Below are positions 1-46,279 of a stretch of DNA of 46,279 nucleotides, in pieces. A model generated the notes under the pieces. It searched no databases, had not been told where the DNA came from, and was given only the letters and a program-made list of their open reading frames with translations. Position numbers and translations under genes: made by a program. Within the stretch, counting starts at the first letter, position 1; each line of letters opens with the position of its first letter. This DNA comes from Bacilli bacterium (lineage in GTDB: Bacteria; Bacillota_I; Bacilli_A; RF39; UBA660), in contig JAEENX010000023.1 of NCBI GenBank assembly GCA_016283935.1, positions 1 to 46,279 of the forward strand, given 5' to 3'.

Positions 1-585
1 AAAGAACCTGTTCAAGAAAATCTAACTGCTGAAGGAAAATATAATAGAATTGAATCAGAATTAATTAAAGTTGTTGCTATACTTAATCAAAAAGATCCTG
101 CAATATATTCTGATTTAAATGCATTTGATGATGATTTTACTGCAGATGATTGGTCTTATGTTGATAATAAGCAAATGCTACAATCTCACAATGTATTTGA
201 TGATTTTGCACCAATAATTGCTAAAACAATCTATAAAATTAACTTTGATAAAGTTATAACAGATGAAGTTGGTAAGAAATACTTAGTAACTAAAGAAACA
301 CTAGACAAGTATGATTCATATTTTAGTCATCTAGCAGATGCTTATGAAACATATGCTGTTCCTGATGATTCTACAGAGTATTACTTAGTATACCAAACAG
401 GAATAGATAACTTTAATTATGGCGAGTATAATGTTGTTATTAGAGGAATTAATAAAAGCTTAGGCGGATTTAGTGCTGAGATTTATCTATACAAAGGAGA
501 AAAAGTTGTTTCTCAAGATACTTTAGGTCTTGATTATGTAGATGGACATTTAGTCTTGGGAAGATTAAACTTAGAATATAAATAA
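1..585 (+). CDS. C-terminal part of an unknown protein (5' end outside window)
   Basis: The frame is open from the first base of the window, so the 194 residues seen are the C-terminal part of a longer protein; the Met codon at 175 is internal. The sequence is acidic and rich in Tyr and Asp, and ends in predicted beta-strand-rich sequence (GEYNVVIRGINKS, GFSAEIYLYKGEKVV). No family is recognised. A secreted or lipoprotein-type surface protein is possible, but the N-terminus that would show a signal peptide is missing. A hairpin terminator overlaps and follows the stop codon. Confidence 0.6.
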   Translation, partial: KEPVQENLTAEGKYNRIESELIKVVAILNQKDPAIYSDLNAFDDDFTADDWSYVDNKQMLQSHNVFDDFAPIIAKTIYKINFDKVITDEVGKKYLVTKETLDKYDSYFSHLADAYETYAVPDDSTEYYLVYQTGIDNFNYGEYNVVIRGINKSLGGFSAEIYLYKGEKVVSQDTLGLDYVDGHLVLGRLNLEYK

Positions 586-607
586 AAGGTAGTTAATACC
601 TTTTTTT
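586..607. terminator. Intrinsic terminator between convergent genes
   Basis: Stem AAGGTA (586-591) and TACCTT (597-602) with loop GTTAA, then a T-run on the plus strand. It lies between the end of the first gene and the end of the minus-strand helicase, and may serve both. Confidence 0.7.
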
Positions 608-1939
608 ATTTTGCTTAATAATTTGCTCCAATTCCTTAATGAAAACTGATTCATTATTCTTAGGTGTTAAAATATAAACAATTTCTTTAGTTCTCGTTAA
701 TGCAACATAGAATAGTCTTCTTTCTTCAGCATATTTTATTTCTTTAAAATAATTAATTTTTTCAATTAAATAATAGTTTTTTATCTTACTTGGCAAACTA
801 TTATTTTTGTTTTCGCAATTAATTAAAATTATATTTTGAGACTCTAAGCCTTTAGACTTATGAATGGTCAAATAATAAAAATTATCTTTAGTATACCTTA
901 ATAAATCATTATTATTTCTTCCTAAAATTAACACATTATTCATATCCAATTTTCTAGTTAAATCAGAGAATGCTTTTTTAGGATTTTTATATTTAATAAT
1001 TTTGATAGGGGATTCAATTGATTTATCACTAATCATATCTTTTTTCAACTGTTTGGGATTCTTAGTTATAAATTGATTTGCAATGTTGATAAGCTCTTGA
1101 CTATTCCTAAAAGTCCTTTTTAGACGAACTATCTCAATATCCTCAATATATTTTTTTATATCTAACATGATATTTAGATTACAACCTGTAAATCGGTATA
1201 TCGATTGAAAATCATCGCCAAATAAATAGATATGCGAATTAGAATTCTTATAAATGTTATATATTAAATCAAATCTGATTTGTGAAGTATCTTGAAATTC
1301 ATCGATAAAAATATACTTATATGAGTATTTTTTCTTAATCTTAGATGCTTTGATTATTAAATCATCTAAATCAACTTTTACCTGAGATTCTTTTTCTAGT
1401 TCATACATGGTATATATTTTGAGAATAATGCCGATTAAGAATTTATCTTTTTCTCTTTTAAAGCAATTAATTATATAACTAGTATCTAAGTTGTTAGCCT
1501 TAATTAGTTTAATGTACGTGAAAACAATTTTTTTAAGATCAATAAAATTATTAGATTTTAAAAATAGGGAATAACTCAAAGAAAAATAATATAATAGTAT
1601 TTTTCTTTTCTCTCTAGAAGTGATAAATGAATAAAAATACTCGTTTATTATATAAGCTAATAGTGATTCATCACAAATAGTATATTTACCACACAAAATA
1701 TGTAAAGCTAACTTATGAAAAGTATAGATATTATCAAAATTAATTTTCTTTTTTAAGTCATTAACTGATTCATTTGTAAAAGAAATAATTAGAAAATCAT
1801 CATTTGTTGCTCCAAAAGTCTTTTTTAAGTATTCTATCTTTCTAATTATACAAAAAGTTTTACCAGTTCCGGCACCAGCAAGAACTAGCATATTATGAAT
1901 ATTTTCAATAACATATGATTGGTATTTATCTGGCTTCAT
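593..1939 (-). CDS. Compact UvrD/Rep-type superfamily 1 DNA helicase
   Basis: This is an ATP-dependent 3'-5' helicase-like protein of 448 aa. The motifs run in the expected order: Q-motif DKYQ (residues 4-7), Walker A AGAGTGKT (21-28), motif Ia FTNESVNDL, motif II DEFQD (213-217), motif III GDDFQSIYRFTG, motif IV RTFRNSQELI, motif V TIHKSKGLE, and motif VI EERRLFYVALTR. It is much shorter than UvrD or PcrA (about 700 aa), so the 1B and 2B insertions are reduced. The Q-motif begins right at the N-terminus, which fixes the Met start. The only ribosome-binding-like sequence, AAGGG, is 1 nt from the ATG and lies inside a perfect 7-bp hairpin. No partner nuclease gene is adjacent, so its role in repair or defence cannot be decided. 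Confidence 0.85.
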   Translation of the reverse strand: MKPDKYQSYVIENIHNMLVLAGAGTGKTFCIIRKIEYLKKTFGATNDDFLIISFTNESVNDLKKKINFDNIYTFHKLALHILCGKYTICDESLLAYIINEYFYSFITSREKRKILLYYFSLSYSLFLKSNNFIDLKKIVFTYIKLIKANNLDTSYIINCFKREKDKFLIGIILKIYTMYELEKESQVKVDLDDLIIKASKIKKKYSYKYIFIDEFQDTSQIRFDLIYNIYKNSNSHIYLFGDDFQSIYRFTGCNLNIMLDIKKYIEDIEIVRLKRTFRNSQELINIANQFITKNPKQLKKDMISDKSIESPIKIIKYKNPKKAFSDLTRKLDMNNVLILGRNNNDLLRYTKDNFYYLTIHKSKGLESQNIILINCENKNNSLPSKIKNYYLIEKINYFKEIKYAEERRLFYVALTRTKEIVYILTPKNNESVFIKELEQIIKQNKKRY

Positions 1940-1940
1940 T

Positions 1941-1957
1941 CCCTTATTTTATAAGGG
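1941..1957 (-). promoter_or_regulatory. Hairpin covering the helicase ribosome-binding site
   Basis: CCCTTAT-TTT-ATAAGGG is a perfect 7-bp inverted repeat with a 3-nt loop, ending 1 nt before the helicase ATG. On the minus strand its second arm is the only purine-rich SD-like sequence, so folding would hide it. A regulatory role is inferred. Confidence 0.4.
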
Positions 1958-2036
1958 AAAATAGGGTATATCTAGCAAAAAAAGGCGACAAAAACCCACA
2001 AAAGTCATAAAATGGACAAAAAAACGTTAAATTTTC

Positions 2037-2065
2037 TTGCATTCACCTAACACTTATAGTATAAT
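2037..2065 (+). promoter_or_regulatory. Promoter of the five-tRNA operon
   Basis: -35 TTGCAT (2037-2042), 17-bp spacer, -10 TATAAT (2060-2065). It is 44 bp upstream of tRNA-Val. Confidence 0.75.
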
Positions 2066-2108
2066 TTTAGTTGTCCTGGAAAACCAGGTCCCATTTTAGT
2101 AGTAAGAT

Positions 2109-2185
2109 GGGCGTTTAGCTCAGTTGGTTAGAGCATCTGCCTTACAAGCAGAGGGTCATAGGTTCGAGTCCTATAACGCCCACCA
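2109..2185 (+). tRNA. tRNA-Val (UAC)
   Basis: Cloverleaf with acceptor GGGCGTT paired to AACGCCC, anticodon loop CTTACAA (anticodon TAC), T-arm GGTTCGAGTCC, discriminator A, and CCA encoded in the gene. First of five tRNAs in one transcription unit. Confidence 0.97.
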
Positions 2186-2193
2186 TTTTTGAT

Positions 2194-2269
2194 GCCGACA
2201 TAGCGTAATTGGTAGCGCAACTGACTTGTAATCAGTAGGTTGGGGGTTCGATTCCCTCTGTCGGCACCA
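2194..2269 (+). tRNA. tRNA-Thr (UGU)
   Basis: Acceptor GCCGACA paired to TGTCGGC, anticodon loop CTTGTAA (TGT), encoded CCA. It follows tRNA-Val after 8 nt. Confidence 0.97.
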
Positions 2270-2276
2270 TTTTTAT

Positions 2277-2360
2277 GGAGGGATAGCGAAGTGGTCAAAC
2301 GCGGCAGACTGTAAATCTGTTCCTTCGGGTTCCATAGTTCAAATCTATGTCCCTCCACCA
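2277..2360 (+). tRNA. tRNA-Tyr (GUA)
   Basis: Acceptor GGAGGGA paired to TCCCTCC, anticodon loop CTGTAAA (GTA), and a long variable arm (TTCCTTCGGGTTCC) as expected for bacterial tRNA-Tyr. CCA is encoded. Confidence 0.97.
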
Positions 2361-2365
2361 CTTAT

Positions 2366-2441
2366 TGTCTCGTAGCCAAGTGGTAAGGCATCAGACTTTG
2401 ACTCTGACATTCCGATGGTTCGAATCCATCCGAGACAACCA
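2366..2441 (+). tRNA. tRNA-Gln (UUG)
   Basis: Acceptor TGTCTCG paired to CGAGACA, anticodon loop CTTTGAC (TTG), encoded CCA. Confidence 0.97.
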
Positions 2442-2449
2442 TTATTTTT

Positions 2450-2525
2450 GTTCCGCTAGCTCAGTTGGTAGAGCATCTGACTTTTAATCAGAGGGTCGAG
2501 GATTCGAATTCCTCGCGGGGCACCA
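2450..2525 (+). tRNA. tRNA-Lys (UUU)
   Basis: Anticodon loop CTTTTAA (TTT) and encoded CCA. The acceptor GTTCCGC pairs with GCGGGGC using two adjacent U-G wobbles (positions 2-71 and 3-70), which is slightly unusual but still closes the stem. Confidence 0.95.
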
Positions 2526-2535
2526 TTTTGAATAT

Positions 2536-2563
2536 AACCTGCTTTTAGCAGGTTTTATTTTGT
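2536..2563 (+). terminator. Terminator of the tRNA operon
   Basis: Stem AACCTGC / GCAGGTT (2536-2542 with 2548-2554), loop TTTTA, then TTATTTT. Confidence 0.85.
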
Positions 2564-2576
2564 CTAAAAATATTAA

Positions 2577-2607
2577 TAATAAAAGGAACTATTCAAATAG
2601 TTCCTTT
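2577..2607 (-). terminator. Terminator of the 2589-3017 gene
   Basis: Perfect arms AAAGGAACTAT (2582-2592) and ATAGTTCCTTT (2597-2607). Read on the minus strand they are followed by TTTTATTATT. The hairpin contains the stop codon of the gene. Confidence 0.75.
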
Positions 2608-3017
2608 ATATATTTTATTTTTTTATCAGATATTACAATACATAAATTGTCTTTATCATCATAAAAGTTTTTTTCTAATTTGTTTATTAATTTACCTTCA
2701 TTAGCAATTCTTTGCTTTGGAAGATCAAATTCTTGATATTTACCACTGGTAAAATTTATTCCTACTTTAATAATATTATTTTTTTCTTCTATATTTTTTA
2801 TAATATTGTTTATTGATTTATTATCATTTTTAATTATTTTTATCATAAAGAAATTTGCAAATAGAGAATTCATATCACCAACTAAGTTATAATTGATTTC
2901 ATCTCCGTCATTATTGATATTTGCGATGTAAAAATGATTAAAATCATCAGATGAAACAGAATATGTTTCTTTGTTGTTTGTTATTAAATCTATGTTGTAT
3001 ATACATCCTGCATTCAT
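2589..3017 (-). CDS. Hypothetical acidic protein, 142 aa
   Basis: Not recognised. No signal peptide or membrane segment is visible. The sequence is rich in Asn, Asp, Lys and Ile and looks alpha/beta, ending in DNLCIVISDKKIKYIKELFE. The start is supported by a purine-rich GGTAGGAAA just upstream and by a good minus-strand promoter at 3038-3066. It is a single-gene transcription unit with its own promoter and terminator, set between tRNA genes. Confidence 0.7.
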   Translation of the reverse strand: MNAGCIYNIDLITNNKETYSVSSDDFNHFYIANINNDGDEINYNLVGDMNSLFANFFMIKIIKNDNKSINNIIKNIEEKNNIIKVGINFTSGKYQEFDLPKQRIANEGKLINKLEKNFYDDKDNLCIVISDKKIKYIKELFE

Positions 3018-3037
3018 TTTCCTACCACCCTAAGAAA

Positions 3038-3066
3038 ATTATATCAAATTAATTAAACATTGTTAA
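3038..3066 (-). promoter_or_regulatory. Promoter of the 2589-3017 gene
   Basis: On the minus strand: -35 TTAACA (3061-3066), 17-bp spacer, -10 TATAAT (3038-3043). Confidence 0.65.
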
Positions 3067-3103
3067 CAATAAATTTACATATATAAATTTCTTTTTATGA
3101 TTC

Positions 3104-3131
3104 TTGCATTTTAATAATAATATGATATAAT
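3104..3131 (+). promoter_or_regulatory. Promoter of tRNA-Arg
   Basis: -35 TTGCAT (3104-3109), 16-bp spacer, -10 TATAAT (3126-3131). The -35 hexamer is the same as that of the five-tRNA operon. Confidence 0.7.
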
Positions 3132-3150
3132 GTAATACGTACTTGTTAAT

Positions 3151-3227
3151 GCGTTCATAGCTCAACTGGATAGAGCGTTGGTCTACGGAACCAAAGGTTG
3201 AGGGTTCGACTCCCCCTGGACGCACCA
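3151..3227 (+). tRNA. tRNA-Arg (ACG)
   Basis: Acceptor GCGTTCA paired to TGGACGC, anticodon loop CTACGGA (ACG, expected to be edited to ICG), T-arm GGGTTCGACTCCC, encoded CCA. Confidence 0.97.
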
Positions 3228-3294
3228 TTTTTTGTATAAATTGTATAATTTATACTAGCATTTATAATTATTTGTGTTATAATTATTAAGAACT

Positions 3295-3371
3295 CGAGAA
3301 GTAGCACAGCTTGGTAGTGCACCTGGTTTGGGACCAGGGGGTCGCAGGTTCGAATCCTGTCTTCTCGACCA
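3295..3371 (+). tRNA. tRNA-Pro (UGG)
   Basis: Acceptor CGAGAAG paired to CTTCTCG, anticodon loop TTTGGGA (TGG), discriminator A, encoded CCA. A -10 TATAAT at 3278-3283 gives it its own promoter, and a perfect 9-bp inverted repeat (3234-3255) separates it from tRNA-Arg. Its ACCA end is complementary to the TGGT bulge of the proS T-box at 8031-8034, so it is the likely ligand of that leader. Confidence 0.97.
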
Positions 3372-3384
3372 TTTTTTTTGCAAT

Positions 3385-3413
3385 AAAGATAGCTTTTAGT
3401 TATCTTTTTTTAT
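3385..3413 (+). terminator. Terminator after tRNA-Pro
   Basis: Stem AAAGATA / TATCTTT (3385-3391 with 3401-3407), then a T-run. Confidence 0.75.
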
Positions 3414-3466
3414 TTGCATATATATTATATTTTAGTTATAATAAACTTGAGTTTGAGGTGTTAAAG

Positions 3467-3952
3467 ATGGAAGCATATACAGTTAATAGTATTTTAATAG
3501 ATAAAGATACATTTATGAGAAAAATTATAGAAACTCTTGATGTTGTTAAATTTGCTAATGTAGAGCAATTATCATTTTTATTGGTGGCTAAACCAAAGGA
3601 TGTAAAAAGTGTTTTATTAGATATTATAGTTTGGTATATTAAAAAGAATCCTGGTACTACTTATAAAGAGTTATGTATAGATTTGAATATTAAGAGTGAA
3701 TATGTTGATGAATTAGTTAAGGCAGGCGTAATTTTTCAATCAACAGATGTATCTAAAGATCGTATGGATATAAAAAATGTTGAAAAATCAACATTAGAGA
3801 TTACAAATCAATTTATTAAAGAAGAAAAAAGAAAACGAGCTATAAGAGGATTATCTAATGCAAATACTTCAGTATCAAATGATGTTATTCAAAAAAAGAA
3901 GGTAGACCAATTTTATACATATCCAAATAGAAGCGATAATAGAAGATGGTAA
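3467..3952 (+). CDS. Hypothetical winged-helix-like protein, 161 aa
   Basis: The frame is open back into tRNA-Pro, but the real start is the ATG at 3467, preceded by GAGGTG (3454-3459) and a -10 TATAAT (3437-3442). The middle (IKKNPGTTYKELCIDLNIKSEYVDELVKAG) looks like a helix-turn-helix or winged-helix unit. The C-terminus is basic (RKRAIRGL, KKKVDQFYTYPNRSDNRRW). A DNA- or RNA-binding regulatory role is only inferred. It is monocistronic with a strong terminator. Confidence 0.65.
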   Translation: MEAYTVNSILIDKDTFMRKIIETLDVVKFANVEQLSFLLVAKPKDVKSVLLDIIVWYIKKNPGTTYKELCIDLNIKSEYVDELVKAGVIFQSTDVSKDRMDIKNVEKSTLEITNQFIKEEKRKRAIRGLSNANTSVSNDVIQKKKVDQFYTYPNRSDNRRW

Positions 3953-3975
3953 TAGTGAAAACTATTACTTTTTTT
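3949..3975 (+). terminator. Intrinsic terminator
   Basis: Stem GTAATAGT / ACTATTAC with a GAAA tetraloop, then seven T. The stop codon of the previous gene lies in the 5' arm. Confidence 0.9.
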
Positions 3976-3985
3976 ATTTCTTTGA

Positions 3986-3991
3986 TATAAT
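3986..3991 (+). promoter_or_regulatory. -10 box giving a near-leaderless mRNA
   Basis: TATAAT at 3986-3991 would start transcription near 3998, at the GTG/ATG start codons (3998, 4001) of the next gene. No SD sequence is present between. Confidence 0.45.
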
Positions 3992-4000
3992 CTATATGTG

Positions 4001-4384
4001 ATGTATATGGCAACAATTTTGATATCAATTAATCCACAACATGTTGATAAAATATTAAGTGGAATAAAGAAATGTGAATATAGAACAAGAAGTCCAAAAA
4101 AAGAAGTAAATAGAATGATTATATATGAAACTAGTCCCATAAAAAGAGTAGTTGCCGAATGTGAATTAGAAAATGTATTAACATTACCAAAAGAGGAATT
4201 ATGGTTAAAAACAAAAAATCTATCTGGTACTACAAAAGATAGATTTGATAATTATTTTAGTAAACAAGATAATGCAACAGGATTTATAATAAAAAACATT
4301 TCTAAATGTGATAGAAGTTTAGATGAATATGGAATAAAATTTGTTCCTCAATCATATATATATTTAGATGAAAAAATGATATAA
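4001..4384 (+). CDS. ASCH/PUA-like domain protein
   Basis: 127 aa from the ATG at 4001; GTG at 3998 and ATG at 4007 are also in frame. The N-terminus (ILISINPQHVDKILSGIKKCEYRTRSP) followed by MIIYETSPIKRVVAECELE matches the fold signature of ASCH/PUA-like proteins, which bind RNA or modified nucleotides: a KI..G.K..E.R.. segment followed by a Y.T.P...V strand. The C-terminal half is less typical. No SD is visible and a TATAAT box ends only 9 nt before the ATG, so the mRNA may be leaderless. It is followed by trmB, so a role in RNA metabolism is reasonable but inferred. Confidence 0.7.
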   Translation: MYMATILISINPQHVDKILSGIKKCEYRTRSPKKEVNRMIIYETSPIKRVVAECELENVLTLPKEELWLKTKNLSGTTKDRFDNYFSKQDNATGFIIKNISKCDRSLDEYGIKFVPQSYIYLDEKMI

Positions 4385-4404
4385 TTCAAAAAGGAGTTGA
4401 TATT

Positions 4405-5043
4405 ATGAGATATAATATTGTAAAAGATGCAAATAGAATATTAAAAGATAGTAAATATCTTATTGATAGACCTGAACAATATAAGAATAAATGGAAAGAC
4501 TTATTTGGCAATAATAATCCTATTCATTTAGAATTAGGAATGGGTAGAGGATCTATGATTATAGAAATGGCTAAGACTCATCCTAATATAAATTATATTG
4601 GTTTAGAATTAGACGAAAATCAAACTGCAACAGCAGTAAAATATGTAGGAGATCAAAAGATACCAAATTTAAAATTTATATGTGATGATGCCAAAAATAT
4701 CATTAACATATTTGGCAAAGAAATTGATACAATTTATTTAACTTTTTCTGAACCATGGCCAAAAAAGAATGATGCACATAGAAGATTTACAGATATATCA
4801 TATTTGAAATTATATGATAGAATTTTTAGAAAACATAAACATATTATAATGAAAACAGATAATAAGATTTTATTTGCATCAGGATTAGAAAGCTTATCAA
4901 ATTATTGGTATTCGTTTAAAACAGTTTCAATGGATTTACATAATGATGAAAGAAATATACCAAATGTAATGACTGATTTTGAAAAACAATATTATAAAGA
5001 AAAAAGACAAGTATACTATGTTGATGCTGTTTTTGATGAGTAG
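4405..5043 (+). CDS. trmB: tRNA (guanine-N7-)-methyltransferase TrmB
   Basis: Methylates N7 of G46 in the tRNA variable loop using S-adenosylmethionine. At 212 aa it has the usual TrmB length. The SAM-binding motif LELGMGRG is at residues 42-49, with GLELDE as the acidic end of the second strand, and the TrmB signature FSEPWPKK.DAHRR at about 114-127, where the family usually has NFSDPWPKKRHEKRR. AAAGGAG lies 8-9 nt before the ATG. Probably cotranscribed with the ASCH-like gene upstream and the membrane gene 5 nt downstream. Confidence 0.95.
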   Translation: MRYNIVKDANRILKDSKYLIDRPEQYKNKWKDLFGNNNPIHLELGMGRGSMIIEMAKTHPNINYIGLELDENQTATAVKYVGDQKIPNLKFICDDAKNIINIFGKEIDTIYLTFSEPWPKKNDAHRRFTDISYLKLYDRIFRKHKHIIMKTDNKILFASGLESLSNYWYSFKTVSMDLHNDERNIPNVMTDFEKQYYKEKRQVYYVDAVFDE

Positions 5044-5048
5044 TAAAA

Positions 5049-5801
5049 ATGAAAGTATTATTTGGAATTTTAATAGTTACTACTAGTTTAGTTTTAACTA
5101 TTCTAATTATCTTTTTATTGATAAAAAAATGGTTAAAGAATACTGTTGGTGAATCAGGAATGAATGAATTAAGTGATGCACTAAAGAATGCAGTAGAATC
5201 TGAAAAAGAGTCGTATTCTACTCCAAAATCTTTAGCAGGTATGACAAATCTTGTATTACCTAGAATTCAAAAGGACATTCCAGATTTTAACTATAATCTA
5301 TTATATAGTAAAGTAGAAAGCGATATAAAAAGAATATTACAATATAAATCATCATGTGATGAATTAGCTGTTGAAAAAGACCATGATTTAATTTATTTAT
5401 CTAATTCACTTAAATCAGAAATAAGTGATTTATCTTCTTCTGGTAATTATGAAAAATATGAAGATGTTAAAGTAAACAAAACTGTAATTAAATCATATAA
5501 GCACATAAATGGTGCAGCAACAATTATGTTAGAATCATCTGTTCAATATAAATATGATACTAATATAAAAGGTAAAAGAAGTTATAAAGACATCAATAAA
5601 CAAACAAGATATATAACTGAATATGTTTATGTATATGATGAAGAAGAATTTAATGTAGGAGTATACAATTTTGCAGTTAATTGTCCAAATTGCGGAGCAC
5701 CTGTTAAAAAGGTTGGTGGAGCAAACTGTGATTACTGTGGAACGTATGTTGAACCTATAAATCTTAAAAATTGGTTTATAGCATCGTGTAAAGAAAAATA
5801 G
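5049..5801 (+). CDS. Membrane-anchored protein with C-terminal zinc ribbon
   Basis: 250 aa. A single N-terminal transmembrane segment (residues about 4-26) is followed by a charged region, a mixed alpha/beta domain (about 75-205) and a C-terminal zinc ribbon (CPNCGAP and CDYCGT, two CxxC pairs). The middle domain could be Tim44/NTF2-like, as seen in some bacterial TM plus zinc-ribbon proteins, but this is a weak resemblance. There is no clear SD; the start lies 5 nt after the trmB stop, so translation is probably coupled. The hairpin terminator at 5796 contains its stop codon. Confidence 0.75.
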   Translation: MKVLFGILIVTTSLVLTILIIFLLIKKWLKNTVGESGMNELSDALKNAVESEKESYSTPKSLAGMTNLVLPRIQKDIPDFNYNLLYSKVESDIKRILQYKSSCDELAVEKDHDLIYLSNSLKSEISDLSSSGNYEKYEDVKVNKTVIKSYKHINGAATIMLESSVQYKYDTNIKGKRSYKDINKQTRYITEYVYVYDEEEFNVGVYNFAVNCPNCGAPVKKVGGANCDYCGTYVEPINLKNWFIASCKEK

Positions 5802-5828
5802 AAACGTTTAGTTTCTATTTTTATTTTT
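5796..5828 (+). terminator. Terminator of the trmB operon
   Basis: Perfect 10-bp stem AAATAGAAAC / GTTTCTATTT with loop GTTTA, then T-rich sequence. Confidence 0.85.
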
Positions 5829-5868
5829 TTATATTTTATAATAAAATATAGATAGAATAGGTGATTGT

Positions 5869-6834
5869 ATGGACGAATTAAAGAATCCGAAATATTTAAT
5901 CAAATTAAAAGAAACTAGTTCTAAATTTGAATATAAAGTTACAGATAATGGTAATTATTATATTGATTATGATAATGGATTAAGTCAAATTGATAATGTT
6001 GTAGACAAACTAAAAACATTAACTAATGATTTAAATACAGTTTCTGAAGACGTTAAAACAATGCTAAAAAGTTATGTATTGGATGACAGCGTAAATTTGA
6101 ATGAATTTGTTATAGCTGTTAATGGTGGAATGAATGGTATGGCATCACAAATGTCTACAACTATTCAAGAAATACTAACTGAAGCAAAAAATAGAATGGA
6201 AAGTGCTCAACAACTTGATCAAGAATATATTGCTAATCAAACAGCAAAAACAAATGAAATAGATGATGATTCTTCAAATAATAATTCGTCAAATGATAAT
6301 AAACAAGATAATGAATTAGCAAATTCTGAAAATCCAGAAGATAATCAAGATGAATTATTTGATAGCTTAGATGGTGTTGACTATTCAAATAGACAATGTG
6401 GAAAACTTGCCAGAATTCAATTAGAAAATATGGGATTAGTTGCACCAGATACTGCAAATGCTCATGGTAAAAACTTTGCATATAATTTAGCAAATGGTAG
6501 CGCTGTAATTAATGATGGCTATACAGCAAAAGGATATCCATCAAATGCTAGTACACAAGAACAAGTATTTGATCAAATAGTTTCAGAAAATGGTGGTCAT
6601 GCAAATAACATAGTATTAAGTTTTAATTCAAAAGGTCATTATAGAAATTCTCAAGAATATGGTCATGTAATAGTTGTATCTGAAGTTAAAGATGGAAGAG
6701 TATATTTAATTGATAATAATAATACTTCATGGAGTAATAAAGAAACTCAAACTTTAGACCTATCAGTAGAAGAATTCAAACAACATTATTTACGTGAAGG
6801 TAATGAAGTAAATTATATGACTCAAATAAGTTAA
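5869..6834 (+). CDS. Predicted T7SS effector: shared N-terminal domain plus cysteine-peptidase/amidase domain
   Basis: 321 aa. Residues 1-125 are a helical domain clearly homologous to the N-terminus of the protein at 12017-12970, with MASQMSTTIQEILTEA identical in both. A low-complexity Asn/Asp/Gln linker (about 128-165) follows. The C-terminal domain has the layout of papain-like NlpC/CHAP peptidoglycan amidases: nucleophile Cys177 in RQCGKLAR, His266 in EYGHVIVVSEV, and Asp282 in VYLIDNN. No signal peptide is present, so export through the nearby EssC system is inferred. The start follows AGGTGAT and a -10 TATAAT at 5837. The gene faces a Fic-like gene across a shared terminator. No immunity gene is obvious. 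Confidence 0.75.
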   Translation: MDELKNPKYLIKLKETSSKFEYKVTDNGNYYIDYDNGLSQIDNVVDKLKTLTNDLNTVSEDVKTMLKSYVLDDSVNLNEFVIAVNGGMNGMASQMSTTIQEILTEAKNRMESAQQLDQEYIANQTAKTNEIDDDSSNNNSSNDNKQDNELANSENPEDNQDELFDSLDGVDYSNRQCGKLARIQLENMGLVAPDTANAHGKNFAYNLANGSAVINDGYTAKGYPSNASTQEQVFDQIVSENGGHANNIVLSFNSKGHYRNSQEYGHVIVVSEVKDGRVYLIDNNNTSWSNKETQTLDLSVEEFKQHYLREGNEVNYMTQIS

Positions 6835-6866
6835 AAAAAGAAAGGTTATAAAACCTTTCTTTTTTC
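6834..6866. terminator. Bidirectional terminator
   Basis: Long stem AAAGAAAGGTT / AACCTTTCTTT with loop ATAA and flanking A- and T-runs, between convergent genes. Confidence 0.85.
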
Positions 6867-7532
6867 ATTTTTATATGCATCATATAAACCATCTAGAGTT
6901 TTGCATTCCTCAATTGATTGATTTTTTAATAAGTCTGCTAATTCTATTACTTTAGTTGTATTTATATAATCAAGATATTTTTTTCTTACTTTTTCTGTTA
7001 TTACTGCTGGAGCAATACCTCTTTTCATTAGATTATAATCTAATATAAGATTTGCTGTTCTATGATTACCATCTTCAAATAACTGATATCTAATTAAACC
7101 AATATGTAGAAGAGCTTCTGCAACAAATATATCTTCTTCTTGAAGTGCTTCATTATATGTTTCTAATAATCCTTGTGCATCGTCCACAGGATTAGAAGAA
7201 GTTGGAATAGGAATATCAGAATCTAGTATTGTTTTTCTACTATTAGCTTTTATTCCATCACTTATATATTGATTTGATTTATTAACTTGATTTGCAGTAT
7301 CTACAATTAAAGGTAAATCTAATTTTCTTTCTGTTGGTAAATTAAATAAATTATTAAAAGCTTTTATATTATCTGTATACATATAACCGTATTTAGGATC
7401 ATCAGGATCATCAACGTTATGATCTAACATTAAAGCACTGTGAGTTTCTCTTGAAATAAAGTAAGTAAAGTACTCTTTTAGAAAGTCACTATTTTCCTCA
7501 TTAATTATATCCCTATTAAACTTATATTCCAT
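6846..7532 (-). CDS. Fic/Doc-family protein lacking the catalytic histidine
   Basis: 228 aa from the ATG at 7532, chosen because GAGGG sits 9 nt upstream; an in-frame GTG at 7541 would overlap that SD. Fic proteins transfer AMP or other phosphate-linked groups to target hydroxyls through the motif HxFx(D/E)GN(x)R. Here the motif is QLFEDGNHRTAN: phosphate-binding D154-G155-N156 and R158 are kept, but the catalytic His position is Gln150 (CAG). Either the activity is lost or the chemistry is altered. The N-terminal half contains HSALMLDHNV. It converges on the amidase-like effector, so a toxin-related or antitoxin-like role is possible. A -10 TATAAT just upstream gives a very short leader. Confidence 0.8.
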   Translation of the reverse strand: MEYKFNRDIINEENSDFLKEYFTYFISRETHSALMLDHNVDDPDDPKYGYMYTDNIKAFNNLFNLPTERKLDLPLIVDTANQVNKSNQYISDGIKANSRKTILDSDIPIPTSSNPVDDAQGLLETYNEALQEEDIFVAEALLHIGLIRYQLFEDGNHRTANLILDYNLMKRGIAPAVITEKVRKKYLDYINTTKVIELADLLKNQSIEECKTLDGLYDAYKNEKRKVL

Positions 7533-7566
7533 ATCAATCACCCTCTATTATAATTTTAACACAAAT

Positions 7567-7609
7567 TTCACAAATCCTTCATTTATTTTTCATATTCAAA
7601 TTGTATATT
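7567..7609 (+). promoter_or_regulatory. PhoB/OmpR-type direct repeats and -10 box
   Basis: Half-sites TTCACA (7567-7572), TTCATT (7578-7583) and TTCATA (7589-7594) are spaced exactly 11 bp, followed by TATATT (7604-7609). The last half-site stands where a -35 box would be, the usual layout for promoters activated by OmpR/PhoB-family regulators. A similar array is at 43130. Confidence 0.5.
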
Positions 7610-7615
7610 TAGCAT

Positions 7616-7838
7616 GTGAAAGGGAGATGATATCGATAATAAGAGAAGTCTATAAAAGACAAACATATTAGTATGAACTAATTTCACATATATTATTAGA
7701 AAGGATTTGATAATAAAGAAATATAATAAATAATGTTATATATATCCTATAAAACTTTTTTATTTTACATTAAACTTTTCATATAAACTCTAAATATATA
7801 ACATGAAAAAAAGGAAGATAGTTGTCTTCCTTTTTTTT
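7616..7838 (+). ncRNA. Candidate regulated small RNA (or decayed gene)
   Basis: A gene-free stretch of about 220 nt begins after a PhoB-like promoter and ends in a strong terminator (7805-7838). There is no ORF of useful length: a 14-codon frame from an ATG at about 7628 has an SD too close to it. Blocks ATCCTATAAAA and CATATAAACTC recur in the same order in the region at 43200-43240, which has the same kind of promoter. An RNA gene is inferred, not shown. Confidence 0.4.
7805..7838 (+). terminator. Intrinsic terminator upstream of proS
   Basis: Stem AAGGAAGA / TCTTCCTT (7811-7818 with 7825-7832), loop TAGTTG, then eight T. Confidence 0.85.
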
Positions 7839-7839
7839 G

Positions 7840-7868
7840 TTGACAAATTTACACATAAATAGTATAGT
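7840..7868 (+). promoter_or_regulatory. Promoter of the proS T-box transcript
   Basis: -35 TTGACA (7840-7845), 17-bp spacer, -10 TATAGT (7863-7868). Confidence 0.85.
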
Positions 7869-7874
7869 TTAGAC

Positions 7875-8072
7875 ATGAAATCAAAGACGAGGACATATTT
7901 ATTAAAGTTCTATACAAAGTGATTCTAGGATAGTGGAAACTAGATTATAAGAGTTAATAGATCCTACCTCTGAGTAATATGAAAACATATTCGTATATCT
8001 GCGTTAAAGATTAATAAGTTAAATAAAGGATGGTACCGTGCACATGCACTTCTTTGGTATTGTCCTTTTTAT
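7875..8072 (+). promoter_or_regulatory. T-box leader (proline specifier) with intrinsic terminator
   Basis: The T-box core AAGGATGGTACCGTG (8026-8040) precedes proS. Stem I is closed by GAGG (7889-7892) and CCTC (7967-7970); the triplet just before the closing strand and one A is CCT (7963-7965), a Pro codon at the canonical specifier position. TGGT (8031-8034) can pair with the ACCA end of the tRNA-Pro at 3295. The terminator helix AAAGGATGGTACC / GGTATTGTCCTTT (8025-8037 with 8056-8068) contains an inner GTGC/GCAC hairpin and is followed by T's. Uncharged tRNA-Pro should favour antitermination. Confidence 0.9.
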
Positions 8073-8092
8073 ATTTAAGAAAGGTGATTTAT

Positions 8093-9787
8093 ATGAAATT
8101 AAAAGGAAGCTATTTTTATACTTTAAGAGAAGATGCAAAAGATGAAGATTCTAAATCAGGAAATTTATTAGTTAGATCAGGAATGATAAAGAAAACTAGT
8201 GCTGGTGTTTATATGTTCTTACCATTAGGTTTAAAAACATTAGATAAAATCAGAGCAATAGTTAAAGAAGAAATGGATAATACTGGAGCACAAGAATTAT
8301 TAATGCCTTCATTAATACCACAAGAAGTATATGAAACATGTGGAAGAGTAGAAGCATTTGGTAATTCAATGTTCCATTTAAATGATAGATCTAACCATCC
8401 TATGTGTTTAGGTCCAACTCATGAAGAATTATTTACAATAGCAGCTAAGAGTATGGTTAATAGTTATAAAGATTTACCATTCACAATTTATCAACAAGCT
8501 GATAAATTTAGAGATGAAGCTAGACCAAGATATGGTCTTATAAGAGTAAAAGAATTTATCATGAAAGATGCATATTCGTTTGATAGAAATGAAGAATCAT
8601 TACATGAATCATATATGAAGATGTTTAATGCTTATAAACGTATATTTGATAGATGTAATATAGATTATAAAATAGTTAAAGCAGATACAGGTGCTATGGG
8701 TGGTTCTTTATCTGAAGAATTCCAAGCAGTAACTGACATTGGAGAAGATATTTTAGTTTTATGTGATTCTTGTAATTATGCTTCAAACATGGAAGTTTCA
8801 ACATTTAAAATTGAAGAATCAAATGAAACTGAATTAGAAAAAGAATTAGTTGCAACACCTAATGCTGAATCAATTGAAGAAGTATCATCTTTCTTAGGAG
8901 TAGATTCAAAGAAAACTGTTAAAGCTTTATTAATGAATGTTAATGATGAATTAGTAGTATTCTTCATAAGAGGAGATAGAGAATTCAACGATGCAAAAGC
9001 TTGCAAATTATTTGGTGTTAATGAAATTAATTTTGCAAATGATGAATTAATTGCATCGTCTAATGCAGTACCAGGATTTACTGGACCAATTGATTTAAAT
9101 GCAAAAGTAGTTATAGATAACGAAGTATTATCAATGAAAAACTTTGTAGTTGGAGCTAACAAAGAAGGATATCATTACAAAAATGTTAATATAAAAGACA
9201 TAAAGTATGATCAAGTTGCAGATATATCATGTGTAGTTGAAGGAGATACTTGTCCAGAATGTGGAGGAAAACTATATTTCAAGAAAGGTATTGAAATTGG
9301 TAACACATTTAAGTTAGGAACTAAATATGCTGAAAAATTAGGATTAACATATTTAGATGAAGAAAACAAAGAACAAGTTGTAACAATGGGATGCTATGGA
9401 ATTGGAGTAGGTAGAGTTTTAGCTGCTGCAGTAGAACAACACAATGATGATCATGGTATGATTCTTCCAATGTCTATTGCTCCATATCAAGTATGTATAG
9501 TTGCTATTAATACTAAAGATGAAGAAATAATGAAATATGCTAATTCATTGCATGATGAATTATCTCAAAACGGTGTAGAAGTATTATTAGATGATCGTGA
9601 TGAAAGACCTGGAGTTAAATTCAATGATATGGATTTAATTGGTATTCCAATTAGAATTACAATTGGTAAAAAACTTGTTGATGGTAAAGTAGAACTTAAA
9701 TTAAGAACAGAAGAAGAAACTAAAGATGTTGAAACATCTGAAGTTATTAACATAGTTAAAGACATAATAAAAAAGGAAGTTAAATAA
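8093..9787 (+). CDS. proS: Prolyl-tRNA synthetase, bacterial type with editing insertion
   Basis: Class II synthetase charging tRNA-Pro, 564 aa, the usual length for the bacterial form. It shows the N-terminal SYFYTLREDAKDEDSKSGNLLVRSG segment, motif 2 region GPTHEELFT and RPRYGLIRVKEFIMKDAYSFD, an inserted editing domain (about 225-380, with KKTVKALLM), motif 3 region TMGCYGIGVGRVLAAAVEQ, and a C-terminal anticodon-binding domain. The ATG at 8093 follows AAAGGTGAT; upstream in-frame codons belong to the T-box leader. It is regulated by that leader, and its terminator overlaps the stop codon. Confidence 0.97.
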   Translation: MKLKGSYFYTLREDAKDEDSKSGNLLVRSGMIKKTSAGVYMFLPLGLKTLDKIRAIVKEEMDNTGAQELLMPSLIPQEVYETCGRVEAFGNSMFHLNDRSNHPMCLGPTHEELFTIAAKSMVNSYKDLPFTIYQQADKFRDEARPRYGLIRVKEFIMKDAYSFDRNEESLHESYMKMFNAYKRIFDRCNIDYKIVKADTGAMGGSLSEEFQAVTDIGEDILVLCDSCNYASNMEVSTFKIEESNETELEKELVATPNAESIEEVSSFLGVDSKKTVKALLMNVNDELVVFFIRGDREFNDAKACKLFGVNEINFANDELIASSNAVPGFTGPIDLNAKVVIDNEVLSMKNFVVGANKEGYHYKNVNIKDIKYDQVADISCVVEGDTCPECGGKLYFKKGIEIGNTFKLGTKYAEKLGLTYLDEENKEQVVTMGCYGIGVGRVLAAAVEQHNDDHGMILPMSIAPYQVCIVAINTKDEEIMKYANSLHDELSQNGVEVLLDDRDERPGVKFNDMDLIGIPIRITIGKKLVDGKVELKLRTEEETKDVETSEVINIVKDIIKKEVK

Positions 9788-9797
9788 CTTCCTTTTT
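9773..9797. terminator. Bidirectional terminator after proS
   Basis: Arms AAGGAAGTTA (9773-9782) and TAACTTCCTT (9785-9794) plus a T-run. It overlaps the proS stop and serves the convergent gene too. Confidence 0.85.
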
Positions 9798-10884
9798 ATA
9801 TTTCTTCAATCATTTCATCTCGATTAAATAATTGTTCAATTGGGGTATTACATCCTGGACAATAATCTTTAGCTCCAACTAAAGAAGCACCACATTTAGG
9901 ACATACATGTTTATTGATTTTTGTTTCATTCTTTTGTTTTGCTAATTTTTCATCTTGTTGTTTAGAACCAAATGCAATTGCAATATCTGATTTTTGTATT
10001 CCTTTATAATCTTTATAATCATTTGTATCAACGTTAGTACTTCGTTTTTCATTTTTAATTTGTTCTTTTTCAAGAGTATTAATTTCATCAAGAGATTTAA
10101 TACTTTGATCAACTTTTTCTTCTTCAAGAGTTTCTACAGCATCAATATTTTCATCTATAATGTCTTCAACACTTTCTTCAACTACATATTTTTCTTTATT
10201 CTCATTAACTGGAATATCAGTTGTATCAAGGATTAATTCGTCATATGTAGAATTATTTTTAATACTATCTTCTATAGTTTTAATTTTCTTTTCTATAGTA
10301 CTATTAACTTTCTTTATATGTCTCCAATCTGGATAATTATATTTGTCTTTAAAATCTTTAATAAATCTAAATAATTTATATTTAGATAATTTTTTTTCTG
10401 TATTATTAACTTTTATCATTTTTTTATCTAATTCATCTAAATCTGTTAATGATCTTATATAGAGTTCATTTCTTTGTCTATCTTTATTAGTATGATCACC
10501 TAGTGCTAAAAGCATTACAAATATATCTGGTAAGAAAATACTTAAGAAAGAATTCAACGAATTATATCGATATTGTTTAAATAACTTATATGGACATAAT
10601 ATAATAGGGAATATATTTAGTATTGGTATTAAAAATAACATAAATGGAATATGAACAATATTACCAAACTCAATTATATTTATAAGAGGAATAAAAGCTT
10701 TATAAGCTTTTTTGTTTTCTTTAATTAATATAAAATATAATGCAATATTAAATACTATATATTTAATAATAGAATATACTATTAATAGTTTAATCATATT
10801 AGGGCTAATATAAAGTGATATATTAGCTAAATCATTAAAAATATTATCACAAAAATTATAAAAATCCTGCAAACTAATTTTCAT
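9796..10884 (-). CDS. Membrane protein with N-terminal helices and C-terminal zinc ribbon
   Basis: 362 aa. About three to four transmembrane segments occupy residues 28-135 and include KAFIPLINIIEFG, like the short KAxIPxYN segment of DUF5684-type membrane proteins. A long charged cytosolic region rich in Glu, Lys and Asp (about 150-320) follows, then a zinc ribbon CPKCGASL...CPGCNTP (about 327-348). AAGGTGAT precedes the ATG. It sits between proS and the T7SS-related genes and could be an accessory of that system, but nothing in its sequence proves it. Both this protein and the 5049-5801 protein combine a membrane anchor with a C-terminal zinc ribbon. Confidence 0.75.
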   Translation of the reverse strand: MKISLQDFYNFCDNIFNDLANISLYISPNMIKLLIVYSIIKYIVFNIALYFILIKENKKAYKAFIPLINIIEFGNIVHIPFMLFLIPILNIFPIILCPYKLFKQYRYNSLNSFLSIFLPDIFVMLLALGDHTNKDRQRNELYIRSLTDLDELDKKMIKVNNTEKKLSKYKLFRFIKDFKDKYNYPDWRHIKKVNSTIEKKIKTIEDSIKNNSTYDELILDTTDIPVNENKEKYVVEESVEDIIDENIDAVETLEEEKVDQSIKSLDEINTLEKEQIKNEKRSTNVDTNDYKDYKGIQKSDIAIAFGSKQQDEKLAKQKNETKINKHVCPKCGASLVGAKDYCPGCNTPIEQLFNRDEMIEEI

Positions 10885-11016
10885 AATATCACCTTTTTAT
10901 TTCCCTCTATTATATATATACATTATATATAAAATAATAAAAAAAATAAACATATAAAATATATTTACTTTAAAAACTGTATTTGATATAATCGATAATA
11001 GAGAAGGTGTTGGCTA

Positions 11017-11919
11017 ATGAAGGAAGTAAAAATTAAAGTTGATAATAAATTGGACTCAATTTTATCAATGCTTGAAAAAGAAATAGAAGAGTTTGAAAAT
11101 ATTATAAAAACATCTAAAGATGGCAATAAAAAGGTACAAGCTAAGAAAACTATCATTGTATATAAAGCTTTATATAAATACTATAGAGACAAATTTAAAG
11201 ATATTCAAGAAAATGCAGAAAAAGAACTTAGCAACTACATTAGAATAGTTGATGATGCTGCAAGTGATGAAAGAGTATTTGAAGTAGGTAAAAGTGAATT
11301 AGTTGACTTAACCGATTTATTTAAAGATGTAACTGATGAAAATGTTAAAGATGAAATCATGGAATCTTTAGGACAATATGCAGGAAGTAGTGTAGGAGAT
11401 AGATTTATTGGTTCAAATATTCCAGACATGAGAGCAGCATCAAATGTACCTGATGACATTTCTGACATTGAAGATAACACATATAGTATTAATAAAGAAG
11501 ATATTACAAAAGTTGATATCAAACAAATTGATGAAGAAATAGAAGAGCAACATGGATCAAGCGTTGCTGGCAATACTACTGCATCTGATGTAGCAGGAGA
11601 AACAACTGCATCAGATGTCGCTGGAGAAACTGTAGGATCAAGTGTTGAAGGTAAAATTAGTAATGTTGAAGAAGAACAATATGGTTCAAATGTAGAAGGC
11701 GAAACAATTGCATCAAATGTTGCAGGCGAAATGACAGCATCTGATGTAGCAGGAGAAACAACAGCATCAAACGTTGCCGGAGAAATAACTTCATCAGATG
11801 TTGCTGGAGAAACAACAGCATCAAATGTTGAAGGTGAAATAGTTGGGTCAAGCGTTGCTGGTAAACTTGTTGAACTAGAAGATGACGATGACGATATGCC
11901 AAGAAGAAGTTCAAAGTAA
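11017..11919 (+). CDS. Coiled-coil protein with tandem nonapeptide repeats
   Basis: 300 aa. Residues 1-95 are a predicted helical coiled coil. From residue 123 there are three degenerate 9-residue units (GSSVGDRFI, GSNIPDMRA, ASNVPDDIS), then from 180 to 285 eleven units of consensus (A/G)S(D/N/S)V(A/E)GETT, with one 7-residue break (NVEEEQY, 216-222). An acidic run (DDDDD) and a basic end (PRRSSK) follow. No signal peptide is present. The strict 9-residue period with Val and Gly at fixed places suggests a solenoid or a repeated binding site. It is unrecognised; a link to the T7SS is inferred from location. AGAAGGTG lies before the ATG. Confidence 0.75.
   Translation: MKEVKIKVDNKLDSILSMLEKEIEEFENIIKTSKDGNKKVQAKKTIIVYKALYKYYRDKFKDIQENAEKELSNYIRIVDDAASDERVFEVGKSELVDLTDLFKDVTDENVKDEIMESLGQYAGSSVGDRFIGSNIPDMRAASNVPDDISDIEDNTYSINKEDITKVDIKQIDEEIEEQHGSSVAGNTTASDVAGETTASDVAGETVGSSVEGKISNVEEEQYGSNVEGETIASNVAGEMTASDVAGETTASNVAGEITSSDVAGETTASNVEGEIVGSSVAGKLVELEDDDDDMPRRSSK
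11383..11871 (+). repeat. 27-nt (9-codon) coding repeats
   Basis: Fourteen units in two blocks (11383-11463 and 11554-11871). Codons differ synonymously between units, so the protein sequence appears better preserved than the DNA. Confidence 0.8.
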
Positions 11920-11933
11920 TTTGAACTTTTTTT
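11907..11933 (+). terminator. Intrinsic terminator
   Basis: Stem AAGTTCAAA / TTTGAACTT with loop GTAA, then T's. It overlaps the stop of the repeat protein. Confidence 0.85.
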
Positions 11934-12016
11934 ATGTTTACTTGCATGTAAAGTCATTATTATTTTATTTAAATTTTATATTATTAATATATAATTAATA
12001 TAGGAGGTCTATAAAC

Positions 12017-12970
12017 ATGGATGGATTAAAAGAACCTAAGTATTTAAATGGGTTAAAAAACACAACAACTACTTTTACTTTTCAAATCACTAATAATGGA
12101 GGATATAGTATAGACTATAGTAGTGGTAGAAATGCAGCAGTAACTGTTGTTGAAAAGTTAAAAGCATTAGTAAATGATTTAAATAAAACATCAGAAGATG
12201 TAAAAACAATGCTTAGTGCATATGTATTAAGTGATACAGTCGATATTAATTCTTTTGTTAATGCAGTAAATGGTGGTATGAATAGTATGGCATCACAAAT
12301 GTCTACTACTATTCAAGAAATACTAACTGAAGCAACTGAAAGAATGGATAAAGCTGAAAACACAGATAAACAATTGGTTGAAAATTTAAGTAAAACAACA
12401 AGTGAAATGGGTGACACATCTAATCCTTCAGGATCAAATCCTGGTGGAGGTGCTACACCACCTAATACTAATGAAGCAAATCCAAATGGATATTCTGGAT
12501 CAGTTGCTACAAAGAGTCAAGCTACTGATGGTTGTGATTCAACAGCAGGAAAAGTTACAACAAATAATCAAAAATATACAGTTGTACCTGATGGAGAATA
12601 TACAGGAGCACCTGGAACAATTTCAGCAACTGATTATAAATACTTAGTTGCACAAGTAGCTGGTGAATCTGGTAATAGTAAAGATGACATGCTTGGTGTA
12701 GCTTCTACAATAATGAATAGACTTGAAGCCGGTGGTGGATATGGAAATTCAGTTGTACAAGTATTAGAAAAAGGATATTGGCCATGGGGTAGAACATGTG
12801 ATCACTATGTTGAAAATGGTGATTACTATAATACTGACTGGGGTCAAGAAAAACTTGCTCAAGTTAACGAAGTAATAAATGACGTACTTAATGGTACAAG
12901 AAATTTAAATAGTGATGTTTATTACTATTCTGGAGATGGAACTAGAAACTATTTCTCAGATGTACTATAG
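12017..12970 (+). CDS. Predicted T7SS effector: shared N-terminal domain plus SleB-like cell-wall hydrolase
   Basis: 317 aa. Residues 1-125 match the N-terminal domain of the 5869-6834 protein. A Ser/Gly/Pro/Asn linker (about 130-165) follows. The C-terminal domain (about 205-317) looks like the SleB/CwlJ family (Hydrolase_2), which cleaves glycan strands: LVAQVAGESGNSKDDMLGVASTIMNRLE with Glu217 at the expected catalytic place, then a VVQVLEKGYWPWG segment. No signal peptide is seen. AGGAGGT lies upstream of the ATG. The gene leads a cluster (12017-14135) of small helical proteins, which supports T7SS export. Only 17 nt separate it from the next gene. Confidence 0.8.
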   Translation: MDGLKEPKYLNGLKNTTTTFTFQITNNGGYSIDYSSGRNAAVTVVEKLKALVNDLNKTSEDVKTMLSAYVLSDTVDINSFVNAVNGGMNSMASQMSTTIQEILTEATERMDKAENTDKQLVENLSKTTSEMGDTSNPSGSNPGGGATPPNTNEANPNGYSGSVATKSQATDGCDSTAGKVTTNNQKYTVVPDGEYTGAPGTISATDYKYLVAQVAGESGNSKDDMLGVASTIMNRLEAGGGYGNSVVQVLEKGYWPWGRTCDHYVENGDYYNTDWGQEKLAQVNEVINDVLNGTRNLNSDVYYYSGDGTRNYFSDVL

Positions 12971-12987
12971 AAAAGGAGTGAAGAACG

Positions 12988-13296
12988 ATGGAATCAATTC
13001 AAGAAGAAGGAAAAGTAGCATCAACTTTTAATGCTATCCAATCTGACTATGACAAATTAGTTAAAGATACTGATGAATTATTAAATGCATTAACAAACTT
13101 TGCTAAATATTACTATGGACCAGAAGATGCTAAAATAACTGAAAATTATAAGAAGATAAATTCATTATTAGGTTCATTTGATTCAAGTGAATTAACTTAC
13201 TTAAGAGGTATGAAATCATCATATGATTTCTGCCAAACAGTAGATGCACAAATACAAACAAAATTAGCGCTTTATACACAAGGTATAGATGGTTAA
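12988..13296 (+). CDS. Small WXG100-like helical protein (YYYGP turn)
   Basis: 102 aa, almost wholly helical, with a central turn KYYYGPEDAKI at about residues 43-53 in the place where WXG100 proteins have the W-x-G turn. AAAGGAG lies before the ATG. It is cotranscribed with the hydrolase upstream. By size, helical-hairpin layout and context it is a likely Esx-like secreted partner or chaperone of the effector. The Trp of the motif is replaced by Tyr. Family membership is inferred. Confidence 0.7.
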   Translation: MESIQEEGKVASTFNAIQSDYDKLVKDTDELLNALTNFAKYYYGPEDAKITENYKKINSLLGSFDSSELTYLRGMKSSYDFCQTVDAQIQTKLALYTQGIDG

Positions 13297-13335
13297 AAAA
13301 TAGTGTAAACTGTTATCAATATTGTTAACAAATTA

Positions 13336-13363
13336 TTGATAGATAGAAATTATAGAGTATAAT
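13336..13363 (+). promoter_or_regulatory. Promoter inside the T7SS small-protein cluster
   Basis: -35 TTGATA (13336-13341), 16-bp spacer, -10 TATAAT (13358-13363). An inverted repeat TATCAATA / TATTGATA overlaps the -35. Confidence 0.6.
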
Positions 13364-13409
13364 TAAAATAGATAACATAGATTATCGAATATAGAAAGGA
13401 AAATGAAAC

Positions 13410-13793
13410 ATGGGAGAAAGAATCGGTAATTGGGGAATGAATTGTAACCAAATCAATATTCAAAATCATACTAGTTGGTATGTTGAATATGATTGGTCAA
13501 AGAAGAATGTTGTTGAATGTAACAACGCATTAAATGATATAGTTAAAGAAGTAAAAACTTTTACAGGTGATATTACTACACTAAAAAACTATATGAAAAA
13601 TTCAGACTTCGATCATAAGAATGCTGAATTTACATCAGCATTAGAAACAGCAGTAGGAAATGTTCAATCTAATTTTGAAAAATTAAAAGATATGTTAATT
13701 GCAAGATTAGACAATGCTGCTAAAACAGATAGTTGGTTTGGTACAAAAGCTGCTAATTCAGCTAACTATATTAGACAATATCTTAAAGGTTAA
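13410..13793 (+). CDS. Small helical protein in the T7SS cluster
   Basis: 127 aa, no signal peptide. After a short N-terminal segment with several Trp and Cys residues (GNWGMNCNQ, SWYVEYDW) it is predicted helical (about 35-127), with a late WFG (DSWFGTKAA, about 108) that resembles a WXG motif but lies near the C-terminus rather than mid-protein. AAAGGA precedes the ATG. It has its own promoter and lies 21 nt before the WFYGP protein. Esx-like partner or substrate inferred; not recognised as a named family. Confidence 0.65.
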   Translation: MGERIGNWGMNCNQINIQNHTSWYVEYDWSKKNVVECNNALNDIVKEVKTFTGDITTLKNYMKNSDFDHKNAEFTSALETAVGNVQSNFEKLKDMLIARLDNAAKTDSWFGTKAANSANYIRQYLKG

Positions 13794-13814
13794 TAGGAAA
13801 GGAGTAATAATATA

Positions 13815-14135
13815 ATGGCTAATTCAACAGAATTATTAACAGATGAAATTAAAAAGTTTATATCTGGAACACTTAAAGGTGATTTCACAAGATTAAAAAA
13901 TGCTTGTAATAAATTTGCATACAATATTAATGATTTACAAAGTTGGTTCTATGGACCTGCTGAAGCTGACTGTACAGCTGCATATAAGAAAATAAAAGAA
14001 GAATATAGTTCTGAAGACCAATTAGGAAAAGGAATTGTTGGATCTTTAAGATCAGCATTCTATTGGGTTGACTATTGTGATCAATATGTATCTCAATGGG
14101 AAAAAGAACAAAAATCTGGAAATATTTGGGTATAG
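13815..14135 (+). CDS. Stand-alone WFYGP-domain protein (WXG100-like)
   Basis: 106 aa. Two-helix layout with the turn SWFYGPAEADC near residue 43, and the conserved end WVDYCDQYVSQWEKEQKSGNIWV. About 18 of 103 aligned residues differ from the C-terminal domain of the 23588-25750 protein, so this is the free-standing member of a domain family that also ends two large proteins here. AAAGGAG lies 11 nt before the ATG. Length and turn fit an Esx/WXG100-like T7SS substrate. Confidence 0.8.
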   Translation: MANSTELLTDEIKKFISGTLKGDFTRLKNACNKFAYNINDLQSWFYGPAEADCTAAYKKIKEEYSSEDQLGKGIVGSLRSAFYWVDYCDQYVSQWEKEQKSGNIWV

Positions 14136-14147
14136 AGAACTTTAAAG

Positions 14148-14176
14148 AACACTTTTATTGTTAAAGTGTTTTTTTT
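14148..14176 (+). terminator. Intrinsic terminator splitting the WXG-like cluster
   Basis: Stem AACACTTT / AAAGTGTT, 7-nt loop, seven T. The next gene starts 17 nt after it with no clear promoter between, so this may attenuate rather than end the transcript. Confidence 0.8.
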
Positions 14177-14192
14177 GAAAGGATGAGTTTAA

Positions 14193-15275
14193 ATGGATTT
14201 AGGATTTACTGAAGAACAATTGGCTACTTTGATGGAAGGATATAAAGCAATGAATGGTGATGCATCGGCATCCGATATCGTTTCTGATCTAGGTATTCAA
14301 AATTATGTAACTGTAAATAATGGAGAAATGGTTTCTAAACCTGCAGAACCAGTAGTACAAACTACATCTACTGGTACAACAGATTTTGGTATACCTGATA
14401 TAAATTATGTTCCTGAGAATCCATCTACAAACGTAAACGTAGATTTATCAAAAGTAGGCGGTGCTTCAACAACTAATCCAACAACTACACCTAGTAACCC
14501 AGTAGTTGATAATACAACACCAAGTACTGGTGGAAAAACTACTGAGACACCAAAAACAGATAGTACAACATCAAGTACAAGTGGAAAAACTACTGAGACA
14601 CCAAAAACAGATAGTACAACACCAAGTACAGGTGGAAATAAAACAGAAACACCAAAAACGGATAGTACTACACCAAGTACTGGTGGAAACAAAACAGAAA
14701 CAGCTAAAACAGATAATACTCAACCAAGTAATACTGAAACAGCTAAAAATCAAAATGCTACTCCAAGTACTGGAGATAATAAAACTACAACATCACCATC
14801 AGGTGGAAATAATAGTACTTCACATACTAGAAGTAATAATTCGACACAAAGCACTGGCTCAAATAGTGTAAGACCAAGTGGATCAAACATGGGTTCAAGA
14901 AATAGAGGAAATAACAATAATTCTTCTTCATCAGGGAGAAGTAGTTCAAGTGGAACAGGAAATTCTACAGAATTAGATGTTGAAGCTGTTAAAAAACATA
15001 TTTCTGGAACACTTAAAGGTGATTTTACTAGATTGAAAAAAGCTTGTAGTGATTTCGCATATAATATGAATGATTTACAAACTTGGTTCTATGGTCCTGA
15101 GACTGCTGATTGTACATCTGCTTACAAAGCAATTAAAGAAGATTACAGTTCTGAAGAACAAAAAGGTAAAGGAATTGTTGGTTCTTTAAGATCAGCATTT
15201 GACTGGGTTGACTATTGTGATCAATATATTTCACAATGGGAAAAAGAACAAAAATCAGGTAATTTATGGGTATAG
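14193..15275 (+). CDS. Ser/Thr/Asn-rich protein with C-terminal WFYGP domain
   Basis: 360 aa. Residues 1-50 are a short helical region. Next comes DFGIPDINYVPENP (about 64-77), a motif shared with the 20778-21185 protein. A long low-complexity region (about 85-250) holds four 17-residue repeats of type TTPSTGGKTTETPKTDS and then Asn/Ser/Gly-rich sequence. A C-terminal WXG-like domain (about 254-360, with TWFYGPETADC) is about 91 percent identical to that of the 23588-25750 protein. No signal peptide. AAAGGATGAG precedes the ATG. Export by T7SS with a stalk-like linker is inferred. Its last codons contain the start of the next gene. Confidence 0.75.
   Translation: MDLGFTEEQLATLMEGYKAMNGDASASDIVSDLGIQNYVTVNNGEMVSKPAEPVVQTTSTGTTDFGIPDINYVPENPSTNVNVDLSKVGGASTTNPTTTPSNPVVDNTTPSTGGKTTETPKTDSTTSSTSGKTTETPKTDSTTPSTGGNKTETPKTDSTTPSTGGNKTETAKTDNTQPSNTETAKNQNATPSTGDNKTTTSPSGGNNSTSHTRSNNSTQSTGSNSVRPSGSNMGSRNRGNNNNSSSSGRSSSSGTGNSTELDVEAVKKHISGTLKGDFTRLKKACSDFAYNMNDLQTWFYGPETADCTSAYKAIKEDYSSEEQKGKGIVGSLRSAFDWVDYCDQYISQWEKEQKSGNLWV
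14514..14717 (+). repeat. Four 51-bp tandem coding repeats
   Basis: Units begin at 14514, 14565, 14616 and 14667. Each encodes a 17-residue Thr/Ser/Lys-rich segment of the linker. Confidence 0.85.
14952..15272 (+). repeat. C-terminal WFYGP cassette, copy in the 14193 gene
   Basis: Highly similar to 25428-25747 at DNA level, beginning in the linker with GTTCAAGTGGAACAGG or close to it, and ending at the stop. More distant from the 13815 gene. It suggests duplication or gene conversion of this module. Confidence 0.75.
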
Positions 15276-15697
15276 ATACATTTAAAACTGATGAGATTGT
15301 TGTAAATGAAAGAAGATCATCTGATTTTATTAATTACAAAAGTTCTAAGTATCTTTTAAATGAACTAAAGGAAGATAATAGAGTTGTATATGAATATTTA
15401 GATGATTTTATTGGTGATTTATATCATTTGAAAACTTTATTAAATAATATTGGTTTTCAAAGATTAGATATTGAAGACGAAAATTATCCAAAATTAAGAC
15501 AAATTCAAAAGGAAGCTAGAAGTTTGGCTCAACAAACAACTAGATATATAAGTGAACTTAATAAATACCAAAATAGATTCTACAGAATTAATAAAATTAC
15601 TTTAAAAGCTTTATTAAACAAAGTAGAAGCGAGTAGAAAAACTACTGAAAAATTGGTAAATAGATTAAATAAAACTAATATAACTTTTGATGATTAA
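15266..15697 (+). CDS. Helical protein translationally coupled to the WFYGP protein
   Basis: 143 aa, predicted almost wholly helical, basic towards the end, no membrane segment. Its ATG overlaps the last 10 nt of the previous gene (ATGGGTATAG holds both the start and the upstream TAG stop), so it should be made in step with it. This fits a dedicated chaperone or partner of the WFYGP protein, but no family is recognised. The same overlap geometry couples the glycosyltransferase at 25741 to the other large WFYGP protein. Confidence 0.7.
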   Translation: MGIDTFKTDEIVVNERRSSDFINYKSSKYLLNELKEDNRVVYEYLDDFIGDLYHLKTLLNNIGFQRLDIEDENYPKLRQIQKEARSLAQQTTRYISELNKYQNRFYRINKITLKALLNKVEASRKTTEKLVNRLNKTNITFDD

Positions 15698-15726
15698 AAG
15701 AACTAACAAATGTTAGTTCTTTTTTA
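15696..15726 (+). terminator. Terminator of the 14193-15697 unit
   Basis: Arms AAAAGAACTAACA (15696-15708) and TGTTAGTTCTTTT (15711-15723), then T's. Confidence 0.85.
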
Positions 15727-15733
15727 ATATAAA

Positions 15734-15765
15734 AAAACTCAAGTATTTAATACTTGAGTTTTTAT
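15734..15765 (-). terminator. Terminator of the essC-esaB operon
   Basis: Stem AAAACTCAAGTA / TACTTGAGTTTT with loop TTTAA. On the minus strand it is followed by a T-run. It stands back to back with the plus-strand terminator. Confidence 0.8.
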
Positions 15766-16026
15766 TTACTCTAATACTAACTTAGAACCATTTCTAATAG
15801 TAGTATCAATAATTAAATTATTTAAGTCATATTCTTCGCCAGTTCTAGCATTTACTAGATTAGCGTTAGGATTGATTTGATATGTATTATCAACAGTTTC
15901 TATTACTGCTTTTTGAAGCAATTGAACAACATAAGCAACGGTCTTAGTTGTTGGTATATATACATCAAATTCTTCCTCTATATCAGGATATACAACTGTT
16001 ACAAGTATAGAATAATTTAAATCCAT
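15766..16026 (-). CDS. esaB: EsaB/YukD-like ubiquitin-fold protein of T7SSb
   Basis: 86 aa from the ATG at 16026, chosen because GAGGAGGAAT is ideally placed before it; an in-frame ATG at 16056 lies inside essC. YukD/EsaB proteins are small cytosolic ubiquitin-like factors needed for T7SSb function. The order (SILVTVVYPDIEEEFDVYIPTTKTV, a helix with VVQLLQKAVIE, then RTGEEYDLNNLIID and a final IRNGSKLVLE strand) fits the fold and family. It begins 1 nt after the essC stop, so the two are coupled. Confidence 0.9.
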   Translation of the reverse strand: MDLNYSILVTVVYPDIEEEFDVYIPTTKTVAYVVQLLQKAVIETVDNTYQINPNANLVNARTGEEYDLNNLIIDTTIRNGSKLVLE

Positions 16027-16027
16027 A

Positions 16028-19000
16028 TTATTCCTCCTCATCCTTTGGTTCTTCAATAACTTTAATCATCTTAGCTCTACTGTTATCAACAATAAATCCA
16101 ATGTTATCAGCTACGCCACCGTTACCAGGTCTAAGATCGTATTTAGTAACATCTAACATACTTTGTTCAGTTACACCATTTCCAATCCATAAACCAGCCA
16201 TAAAGTCTTTAAATGGTAACATAAAGTCTTCTGAACCATATTCTCTGAAGTCTGTATAAGTATCTATAAAGATAAATGTCATAGTTTTTAATTGTGGAGC
16301 ATTTTCAGTAATATATGTTAAATATTGTATTGCTTCACGACTTAACTTACCAACAAACTTTTGTAATCCTCTAATAACTATATATTTATGTTTCTTAGTA
16401 TATGGATCTGCTTTTGGATTGAAATTTTCAACAGCTTTTTTAGTATATACATAAAGGTTGTTAATTACTTCTTCAAATCCATCACTGACATAAGCAACTT
16501 TATCATTAGTTATATATGAATCAAGTTTTTGAGTTCCATCCATAATAACTATTTGACCATCATCATTAACCGCATTTAATAATTTACATACAGTAATTGC
16601 TGATTCTTCGATTAATTCAGTATTCTTTGAAACGAAGTAGAATACTAAATGTTTCATTAAATTAATATATTCTGTTTTAATTCTTACTTTAGAAATACCA
16701 AGAGGTAATTTCTTAAGATCTGTGATTTCATTTTTAATTGATTCAAATGTAATAATATGTGGTAAATAAGGTACTGAAGGAACAGCAGTTTTATAAGCAT
16801 TAGTTAATGTAGTATTAACTTGCTTAATAACTTCATTCATCTTTTCTTCTACGGTTGGTATAGCACCTTGGAATTCATAGAATGTTTTATTGATTTCACA
16901 TAAACCTCTACATTTACCTTCAGCAGGTAAGAAGTGGTTTGGAGCATCAACAAAGTCTCTATAATCATCATCACTTTCACAATTAAATGCAATTTTATAA
17001 CTTAATGATTCATGTATTTTAGTATACATCTTAGTTGTATTTGTAATTAAGAATGATATACCATATTTAGAACAATCTCTTAATAATTCTATAAGAGTAT
17101 CAGTCATATCAGGATATCTTTCATAGAATGTAGTAAAGTTATTTAATATTACTAAAATATGTGGTACAGCTTTACCAGATGTTTTTATGAATTGTTCATA
17201 ATTACCACCATATTCAGCAAATAACATTTTTCTTTCAGCTATTCTATTAAGTACATATTTTAAAACGCCATCAATTTTATCTTCTTCATTAATAGTGATT
17301 ACATTACCAACTACTGGGTTCGCTTCTAAGCTCTTTAAGATTTCAGCACCAAAATCCATTATATATATTTCTAGTTCTTGGATTGTATATGTAGTTGTTA
17401 ATGAATATACAAGTGATTGAATAAATAATTCTTTACCTGATCCAGTTTTACCATATAATCCAACATTTCCATATTCACTTATTGGTAATGTCATTATATG
17501 TTGTGATTGAGTATAAGGATCATCATATTCTCCTATAACTGGATTAATTTTAAAATTCTCTTTAACATAATTATATTTTTTCTTTAATGAATCTATGAAT
17601 ATAATATCTGGAATTCTATCTAACCAAAGTTTCTTTATATTCATTTGTTTTTGTTTAGCAAGACCATCACAGTATTTAACAATATTTAATAATTGTTCAC
17701 CTTGATCTTCTCCTTGAGTCTTAGCTAATTGTTCTTGTGTTACTGAAGTAGTAACATGTGTTTCTGCACCAATTTGGTTAATGAAATGAATATCTGTATC
17801 TATTTCTTTCTTAATAACATCTGAAGGAATATATTTATATCCAGCATATGCAGATTGTCCTAGACCATAGAATTCATCATTACCAACTTGTAAGTAGAAA
17901 GAACCAGTTGTTTTTAAATACGCAGCATCAGGAGTTTTAATCATATCGTTTGAATCTTGTTTATCTTGAACTCTTAACGCAACATGGAATCTTGCATTTG
18001 ACCAAATTTGATCATCTACAACACCACTTGGTTTTTGTGTAGCTAGAATCAAGTGTACACCTAATGAACGACCAATACGAGCTGTAGATATTAATTGATC
18101 CATGAAATCAGGTTCTTGTGATTTTAATTCTGCAAACTCATCTGAAATAATATATAAATGTGACATAGGTTCATCTAATAAACCTTTTCTGAAATAATCT
18201 TGATATTTATATATATTCATCGATGAATCTTTTAATTTTTCTCTTGCTTCATTAAATAATCTTTGTCTACGTTTTAATTCTGCTTCAATAGAAGCAATAG
18301 AACGTCTTATTTCTGATTTATCAAGGTTTGTAATAGTAGCAACAACGTGTGGTAATTTAATTCCTAATTCTTTGTTTTCGAAAGAACCAGCAAGACCACC
18401 ACCTTTGTAGTCGATTAATACAAATTGTACTTCATATGGATTAAAGTTAACTGCTAATGAAAGAATATAAGTAATAATCCATTCTGATTTACCAGAACCA
18501 GTAGTACCAGCAACCAATCCATGTGGACCATATGCTTTTTCATGTGCATCCATCATAAATAAATCACCATTTTGGTCAATACCAACAGGAACAGCAAGTG
18601 AATTAACTGGATTATTATTTTTCCATCTATCAAGTGAATTTAATGCTTCAATTCTACCAACATTAAACATACTTAAGAAGCTAATACTTTTTGGTAATTC
18701 ATATTTAGCTTTTTCAACATGAATAGGAATGTTAGCTAATGCTTGAACACAACCTTCCATATCAATAGTCTTATTGAATAATGCTTTAAATTCTTTTTGA
18801 TTTGATGAAACAATTAAGTTTCTAAATAAACCAGATATATTTTCATCAATATTTAAGAATGTATTAATTTGATTTGGTAAGTTTGAAATTCTATCATTTT
18901 TAATTATTATTGAGTAACCTAAATTGAAATTATATCCTAATAGAGTTTTAAATGCATCTAAGTTTCTTACCATTTCCAAATCATCTACTATAATTAAATA

Positions 19001-20641
19001 ATATGGTACATATTTCTTGTATATTGTTTTTAATTTTTCAGGATCTGGTTTTGAATTACCATCTTCTTCAGGTATTCTTGCTTGTAAATCTGATAATACA
19101 TAATTTCCAATTGTTTTTATATCGTCTAAATTAGATCCTATAAATCTTATTGTTTTTTGATTATCCCAGCAATGTACTGAACTTCTAAGATAATCCCAAT
19201 TGTTTTCTTTTAATGAATTTGTAAATACAACTACTTTAAAATCTGTATAACTTTGATAAGTAAAACATTGTAATAATAAACTATTAATAAAACTTTGAGT
19301 TAATATATTAGTTCCAATTACAGCAGTCATATTATTTTCAATTAATGAGAATGGAACAGGAACATTATCGATTTTTTCAAATCTTTTTATTAAATCATCT
19401 AATTTGTCTTGTAATACTAAATTTGATGATGTTTTAGATCTATCAAATTCGATTTTAGTTCTAGGTTCAATAGAACCAACTCCTATGTTAACTGTTAAAA
19501 AGTCTTTTTCAGCAACTTGTCTTTCCCATAAATTTCTTTTTCTTTTATATATTATTTCTTGGCATTCTTCTAGTGTTATATTGTTTTCAAGTGCAACCTG
19601 TTTTTCTTTACCAATTTCAGCTGTAATTCTTTTTTCCATTTCATCAAGATATTGATCATATTCTTTTTCAGCTTTTATTCTATCTTTTCTTGATTGTCTC
19701 TTAGCCCATTTTCTACTAAGAGTAGGCCACATAAATGATGATACCATTGTTAGAACACTAACTATTAATGATGGAAGAGCTTGGCTCATTTTTGATTGTC
19801 CATTAAGAACAGATGTTAATGTAGTAAACATTGTTAATGATGAAGTTAACATCATTGTCATTTGTGGACCAATAGTTAATATTTCAGGTTGAGTTTGCTT
19901 CTCTTTAAATTCTGGTGGAGAAGCAATTGTAAATGTTTTAGGTTCAATATCTGATTTAAATCTTGGTGCTCTAGAATAATATTCGTTTTCTTGATATAAA
20001 GTTCTTTCTGTAGATAATTCTAAAGCTCCAGGGTTAACAGCAAAATTTGTTTTAACTTGTTCAAATGAACTATCTAATTTTATCGCGTTAGTTTGAATTA
20101 AATTATAAATAACTAGTTTCTTTCCAATTGGAACAATTTTTAAACCACACATGAAAATTATGTCACCATGGTATAATCTTTTTCTTTTTACTTCATATTG
20201 ATTAACATATACAGAAGCACCATGAGCTTCAATATACCAAGTATTATCTTTATAATGTAATGTTGCATGATGTGATGCTAACATATTTGTCGAATAAAAA
20301 ATATTTGATCCAGATCCAGATCCAATTGTAATATCATGCTTTTTTATTGTGACCTCAGATTTTTGAGGTATAGTAGTTGGATAAGAATAGATACAATAAG
20401 TTTCATGAGTAGGTGTAGTAATAGCACACATAGAGTAGTTGTTTAAAGGTGTAGATGTTACAATAGTTCCATTAACAGATAATTTATTATCATCATTTGG
20501 TTTAATATTCCATGCACCATTATTATCAAATACAATTGCAATAACATTTCCTTGTCTATCATATAAAGGGTATGAACCCATAATATCATTTGGTAAATGT
20601 AGTTTATCTAGTTTAATCTTATTTGTTATTGTTAGTATCAT
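16028..20641 (-). CDS. essC: EssC-type FtsK/SpoIIIE ATPase, motor of T7SSb
   Basis: 1537 aa, the usual EssC size. The N-terminal region has FHA-like domains (for example the HHATLHYKDNTWYIEAHGASV segment), then two closely spaced transmembrane segments (about 258-310). ATPase domain 1 has Walker A GTTGSGKSE (about 711) and VLIDYKGGGLAG. Domain 2 has GKTGSGKE (about 1060). Domain 3 (from about 1290) lacks a Walker A and looks degenerate. EssC drives export of WXG100 and LXG-type substrates across the membrane. GAGGTTGTAAAT precedes the ATG. EsaB follows directly. EsaA, EssA and EssB are absent here. Confidence 0.95.
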   Translation of the reverse strand: MILTITNKIKLDKLHLPNDIMGSYPLYDRQGNVIAIVFDNNGAWNIKPNDDNKLSVNGTIVTSTPLNNYSMCAITTPTHETYCIYSYPTTIPQKSEVTIKKHDITIGSGSGSNIFYSTNMLASHHATLHYKDNTWYIEAHGASVYVNQYEVKRKRLYHGDIIFMCGLKIVPIGKKLVIYNLIQTNAIKLDSSFEQVKTNFAVNPGALELSTERTLYQENEYYSRAPRFKSDIEPKTFTIASPPEFKEKQTQPEILTIGPQMTMMLTSSLTMFTTLTSVLNGQSKMSQALPSLIVSVLTMVSSFMWPTLSRKWAKRQSRKDRIKAEKEYDQYLDEMEKRITAEIGKEKQVALENNITLEECQEIIYKRKRNLWERQVAEKDFLTVNIGVGSIEPRTKIEFDRSKTSSNLVLQDKLDDLIKRFEKIDNVPVPFSLIENNMTAVIGTNILTQSFINSLLLQCFTYQSYTDFKVVVFTNSLKENNWDYLRSSVHCWDNQKTIRFIGSNLDDIKTIGNYVLSDLQARIPEEDGNSKPDPEKLKTIYKKYVPYYLIIVDDLEMVRNLDAFKTLLGYNFNLGYSIIIKNDRISNLPNQINTFLNIDENISGLFRNLIVSSNQKEFKALFNKTIDMEGCVQALANIPIHVEKAKYELPKSISFLSMFNVGRIEALNSLDRWKNNNPVNSLAVPVGIDQNGDLFMMDAHEKAYGPHGLVAGTTGSGKSEWIITYILSLAVNFNPYEVQFVLIDYKGGGLAGSFENKELGIKLPHVVATITNLDKSEIRRSIASIEAELKRRQRLFNEAREKLKDSSMNIYKYQDYFRKGLLDEPMSHLYIISDEFAELKSQEPDFMDQLISTARIGRSLGVHLILATQKPSGVVDDQIWSNARFHVALRVQDKQDSNDMIKTPDAAYLKTTGSFYLQVGNDEFYGLGQSAYAGYKYIPSDVIKKEIDTDIHFINQIGAETHVTTSVTQEQLAKTQGEDQGEQLLNIVKYCDGLAKQKQMNIKKLWLDRIPDIIFIDSLKKKYNYVKENFKINPVIGEYDDPYTQSQHIMTLPISEYGNVGLYGKTGSGKELFIQSLVYSLTTTYTIQELEIYIMDFGAEILKSLEANPVVGNVITINEEDKIDGVLKYVLNRIAERKMLFAEYGGNYEQFIKTSGKAVPHILVILNNFTTFYERYPDMTDTLIELLRDCSKYGISFLITNTTKMYTKIHESLSYKIAFNCESDDDYRDFVDAPNHFLPAEGKCRGLCEINKTFYEFQGAIPTVEEKMNEVIKQVNTTLTNAYKTAVPSVPYLPHIITFESIKNEITDLKKLPLGISKVRIKTEYINLMKHLVFYFVSKNTELIEESAITVCKLLNAVNDDGQIVIMDGTQKLDSYITNDKVAYVSDGFEEVINNLYVYTKKAVENFNPKADPYTKKHKYIVIRGLQKFVGKLSREAIQYLTYITENAPQLKTMTFIFIDTYTDFREYGSEDFMLPFKDFMAGLWIGNGVTEQSMLDVTKYDLRPGNGGVADNIGFIVDNSRAKMIKVIEEPKDEEE

Positions 20642-20715
20642 ATTTACAACCTCTTACTATCTTATTATCTATAATATATATTATACTACACTGACAATTA
20701 AATGTTCAATTAATA

Positions 20716-20742
20716 TATATTATTTTTTTCAAAAAAATAATA
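20716..20742. promoter_or_regulatory. 13-bp perfect palindrome in the divergent essC / 20778 region
   Basis: ATATTATTTTTTT-C-AAAAAAATAATAT. It covers the likely -35 of the rightward promoter (extended -10 TGTGTTATACT at 20743-20752) and lies upstream of essC. It could be an operator, or an AT-rich terminator-like hairpin. Confidence 0.4.
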
Positions 20743-20777
20743 TGTGTTATACTTAGGTTAGATAGGAGATAAAATGT

Positions 20778-21185
20778 ATGAATGAACAAGTACAACAAAC
20801 ACAAACAACTGAAGAAGTAAAACCAGTACAAACAGTTGAATTGACTGGAATAACATCTTTAACTGATGAACAAGTTGATGCTTTAACAGTAGATACTATT
20901 ACTAGAGAAATGATGGATGTAATGACTCCACCACAAATAGAAAAATTCAAAGCTAAATTAAGTGAAATAGATATGAAAGTTTTAATGCAAAAATTTTCGG
21001 GTAGTTCAGTACCAGCTGAAGAACATCCAATAGAACCAACACCACCTGCAGCTACAGTTACAGGTTTTAATATTCCTAATATAAATTATGCTGGTGGTTC
21101 AGAACCTTCACAAGAAGATCCATCAAATATGACTGCATCAGAAGAACCTACAGAACAAAAAGGAGCAATTATTTTTGAAGACTAA
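20778..21185 (+). CDS. Small acidic protein sharing the F-IP-INY motif
   Basis: 135 aa, acidic, Pro/Glu/Thr-rich at both ends with a central helical part (about 27-74: SLTDEQVDALTVDTITREMMDVM and following). GFNIPNINYAGGSEP (about 96-110) resembles GIPDINYVPENP of the 14193 protein. No signal peptide. GATAGGAGAT precedes the ATG. It is divergent from essC and overlaps the next gene. An adaptor or secreted partner in the T7SS is inferred. Confidence 0.65.
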   Translation: MNEQVQQTQTTEEVKPVQTVELTGITSLTDEQVDALTVDTITREMMDVMTPPQIEKFKAKLSEIDMKVLMQKFSGSSVPAEEHPIEPTPPAATVTGFNIPNINYAGGSEPSQEDPSNMTASEEPTEQKGAIIFED

Positions 21186-22068
21186 TGTTGAATATGCAAG
21201 CTTTCAAATTTCAGATATAGGTAGCAATTATTATGTTGCCAATAAATTATTTGAGTTACAAAAAGAACATCCTGAATATTTTATTGATGGAATTAAATTG
21301 GAAAGCGTATTTGGATCTTGGCCATCAGCTATATGGCAAGGTGAAAGACCATATTTTGGATATACTCCATTTAAAACAATAAAAAATAAAATAAAGACTT
21401 TAAATAAAAACGATGCAGGTATTTATTATACATTCAACAACAGATCCTTAGTTTCTACAGATGTATATGATAATTATTGTAATAAAATCATGAAGGAAAG
21501 TAATAATGAGAAAAATGTTGTTGAAGTATATGATGAAAAATTAGAAGAGTATATAAGAGAAAATTATAAAAAAGTAAAAATAAGTAAAAGAATTACAAAT
21601 GATAATTTTGATGAAATAAATGATAATAAATATGATTATTATTTATTAGATACAATCTTTAATGATGATTATGAAAAATTATCAACAATAAAACATCCAG
21701 AAAAGATTATAATAGTTCTTAATGATTACTTTATGAGAGGAGATCCAAAAGTAGAGGAGTTCTTTAAAAAAGTATCAAAAACTGTTAAAAATTTAGATGG
21801 TGAATTAAAATTTAATATTGATAGAATTAATGATTTTAAAGAAATGCTAGAAAGTGACAATTTAGTTAAATACTATCAAGTAGGTAAACTATTACAATTA
21901 GGAATTAGTCATTTTAGAATTGAAGGTAGAAATTGTGCAATTCAATATTTCTATATTCCAAGTTTATTCTATTATTTGGTACAAGAAGAATATAAAAATG
22001 AAGTATTTAATTATATTCAAGAAGCATTCTTTAGTCCACTTAATGAAATGCAAAAAAACATTCTATAA
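21175..22068 (+). CDS. Predicted TIM-barrel-like protein of unknown function
   Basis: 297 aa from a TTG start at 21175 that overlaps the previous gene by 11 nt; GGAG sits 7 nt upstream and no later in-frame ATG keeps the N-terminal IS-IGSNYYVA segment. Features: DGIKLESVFGSWPSAIW, a Tyr/Asn-rich segment YYTFNNRSLV, YDYYLLDTIF, KIIIVLNDYF and LQLGISHFRIEGRN. The last is like the G.D..KIEGR strand of U32-peptidase-type TIM barrels. The match is only local, so U32-like identity is a guess. Coupled expression with the acidic protein suggests a shared role. Confidence 0.6.
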   Translation: MKTNVEYASFQISDIGSNYYVANKLFELQKEHPEYFIDGIKLESVFGSWPSAIWQGERPYFGYTPFKTIKNKIKTLNKNDAGIYYTFNNRSLVSTDVYDNYCNKIMKESNNEKNVVEVYDEKLEEYIRENYKKVKISKRITNDNFDEINDNKYDYYLLDTIFNDDYEKLSTIKHPEKIIIVLNDYFMRGDPKVEEFFKKVSKTVKNLDGELKFNIDRINDFKEMLESDNLVKYYQVGKLLQLGISHFRIEGRNCAIQYFYIPSLFYYLVQEEYKNEVFNYIQEAFFSPLNEMQKNIL

Positions 22069-22082
22069 AAGAATGTTTTTTA
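22057..22082. terminator. Bidirectional terminator
   Basis: AACATTCT / AGAATGTT with loop ATAAA and T- and A-runs on the two sides; it overlaps both convergent stop codons. Confidence 0.8.
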
Positions 22083-23450
22083 TTTTGAATAATTATTTGA
22101 AATAATTTGTGATAATTGATCTTCGTTATATAAATTATCGCTTATATCATATTGTATATTTTTTGATTTTAATATTGCTTTTAATTCTGCATTAACAGCA
22201 TTAACATTAACAATAACACCTTTATCATTATTAGCAATTATTGTGTCTATATATCTTTGATAAACATCTAATATTTCTTCATAAGAACTAGATTGATTTA
22301 TTAAATTGTTAAAATAAATATGTGCAAATGTTGTATCAATATTACTATAATTTTGATTATTGTATTCTTCATAAATATATTCAGTTCCTGAACCACTTAA
22401 ATCATAAATCAAATCCATAGATGAATAGTTTTGATATGTTGAAAAATCTATTTCGTTATTGATAGCTTCTTCATATTCTTTTATACTACCATTTATGTAA
22501 TCTTCGAATGAATAATCTGTAGAATCAATTAAAGTTTTAGAATAATTATTAACAACTCTATAAGGTAATTCTATTGGATCCATTCCATAAATTGTATCAA
22601 CAAATAAGGAATCCATTCCTTCTTCAACCATAAATCCATAGTTGCCTGATGTTGAAAAATCTCTTATAGCGGTATATCCTTTATAGTTAAAATATAAGTT
22701 ATTCATCATATGTCCAATTTCATGAGGCCTAACAACACTTAGAAGAGCTTCATCTTTTTCTCTATTAATATAAATAGTGTGTTGATCAGGTACAAATACA
22801 CCTTTTGCTTCGCCACCAGTTATTCCGATCATATCACCAGCACTTACATAATCTACTTTTAATTCTTTTATGTTCATATAAAAAGGTCTTAAATCTAAAT
22901 TCATGTTAGCTTTTTGTAAGTTATCAACAAATTCATTTAAATAAATTTTAAAATTGTCATCTATATTTTGATTTTCTGCTATAGCAGAATATAATTGCTC
23001 ATAAGTAGGATTTTGTTTATATTCACTTGGTAAAAAGTTTGTTAAAGCATCAGCGGAAGAAATATAGATTTTTTTACTTGATTCATCAATTGAATAATTT
23101 TCTTCATATATAAATTCATGTGCATCAAACAAATTATGAGGCATTACTATATTTGTAGTTGCACTAACACTTTGACAACCAGTTAAAGTTAAAGTTACAG
23201 CAATTAAAGCTCCACCAACTGATACTAACATTTTAGGTACAAAATTAAATTTTTGTCCTTTTTTTGTTTTGTCTGGAAAGTATACTATTTTCTTATTATA
23301 AAGATTATCTAGTTTCATATATGTTTCATAATCTAAATAAGAGTATTCGTTTCCATTTCTTTCTAAAAATGTATTTCTAAAATTTTTATCTCTAAAAATT
23401 GCAATTTTTCTATTATTAATAGTAATTTCACTAACTAGTATAAAATCCAT
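22080..23450 (-). CDS. Membrane-anchored zincin metalloprotease
   Basis: 456 aa. Residues 1-72 form a small cytosolic domain. A hydrophobic segment (74-91) ends in LTGC (Cys92), which looks like a lipobox although it is internal. The long extracellular part has the zinc motif HEIGH (243-247, in RPHEIGHMMN) with E276/E277 in FMVEEGMDSLF as the probable third ligand. GGTGATATT precedes the ATG. A -10 TATAAT lies 15 nt before the ATG, giving a very short leader. It is divergent from the large WFYGP protein gene, so it may process or release surface or T7SS-exported proteins (inference). Confidence 0.8.
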   Translation of the reverse strand: MDFILVSEITINNRKIAIFRDKNFRNTFLERNGNEYSYLDYETYMKLDNLYNKKIVYFPDKTKKGQKFNFVPKMLVSVGGALIAVTLTLTGCQSVSATTNIVMPHNLFDAHEFIYEENYSIDESSKKIYISSADALTNFLPSEYKQNPTYEQLYSAIAENQNIDDNFKIYLNEFVDNLQKANMNLDLRPFYMNIKELKVDYVSAGDMIGITGGEAKGVFVPDQHTIYINREKDEALLSVVRPHEIGHMMNNLYFNYKGYTAIRDFSTSGNYGFMVEEGMDSLFVDTIYGMDPIELPYRVVNNYSKTLIDSTDYSFEDYINGSIKEYEEAINNEIDFSTYQNYSSMDLIYDLSGSGTEYIYEEYNNQNYSNIDTTFAHIYFNNLINQSSSYEEILDVYQRYIDTIIANNDKGVIVNVNAVNAELKAILKSKNIQYDISDNLYNEDQLSQIISNNYSK

Positions 23451-23481
23451 AATATCACCATTATCATTATATCATATGTGA

Positions 23482-23517
23482 TGTTTACATATTTAACTTA
23501 ATAATGCTGTTTACATA
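23482..23517. promoter_or_regulatory. Two TGTTTACATA direct repeats between divergent genes
   Basis: Identical 10-mers at 23482-23491 and 23508-23517, 26 bp apart, in the promoter region shared by the protease and the large WFYGP protein. A partial third copy (TGTTTATTG) follows at about 23519. Possible operator. Confidence 0.4.
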
Positions 23518-23587
23518 ATGTTTATTGTTTTAAATTGTAACTATTTATGATATTCTATAAATATAATAGAAGTATAGGGTGATAGAA

Positions 23588-25750
23588 ATGGATAGAAATG
23601 AATTAGACAACATTGTGAATGAAATTGTTTCATCAACTACAAGTACAAACGAACCAATTAGCTCGGTTGATAATGATATCGTAAGTGAAGGATATTCATA
23701 TAGAGATGAAAATGGTAACAATGTAGTAATTGGACCAACAGTAGTTACAAGAGATGAATCTGGAAATGTGACTGGAATGAAATCGGCAGCATATTCTGAA
23801 CCATCCAGTCTTGGAACATCTGATATTGTTAAAGAAGGATACACATATACAGATGAAAATGGTAACAATGTAGTAATTGGACCAACAGTAGTTGAAAGAG
23901 ATGAATTCGGAAATGTGACTGGAATGAAATCGGCAGCATATTCTGAACCATCTAGTATTGGAACATCTGATATTGTTAAAGAAGGATACACATATACAAA
24001 TTCAGATGGTAATAATGTAGTTGTTGGACCAACAGTAGTTACAAGAGACGAAAATGGTAATATTACAGGTATGACGTCAGAAGCACATATTGATCCAACA
24101 TATAGTGATCCTTCAGTTCCAGTAAGAGAAGAAATTCCAACAAGTGATAATTCAATACCATCACCAACAGATAAAAGTGATATTATAACTGGAGATCCTA
24201 CAGGTACAGCTACACCAGCACCTGAAGATAGAGTAATAAAAGAAATGAATTATAATGATGTCATGGATAATTATAAAACTAACATGAATAATTTAACTGA
24301 AGAGTATAATTCAAGAACAGTTGATATCAAAAATGAATATGACATGATGCTTCAAGATAGAAAAAACGAATATGACACAAGAGTGACTCAAACAATGCAA
24401 GAATTTGAGGAAAGATCTCAAGTCCCTGAAATGACTGCTGATCAAAAAGCATCATTAAAAGCAGAATATGATGATAGATTAGCATCAATGGCTGAACAAT
24501 ATAAAAATGATACAAATGATATAGTTAATGATTATAACAATAGAATGACTTCATTAACTGATGAATATAATAATAAAGCAGAAGATTTAACTAACCAAAC
24601 AAATCAAGATATTGGATCATTAAATGAAGATGGAAATTCAGAATATCCAACAGTTGATACAGAAAAATTTGAAAATCAACAATCTCCATTAACAACTCCA
24701 ACTGATTCAACTGCAACAGCAGGTTCTTCAGAAACAACTACAAATACTGGAGATAATGGAACAGTTATTAATGGACTTCATGAAACTGGAGGCATTGGTA
24801 CTTTTGAACCAGCAAGTCCTCCTAGAAATGTTCCTAAATCAACAGATACAGGATCATCATCAAGTGAAAGTCCAGTAACAAGTGGTGATATGCCACAAAG
24901 TACTGGAACAAATACAAATCCACAAGCACAAGCTGCTGCAAATGGAGCCCAAGGTGGATCTACACCAAGTGGAGCAGGATCATCAGGTGGTGGAGGAGTA
25001 TCAGGTACACCTTCAAGTGCAGGAACAGGAGCATCAGGCTCAGGAGGTGGATCAGGAAAAGGCACTGGTTCATCAGGTTCAGGTAGTGGAGCAGGTTCAT
25101 CTGGAGCAGGTTCATCTGGATCAGGAGCAGGTTCAACTGACTCTAAAACTGAAACTGACCCAAAGACAGATGCTAGTAAATCTACAACACCAGCAACAAA
25201 TAGTCCATCTACAAGTACTGGATCAAATGGTGCATCATCAACAAAATCCAATTCAAATTCTGCAACAACTGGATCAAATAGTGCATCATCAACAAAATCT
25301 AATTCAAATTCCGCAACAACTGCTAAGAATAATTCAAATTCCGCAACAGCTAAAACTAATTCAAATAATCCAGCATCAAGTGGAAAGAATAATTCTACTT
25401 CTAGATCTAGTGGAAGCGGTTCAAGTGGAACAGGAAATTCTACAGAATTAGATGTTGACGCCATCAAAAAACATATTTCAGGAACACTTAAAGGTGATTT
25501 TACTAGATTGAAACAAGCTTGTAATGATTTCGCATATAATATGAATCAATTACAAAATTGGTTCTATGGACCAGATACAGCTGATTGTACATCTGCATAT
25601 AAAGCAATTAAAGAAGATTACAGTTCTGAAGAACAATTAGGAAAAGGAATTGTTGGATCTTTAAGATCAGCATTTGAATGGGTTGACTATTGTGATCAAT
25701 ATATTTCACAATGGGAAAAGGAACAAAAATCAGGAAACTTATGGGTATAA
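23588..25750 (+). CDS. Large modular Ser/Thr/Gly-rich protein with C-terminal WFYGP domain
   Basis: 720 aa from the ATG at 23588; an in-frame GTG at 23579 lies inside the GGGTGAT SD. Modules in order: a short N-terminus; three 49-residue repeats (30-176: DIVxEGYxY..NNVVIGPTVV.RD..GN.TGM); a coiled coil (about 217-345) of EYD/NNR-type heptads; a low-complexity Gly/Ser/Thr/Asn region (about 355-610); and a WXG-like C-terminal domain (about 614-720) with NWFYGPDTADC and the end EKEQKSGNLWV. No signal peptide or cell-wall anchor. Export by T7SS and glycosylation by the coupled GT2 enzymes are inferred. Confidence 0.8.
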   Translation: MDRNELDNIVNEIVSSTTSTNEPISSVDNDIVSEGYSYRDENGNNVVIGPTVVTRDESGNVTGMKSAAYSEPSSLGTSDIVKEGYTYTDENGNNVVIGPTVVERDEFGNVTGMKSAAYSEPSSIGTSDIVKEGYTYTNSDGNNVVVGPTVVTRDENGNITGMTSEAHIDPTYSDPSVPVREEIPTSDNSIPSPTDKSDIITGDPTGTATPAPEDRVIKEMNYNDVMDNYKTNMNNLTEEYNSRTVDIKNEYDMMLQDRKNEYDTRVTQTMQEFEERSQVPEMTADQKASLKAEYDDRLASMAEQYKNDTNDIVNDYNNRMTSLTDEYNNKAEDLTNQTNQDIGSLNEDGNSEYPTVDTEKFENQQSPLTTPTDSTATAGSSETTTNTGDNGTVINGLHETGGIGTFEPASPPRNVPKSTDTGSSSSESPVTSGDMPQSTGTNTNPQAQAAANGAQGGSTPSGAGSSGGGGVSGTPSSAGTGASGSGGGSGKGTGSSGSGSGAGSSGAGSSGSGAGSTDSKTETDPKTDASKSTTPATNSPSTSTGSNGASSTKSNSNSATTGSNSASSTKSNSNSATTAKNNSNSATAKTNSNNPASSGKNNSTSRSSGSGSSGTGNSTELDVDAIKKHISGTLKGDFTRLKQACNDFAYNMNQLQNWFYGPDTADCTSAYKAIKEDYSSEEQLGKGIVGSLRSAFEWVDYCDQYISQWEKEQKSGNLWV
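23675..24115 (+). repeat. Three 147-bp tandem repeats
   Basis: Units at 23675, 23822 and 23969. Units 1 and 2 are nearly identical over long runs; unit 3 has drifted. Confidence 0.9.
25428..25747 (+). repeat. C-terminal WFYGP cassette, copy in the 23588 gene
   Basis: Close DNA match to 14952-15272, starting in the linker and running to the stop. Nine of 103 protein positions differ. Confidence 0.75.
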
Positions 25751-26676
25751 TAGATATAATTATTCCAACATATAATGCCCAAAAGACATTAGAAAGAACT
25801 TTATTTTCAATTAGTTACCAAACTATAAGTGACCAATTGAATGTTTATATAGTTAATGATAAATCTGATGATGATTACACAGATATCATTAACTTTTTTT
25901 CTATGTTTTTAAATATTAAAGAAATAAAGCTCGAAAAAAATGTTGGACCAGGATTGGCAAGAGAAGAAGGAATTAAAAACTCTAATTCAAAATATATAAT
26001 GTTTATTGATTCGGATGATATGTTTGCATCTCCTAAATCTATAGAAATCATATATAAAGAGATAGAAAAAAATGATTTAGATGTTGTAATTGGTAAATTT
26101 GTTGAATGTAGAGAAAATGATTTTATTCATCATGATAATGATGAAATATGGTTGCATGGAAAAATATATAGAAGAGAATTTATTGAACAAAATAATATTC
26201 ATTTCAATTCATCTAGAGCTAATGAAGATAACTATTTTAATCAATGTGTAATGCTTTCTGATCCAAGAAAAAAATATATTGATTATCCTATATATTTTTG
26301 GATGTATAACGAAAATAGTATTACTAGAAAAAATGATTTTGAATATAGTTATAAAGGATTATTTGGATATATATCTAACATGAATGAAGCATTATTATTT
26401 GCAGTTAAAAATAATAAAAACAAAGTTAATATAGGTAATTTTTCATTAGCAGTTTTATGTGCAATATATTATTACTATATAGAGTATAATGATCAAGAAT
26501 TCTTGAAGTGCTCTAAATCAATAAAAAGAATATATTTAGATCATAGAGAATATATTAATAATGAAGAAAACATAAAGAAAACTCAATATGATTTTGCAAT
26601 ATCAAACTTAACACCAGAAAATATAAATGGTTCAACTCTTACTTTTGATGAGTTTTTAGAAAGTATAGGTGATTAA
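25741..26676 (+). CDS. GT2-family glycosyltransferase coupled to the WFYGP protein
   Basis: 311 aa from the ATG at 25741, which overlaps the last 10 nt of the previous gene (ATGGGTATAA); this start keeps the canonical GT-A beginning IIDIIIPTYNAQKTLERTL. Other marks: VNDKSDD, NVGPGLAREEGI, and the metal/nucleotide-sugar motif DSDD at 90-93. No membrane segment, so it acts in the cytosol. GT2 enzymes transfer sugars from nucleotide donors. The tight coupling to a Ser/Thr-rich protein makes protein O-glycosylation a good hypothesis, but a glycan target elsewhere cannot be excluded. Confidence 0.9.
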   Translation: MGIIDIIIPTYNAQKTLERTLFSISYQTISDQLNVYIVNDKSDDDYTDIINFFSMFLNIKEIKLEKNVGPGLAREEGIKNSNSKYIMFIDSDDMFASPKSIEIIYKEIEKNDLDVVIGKFVECRENDFIHHDNDEIWLHGKIYRREFIEQNNIHFNSSRANEDNYFNQCVMLSDPRKKYIDYPIYFWMYNENSITRKNDFEYSYKGLFGYISNMNEALLFAVKNNKNKVNIGNFSLAVLCAIYYYYIEYNDQEFLKCSKSIKRIYLDHREYINNEENIKKTQYDFAISNLTPENINGSTLTFDEFLESIGD

Positions 26677-26677
26677 T

Positions 26678-27598
26678 ATGATTGATATTATAATACCAGC
26701 TTATAATGCTCATGAAACAATAAGAAAAACACTAATGTCTATATGTATTCAAAATAATGTTAAAGATTTAAATATATATATAATTGATGATTGTTCTGAT
26801 GAACCATATGATTATTTAATTGATGAATTCAATAAATATTTGAATATTAAAATTGAAAGATTAAATAAAAACTCTGGACCAGGTGTTGCACGTAATAGAG
26901 GTCTAGAAATATCTAATTCAGAATATGTTATGTTTATTGATTCAGATGATCAATTTATTAATTGTTATTCTATTAATTCTTTAGTAAAAGAAATAATCAA
27001 TTATGATTTAGCAATAGGAGTACTAGTAGAAGAATGTGAAGATGGTACACTAAGATATATAGACAATCATGATAGATGTTTACATGCTAAATTATATAAA
27101 AGAAGTATTATAGAAAAATATAATATTAAATTTCCAAGTTTAAAAAGACATGAAGATTCAGCATTTCATGAACTATATTTAATGTCTAAACCTAATATTG
27201 CTTTAGTTGATGAATATGTATATTTTTATAGATATAATAATAGATCATTAACAAGAAATAAAAATGGTAAAGAAGAATTTCAAAATTATAAAATGTTATC
27301 AGAAGCAACTGAATATGTAATAGAAAAATCTATAAAAAATGATTTTGATTTAAAAATGATAGAAGATACAATTACTTCTATATTAACTTTTTTATATTTT
27401 GAATATCTAAAATATTATAAAGAAGATTATTCTAAAGATTTGTTCAGTTGGATAAAACAAATTGTTGAATTCTATAATGATAATTTATTTCTTCAAGATA
27501 AAGAAAACCTTAATATTTATCTTGATATTTTTAAAAACAATTATGATGGAATTCCATATATTTCATGGAATGATTTTATTGAAAGAGCTAGTAAATAG
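26678..27598 (+). CDS. Second GT2-family glycosyltransferase
   Basis: 306 aa from the ATG at 26678, 1 nt after the previous stop, with AGGTGAT overlapping that stop. Same architecture as the gene before it: MIDIIIPAYNAHETIRKTL, IDDCSDE, NSGPGVARNRG and DSDD (88-91), then a helical C-terminal half. The two are related but clearly diverged, which fits sequential addition of different sugars, or different acceptors. It ends the WFYGP-protein operon at a good terminator. Confidence 0.9.
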   Translation: MIDIIIPAYNAHETIRKTLMSICIQNNVKDLNIYIIDDCSDEPYDYLIDEFNKYLNIKIERLNKNSGPGVARNRGLEISNSEYVMFIDSDDQFINCYSINSLVKEIINYDLAIGVLVEECEDGTLRYIDNHDRCLHAKLYKRSIIEKYNIKFPSLKRHEDSAFHELYLMSKPNIALVDEYVYFYRYNNRSLTRNKNGKEEFQNYKMLSEATEYVIEKSIKNDFDLKMIEDTITSILTFLYFEYLKYYKEDYSKDLFSWIKQIVEFYNDNLFLQDKENLNIYLDIFKNNYDGIPYISWNDFIERASK

Positions 27599-27618
27599 GA
27601 CTTAAAAAAGTCCTTTTT
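27597..27618 (+). terminator. Terminator after the glycosyltransferases
   Basis: Stem AGGACTT / AAGTCCT with an A-rich loop, then TTTTG. It overlaps the stop. Confidence 0.8.
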
Positions 27619-27662
27619 GTTTGTTATAATAAATATACACGTTTAGTAAAGGTGGTGAATAA

Positions 27663-29759
27663 ATGAAGCTTATTATTGCAGAAAAACCAAGTTTAGCAAG
27701 AAATATTGTAAGTGCAATTGGTAACATGAAAAAAGAAGATGGATATTATTCTAATTCTGAATATTTAGTATCATGGGCATTTGGTCATTTATTCACTTTA
27801 GCTGATATAGAAGATTATACAGGATATGAATCAGAAGATGGAAAATGGTCTTTGAAAAACATACCATGTTTCCCTGATAAATTTAAATTTAATTTAAAGA
27901 AAAATGATAAAAAAGAAATAGATCCTGGTGTATTAAAACAATTTAATATAATTAGTAATTTATGTAATCGTGAAGATGTTACAACAATAGTAAATGCAGG
28001 CGACGCTGATCGTGAAGGAGAAGTTATTATTAGATTAATAACTGAAAATGCATTAAAGTCCGAAAAAGATTTAAGAAGACTATGGTTGCCAGATCAAACT
28101 AATGAAACAATCAATGAAGCTTTAAAAGAAATGAAAGAAGAAAAAGAATATGATAATCTTGCAAATGAAGGATTTGCTAGAACATATATTGATTGGTTAT
28201 ATGGAGTTAATTTAACAAGATATGCAACTCTTAGAACTGGTACATTATTAAGAGTAGGAAGAGTTATTATTCCAATTGTAAAAGCTATATATGATCGTGA
28301 TATGGAAATAAGAAATTTTAAACCTTCAACTTACTATGGTCTTATATCAAATGAAATAACAAATGGAGAATCTGTTGAATTAAATAGTAAAGAAAAATTT
28401 GAAAAGAATGAAGAAAACAAATGCAAAGATTTATGTAATAAATATAATTCTTCAGAAGCGATTGTTGTTGATAAAAAAGTAAAGAAGGATAAGTTGAATC
28501 CAGGTAAATTATATTCTTTATCTAAATTACAAAATGTATTAGGTAAGAAATATAAAATGTCCATGGATAAATCATTACAAATAGTTCAAGGATTATATGA
28601 AAAAGGATATTTAACTTATCCAAGAACTAATTCAGAATACTTAGCAACAAATGAAAAAGGTAAAGTAAAAGCTATATTAAAATCGTTTGAAACTATTGGA
28701 TATCCAGTTGAATTTAAAGATAAAAAGACTATATTTGATGATAGTAAAATTGAATCACATTCAGCGTTAACACCAACATATAAAATACCTAAAAAAGAGA
28801 ATTTAACAGAAGATGAATTTACAGTTTATCAAACTGTTGTTAAACGTTTTGTAGCAGTTTTTTGTAAAAATGAATGCATTGTTGAAAAAACTGAAATTAA
28901 AATTAAAGTTGGAGAATATGAAGAATTTAATCTTAAAGGAGTATCTATTTTAGAACCAGGTTGGACTAAATTTGATGATGCTACAACAAAAGACAAAATA
29001 CTTCCAAATTTAAACGTAGGAGATAAAGTAAATATTAACTTTGTTCCTAAAGAAAAAGAAACAACTCCACCTAAACACTATACAATTGAAACTTTAAATA
29101 ATTATCTAAAAAATCCATTTAAAGAAGATAAGAAAAAACTTCAAGAAGAACAAGCTGATAATCCTGATGATGTAGATGATACAGAAGATTATAAAGCAAT
29201 ATTTGAAGGTTTGGAATTAGGTACTGAAGCTACAAGAACAGGTATAATTGATAATGCTATTAAATCAAATTATATTTCATTAAAGAAAGATGTTTATAAT
29301 ATATTACCTAATGGAGAATTCTTAATTGAATCATTAGAAAGAATGAAAATTTCTATGGACAAATATAAGACTTCTGAGTTAGGTCAAGCATTAAAAAAAG
29401 TTTATCATGATGAAATAAAAGTTGAAGATTCTGTTAAACTAGCATGTGATGAAATAAAAGAAGTATTTGATAATAATAAAGATATTCCTATTTATTCATC
29501 TGTAATAGGAAAATGTCCTAAATGCGGAAATGATTTTATAATGGGAAAATATGGTTATCAATGCAAAGATTATCAAAATTGCAAATTTCATATCTCATAT
29601 GAAATATGTAATAGAAAGATAGAATTAGAAGAAGTAAAAGTAATATTATATAATAAAACATCAGATAAATTAGATAATTTTATATCTAATAAAACGGGTA
29701 AACCTTTCAGTGCAAAATTAAAAATTGAAGGCGATTCAGTTAAATTTGATTTTAATTAA
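27663..29759 (+). CDS. topB: DNA topoisomerase III (type IA)
   Basis: 698 aa. Relaxes and decatenates DNA by passing single strands through a transient 5'-phosphotyrosine break. Toprim domain: LIIAEKPSLARNI at the N-terminus, AFGHLFTL and NAGDADREGEVII. The catalytic Tyr319 is in LTYPRTNSEYLA. RVGRVIIPIV and HSALTPT follow as expected for TopB. The C-terminus has a CPKCG...C...C zinc-finger-like element and a final GKPFSAKL domain. GGTGGTGAAT precedes the ATG and a -10 TATAAT is at 27625-27630. Monocistronic. Confidence 0.95.
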   Translation: MKLIIAEKPSLARNIVSAIGNMKKEDGYYSNSEYLVSWAFGHLFTLADIEDYTGYESEDGKWSLKNIPCFPDKFKFNLKKNDKKEIDPGVLKQFNIISNLCNREDVTTIVNAGDADREGEVIIRLITENALKSEKDLRRLWLPDQTNETINEALKEMKEEKEYDNLANEGFARTYIDWLYGVNLTRYATLRTGTLLRVGRVIIPIVKAIYDRDMEIRNFKPSTYYGLISNEITNGESVELNSKEKFEKNEENKCKDLCNKYNSSEAIVVDKKVKKDKLNPGKLYSLSKLQNVLGKKYKMSMDKSLQIVQGLYEKGYLTYPRTNSEYLATNEKGKVKAILKSFETIGYPVEFKDKKTIFDDSKIESHSALTPTYKIPKKENLTEDEFTVYQTVVKRFVAVFCKNECIVEKTEIKIKVGEYEEFNLKGVSILEPGWTKFDDATTKDKILPNLNVGDKVNINFVPKEKETTPPKHYTIETLNNYLKNPFKEDKKKLQEEQADNPDDVDDTEDYKAIFEGLELGTEATRTGIIDNAIKSNYISLKKDVYNILPNGEFLIESLERMKISMDKYKTSELGQALKKVYHDEIKVEDSVKLACDEIKEVFDNNKDIPIYSSVIGKCPKCGNDFIMGKYGYQCKDYQNCKFHISYEICNRKIELEEVKVILYNKTSDKLDNFISNKTGKPFSAKLKIEGDSVKFDFN

Positions 29760-29760
29760 A

Positions 29761-29797
29761 AATAGGCAATAAATCTATATTATTGTCTATTTTTTTA
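29761..29797 (+). terminator. Terminator of topB
   Basis: AATAGGCAATAA / TTATTGTCTATT, 7-nt loop, then T7. Confidence 0.85.
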
Positions 29798-29839
29798 TGT
29801 TATAATTATTATGATTATATAATGGAAGGGTAGTGTGCT

Positions 29840-32800
29840 ATGAGAAGTAAAAATGGTTATACATTAACTGAAATCTTAGTTGTAGTATTATTACTTTCTA
29901 TTGTAGGTGGAATAATTATCTTTAATGTTAATTCTATTTTAAATAATAATAAAACTAAATCATATGAAAAATATATTGCTCAAGTAAAATCTTCAGCTGA
30001 AACATATGCATCATTAAACATGGATGCAGTAAATGATTTATATGAAAACAAATCATTTACTTATATAACAGTAGGAGATTTAATTGATCATGGTTTCCTA
30101 GATGAAAAATTAACTAATCCATATACTGGAGAAAAAATATCAAGAAATGAATTAGTTAAATTAAGCTTATCTAGTGAAACAGGAAATTTAACAATAATGT
30201 ATCCTGTTGAAGAATCAAATAAAGAAGTATTCTTAAGTTCAGTAGTCATGACTGCTAATGCTAGTGCTCAAGTTGATTGTATGGATGGAATTGGAACTTA
30301 TACATTAGCTTTATCTGATGAAACAGGTAAATTAATATTAGATAAAAACACTTTATTAAATGATTATAAATTTAGTTGTAAATTACCAGATAATTTTGAT
30401 AAGACTACAGGTACTATGAGTAATGAAATTGGTTCAACTGATCAAGTTGGAACATATGAAATGACATATAGTTGGATATCAAAATCTGGTATAAAAGGAA
30501 CTGGGAAAAGATTCTTAAAGGTTGTACCTGATACTATTAAACTTACATACAATGTTGATGTAATTGAAGGAAGACCAGTTGATGCTTGGACACCTGCAAC
30601 ATGTATGGGTACAATTTCACCTGAAGGAGTATGTTCTAAAGATATTTTAGTCGGATATAATTACAATAATTTATCTAGACCTACAAGAACAGGATATATT
30701 TTTAAAGGATGGTTTACTGAAAAACAAACTGATGCAGAAAATCCTGGAAATGGAACTGAAATAACTGATACTACAAAAGTATTAAATAAGAGTAGTCATA
30801 CAATATATGCTCATTGGGAAAGAAGAAAATCAAATGTTATTTTAGATTCTACATTAAATGGAAGACCTGCAGTTGAAACAGGTAGTCAATCAGTAACTGC
30901 TAAATATAATTTACCATTAGATAGTATTACAATACCTAGAAGATATTATGATGTTGTATTTAATTTAAATGATGCATCTGAAGGAAAAGGAACAACATAT
31001 GCTACATCAACAAGTTCTTCATTAGTTGCTACATGGGATTTTGAAGGATACTTTGATGATGAAAATAAAAAATATATTAGTTCTACAGGTGAAGGTATAA
31101 CTCCATGGGATAAAATAGAAGATACAATATTACATGCGAAATGGACAAATGGAAAAATAACATTACCTGATGCTTCAAGAACAGGATATATATTCAATGG
31201 ATGGTTTACTGGTAAAAACAATGGTGAACAAAGAAACAATGATTACCAATATGAATTACCTGCAACATTATATGCTCATTGGACAGCTAAAATTTATACA
31301 GTTACATTAGATTATAATGATAATGATGGTGGTTCTACAAAAGCAAATGAATCAATTAGTACTGTTGAAGTAGTATTTGATGATGATTTCACTAGTTTAT
31401 TTAATCCAACAAGAAGTGGTTATACATTTGAAGGTTGGTATTATGAAGATACATTAATTACTAGAGCAACAAGAGCAACAAATGATTATGCCATAGCTGA
31501 TAACAACGGAATAACATTAAAAGCTAAATGGTCAAAAAATAACTATACAGTTACATTAAATAAAAATAAACAATTAGATATGACTAATGAACCTACATTA
31601 CCTGGATCTAGTACGTTACAAGTTACATTTGATGAACCTAATAATAATATTGTTCAAGTTCCAAGTGTAACAGGTTGGACATTCCAAGGATGGTATACAT
31701 CAGCAAATGTTAAAGTTTATAACGTAGATGGTACATATAATTCTGATATTACTACATACTTTGATTCAGATGGTGAATGGATTTATACAAACGATTTAAC
31801 TTTATATGCACATTGGACTCAAGATAAATACACATTAACATTGAACTTAAATCCAAATGATAAAATGACATATGAAACTTCATTAGTAGATTCTTCAAAA
31901 TTTGTATATGAAATGACATTTGATTCTACTGAAAATAATCAAATGCCAAAAGCAACTGTAATAGGATGGAATTTTAAAGGTTGGTATGATGAAGAAAACA
32001 ATATGGTATATGATCAAGATGGAGTATATGTTGAATCATCAACAACAGATTATTTCACTCGTGGTAAATGGACACATGAAGGAAATGTAGCAGTATATGC
32101 AAAATGGGAACAACAAACTTACTCAGTTACATTAGATTTAAATGACAATGATTTATATGATAAACCAACTTTATCAGTGTCTACTTATATATTTATATTT
32201 GATGATGAAATAACTGAAAATATAAATGTTCCATCATATTTGGATGGATATGAATTCTTAGGTTGGTATGAAAATGATAAATTAGTATTTAATGTAGATG
32301 GTTCATTAAATGCTGATGCAACAGATTATTTCTTAAATAATAAATGGATAAAAAATGAATCAGTAGAATTAAGAGCAAAGTGGAAAGCAAATGGATATGT
32401 TGTTACATTTAAACAACCACTTGCTACTAAAAAAGGAACTGAAACAATATTTGTAAATTACAATAGTGCTTTACCAAGTATTACAATTCCAGAAAGAAAA
32501 TATTCAGTTACTTATAATGTAAATGATGAAGAAGGTTCAACAAGATCTACAAGGGTAAATAATGAAACTATTGAATGGGATTTTGATGGATATTTCACTG
32601 AAAGAAATAATCAATATTACAATGGATCAGGTGAAACATCAATCATATACCGTGAAGCTAGCGATATAGACTTATATGAAAAATGGTCAGGTGGAACAAT
32701 AACAAATATTCCTGAACCAACAAGAGTAGGTTATACATTTGGAGGATGGTACTTAGAAGATACATTTGATACTAAAGTAGAAAATGGATATGAAGTAACA

Positions 32801-35014
32801 TCTGATGTAGAATTATATGCTAAATGGACTGCTAACAAATATACAATTACATTTAACAATAATAAAGCTTCTATAGAAGGAACAACATCTTTAGAAGTTA
32901 CATTTGATTCGGATGTTGAAAGTATATCTATACCCGAAAAGAAATTTACTATTACATTAGATAAGAATTATGAAGTAGAGAATAGAATAGAAACTAAAAC
33001 AGCTGAATGGACATTTAAAGGATACTATACTCAAATGAATGGAGTAGGTACAAGATACTTTGATGCTGAAGGAAATGCTTCTTCAAAATATCTATTAAGT
33101 GAAGACTTAACATTATATGCATATTATACAGGTGGAACTATTGAGCTTCCTGAATACACAAGAGAAGATTATATTTTCAATGGTTGGTATAATGCATCTG
33201 TTAAAGCAGAAGAAACAGATACATATGAAGAAAATACTACATTAGTAATTCATTGGAATTCAGAAGAATATAATTTAACATTAAATGTTAATAGACCAGT
33301 TAATATGAGTACTATTCCATCAATAGCTAATGATTCATATATCATGGCAATGCATACAACAGATAATAATGTTATAAATGTTCCAACTGAAATACCTGGT
33401 TGGATATTTAAAGGTTGGTATGATGGAGATACTCTAGTATTCAATGAAAATGGTGAATACCAAACAAGTGCAGAATCATTCTTTGATTCAGAAGGAAATT
33501 GGATAAAGAAAGATAATGTTACATTATATGCACATTGGGAAGCTAAAACATATTCGTTAACATTGAATACAAATAAACCTGATTCAATGGAAGAAATTCC
33601 ATCTATATCAACAAATACTTATATATTAACTTATGATGAAATAGGTGTTGAAAGTGTTGCTATACCTGATCATGTATTTGGATATACATTTGAAGGTTAT
33701 TATTACAATGATGAAATTGTATATGATACTTCAGGATATAGAATAAACGATAATTCAGTATTTGATTCAACTGGTAAATTTATTATTGCAGATTCAATAG
33801 AATTGAAAGCTCGTTGGAGTGAATATCCAAATATACTTGAACTAGTAATTAATAAATTAGATACAATGGAAGATATTCCAAGAATAACTATTTCAAGATA
33901 TGAAATGACTAAATCTGACACAAACAATAATAGAATAAATATACCAACATCAGTAACAGGATTTAACTTCTTAGGATGGTATGATGAAGAAGATGTTCAA
34001 GTATATGATGAAAATGGTAATTATGTTGAAGGCGAATATTTTGATTCAGAAGGAAATTGGTTAAAAGATAATGGTGCTAGATTATTAACAAAATATGAAC
34101 CAGTTAAATCTTTAATTAATTTAGATATTAATAGTCCTGTAGAAGAAATACCTGATATTTCAGAAAGTGTATTTATTGCTGAATATGCAGGAACTGCACC
34201 TGAAACATTACCAATACCAAGTGAAATAGATAACTATATATTTGAAGGTTGGTATTATGAAGATACTAAAGTATATGATGAAACAGGTAATAAAGTATTA
34301 AGCGTTACTCAATTCTTTGATACTACAGGTAAATGGTTATATTTAGATAATGTAATATTTGAAGCAAAATGGACTCATAGAATATATGTTAATTTAACTA
34401 TAGAAAAAGAAGATTTGATGGATATAACTCCAGAAGTAACTAATTCAACATATGAAATGAGATTAAATAGTATTTCTAATAATACAATAGATGTACCAAC
34501 TATTCCTAAACATTATACATTCTTAGGATGGTATGATGATGAAACTCAAGTATATGATGAAACAGGTAAATATAATTCATCAGCAACATCTTACTTTAAT
34601 AGTAAAGGTGAATGGATTAGAGATGCTGATGTAACATTAAAAGCAAGATGGACTCATAGAACAGAGTTTACTCTTACATTAAGTAATTCAGGACATGAAG
34701 ATGAATTTGAAAACATTGAATATACTATGAAAATGTATTCTACTATGAATAATCATGTTCATGCTCCTTTATTTGGTGATATTGCATACTTAGGATGGTA
34801 TTATCCGACTGAAACATCAGAAGAAACAGAACCTGAACCAGTTCCAGGTTCATCTCTTATTACCGGAGGTTCTACTCTTAGTGGAATAGTAGTATTTGAT
34901 AGAAATGGAAATTGGAATCCTGATGCAACAGAATTCTTTAACGAAAATGGTGAATGGATTTATTTCGATGATGTTGAATTGTTCTTATACAAAATTCCTG
35001 GTATATCAGCTTAA
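29840..35014 (+). CDS. Giant surface protein: pilin-like N-terminus plus InlB-type B-repeats
   Basis: 1724 aa. The N-terminus GYTLTEILVVVLLLSIVGG (6-24) is a textbook type IV prepilin cleavage/methylation motif, with Gly before Tyr and Glu at +5, followed by a pilin-like stalk (to about 110) with TVGDLIDHGFLDEKLTNPYTGE. From about 230 to the end there are about 17 modules ending in G(W/Y)(F/Y), for example GYTFEGWYYEDT...LKAKW, the Listeria-Bacteroides/InlB B-repeat (Flg_new) type. No LPXTG, no GW anchor and no C-terminal membrane helix. After an uncleaved or cleaved N-terminus it would stay membrane-linked with a long extracellular rod, an adhesin-like design. No prepilin peptidase gene is in the window. 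Confidence 0.9.
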   Translation: MRSKNGYTLTEILVVVLLLSIVGGIIIFNVNSILNNNKTKSYEKYIAQVKSSAETYASLNMDAVNDLYENKSFTYITVGDLIDHGFLDEKLTNPYTGEKISRNELVKLSLSSETGNLTIMYPVEESNKEVFLSSVVMTANASAQVDCMDGIGTYTLALSDETGKLILDKNTLLNDYKFSCKLPDNFDKTTGTMSNEIGSTDQVGTYEMTYSWISKSGIKGTGKRFLKVVPDTIKLTYNVDVIEGRPVDAWTPATCMGTISPEGVCSKDILVGYNYNNLSRPTRTGYIFKGWFTEKQTDAENPGNGTEITDTTKVLNKSSHTIYAHWERRKSNVILDSTLNGRPAVETGSQSVTAKYNLPLDSITIPRRYYDVVFNLNDASEGKGTTYATSTSSSLVATWDFEGYFDDENKKYISSTGEGITPWDKIEDTILHAKWTNGKITLPDASRTGYIFNGWFTGKNNGEQRNNDYQYELPATLYAHWTAKIYTVTLDYNDNDGGSTKANESISTVEVVFDDDFTSLFNPTRSGYTFEGWYYEDTLITRATRATNDYAIADNNGITLKAKWSKNNYTVTLNKNKQLDMTNEPTLPGSSTLQVTFDEPNNNIVQVPSVTGWTFQGWYTSANVKVYNVDGTYNSDITTYFDSDGEWIYTNDLTLYAHWTQDKYTLTLNLNPNDKMTYETSLVDSSKFVYEMTFDSTENNQMPKATVIGWNFKGWYDEENNMVYDQDGVYVESSTTDYFTRGKWTHEGNVAVYAKWEQQTYSVTLDLNDNDLYDKPTLSVSTYIFIFDDEITENINVPSYLDGYEFLGWYENDKLVFNVDGSLNADATDYFLNNKWIKNESVELRAKWKANGYVVTFKQPLATKKGTETIFVNYNSALPSITIPERKYSVTYNVNDEEGSTRSTRVNNETIEWDFDGYFTERNNQYYNGSGETSIIYREASDIDLYEKWSGGTITNIPEPTRVGYTFGGWYLEDTFDTKVENGYEVTSDVELYAKWTANKYTITFNNNKASIEGTTSLEVTFDSDVESISIPEKKFTITLDKNYEVENRIETKTAEWTFKGYYTQMNGVGTRYFDAEGNASSKYLLSEDLTLYAYYTGGTIELPEYTREDYIFNGWYNASVKAEETDTYEENTTLVIHWNSEEYNLTLNVNRPVNMSTIPSIANDSYIMAMHTTDNNVINVPTEIPGWIFKGWYDGDTLVFNENGEYQTSAESFFDSEGNWIKKDNVTLYAHWEAKTYSLTLNTNKPDSMEEIPSISTNTYILTYDEIGVESVAIPDHVFGYTFEGYYYNDEIVYDTSGYRINDNSVFDSTGKFIIADSIELKARWSEYPNILELVINKLDTMEDIPRITISRYEMTKSDTNNNRINIPTSVTGFNFLGWYDEEDVQVYDENGNYVEGEYFDSEGNWLKDNGARLLTKYEPVKSLINLDINSPVEEIPDISESVFIAEYAGTAPETLPIPSEIDNYIFEGWYYEDTKVYDETGNKVLSVTQFFDTTGKWLYLDNVIFEAKWTHRIYVNLTIEKEDLMDITPEVTNSTYEMRLNSISNNTIDVPTIPKHYTFLGWYDDETQVYDETGKYNSSATSYFNSKGEWIRDADVTLKARWTHRTEFTLTLSNSGHEDEFENIEYTMKMYSTMNNHVHAPLFGDIAYLGWYYPTETSEETEPEPVPGSSLITGGSTLSGIVVFDRNGNWNPDATEFFNENGEWIYFDDVELFLYKIPGISA

Positions 35015-35018
35015 TAGT

Positions 35019-35049
35019 AAAAGACACGTGAAATAACGTGTCTTTTATT
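35019..35049 (+). terminator. Intrinsic terminator
   Basis: AAAAGACACG / CGTGTCTTTT with loop TGAAATAA, then T-rich. Confidence 0.85.
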
Positions 35050-35077
35050 ATGATATCAATATATATCATGATATAAT
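35050..35077 (+). promoter_or_regulatory. asnB promoter with overlapping inverted repeat
   Basis: -10 TATAAT (35072-35077). The inverted repeat ATGATAT / ATATCAT (35050-35056 with 35063-35069) covers the -35 region and could be an operator. Confidence 0.4.
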
Positions 35078-35097
35078 TATTTCATGAGGGTGATATT

Positions 35098-36927
35098 ATG
35101 TGCGGAATAACTGGTTTTATTTCAAAACAAAAAGAATCTGAAAAAGAAAAAGTTATAAAAAAGATGGCTGATAGAATTAAACATAGAGGACCAGATGGAG
35201 AAGGTTACTATGTTGATTCTTATATTGCATTAGGTCATAGAAGACTTTCTATTATAGATATAAAAGGTGGATCTCAACCAATGTATTCTACTGATAAAAA
35301 ATTAGTAGTTATATTCAATGGTGAAATTTACAACTATAAAGAACTTAAGGAAGAATTAAAAGATTATAAATTCAAATCTAAATCAGACACTGAAGTATTA
35401 TTAGCAGGTTATAAGAAGTGGGGTAAAAATTTACCTAAACATTTAAGAGGTATGTTTGCTTTTGCAATATATGATATTGATAATCATGAAGTATTTATGG
35501 CAAGAGACCACTTTGGAATTAAGCCTTTATATTATTATCAAAATAATGGTACATTCATGTTTGCATCTGAAATTAAATCTTTCTTAGAACATCCTGATTT
35601 TGATAAAGTATTAAATGAAGATATCATTCCTGGATATATGACATTCTCATTTACTCCAACAACAGAAACTTTCTTTAAAGGAGTAAAGAGATTAGATGCT
35701 GGATGCTCATTAACTTATAAAGATGATCATATTGAAATTGAAAGATACTATAAATTAGATTTTGAAATACATAAAGAAAACTATGATGATACTGTAACTA
35801 AGATAGAAGATGCTATGAAAGATTCTGTAGAACATCATATGATTGCAGATGTTGAAGTAGGTTCTTTCTTATCTGGTGGAGTAGATTCAAACTATTTAGT
35901 TACACTTGCTCATCCTGATAAGACATATACAGTAGGATATCAAGAAGAAAGATATTCTGAAATTGATAACGCTAAAGATTTAGCTAATAAATTAGGAATT
36001 AAAAATGTAGCTCACAAAATAACAAAAGATGAATATTTTAAAGCAATTGATAAAGTATTATATCATATGGATGAACCAACATCAGATCCTGCAATTGTAT
36101 CTTTATATTTTGTATCTCAATTAGCAGCTAAAGATGTAAAAGTAGTATTATCTGGAGAAGGATCAGATGAATTCTTTGGTGGATATAATACTTACTTAGA
36201 TGGTAATAATAAAGCATCAAGATTGTATAATAAAATACCATATTTCTTAAGACATGGATTAGCAAGTGCTTTAAAACATACTGGACCATTTAGAGGAAGA
36301 AATTTCTTAGTAAGAAGAGGATTACCTCTTGAAGATTATTATGTTGGTATTAATAGAGTATTTGATGATTCTGAAATAAAAAAATATTTCAAAATGCCTG
36401 TTAAATTAACTAATAAAGAAATTACATCATCTGTATATGATGATTATAAAGGAGAACCTGATTTAGTTAAGATGCAAGCAATTGATATTAACTATTGGTT
36501 AGTAAAAGATATTCTACATAAAGGCGATAGAATGACAATGGCAAACTCATTAGAATCAAGAGTTCCATTTACAGATAGATGTGTATTCTCAATAGCATCT
36601 ACTTTACCACTAGAATATAAAGTTACACCTCAAGCAACAAAAGTGGCTTTAAGAGATGCAGCTAAAAAGGTTATACCAAATGATGCATATAGTAGAAAGA
36701 AATTAGGTTTCCCAGTTCCAGTTAGAGATTGGATGAGAGATGATGATGTTTATAATGACATTAAGTCTGAATTTGAAAAGCCTATAGCTAATAAATATTT
36801 TAATACTAAAAAACTTATTAAATTATTAGATGATCATAAAGCTAGAAAACATGATAACTATAGAAAAGTATGGAACATTTATATCTTCTTAAAATGGTAT
36901 GATAGATTCTTTGTAAAAGAAAATTAA
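35098..36927 (+). CDS. asnB: Asparagine synthetase B, glutamine-hydrolysing
   Basis: 609 aa. Makes asparagine from aspartate, ATP and glutamine-derived ammonia. N-terminal Ntn glutaminase domain with nucleophile Cys2 (MCGITGFI), KHRGPDGEGYY, GHRRLSIID and FNGEIYNY. The synthetase domain holds the PP-loop SGGVDS (259-264), SGEGSDEFFGGY, and SLESRVPFTD. GGGTGATATT precedes the ATG, and since Cys2 must follow Met1 the start is certain. Single-gene unit with a possible operator upstream and a terminator downstream. Confidence 0.95.
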   Translation: MCGITGFISKQKESEKEKVIKKMADRIKHRGPDGEGYYVDSYIALGHRRLSIIDIKGGSQPMYSTDKKLVVIFNGEIYNYKELKEELKDYKFKSKSDTEVLLAGYKKWGKNLPKHLRGMFAFAIYDIDNHEVFMARDHFGIKPLYYYQNNGTFMFASEIKSFLEHPDFDKVLNEDIIPGYMTFSFTPTTETFFKGVKRLDAGCSLTYKDDHIEIERYYKLDFEIHKENYDDTVTKIEDAMKDSVEHHMIADVEVGSFLSGGVDSNYLVTLAHPDKTYTVGYQEERYSEIDNAKDLANKLGIKNVAHKITKDEYFKAIDKVLYHMDEPTSDPAIVSLYFVSQLAAKDVKVVLSGEGSDEFFGGYNTYLDGNNKASRLYNKIPYFLRHGLASALKHTGPFRGRNFLVRRGLPLEDYYVGINRVFDDSEIKKYFKMPVKLTNKEITSSVYDDYKGEPDLVKMQAIDINYWLVKDILHKGDRMTMANSLESRVPFTDRCVFSIASTLPLEYKVTPQATKVALRDAAKKVIPNDAYSRKKLGFPVPVRDWMRDDDVYNDIKSEFEKPIANKYFNTKKLIKLLDDHKARKHDNYRKVWNIYIFLKWYDRFFVKEN

Positions 36928-36954
36928 AAAACGAGTAAAATTTACTCGTTTTTA
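36928..36954 (+). terminator. Terminator of asnB
   Basis: AAAACGAGTA / TACTCGTTTT with A/T loop, then T's. Confidence 0.85.
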
Positions 36955-36956
36955 TA

Positions 36957-36985
36957 TTGACTTATTATATATATGTTGGTACAAT
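36957..36985 (+). promoter_or_regulatory. Promoter of the orphan structured RNA
   Basis: -35 TTGACT (36957-36962), 17-bp spacer, -10 TACAAT (36980-36985). It begins right after the asnB terminator. Confidence 0.75.
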
Positions 36986-36991
36986 ATAATT

Positions 36992-37447
36992 GCTTAGTAT
37001 AGAATTGTAGCCAAGCTATTTATTATTTGAAGACTTCTATTTTTTAGAACTCTTCATGATTTTGTACTTTATTTGTCAAAAGTACAAGTTTTATTAGAAA
37101 TAAGCTTACTTTAAGTAAGAAATTTCACAAATTGTAGATTTAACAAGAACTACATTTAATTGGCTTCTATATTTAGAAGATGATTCAATATTATTTTAAG
37201 CAGACTTGTTATCTAGCTTATATATTATTGAACGTTTCCTAAAAAATTCGTGAATATTAAGTTTGTGTATTATGGGTATATATTTTATTCTTTTATGCAA
37301 TCTTGATTATAGCCGCGACTAAGTGAACACGTGTGACGAGAAAGAAAACTCATAAAGGTTATAAGGTTATTGTGCTGACTGATAATCAACATAAAAGCCT
37401 ATTCTAAAACTCTAAGAGACGATAGTTTATCAGGCTATCGTCTTTTT
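36992..37447 (+). ncRNA. Orphan structured RNA, about 455 nt, unassigned
   Basis: There is no ORF between asnB and the next gene, yet the stretch has a good promoter, a strong terminator and dense pairing. The ends can pair: CTTAG and TAGAAT (36993-37005) with ATTCTA and CTAAG (37401-37416). Hairpins inside: GAAGA-C-TTCTA / TAGAA-C-TCTTC (37029-37055), TTGTACTTT / AAAGTACAA (37062-37087), CTTACTT / AAGTAAG, TGTAG / CTACA, CTTCTA / TAGAAG, and a larger arm TTCAATA...AAGCAGA / TCTAGCTT...TATTGAA (about 37184-37231). The next gene has its own promoter, so this is not a simple leader. RNase P, tmRNA, SRP and 6S landmarks are absent. Confidence 0.65.
37417..37447 (+). terminator. Terminator of the structured RNA
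   Basis: AGACGATAG / CTATCGTCT with loop TTTATCAGG, then T's. Strong for this genome. Confidence 0.9.
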
Positions 37448-37452
37448 GATTG

Positions 37453-37481
37453 TTTACAATTATAAATATCTAATATATAAT
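37453..37481 (+). promoter_or_regulatory. Promoter of the 37508 gene
   Basis: -35 TTTACA (37453-37458), 17-bp spacer, -10 TATAAT (37476-37481). Confidence 0.7.
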
Positions 37482-37507
37482 TATATATAGAATAGGAAGT
37501 GGATTTT

Positions 37508-38674
37508 ATGAAAATGAATTTAAAAAATTCTATAGGTTTGAGTATTACTTTCATATTAATAATTATTGTATGCATTGGCTTCATAGCTAATTCTTTATCA
37601 AGTTATGATTCAGGTACTAAAAAATACTTTAGCAGTACTAATACAGTATTAGAAAATGAATTATCTAATCTTTTAAATAAACAATCAGACTGTGATAAAA
37701 GAATCGAAAATGAAATTGCTAAAATAAAAGAATATAACATTGATAATCCATTAATAATAAAAAATCCATATAAAATTAATCCACTAAGTGCTTTAATGAT
37801 CTTCTATACAGAAGAAGAATTAGAAGTAGATGTATATATAAATGATAGTTTTATGTCCACAGTAGGAGCTACTACTAATCATGTTATACCAATTTATGGT
37901 TTAGAAAATAATAGAGATAATATTGTTAGATTAGATTTCAGTGATGGTAGTACAAGATCATTTGCTATCAAAACTGAATTATATAACGATTATACTGAAG
38001 AATATGATTTAAAGAATTCAATGGATGGTTCTCAATTTATATTTGTAGTAGGTGATAGAAATAATATTGAATCTAAATTAAGAGGATTTGATCAAAAAGG
38101 AAGTTTAACATTCTACTATGATTTAGATTATATTTCAGGAGTTACTTTTAAGAATAATTCAATATTTGTTGGATATAACTCAAAATATACAAAAAATAAT
38201 GATATTCCTGAATTAAAACTAGAATTAGATTATTTAGGTAAGATTTTATCTATATCAACTAATTTATCTGAATTAGAAACAATATCTAATGTTAATTTAG
38301 CTAACATTGATTATATTGCTATTAATCATAATGTATATCAAGACTTTGTTGATAACTATACTATTAGTGCTGTTGTTGATAATAATCCAACTACTGAAAC
38401 TGGAGTATCATCAATTGATGAATTAGCATTAATGCTTGAACAAGCTGTTGATTTTACTAATCCATATGTATTATCTATAAATGGAAGATACTTAACATAT
38501 GACTTTAAAGGAAACCAAGATGTATTATTATTACTTATTAATAGAAAAGGTAATGTTTATACTTATAAAGTAGATGAAACTAATGTAATTAAATTACCAG
38601 ATAATAATGAATTTTCTATATATGCTAAACTTGGAAATAAGTATTATTCATTAAATACAACAATAAGTAAGTAA
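37508..38674 (+). CDS. Membrane-anchored protein with arylsulfotransferase N-terminal-like domain
   Basis: 388 aa from the ATG at 37508 (SD AGGAAGTGG; a GTG at 37499 lies within the SD). One N-terminal membrane anchor (about 9-31), then a coiled linker, then NPYKINPLSALMIFYTEEELEVDVYIND...HVIPIYGLENNRDNIVRL (about 78-145), which resembles the N-terminal beta domain of aryl-sulfate sulfotransferases. The large catalytic propeller that should follow is missing or strongly reduced (only about 200 more residues). It is probably an extracellular binding or scaffold protein rather than an active enzyme (inference). Confidence 0.7.
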   Translation: MKMNLKNSIGLSITFILIIIVCIGFIANSLSSYDSGTKKYFSSTNTVLENELSNLLNKQSDCDKRIENEIAKIKEYNIDNPLIIKNPYKINPLSALMIFYTEEELEVDVYINDSFMSTVGATTNHVIPIYGLENNRDNIVRLDFSDGSTRSFAIKTELYNDYTEEYDLKNSMDGSQFIFVVGDRNNIESKLRGFDQKGSLTFYYDLDYISGVTFKNNSIFVGYNSKYTKNNDIPELKLELDYLGKILSISTNLSELETISNVNLANIDYIAINHNVYQDFVDNYTISAVVDNNPTTETGVSSIDELALMLEQAVDFTNPYVLSINGRYLTYDFKGNQDVLLLLINRKGNVYTYKVDETNVIKLPDNNEFSIYAKLGNKYYSLNTTISK

Positions 38675-38699
38675 AAAAGAGATTTAATCTCTTTTTTTT
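38673..38699 (+). terminator. Intrinsic terminator
   Basis: AAAGAGAT / ATCTCTTT with a short loop, A-run before and T-run after. Confidence 0.85.
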
Positions 38700-38754
38700 A
38701 TTGAATATATTACATAATAAGAGTAATATATTTACAAATAAGGTTGGTGGAATT

Positions 38755-39783
38755 ATGGCTAATGTAGGATACAGCGCACCTAATGATAAGATTGCTATTA
38801 TATGTACAAGAGTTGATAATGGAAATAATACGTATACTATTATTCCTCAATCAACATCATTTGGTATGGAAGAAAATGATATGTTTTACCCAGAAAACAA
38901 TACAACTCCATTACATAGTATTGAAAATTACGAAAGTATTAATAATCCAGATATTAAAGAATTTTATTTTTTTGCAAGAAATGTTGATGATTTAAGAGCT
39001 ATATATAATACTGATAAAGAAGATATGTTACCAGTTTTATATTTTTCAGATGTTAAAGAAAGAGTAATACTTGCATTAAATTATGATGGATATGTACAAG
39101 TAGTATCAGATAGATTAGATAATTTTATGGGAGATTTATTTGTAGAACATAAGGAAGCAGTTAAAGAAGCTGATACACATTCTCAAACATCAAGTAAATC
39201 ATATCCAAGTGTAATAACTAAACCACATGAAAAAGTAGATTTAGCAAATATAGATAATTTCGAAATGGAAAACTATTTAAAAGAAAGAATTTTTGAAAAT
39301 GATGATAATATTGAAGATATAGTAACTTCAATTGCAAGAAACTATAAAGCAACAAATCCTAAACTTATAAAATCAATGTTATCTATTGGACCAACAGGAT
39401 CAGGTAAATCAGAAACATATAAATTAATAGCTGAATATTTAGGAGTTCCATTTACAGAATATGATTGTAATCAATTAACATCTGCAGGATATGTTGGAAA
39501 AGATATAGAAGATGTTATGAGAAGAATATATAACAATTCAAATGGTGACATTGCTAAGGCTGAAAAATCGATTATTGTTATAGATGAATTTGATAAGATA
39601 GCGAAACGTGGAAGCGATGTTAAAGAAGATAAAGTTCAACAAGCATTTTTAAAATTCTTTGAAGGAAGTACATATGATGTAAGTTTTGGAACTTCTGGTA
39701 GTAAAACAATAAAGATGAATACATCATTTATGACTAAGGTTGCATGTGGAGCATATCCTGAACTTTTTGAACAAAAAAAATAA
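38755..39783 (+). CDS. ClpX-like AAA+ ATPase, N-terminal part up to a frameshift
   Basis: From the ATG at 38755 (SD GGTTGGTGG). Residues 1-150 are an unrecognised domain replacing the usual ClpX zinc finger. The AAA+ core has Walker A GPTGSGKSE (about 223), the ClpX-like DCNQLTSAGYVGKDIEDVMRR, Walker B IIVIDEFDKIAK and the EGSTYDV...INT-like region. The frame stops at 39783 right after CAA AAA AAA TAA, whereas the next frame continues the same protein (NKVIGFESPD). Deleting one A from the run of eight (39773-39780) restores a 490-residue protein. It may be a homopolymer error, a true mutation, or transcript slippage. Confidence 0.8.
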   Translation: MANVGYSAPNDKIAIICTRVDNGNNTYTIIPQSTSFGMEENDMFYPENNTTPLHSIENYESINNPDIKEFYFFARNVDDLRAIYNTDKEDMLPVLYFSDVKERVILALNYDGYVQVVSDRLDNFMGDLFVEHKEAVKEADTHSQTSSKSYPSVITKPHEKVDLANIDNFEMENYLKERIFENDDNIEDIVTSIARNYKATNPKLIKSMLSIGPTGSGKSETYKLIAEYLGVPFTEYDCNQLTSAGYVGKDIEDVMRRIYNNSNGDIAKAEKSIIVIDEFDKIAKRGSDVKEDKVQQAFLKFFEGSTYDVSFGTSGSKTIKMNTSFMTKVACGAYPELFEQKK

Positions 39784-40228
39784 AGTGATTGGATTTGAAT
39801 CACCAGATTCAACAATTCAAGAGGAACAAAAAAAGATAACTACAAAAGATATTATCGATTATGGCTTCATAGCAGAATTAATTGGTAGATTAAATGGTGG
39901 TTTATTCGTATATAAAGAATTATCATCTGATATCATGAGAAAAATATTAGTAGATAGTAAAAACAGTCAATTATTATTAACTAAAATATTATATGATGAA
40001 TTATATAATGCTGAACTTACATGGGATCCTAGTTATTTAGATGCTGTTATAGCAGAAGCTTATAAGAAAAAAACTGGTGGAAGAGGTTTAATGGAAGTAG
40101 TTAATGAATCAGTTGTTAAATGTGATAGAGAATTAATTCATTTATGTGCAACTGAAGGAACTAAACGAAGAGTATTAAAACTTACAGGTAATACAGTATA
40201 TGATCATAAAGACTTTACAATATTGTAA
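39773..40228 (+). CDS. ClpX-like AAA+ ATPase, C-terminal part after the frameshift
   Basis: This frame is +1 relative to the first part and carries the rest of the ATPase: VIGFESPD, DIIDYGFIAELIGRL (typical after the ClpX Walker B region), and the sensor-2 helix KTGGRGLMEVVNESV (about 40 residues before the end). An ATG at 39740 in this frame only encodes out-of-frame residues and has no SD, so it is probably not a start. Substrate unfolding is the family role; no protease gene is next to it. Confidence 0.75.
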   Translation, partial: KKNKVIGFESPDSTIQEEQKKITTKDIIDYGFIAELIGRLNGGLFVYKELSSDIMRKILVDSKNSQLLLTKILYDELYNAELTWDPSYLDAVIAEAYKKKTGGRGLMEVVNESVVKCDRELIHLCATEGTKRRVLKLTGNTVYDHKDFTIL

Positions 40229-40238
40229 AGTTTTTTTT
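40212..40238 (+). terminator. Intrinsic terminator
   Basis: ACTTTACA / TGTAAAGT with loop ATAT, then eight T. Confidence 0.85.
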
Positions 40239-40239
40239 A

Positions 40240-40269
40240 TTGACTACTTTATAATAAATAAGATAAAAT
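40240..40269 (+). promoter_or_regulatory. Promoter of yebC
   Basis: -35 TTGACT (40240-40245), 18-bp spacer, -10 TAAAAT (40264-40269). Confidence 0.55.
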
Positions 40270-40293
40270 ACTTAAGGAAAGAAGGTAATACCT

Positions 40294-41013
40294 ATGGGTA
40301 GAGCTTATGAAGTAAGAAAAGCTAGTATACAAAAAAATGGAGCAATTAAAGCTAAATTATATTCAACATGTGCAAAAGAAATTTATTTAGCTGCAAAGGG
40401 AAATCCAGAAATAGAAACTAATGTAACATTAAGAAGAGTTGTTGATAAATATAAACATCAATCAGTTCCAATGGATATTATTAATAGAGCTATTGATAAA
40501 GCTAAAGGAAATGATGATACAAATTATATTGAAAATACATATGAAGGATTTGGACCTGGACAAAGTACATTTATATTAACTACATTAACTGACAATGTTA
40601 ATAGAACAGTTGCATATGTTAGAGAAGTATTTAATAAAATCAATAAAAGTATGGGTGTTACTAATTCAGTATCATATAATTATAATCATGAATCATTAAT
40701 CGGATTTAAATCTGATGCTGGTGATGATATTATGTTAGCTTTATTAGATGCTGGTATTGAAATAGTTGATTTAGAATCAGAAGATGGAGAAGTATTAATT
40801 ACTTGTAATCCCAAAGATGACTCTAGAGTTAAAGAAGTTGTTGAAACAGTTGTTCCTGGAGTTGAATACACTATTGATGAAATAGGTTGGTATCCAAAAG
40901 AAAAAGTTAAACTTGAAGGAGAAGAACTAGAACAATTCAAAATGGCTTTAGATAAGTTTGAAAATATAGACGATATTACAAATATTTATCATAACGTAGA
41001 TTTAGGAGAATAA
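40294..41013 (+). CDS. yebC: YebC/TACO1-family protein
   Basis: 239 aa, the usual length. The N-terminus GRAYEVRKASIQKNGAIKAKLYSTCAKEIYLAAKGNP fits the three-domain YebC family, with VPMDIINRAIDKAKG, the conserved YEGFGPGQSTFIL and TDNVNRTVAYVR. The family was annotated as DNA-binding regulators; more recent work links YebC/YeeN/TACO1 to translation through proline stretches. AAGAAGGTAAT precedes the ATG. Monocistronic, with its own promoter and terminator. Confidence 0.93.
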   Translation: MGRAYEVRKASIQKNGAIKAKLYSTCAKEIYLAAKGNPEIETNVTLRRVVDKYKHQSVPMDIINRAIDKAKGNDDTNYIENTYEGFGPGQSTFILTTLTDNVNRTVAYVREVFNKINKSMGVTNSVSYNYNHESLIGFKSDAGDDIMLALLDAGIEIVDLESEDGEVLITCNPKDDSRVKEVVETVVPGVEYTIDEIGWYPKEKVKLEGEELEQFKMALDKFENIDDITNIYHNVDLGE

Positions 41014-41031
41014 AAAATATTCTCTTTTTTT
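41006..41031 (+). terminator. Terminator of yebC
   Basis: GAGAATA / TATTCTC with an A5 loop, then T7. It overlaps the stop. Confidence 0.8.
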
Positions 41032-41083
41032 CTTTCATTTTTCACAAAAATAAAGTAATATAAAATCAGTAAGAGGTGATATT

Positions 41084-41746
41084 ATGCGATTATTGATCTG
41101 TGATGATGAAGAGTTAATAAGAGATTTAATCAAAGATTACGCTGATGAAGAAGGATATACTTGTGATTTAGCATGTGATGGATCTGAAGCATTAGAAAAA
41201 GTAGAAGAAAACAAATACGATCTTATTGTAATGGATATCATGATGCCTAAAATGGATGGATATACATGTGTTAAAGGAATAAGAGAAATATGTGATACAC
41301 CTGTAATTATGCTATCAGCAAGAGTAGATGAAGTGGATAAATTAAAAGGTTTTGAATTAGGTATAGATGACTATATTACAAAACCATTTAGTCCAAAAGA
41401 ATTGATGGCTCGTATTAAAGCACATACAAAAAGAACTGTAGGTGGAGAAACACTTACGGTAGGTAATATTGTATTAGATAATAAATCACATACTGTTCAA
41501 ATCGATGGAGAAGAAGTTGAAGTAACAAGTACACAATTTGATTTACTTTCGTTATTTTTAAATAATCAAGGTACAGCATTATCAAGAGAAAAAATAATTG
41601 AATGTATATTTGGATATGAATATGAAGCAGATGATAGAACTATAGATGCTCATATTAAATTATTAAGAAAAAAATTAGGAAAATATAGTGAAAGCATAAA
41701 AACTGTTAGAAAAGTAGGATATAAGTTTATCTATGAGGAAAAATAG
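41084..41746 (+). CDS. OmpR/PhoB-family response regulator
   Basis: 220 aa. Receiver domain: DDEE near the N-terminus, phospho-acceptor Asp51 (LIVMDIMMPKMDG), SARVD and the conserved Lys in YITKPFSP. The C-terminal winged helix (about 125-220) has TSTQFDLLSLFLNNQGTALSREKIIE, DDRTIDAHIKLLRKKL and TVRKVGYKF, typical of OmpR/PhoB. AGAGGTGATATT precedes the ATG. A TTCACA (41041) lies in its promoter region, so autoregulation is possible. It overlaps the kinase gene by 14 nt. Confidence 0.95.
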   Translation: MRLLICDDEELIRDLIKDYADEEGYTCDLACDGSEALEKVEENKYDLIVMDIMMPKMDGYTCVKGIREICDTPVIMLSARVDEVDKLKGFELGIDDYITKPFSPKELMARIKAHTKRTVGGETLTVGNIVLDNKSHTVQIDGEEVEVTSTQFDLLSLFLNNQGTALSREKIIECIFGYEYEADDRTIDAHIKLLRKKLGKYSESIKTVRKVGYKFIYEEK

Positions 41747-43112
41747 TTTAATAGGCAGAACATTAGTAATATTTATATTATTTGCAATGATCATTCTTGC
41801 CTTACTATGGTTTTTCCAAATTCATTTCTTTAATATTAATTATGAAAGATATCAAGTTAATATAGTTAAAGAATCAGCTCAAAAAATCGAAAATACACCT
41901 GTAGAAGATTTAGATAGTACATTAGAATCTTTAGCATTTGAAAATAATTTATGTGTTCAATATTTTTCTGGAAAAGATATTATTAATTACAATATCAAGA
42001 ATAAAGCATGTATGTTGGATAATAATAACAACATGACTAATAAATATAAATTTGATTTATTAAATGATAAGAATCATTTTGCTAAGCTACAAGGACCTAA
42101 TGGAGTTAAGTCCATTGTATATGCTATAGATTTGGGAAATAATAGATTTGTATTTATCAATACTAACCTAGAAGACTTAAGTGCAGCTACTAAATTGCTA
42201 AAGAATCAAATGATTTATATTTCAATATTTACCATTATATTAGCTGTATTTTTATCTAATGTTATAACTAAACAAATTAATAAACCTATTATTAGTATTA
42301 CAAATAAAGCTAAAGAAATGGGTAAAGGTAATTATGATGTTGTGTTTGATGAGAGTAATATATCAGAACTTAAAGAATTATCAAAAGTGTTGACTATAGC
42401 CGCAAGTGAAATGAAACAAACTGATGAATTAAGAAGAGATTTATTAGCAAATGTATCTCATGACTTAAAGACACCTTTAACAATGATTAAAGCATATGCT
42501 GAAAAGATAAGAGATATATCATATAAAGATGATGAAAAAAGAAATAAAGACTTAAATGTCATTGTTGATGAATCAGACAGATTAAATGGATTGGTTAATG
42601 ACTTAGTTGAAGCATCTAAGATAGATGCAAAAAAAGCATCATTAAAACCAATTAAATATGATTTAAGAGATCAAATTTCTGAAGTAATGAAAAGATATTC
42701 ATTACTTCAAGAAAAAGAAGGATATAAAATCAACGTTAGTATTCCTGATGATGAATTACTAGTTGAATTAGATAGAAAGAAAATTGATCAAGTTTTCTAT
42801 AATTTGATTAATAATGCTGTTGAACATTCAGGAGAAGATAAATTAGTTGAAATAGAAGTTAAAGTAAAAAGAGATATTATTACAGTTAAAATTAGAAACT
42901 ATGGAAAAGCAATTAAGAAGGAAGAAATTCCATTAGTATGGACTAGATATTATACAAAAGAGAAAAATCATAAGAGAAATACTATAGGAACTGGTATAGG
43001 ATTATCTATAGTAAAAGACATTTTTGAACTACATAATATCAAATATGGTGTGGAATCTGACGAAAATAACGGTACAGTTTTCTCATTTGTGTTGGATAAG
43101 TGCAAGAAATAG
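41733..43112 (+). CDS. Sensor histidine kinase partner
   Basis: 459 aa. Two membrane segments (about 8-28 and 160-178) flank an extracellular sensor of about 130 residues. A HAMP domain follows, then HisKA with His243 (NVSHDLKTPLTMIKAYAEK), an HATPase N-box NLINNAVEHS (357 onward), a G1 box NYGKAI and a G2 box GTGIGLSIVKD. It starts inside the last codons of the response regulator (ATGAGGAAAAAT), so the two are translationally coupled. The sensed signal is not evident from the sequence. Confidence 0.95.
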   Translation: MRKNSLIGRTLVIFILFAMIILALLWFFQIHFFNINYERYQVNIVKESAQKIENTPVEDLDSTLESLAFENNLCVQYFSGKDIINYNIKNKACMLDNNNNMTNKYKFDLLNDKNHFAKLQGPNGVKSIVYAIDLGNNRFVFINTNLEDLSAATKLLKNQMIYISIFTIILAVFLSNVITKQINKPIISITNKAKEMGKGNYDVVFDESNISELKELSKVLTIAASEMKQTDELRRDLLANVSHDLKTPLTMIKAYAEKIRDISYKDDEKRNKDLNVIVDESDRLNGLVNDLVEASKIDAKKASLKPIKYDLRDQISEVMKRYSLLQEKEGYKINVSIPDDELLVELDRKKIDQVFYNLINNAVEHSGEDKLVEIEVKVKRDIITVKIRNYGKAIKKEEIPLVWTRYYTKEKNHKRNTIGTGIGLSIVKDIFELHNIKYGVESDENNGTVFSFVLDKCKK

Positions 43113-43129
43113 AGTTATATAAAAGGATT

Positions 43130-43172
43130 TTCACATAATTTTCACATTACTTCACATAAGATATGATATATT
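43130..43172 (+). promoter_or_regulatory. PhoB/OmpR-type TTCACA direct repeats and -10 box
   Basis: TTCACA at 43130-43135, 43141-43146 and 43151-43156 (spacing 11 and 10), then TATATT (43167-43172). No -35 box. It is just downstream of the two-component operon and matches the array at 7567 in layout. Confidence 0.55.
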
Positions 43173-43178
43173 GTATAC

Positions 43179-43306
43179 ATGAAAAAGGGAAGTAATATAA
43201 AAAATCCTATAAAAATAAACATATAAACTCAAACTCACATATTAAAGATTTCCTTTTTTCAGATAAAATTTTTTTAACGAAGGGTTGCAGTAATGCAGCT
43301 TTTTTT
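43179..43306 (+). ncRNA. Candidate regulated small RNA next to the two-component genes
   Basis: About 128 nt, from after the TTCACA-type promoter to a terminator at 43284-43306. There is no start codon after the GGGAAG purine stretch, so it is unlikely to encode a peptide. It shares ATCCTATAAAA and CATATAAACTC with the stretch at 7616-7838. It could also be a long 5' leader, but the terminator precedes the next gene. Confidence 0.4.
43284..43306 (+). terminator. Intrinsic terminator
   Basis: GTTGCA / TGCAGC with loop GTAA, then T7. Confidence 0.75.
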
Positions 43307-43406
43307 GTGCTTATTTTTATACTATATTTTTTATTCGTTTTTATTGATATTTAATAACAAAAATGATAAAATTATCTTAGTTAGAGTAGTGAAGGAGATA
43401 TGGTAT

Positions 43407-43967
43407 ATGAACAATGGTAAAGGTAATATGATTCTACTTACTATTATATGCATTGCAACATTACTTGTTGCTGTTGTTGGCGCTACATTTGCTTATTTCA
43501 ATATTGCTATGAAAGAAGGAAATACTTCTAAAACAATTGAAGTAACAGGTGGAACATTATCAACTGAATATAATGGTAATGCTAAAATATCAAATGCTGA
43601 TTTTAATGCGGGTGATGTTGTAGGTGAAAAATCATTTACTGTAACTGGTGTAGTAACTGGATCATCTAATTTAAGTTATGAAGCAGATTTAGTTGTTACA
43701 AATAATACATATCCTGATGATGCTTTAGTATATACATTAGTATCTACTAATACTTCAAATAATGGTGTAGTAATGGTTTCTACTTCTGAACCAGTAGCAA
43801 TTAAAAACGGATCTTCAACTATAGTATTAGGAACAGGAACATTTGCTGGTCCTACTGCAACAGGAGCAACACATACTTATGCTGTTAAAGTAGAATGCGT
43901 TAATTCTGATTTTGAATTAGATGAAAAAGCATTTGATGCTACAATTACAGTTGGTCAAAAGAAATAA
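43407..43967 (+). CDS. TasA/CalY-like secreted protein with SipW-type signal peptide
   Basis: 186 aa from the ATG at 43407, behind GAAGGAGAT. The signal segment ends in VAVVGATFAYF, the SipW-dependent signature (hydrophobic helix then A-T-x-A-Y-F), and the mature part is beta-rich with Thr/Ser/Val/Gly repeats (TGVVTGSSNLSYEADLVVTNNTY). Such proteins form fibres or surface layers in Bacillota. The SipW-like peptidase gene is next, 116 nt downstream. Confidence 0.8.
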   Translation: MNNGKGNMILLTIICIATLLVAVVGATFAYFNIAMKEGNTSKTIEVTGGTLSTEYNGNAKISNADFNAGDVVGEKSFTVTGVVTGSSNLSYEADLVVTNNTYPDDALVYTLVSTNTSNNGVVMVSTSEPVAIKNGSSTIVLGTGTFAGPTATGATHTYAVKVECVNSDFELDEKAFDATITVGQKK

Positions 43968-43974
43968 TAAAATT

Positions 43975-44001
43975 AAGGAAGAAGAAATTCTTCCTTTTTT
44001 T
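43975..44001 (+). terminator. Intrinsic terminator
   Basis: AAGGAAGAA / TTCTTCCTT with a GAAA tetraloop, then T7. Confidence 0.9.
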
Positions 44002-44083
44002 ATGTAAACCCCTTTATTTTACTTAATGTATTGTTGAAAAGGATATAGATAAACTTTATAATTTAAAATAGGAGGCTACTAAT

Positions 44084-44776
44084 ATGGCTAAGAAAAACAA
44101 TAATAAAAAGTTAGTACAAACTATTAGTTCGATATTTTCTTATGTTGCATTAGTAGTATTATTTTTAGTTGCAGGATTCTTGTTGTTTTATATAACATCA
44201 AGTTTAATAGCAAAAATAACAAATAAAAAACCAATAGTATCATTATTTACGATAGTATCTCCATCAATGGAGCCAACAATCATGGTATATGATGTAATTG
44301 TTGATACTAGAGTTTCTAAAGAATCGAAACTAAAAGAAGGAGATATAATCACTTTCTATTCATCTTCTATAGATACAGGTAATTTTACTGTTACACATAG
44401 AATTGAACGCATAATTGAAGTAGATGGAGAAAAAAGATATATAACAAAAGGTGATAATAATCAAAATGTTGATGCTGGTTATATTACTTTCAAGGATATA
44501 GTAGGTAAGGAAAAATTTAAAATAAATGGTTTAGGTAAACTACAAGTTTTTATAGCATCTAGATTTGGATGGTTAATAATTATATTAATACCAGCATTAG
44601 TAATAGTATTATTTGATATTTTTAAATTAAAAAAGATATACAATGTAAAAAAAGAATTAGAAGTAATACCTGAAATAAAGAAAGTAAGTAGAGTTAGAGA
44701 AACAGAAGAAAACAAGAAAATAAGAACACTTACAGCTAAAGCTAATAGAATTAATAAGAAGAATAAAAGACCTTAA
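44084..44776 (+). CDS. sipW: Signal peptidase I of the SipW (Ser-His, ER-type) class
   Basis: 230 aa. A membrane helix (about 19-45), then TIVSPSMEPTIMVYD with catalytic Ser61, and FTVTHRIERI with His105 in the place where most bacterial enzymes use Lys. TKGDNNQNVDAGYI follows as the conserved box. A second membrane helix lies near the C-terminus (about 162-180), then a basic tail. SipW processes TasA/CalY-type precursors, which fits the gene before it. AGGAGGCTACTAAT precedes the ATG. Confidence 0.9.
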   Translation: MAKKNNNKKLVQTISSIFSYVALVVLFLVAGFLLFYITSSLIAKITNKKPIVSLFTIVSPSMEPTIMVYDVIVDTRVSKESKLKEGDIITFYSSSIDTGNFTVTHRIERIIEVDGEKRYITKGDNNQNVDAGYITFKDIVGKEKFKINGLGKLQVFIASRFGWLIIILIPALVIVLFDIFKLKKIYNVKKELEVIPEIKKVSRVRETEENKKIRTLTAKANRINKKNKRP

Positions 44777-44790
44777 TAAAAGGTCTTTTA
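44765..44790 (+). terminator. Intrinsic terminator
   Basis: AAAAGACCTT / AAGGTCTTTT with loop AATAA; it contains the stop codon. Confidence 0.85.
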
Positions 44791-44792
44791 AT

Positions 44793-44821
44793 TTGCGTAA
44801 AATATAGACTTTTGCTATAAT
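44793..44821 (+). promoter_or_regulatory. Promoter of the 44849 gene
   Basis: -35 TTGCGT (44793-44798), 17-bp spacer, -10 TATAAT (44816-44821). Confidence 0.65.
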
Positions 44822-44848
44822 ACGCGCAACTGAGGGGGATTTGAGTTT

Positions 44849-45232
44849 ATGAAGGAAAGACCAATAGAAACCGGGATGGGTTTCTTAAGAACATTAGCAG
44901 GAGTTTATATAATAATAATTGGATCTATATGTATTCAAGCTGCACATGATGCTTATGAATTTGAAAAAAAAGAAGCAGAAATTATGAATGAAGAATCCGA
45001 AGAGTATTCAGTACTATTATGTAATGGAAAAACATTTGCAATAAAATCAAGCGAATTTGATCAATTTATGAGTTCTGATAAACAAGAAACAATAGTTATA
45101 GATGCATTAAGTAAATCTATAAATCAAGTAGTTATTAACAAAGATGAAATAGAAGAGTTAAACAGATTTAATTCATATGTTTTAGCAGCACAATATATAG
45201 GTGAATTAAATAATGGATATAAAACAAAGTAG
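44849..45232 (+). CDS. Small single-pass membrane protein
   Basis: 127 aa. One hydrophobic helix (about 12-32, LRTLAGVYIIIIGSICIQAA) followed by a charged helical and mixed domain. GAGGGGGAT lies about 11 nt before the ATG. Not recognised. It is its own transcription unit, placed within the surface-protein cluster. Confidence 0.7.
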   Translation: MKERPIETGMGFLRTLAGVYIIIIGSICIQAAHDAYEFEKKEAEIMNEESEEYSVLLCNGKTFAIKSSEFDQFMSSDKQETIVIDALSKSINQVVINKDEIEELNRFNSYVLAAQYIGELNNGYKTK

Positions 45233-45256
45233 ACTAGAAACAGTCTTCTTTTTTTA
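45227..45256 (+). terminator. Intrinsic terminator
   Basis: AGACT / AGTCT extended by AAG / CTT across one mismatch, then a T-run. Confidence 0.7.
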
Positions 45257-45265
45257 TCTCCAGAT

Positions 45266-45294
45266 TTGCCAAAAAGGGTGTTTTATTGTATAAT
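45266..45294 (+). promoter_or_regulatory. Promoter of the 45316 gene
   Basis: -35 TTGCCA (45266-45271), 17-bp spacer, -10 TATAAT (45289-45294). Confidence 0.7.
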
Positions 45295-45315
45295 ATCAAA
45301 CCATCAAAGGGGAAA

Positions 45316-45834
45316 ATGGTTGATATGAAAAATGAAGTTAAGAGATTAGTTATAAGTGTAATTATAACTGCTATTATTGCAATAGGATCAGTTCCTATTT
45401 GGAATATGGCAAATGCTAATAATGGTTTATCATTAGCAAGTTTATATACTGATATGAGTATGTCTGTTAATATTGGTAAATTTCCATCATTATTAATAAT
45501 TAATGATGAACAAGCTATGCAAACAATTCCAACAACAGCTATTCAAGTCAGAAATCAAAATAGTAGTGCAAAAGATTATAATTTATATTTCTTTATAGAT
45601 AAAACAACTACTATTGATAAGAACTATTTAAGAGTATCAATTGGAGATAATATATACAAGATGAGTGAAATGGAATGTATTGAAAATGAAAATGGATACT
45701 ATTATTTAGTTCATTCATCTTCATTAGATAAATATACAAATGAAGATTTAACTGCAAGAATTTGGTTAACTGAAGATGCATCAAATATTGATGATGATGC
45801 CAAACTTGTAACAAACTTTGTTACTAAAATATAG
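45316..45834 (+). CDS. Secreted or membrane-anchored beta-rich protein
   Basis: 172 aa. The start is either ATG 45316 (3 nt after AAAGGGG) or ATG 45325 (12 nt after); both give the same hydrophobic N-terminal helix (LVISVIITAIIAIGSVPIWNMANA) with a possible signal-peptidase site at ANA. The rest is predicted beta-rich (YNLYFFIDKTTTIDKNYLRVSIGDNIYKM, LTARIWLTED). A TasA-like fold is possible but not clear. Cluster context suggests a surface role. Confidence 0.7.
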   Translation: MVDMKNEVKRLVISVIITAIIAIGSVPIWNMANANNGLSLASLYTDMSMSVNIGKFPSLLIINDEQAMQTIPTTAIQVRNQNSSAKDYNLYFFIDKTTTIDKNYLRVSIGDNIYKMSEMECIENENGYYYLVHSSSLDKYTNEDLTARIWLTEDASNIDDDAKLVTNFVTKI

Positions 45835-45860
45835 AATGTTTTTTCAACATTCTTTTTTTA
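45833..45860 (+). terminator. Intrinsic terminator
   Basis: AGAATGTT / AACATTCT with loop TTTTC, then T7. Confidence 0.85.
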
Positions 45861-45890
45861 TTGAAATTATTATCCGTCATGTATTATAAT
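45861..45890 (+). promoter_or_regulatory. Promoter of the last gene
   Basis: -35 TTGAAA (45861-45866), 18-bp spacer, -10 TATAAT (45885-45890). Confidence 0.65.
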
Positions 45891-45929
45891 GTTGTTATAG
45901 AAATACACTTATGATTCGGGGGGATGATA

Positions 45930-46279
45930 ATGTACGAACAAAAGAAGTATTCTATCAACTGGTTGAAGATTTTTGTAACAGTTATAATTGGTTTTTTAGT
46001 TATTATTTTATCTGTTAAATTAATAACATTAATCATGAAAAATAATGAAACTAAATCTACATCAAAAGCAATGGAAACAAATTTAAAATTGATGAATGAT
46101 GTAGCTAAATCTTACTTTACTGATGATCAATTACCAAAGGAAGTAGGTAAGACTAATAAAATATCATTAAAAGAATTAGTAGATCTTGGAAAAGTATCTC
46201 CAGTAAAAGATCAAAATGGAGAAGAATGTAATTTAGAAGAATCATATATTGAGGCTACAAGATTAGATTCTGAATATCA
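45930..46279 (+). CDS. N-terminal part of a pilin-like/InlB-type surface protein (3' end outside window)
   Basis: The first 116 residues are seen; the frame is open to the window end. GGGGGGATGATA precedes the ATG. A membrane helix (about 13-36, IFVTVIIGFLVIILSVKLITLIM) is followed by ETKSTSKAMETNLKLMNDVAKSYF and ISLKELVDLGKVSPVKDQNGEEC. This parallels the pilin-like stalk of the 29840 protein (TVGDLIDHGFLDEKLTNPYTGE), but the GxTLxE cleavage motif is absent. A large repeat protein may follow. Confidence 0.7.
   Translation, partial: MYEQKKYSINWLKIFVTVIIGFLVIILSVKLITLIMKNNETKSTSKAMETNLKLMNDVAKSYFTDDQLPKEVGKTNKISLKELVDLGKVSPVKDQNGEECNLEESYIEATRLDSEY

Follow-up and report, generated by a model that had tools for sequence, protein, structure and literature searches.

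An evolving palindrome in a structured noncoding RNA of Bacilli points to RNA dimerisation, with a two-RNA form in sister lineages

What kind of RNA is encoded in the noncoding gap that separates asnB (35098-36927) from the gene after it (start at ~37508) on a 46,279-nt contig of a Bacilli bacterium, and does it act alone, on its neighbours or together with a second RNA molecule? We analysed this contig at its full length (hereafter the window) and compared the RNA element in the gap with its relatives in other genomes. The comparison makes it probable that the locus encodes a stand-alone, trans-acting structural RNA which most likely functions as a homodimer, and that sister lineages carry the RNA as a heterodimer of two molecules, A and B.

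Judged from its sequence, the element is expected to be a stand-alone structured noncoding RNA gene of ~455 nt, extending from ~36990 to 37447 (Table 1). The first-pass annotation of the window had described it as an orphan RNA with its own promoter, a strong terminator and no ORF. Promoter and terminator are both present, and the position of the promoter is conserved among relatives. No ORF of 40 aa or more was found inside the element, the sole contact being a 49-aa minus-strand ORF that touches its end. Promoter-type sites as such occur about as often as shuffling predicts (22 observed, 21.7 expected). A promoter-like site with 9 or more of its 12 bases matching directly precedes P1 in 96% of 89 class-1 elements, whereas the rate at random positions is 31%; the P1 candidate was picked by its best promoter, and the control was given an equal number of tries. 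The terminator-like hairpin at the element's end comprises 15 pairs, and the fold of the element beats that of every shuffled sequence (z = -4.2; -3.7 without the terminator). The proposed gene boundaries are supported by sequence comparison, as are P1, P2, the hairpins, the symmetry of the palindrome and the complementarity between A and B described below.

Table 1. Window coordinates of the features assigned to the RNA gene.
Feature	Position	Strand	Sequence and pairing	Basis
Sigma-70-type promoter	36957-36985	+	TTGACT-17-TACAAT, TG before -10	sequence; position conserved in relatives
P1, 5' strand	36990-36998	+	UUGCUUAGU; pairs with 37318-37326; at or near the predicted RNA 5' end	
Variable 5' domain	36999-37306	+		MFE folds
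Predicted 5'-domain hairpins	~37028-37056, 37061-37088 (10 bp), 37097-37126, 37133-37154, and two longer arms			MFE
RF03040 (PGK RNA)-like stretch	37301-37392	+		36.0 bits, E 0.011, below cut-off 50.8
P2, 5' strand	37307-37314	+	UUAUAGCC; pairs with 37357-37364	covariation
P1, 3' strand	37318-37326	+	ACUAAGUGA; inside P2	
Self-complementary segment, proposed dimer contact	37327-37334	+	ACACGUGU	
GAG hairpin	37338-37351	+	GAG-AAAGAAAA-CUC; conserved A-rich loop	covariation
P2, 3' strand	37357-37364	+	GGUUAUAA	covariation
CUGAUAA hairpin	37370-37394	+	conserved loop CUGAUAA (37379-37385)	stem and loop covariation
Conserved AAAACUC	37406-37412	+	unpaired	
Intrinsic terminator hairpin	37414-37446	+	loop segment UUAUCAG (37427-37433), complementary to 37379-37385	

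Together, P1 and P2 are predicted to form a pseudoknot, since the 3' strand of P1 falls inside P2. The two ends of the RNA had originally been proposed to pair with each other (36993-37005 with 37401-37416), but this pairing does not appear in the MFE fold and is not conserved among relatives; the conserved and predicted partner of the 5' end is instead the 3' strand of P1, and P1 also appears in the MFE fold of the window RNA. Across 136 elements, P1 strands taken from one and the same element pair with a score of 8.69, above the 7.08 that was the highest value reached by permutation; these are best-of-many scores, with permutation as the sole control. The strands change together from element to element (UACUUAG/CUAAGUA, GUAUUUUGA/UCAAAAUAC, AUCUCGG/CCGAGAU), and in one genome of the genus they are swapped, ACUAAGU being found with ACUUAGU. 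At least six internal hairpins had initially been counted, two of them perfectly paired over 9-11 bp; several are predicted in the fold, including one of 10 bp. When the 145 MFE pairs were compared with a sister species, 134 were unchanged, four had changed on one side, four were compensatory and three were broken; among more distant relatives, the 5' domain varies in both length and sequence.

The 3' core can be aligned more widely. In 50 aligned class-1 cores, 95.0% of the cells are paired for P2, the GAG hairpin, the CUGAUAA hairpin and the palindromic pairing, and the covariation score is 0.463, with slid partners reaching at most 0.090. Doubly changed cells number 124 in this alignment against 24.6 in shuffles (0/500), and 154 against 52.4 (0/500) in an alignment of 21 short-P4 elements that includes the window's genus, figures that treat kin sequences as independent and so indicate strength and not probabilities. 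Compensatory changes were thus seen in P1, P2, the hairpins and the MFE pairs of the sister species, in line with the structured RNA first proposed.

The element is not an orphan, as it had been called: a paralogue is present in its own genome, many related genomes have homologues, and the 3' third of the RNA is a divergent relative of RF03040 that scores below the cut-off. At gathering cut-offs no Rfam family is matched in the element, and RF03040 came out as the best match in a relaxed scan of all 4227 families with E up to 10. The same scan returned SpR08, sraA, ceN61, rli45, RefA9 and SQ2397, all far under their cut-offs and judged to be chance. A relative found by blastn in another genus (genome G161, loci L007/L058) passes the RF03040 cut-off with 56.2 bits. 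Most short blastn matches in the family were AT-rich chance similarities; L003 and L007 were retained after alignment, and the window RNA can be aligned with both over the whole gene, from promoter through terminator. The RF03040 model, of 92 nt, has P2, the GAG hairpin and the CUGAUAA hairpin in common with the 3' core of the window RNA, and is without P1, the 5' domain, the terminator hairpin and the palindromic pairing. Around RF03040 matches in other genomes we find a promoter, a 5' strand of the CUUAG type, variable sequence, the core, AAACUCG and a terminator loop UUUAUCAGR. By this comparison, RF03040 appears to be a fragment, namely the middle, of a larger stand-alone RNA gene. No mention of RF03040 was found in the literature searched.

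Other well-known RNAs had been set aside in the first-pass annotation, and this judgement stands. The RNase P RNA and the tmRNA of the genome (G000) lie elsewhere, on C26 (RF00011, 271.7 bits, over the cut-off) and C10 (RF00023, 128.9 bits), respectively; the sole RF00023 match on C20 (13.8 bits, 22181-22246) is outside the element, and RF00011 is not matched in the element. For SRP RNA and 6S RNA, no match was seen in the window at gathering cut-offs, and none in the element when E was relaxed to 10. The assignment to the class of large ornate bacterial RNAs fits in spirit, and the covariance models of OLE, ROOL and GOLLD gave no match in the element in the relaxed scan.

Two features that had escaped notice at first bear on how the RNA might work. 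The first is a palindrome placed between the 3' strand of P1 and the GAG hairpin, which measures 8 nt in the window RNA and 8-16 nt among the elements. Its versions in relatives include CAAUUG, GAUAUAUC, UGAUCA, GUAUAC, CAUAUG, UACGUA and UGUACA, along with UUCGAA and others centred on GCGC, CUAG or AGCU, and 93 of 96 elements have a central tetramer that is palindromic by Watson-Crick pairing, ten different tetramers being represented. With G-U pairs allowed, the mean half-arm of 79 class-1 elements is 6.23, compared with 2.63 in dinucleotide shuffles, and 6.19 compared with 2.69 in the 26 elements that remain without the common CAATTG type; for the tetramers and the half-arms alike, palindrome centres were taken as the best of nine offsets, a choice that the shuffles for the half-arms were given too. 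The class-2 A elements described below provide a natural control, with a half-arm of 3.00 against 2.64 (n = 37). Within its own element, the palindrome has no intramolecular partner beyond chance (5.54, compared with 5.39 for shuffled 8-mers), and its innermost pairs, which involve adjacent bases, cannot form in one strand. A symmetry that is kept while the sequence changes would be hard to explain within one molecule.

The second feature is the 7-nt match between the loop CUGAUAA and the terminator-loop segment UUAUCAG. Both loops are nearly fixed among the elements. A U-A pair is replaced by C-G on both sides together in six of 21 aligned elements (CUGACA/UGUCAG); L057 and the second copy in the window's genome are two of the six. 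For class 1, such pairing may be within one molecule or between two.

Class 2 places the same parts on two RNAs. Its elements, found by a pattern search, have neither the palindrome nor the terminator loop, and they often follow rplL, with an L10 leader upstream. Before or after such an element (A) stands another RNA (B), which has a promoter to itself, is laid out in the same way and carries the loop UUUAUCAG in its 3' hairpin. The loops are divided between the two, CUGAUAA on A and UUAUCAG on B, and the place of the palindrome is taken by complementary segments, for instance UGUAAUU in A and AAUUACA in B. A and B are found in either order and on opposite strands, and they must therefore be separate transcripts. 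In 20 pairs, the complementarity of A with its own B scores 10.52, against 8.08 for mismatched partners (0/20,000 permutations); 13 further pairs obtained with a model of B give 10.96 against 7.46 (0/20,000 permutations). These match scores are best-of-many, with the permutation as sole control, and the 33 pairs include some redundancy: the second set overlaps the first (the segments of L274 and L281 equal those of L125 and L064, and L273 equals L121), and L091, L095 and L149 are near-identical. Changes occur in step, with AAUAUUAUA/UAUAAUAUU in one case against AAUAUUGUA/UACAAUAUU in another, and AUGUAAUUUG/CAAAUUACAU against AUGCAAUUUGA/UCAAAUUGCAU. With 37.2 bits (E 1.6e-4), the window RNA is itself recognised by the B model, and the two classes are therefore related. 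The B RNAs (alignment A3) have more conserved stretches, such as AAUGA and UUAGCGGGUAGAG.

From these comparisons we infer that the palindrome and the loops of the window RNA pair between molecules. The 5' end of the RNA would pair back to the 3' strand of P1, enclosing the variable 5' domain, and the interlocked P1/P2 pseudoknot core would display the self-complementary segment and the two mutually complementary hairpin loops. ACACGUGU would then pair with the identical segment of a second copy, giving a homodimer with two further, probable kissing contacts, each between the CUGAUAA loop of one copy and the terminator loop UUAUCAG of its partner. In the sister lineages, the pairing segments and loops of the paralogous genes A and B would be the complementary halves of a heterodimer. 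Such a complex would presumably need no protein, and the RNA would serve as a scaffold or RNP core, not as a regulator of neighbouring genes.

The RNA might instead remain a monomer whose two loops kiss each other in an intramolecular tertiary contact, with the palindrome serving as a short hairpin or spacer. Both loops are indeed in the same RNA in class 1, and many of the palindromes could form a hairpin of 3-6 bp around a four-base loop. Such a hairpin needs no palindromic loop, yet the central tetramer is almost always palindromic, and in class 2 the loops are on different RNAs and the segments of A and B covary. We consider a monomer unlikely, and favour pairing between copies.

All 11 genomes of the genus carry the RNA, mostly as two paralogues. 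The diverged second copy in the window's genome (G000:C4:104337-104492, minus strand) has the palindrome GUUCGAAC and the loops CUGACA/UGUCAG. Where two or three copies can be read in a genome, their palindromes differ and their loop codes mostly differ, as read off without statistics. Differing palindromes are as expected if paralogues avoid cross-pairing. Two more divergent elements of the genus, L261 and L268, have another loop pair and palindrome and are possibly a third paralogue type. We hold it rather more plausible than otherwise that the RNA forms homodimers through an evolving palindrome and reciprocal loops with paralogue-specific codes, and that duplication turned this arrangement into an obligate heterodimer in the sister class. 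Across wider groups, R1 matches at least 40 of 291 family genomes and at least 67 of 365 in the order, R2 at least 10 of 296 in the class, all from the same family, and R3 at least 10 of 291 family genomes; the large searches were strictly filtered, hence these counts are lower bounds. Family genomes that have no match may reflect loss, divergence beyond the models or a patchy distribution. The named records with an element are gut MAGs labelled Bacilli, Erysipelotrichaceae, Tenericutes or similar. A search of a phage collection gave no match. Pattern matches in Actinobacteria, Ignavibacteria, Lachnospiraceae, Veillonella, Ruminococcus and Snodgrassella were dropped as chance, and four in viral contigs, which have neither the palindrome nor a nearby terminator loop, were likewise considered chance.

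The genes that follow the RNA differ between lineages and encode an arylsulfotransferase-domain protein, pyruvate formate lyase, PGK, HU, rubrerythrin or NlpC/P60 proteins, and the RNA therefore probably acts in trans. RF03040 is typed Cis-reg, while the neighbours of the window-type RNA vary; this label is doubtful, because PGK lies downstream in one clade only and unrelated genes are found elsewhere. The window RNA is not upstream of phosphoglycerate kinase, having asparagine synthase upstream and an Arylsulfotran_N protein downstream. That the RNA is a leader or attenuator of its downstream gene, as the Rfam type implies, is in our view very improbable. This reading could draw on the annotation itself, on PGK following in that one clade (L123), on the terminator at the end of the element and on the window orthologues L241 and L215, which precede a similar downstream gene. 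Against it stand the diversity of downstream genes, from PGK to HU, rubrerythrin and NlpC/P60, a separate promoter-like site (TTTACA-17-TATAAT) between the window's terminator and its downstream gene, and the two separate transcription units that make up class 2 after rplL.

Even less credible, to the point of being nearly negligible, is a palindrome that is a DNA element (a binding or integration site) lying by chance in a transcribed region: palindromes often mark protein-binding sites, but a fixed DNA-binding protein would not allow at least ten sequence versions with symmetry kept, the symmetry is lost in class 2 and replaced by complementarity between two loci, and no phage record matched.

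As for the neighbours themselves, the protein encoded downstream of the window RNA (37508-38674) has a membrane segment at its N terminus as well as an Arylsulfotran_N domain, and the orthologous RNA in G043 (L241) precedes the gene of a similar protein. The gene downstream of the second paralogue often encodes a secreted protein (L251, L266, L257, L258, L252): in G000 it is an NlpC/P60 protein, and elsewhere a short secreted protein, for which the one example checked had no Pfam match.

Pairing between two copies of one RNA through a palindromic segment is familiar from dimer initiation sites of the HIV type. The palindrome pairing is alike, whereas those sites serve the dimerisation of viral genomes and are unrelated in sequence and context. 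Another comparison is offered by OLE, ROOL and GOLLD, large noncoding bacterial RNAs that assemble with themselves; palindrome switching in the loops of OLE and GOLLD, and the covariation of kissing loops, were taken as evidence of intermolecular pairing (PMC12286853). The evidence for the window RNA family, palindrome switching and loop covariation, is of the same kind. The window RNA is smaller and has another architecture, and its oligomerisation is deduced from sequence where theirs was seen. A two-RNA form of the A and B kind was not found in the passages of PMC12286853 consulted, and the word heterodimer is absent from the paper; searching the literature for comparable RNA heterodimers gave nothing either.

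RNA-only complexes have come to light only recently, and their assembly may or may not matter in the cell. The present family offers unusually direct comparative evidence of intermolecular pairing, in the form of a palindrome that stays symmetric and of two genes that change together. If dimerisation is true, these RNAs would provide small, defined systems for the study of RNA assembly, of paralogue specificity and of the change from homomeric to heteromeric complexes, and RF03040 would be a fragment of a larger trans-acting RNA and not a PGK leader.

Elsewhere in the window, seven tRNA genes are clustered at 2109-3368, and a repetitive protein of 1724 aa with a pilin-like N-terminal sequence is encoded at 29840-35014. 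A ClpX-like AAA ATPase at 38701-40228 is read in two frames that overlap, 38701-39783 and 39740-40228; eight consecutive A lie at ~39774-39781, and the split would be a frameshift, either programmed or an assembly error.
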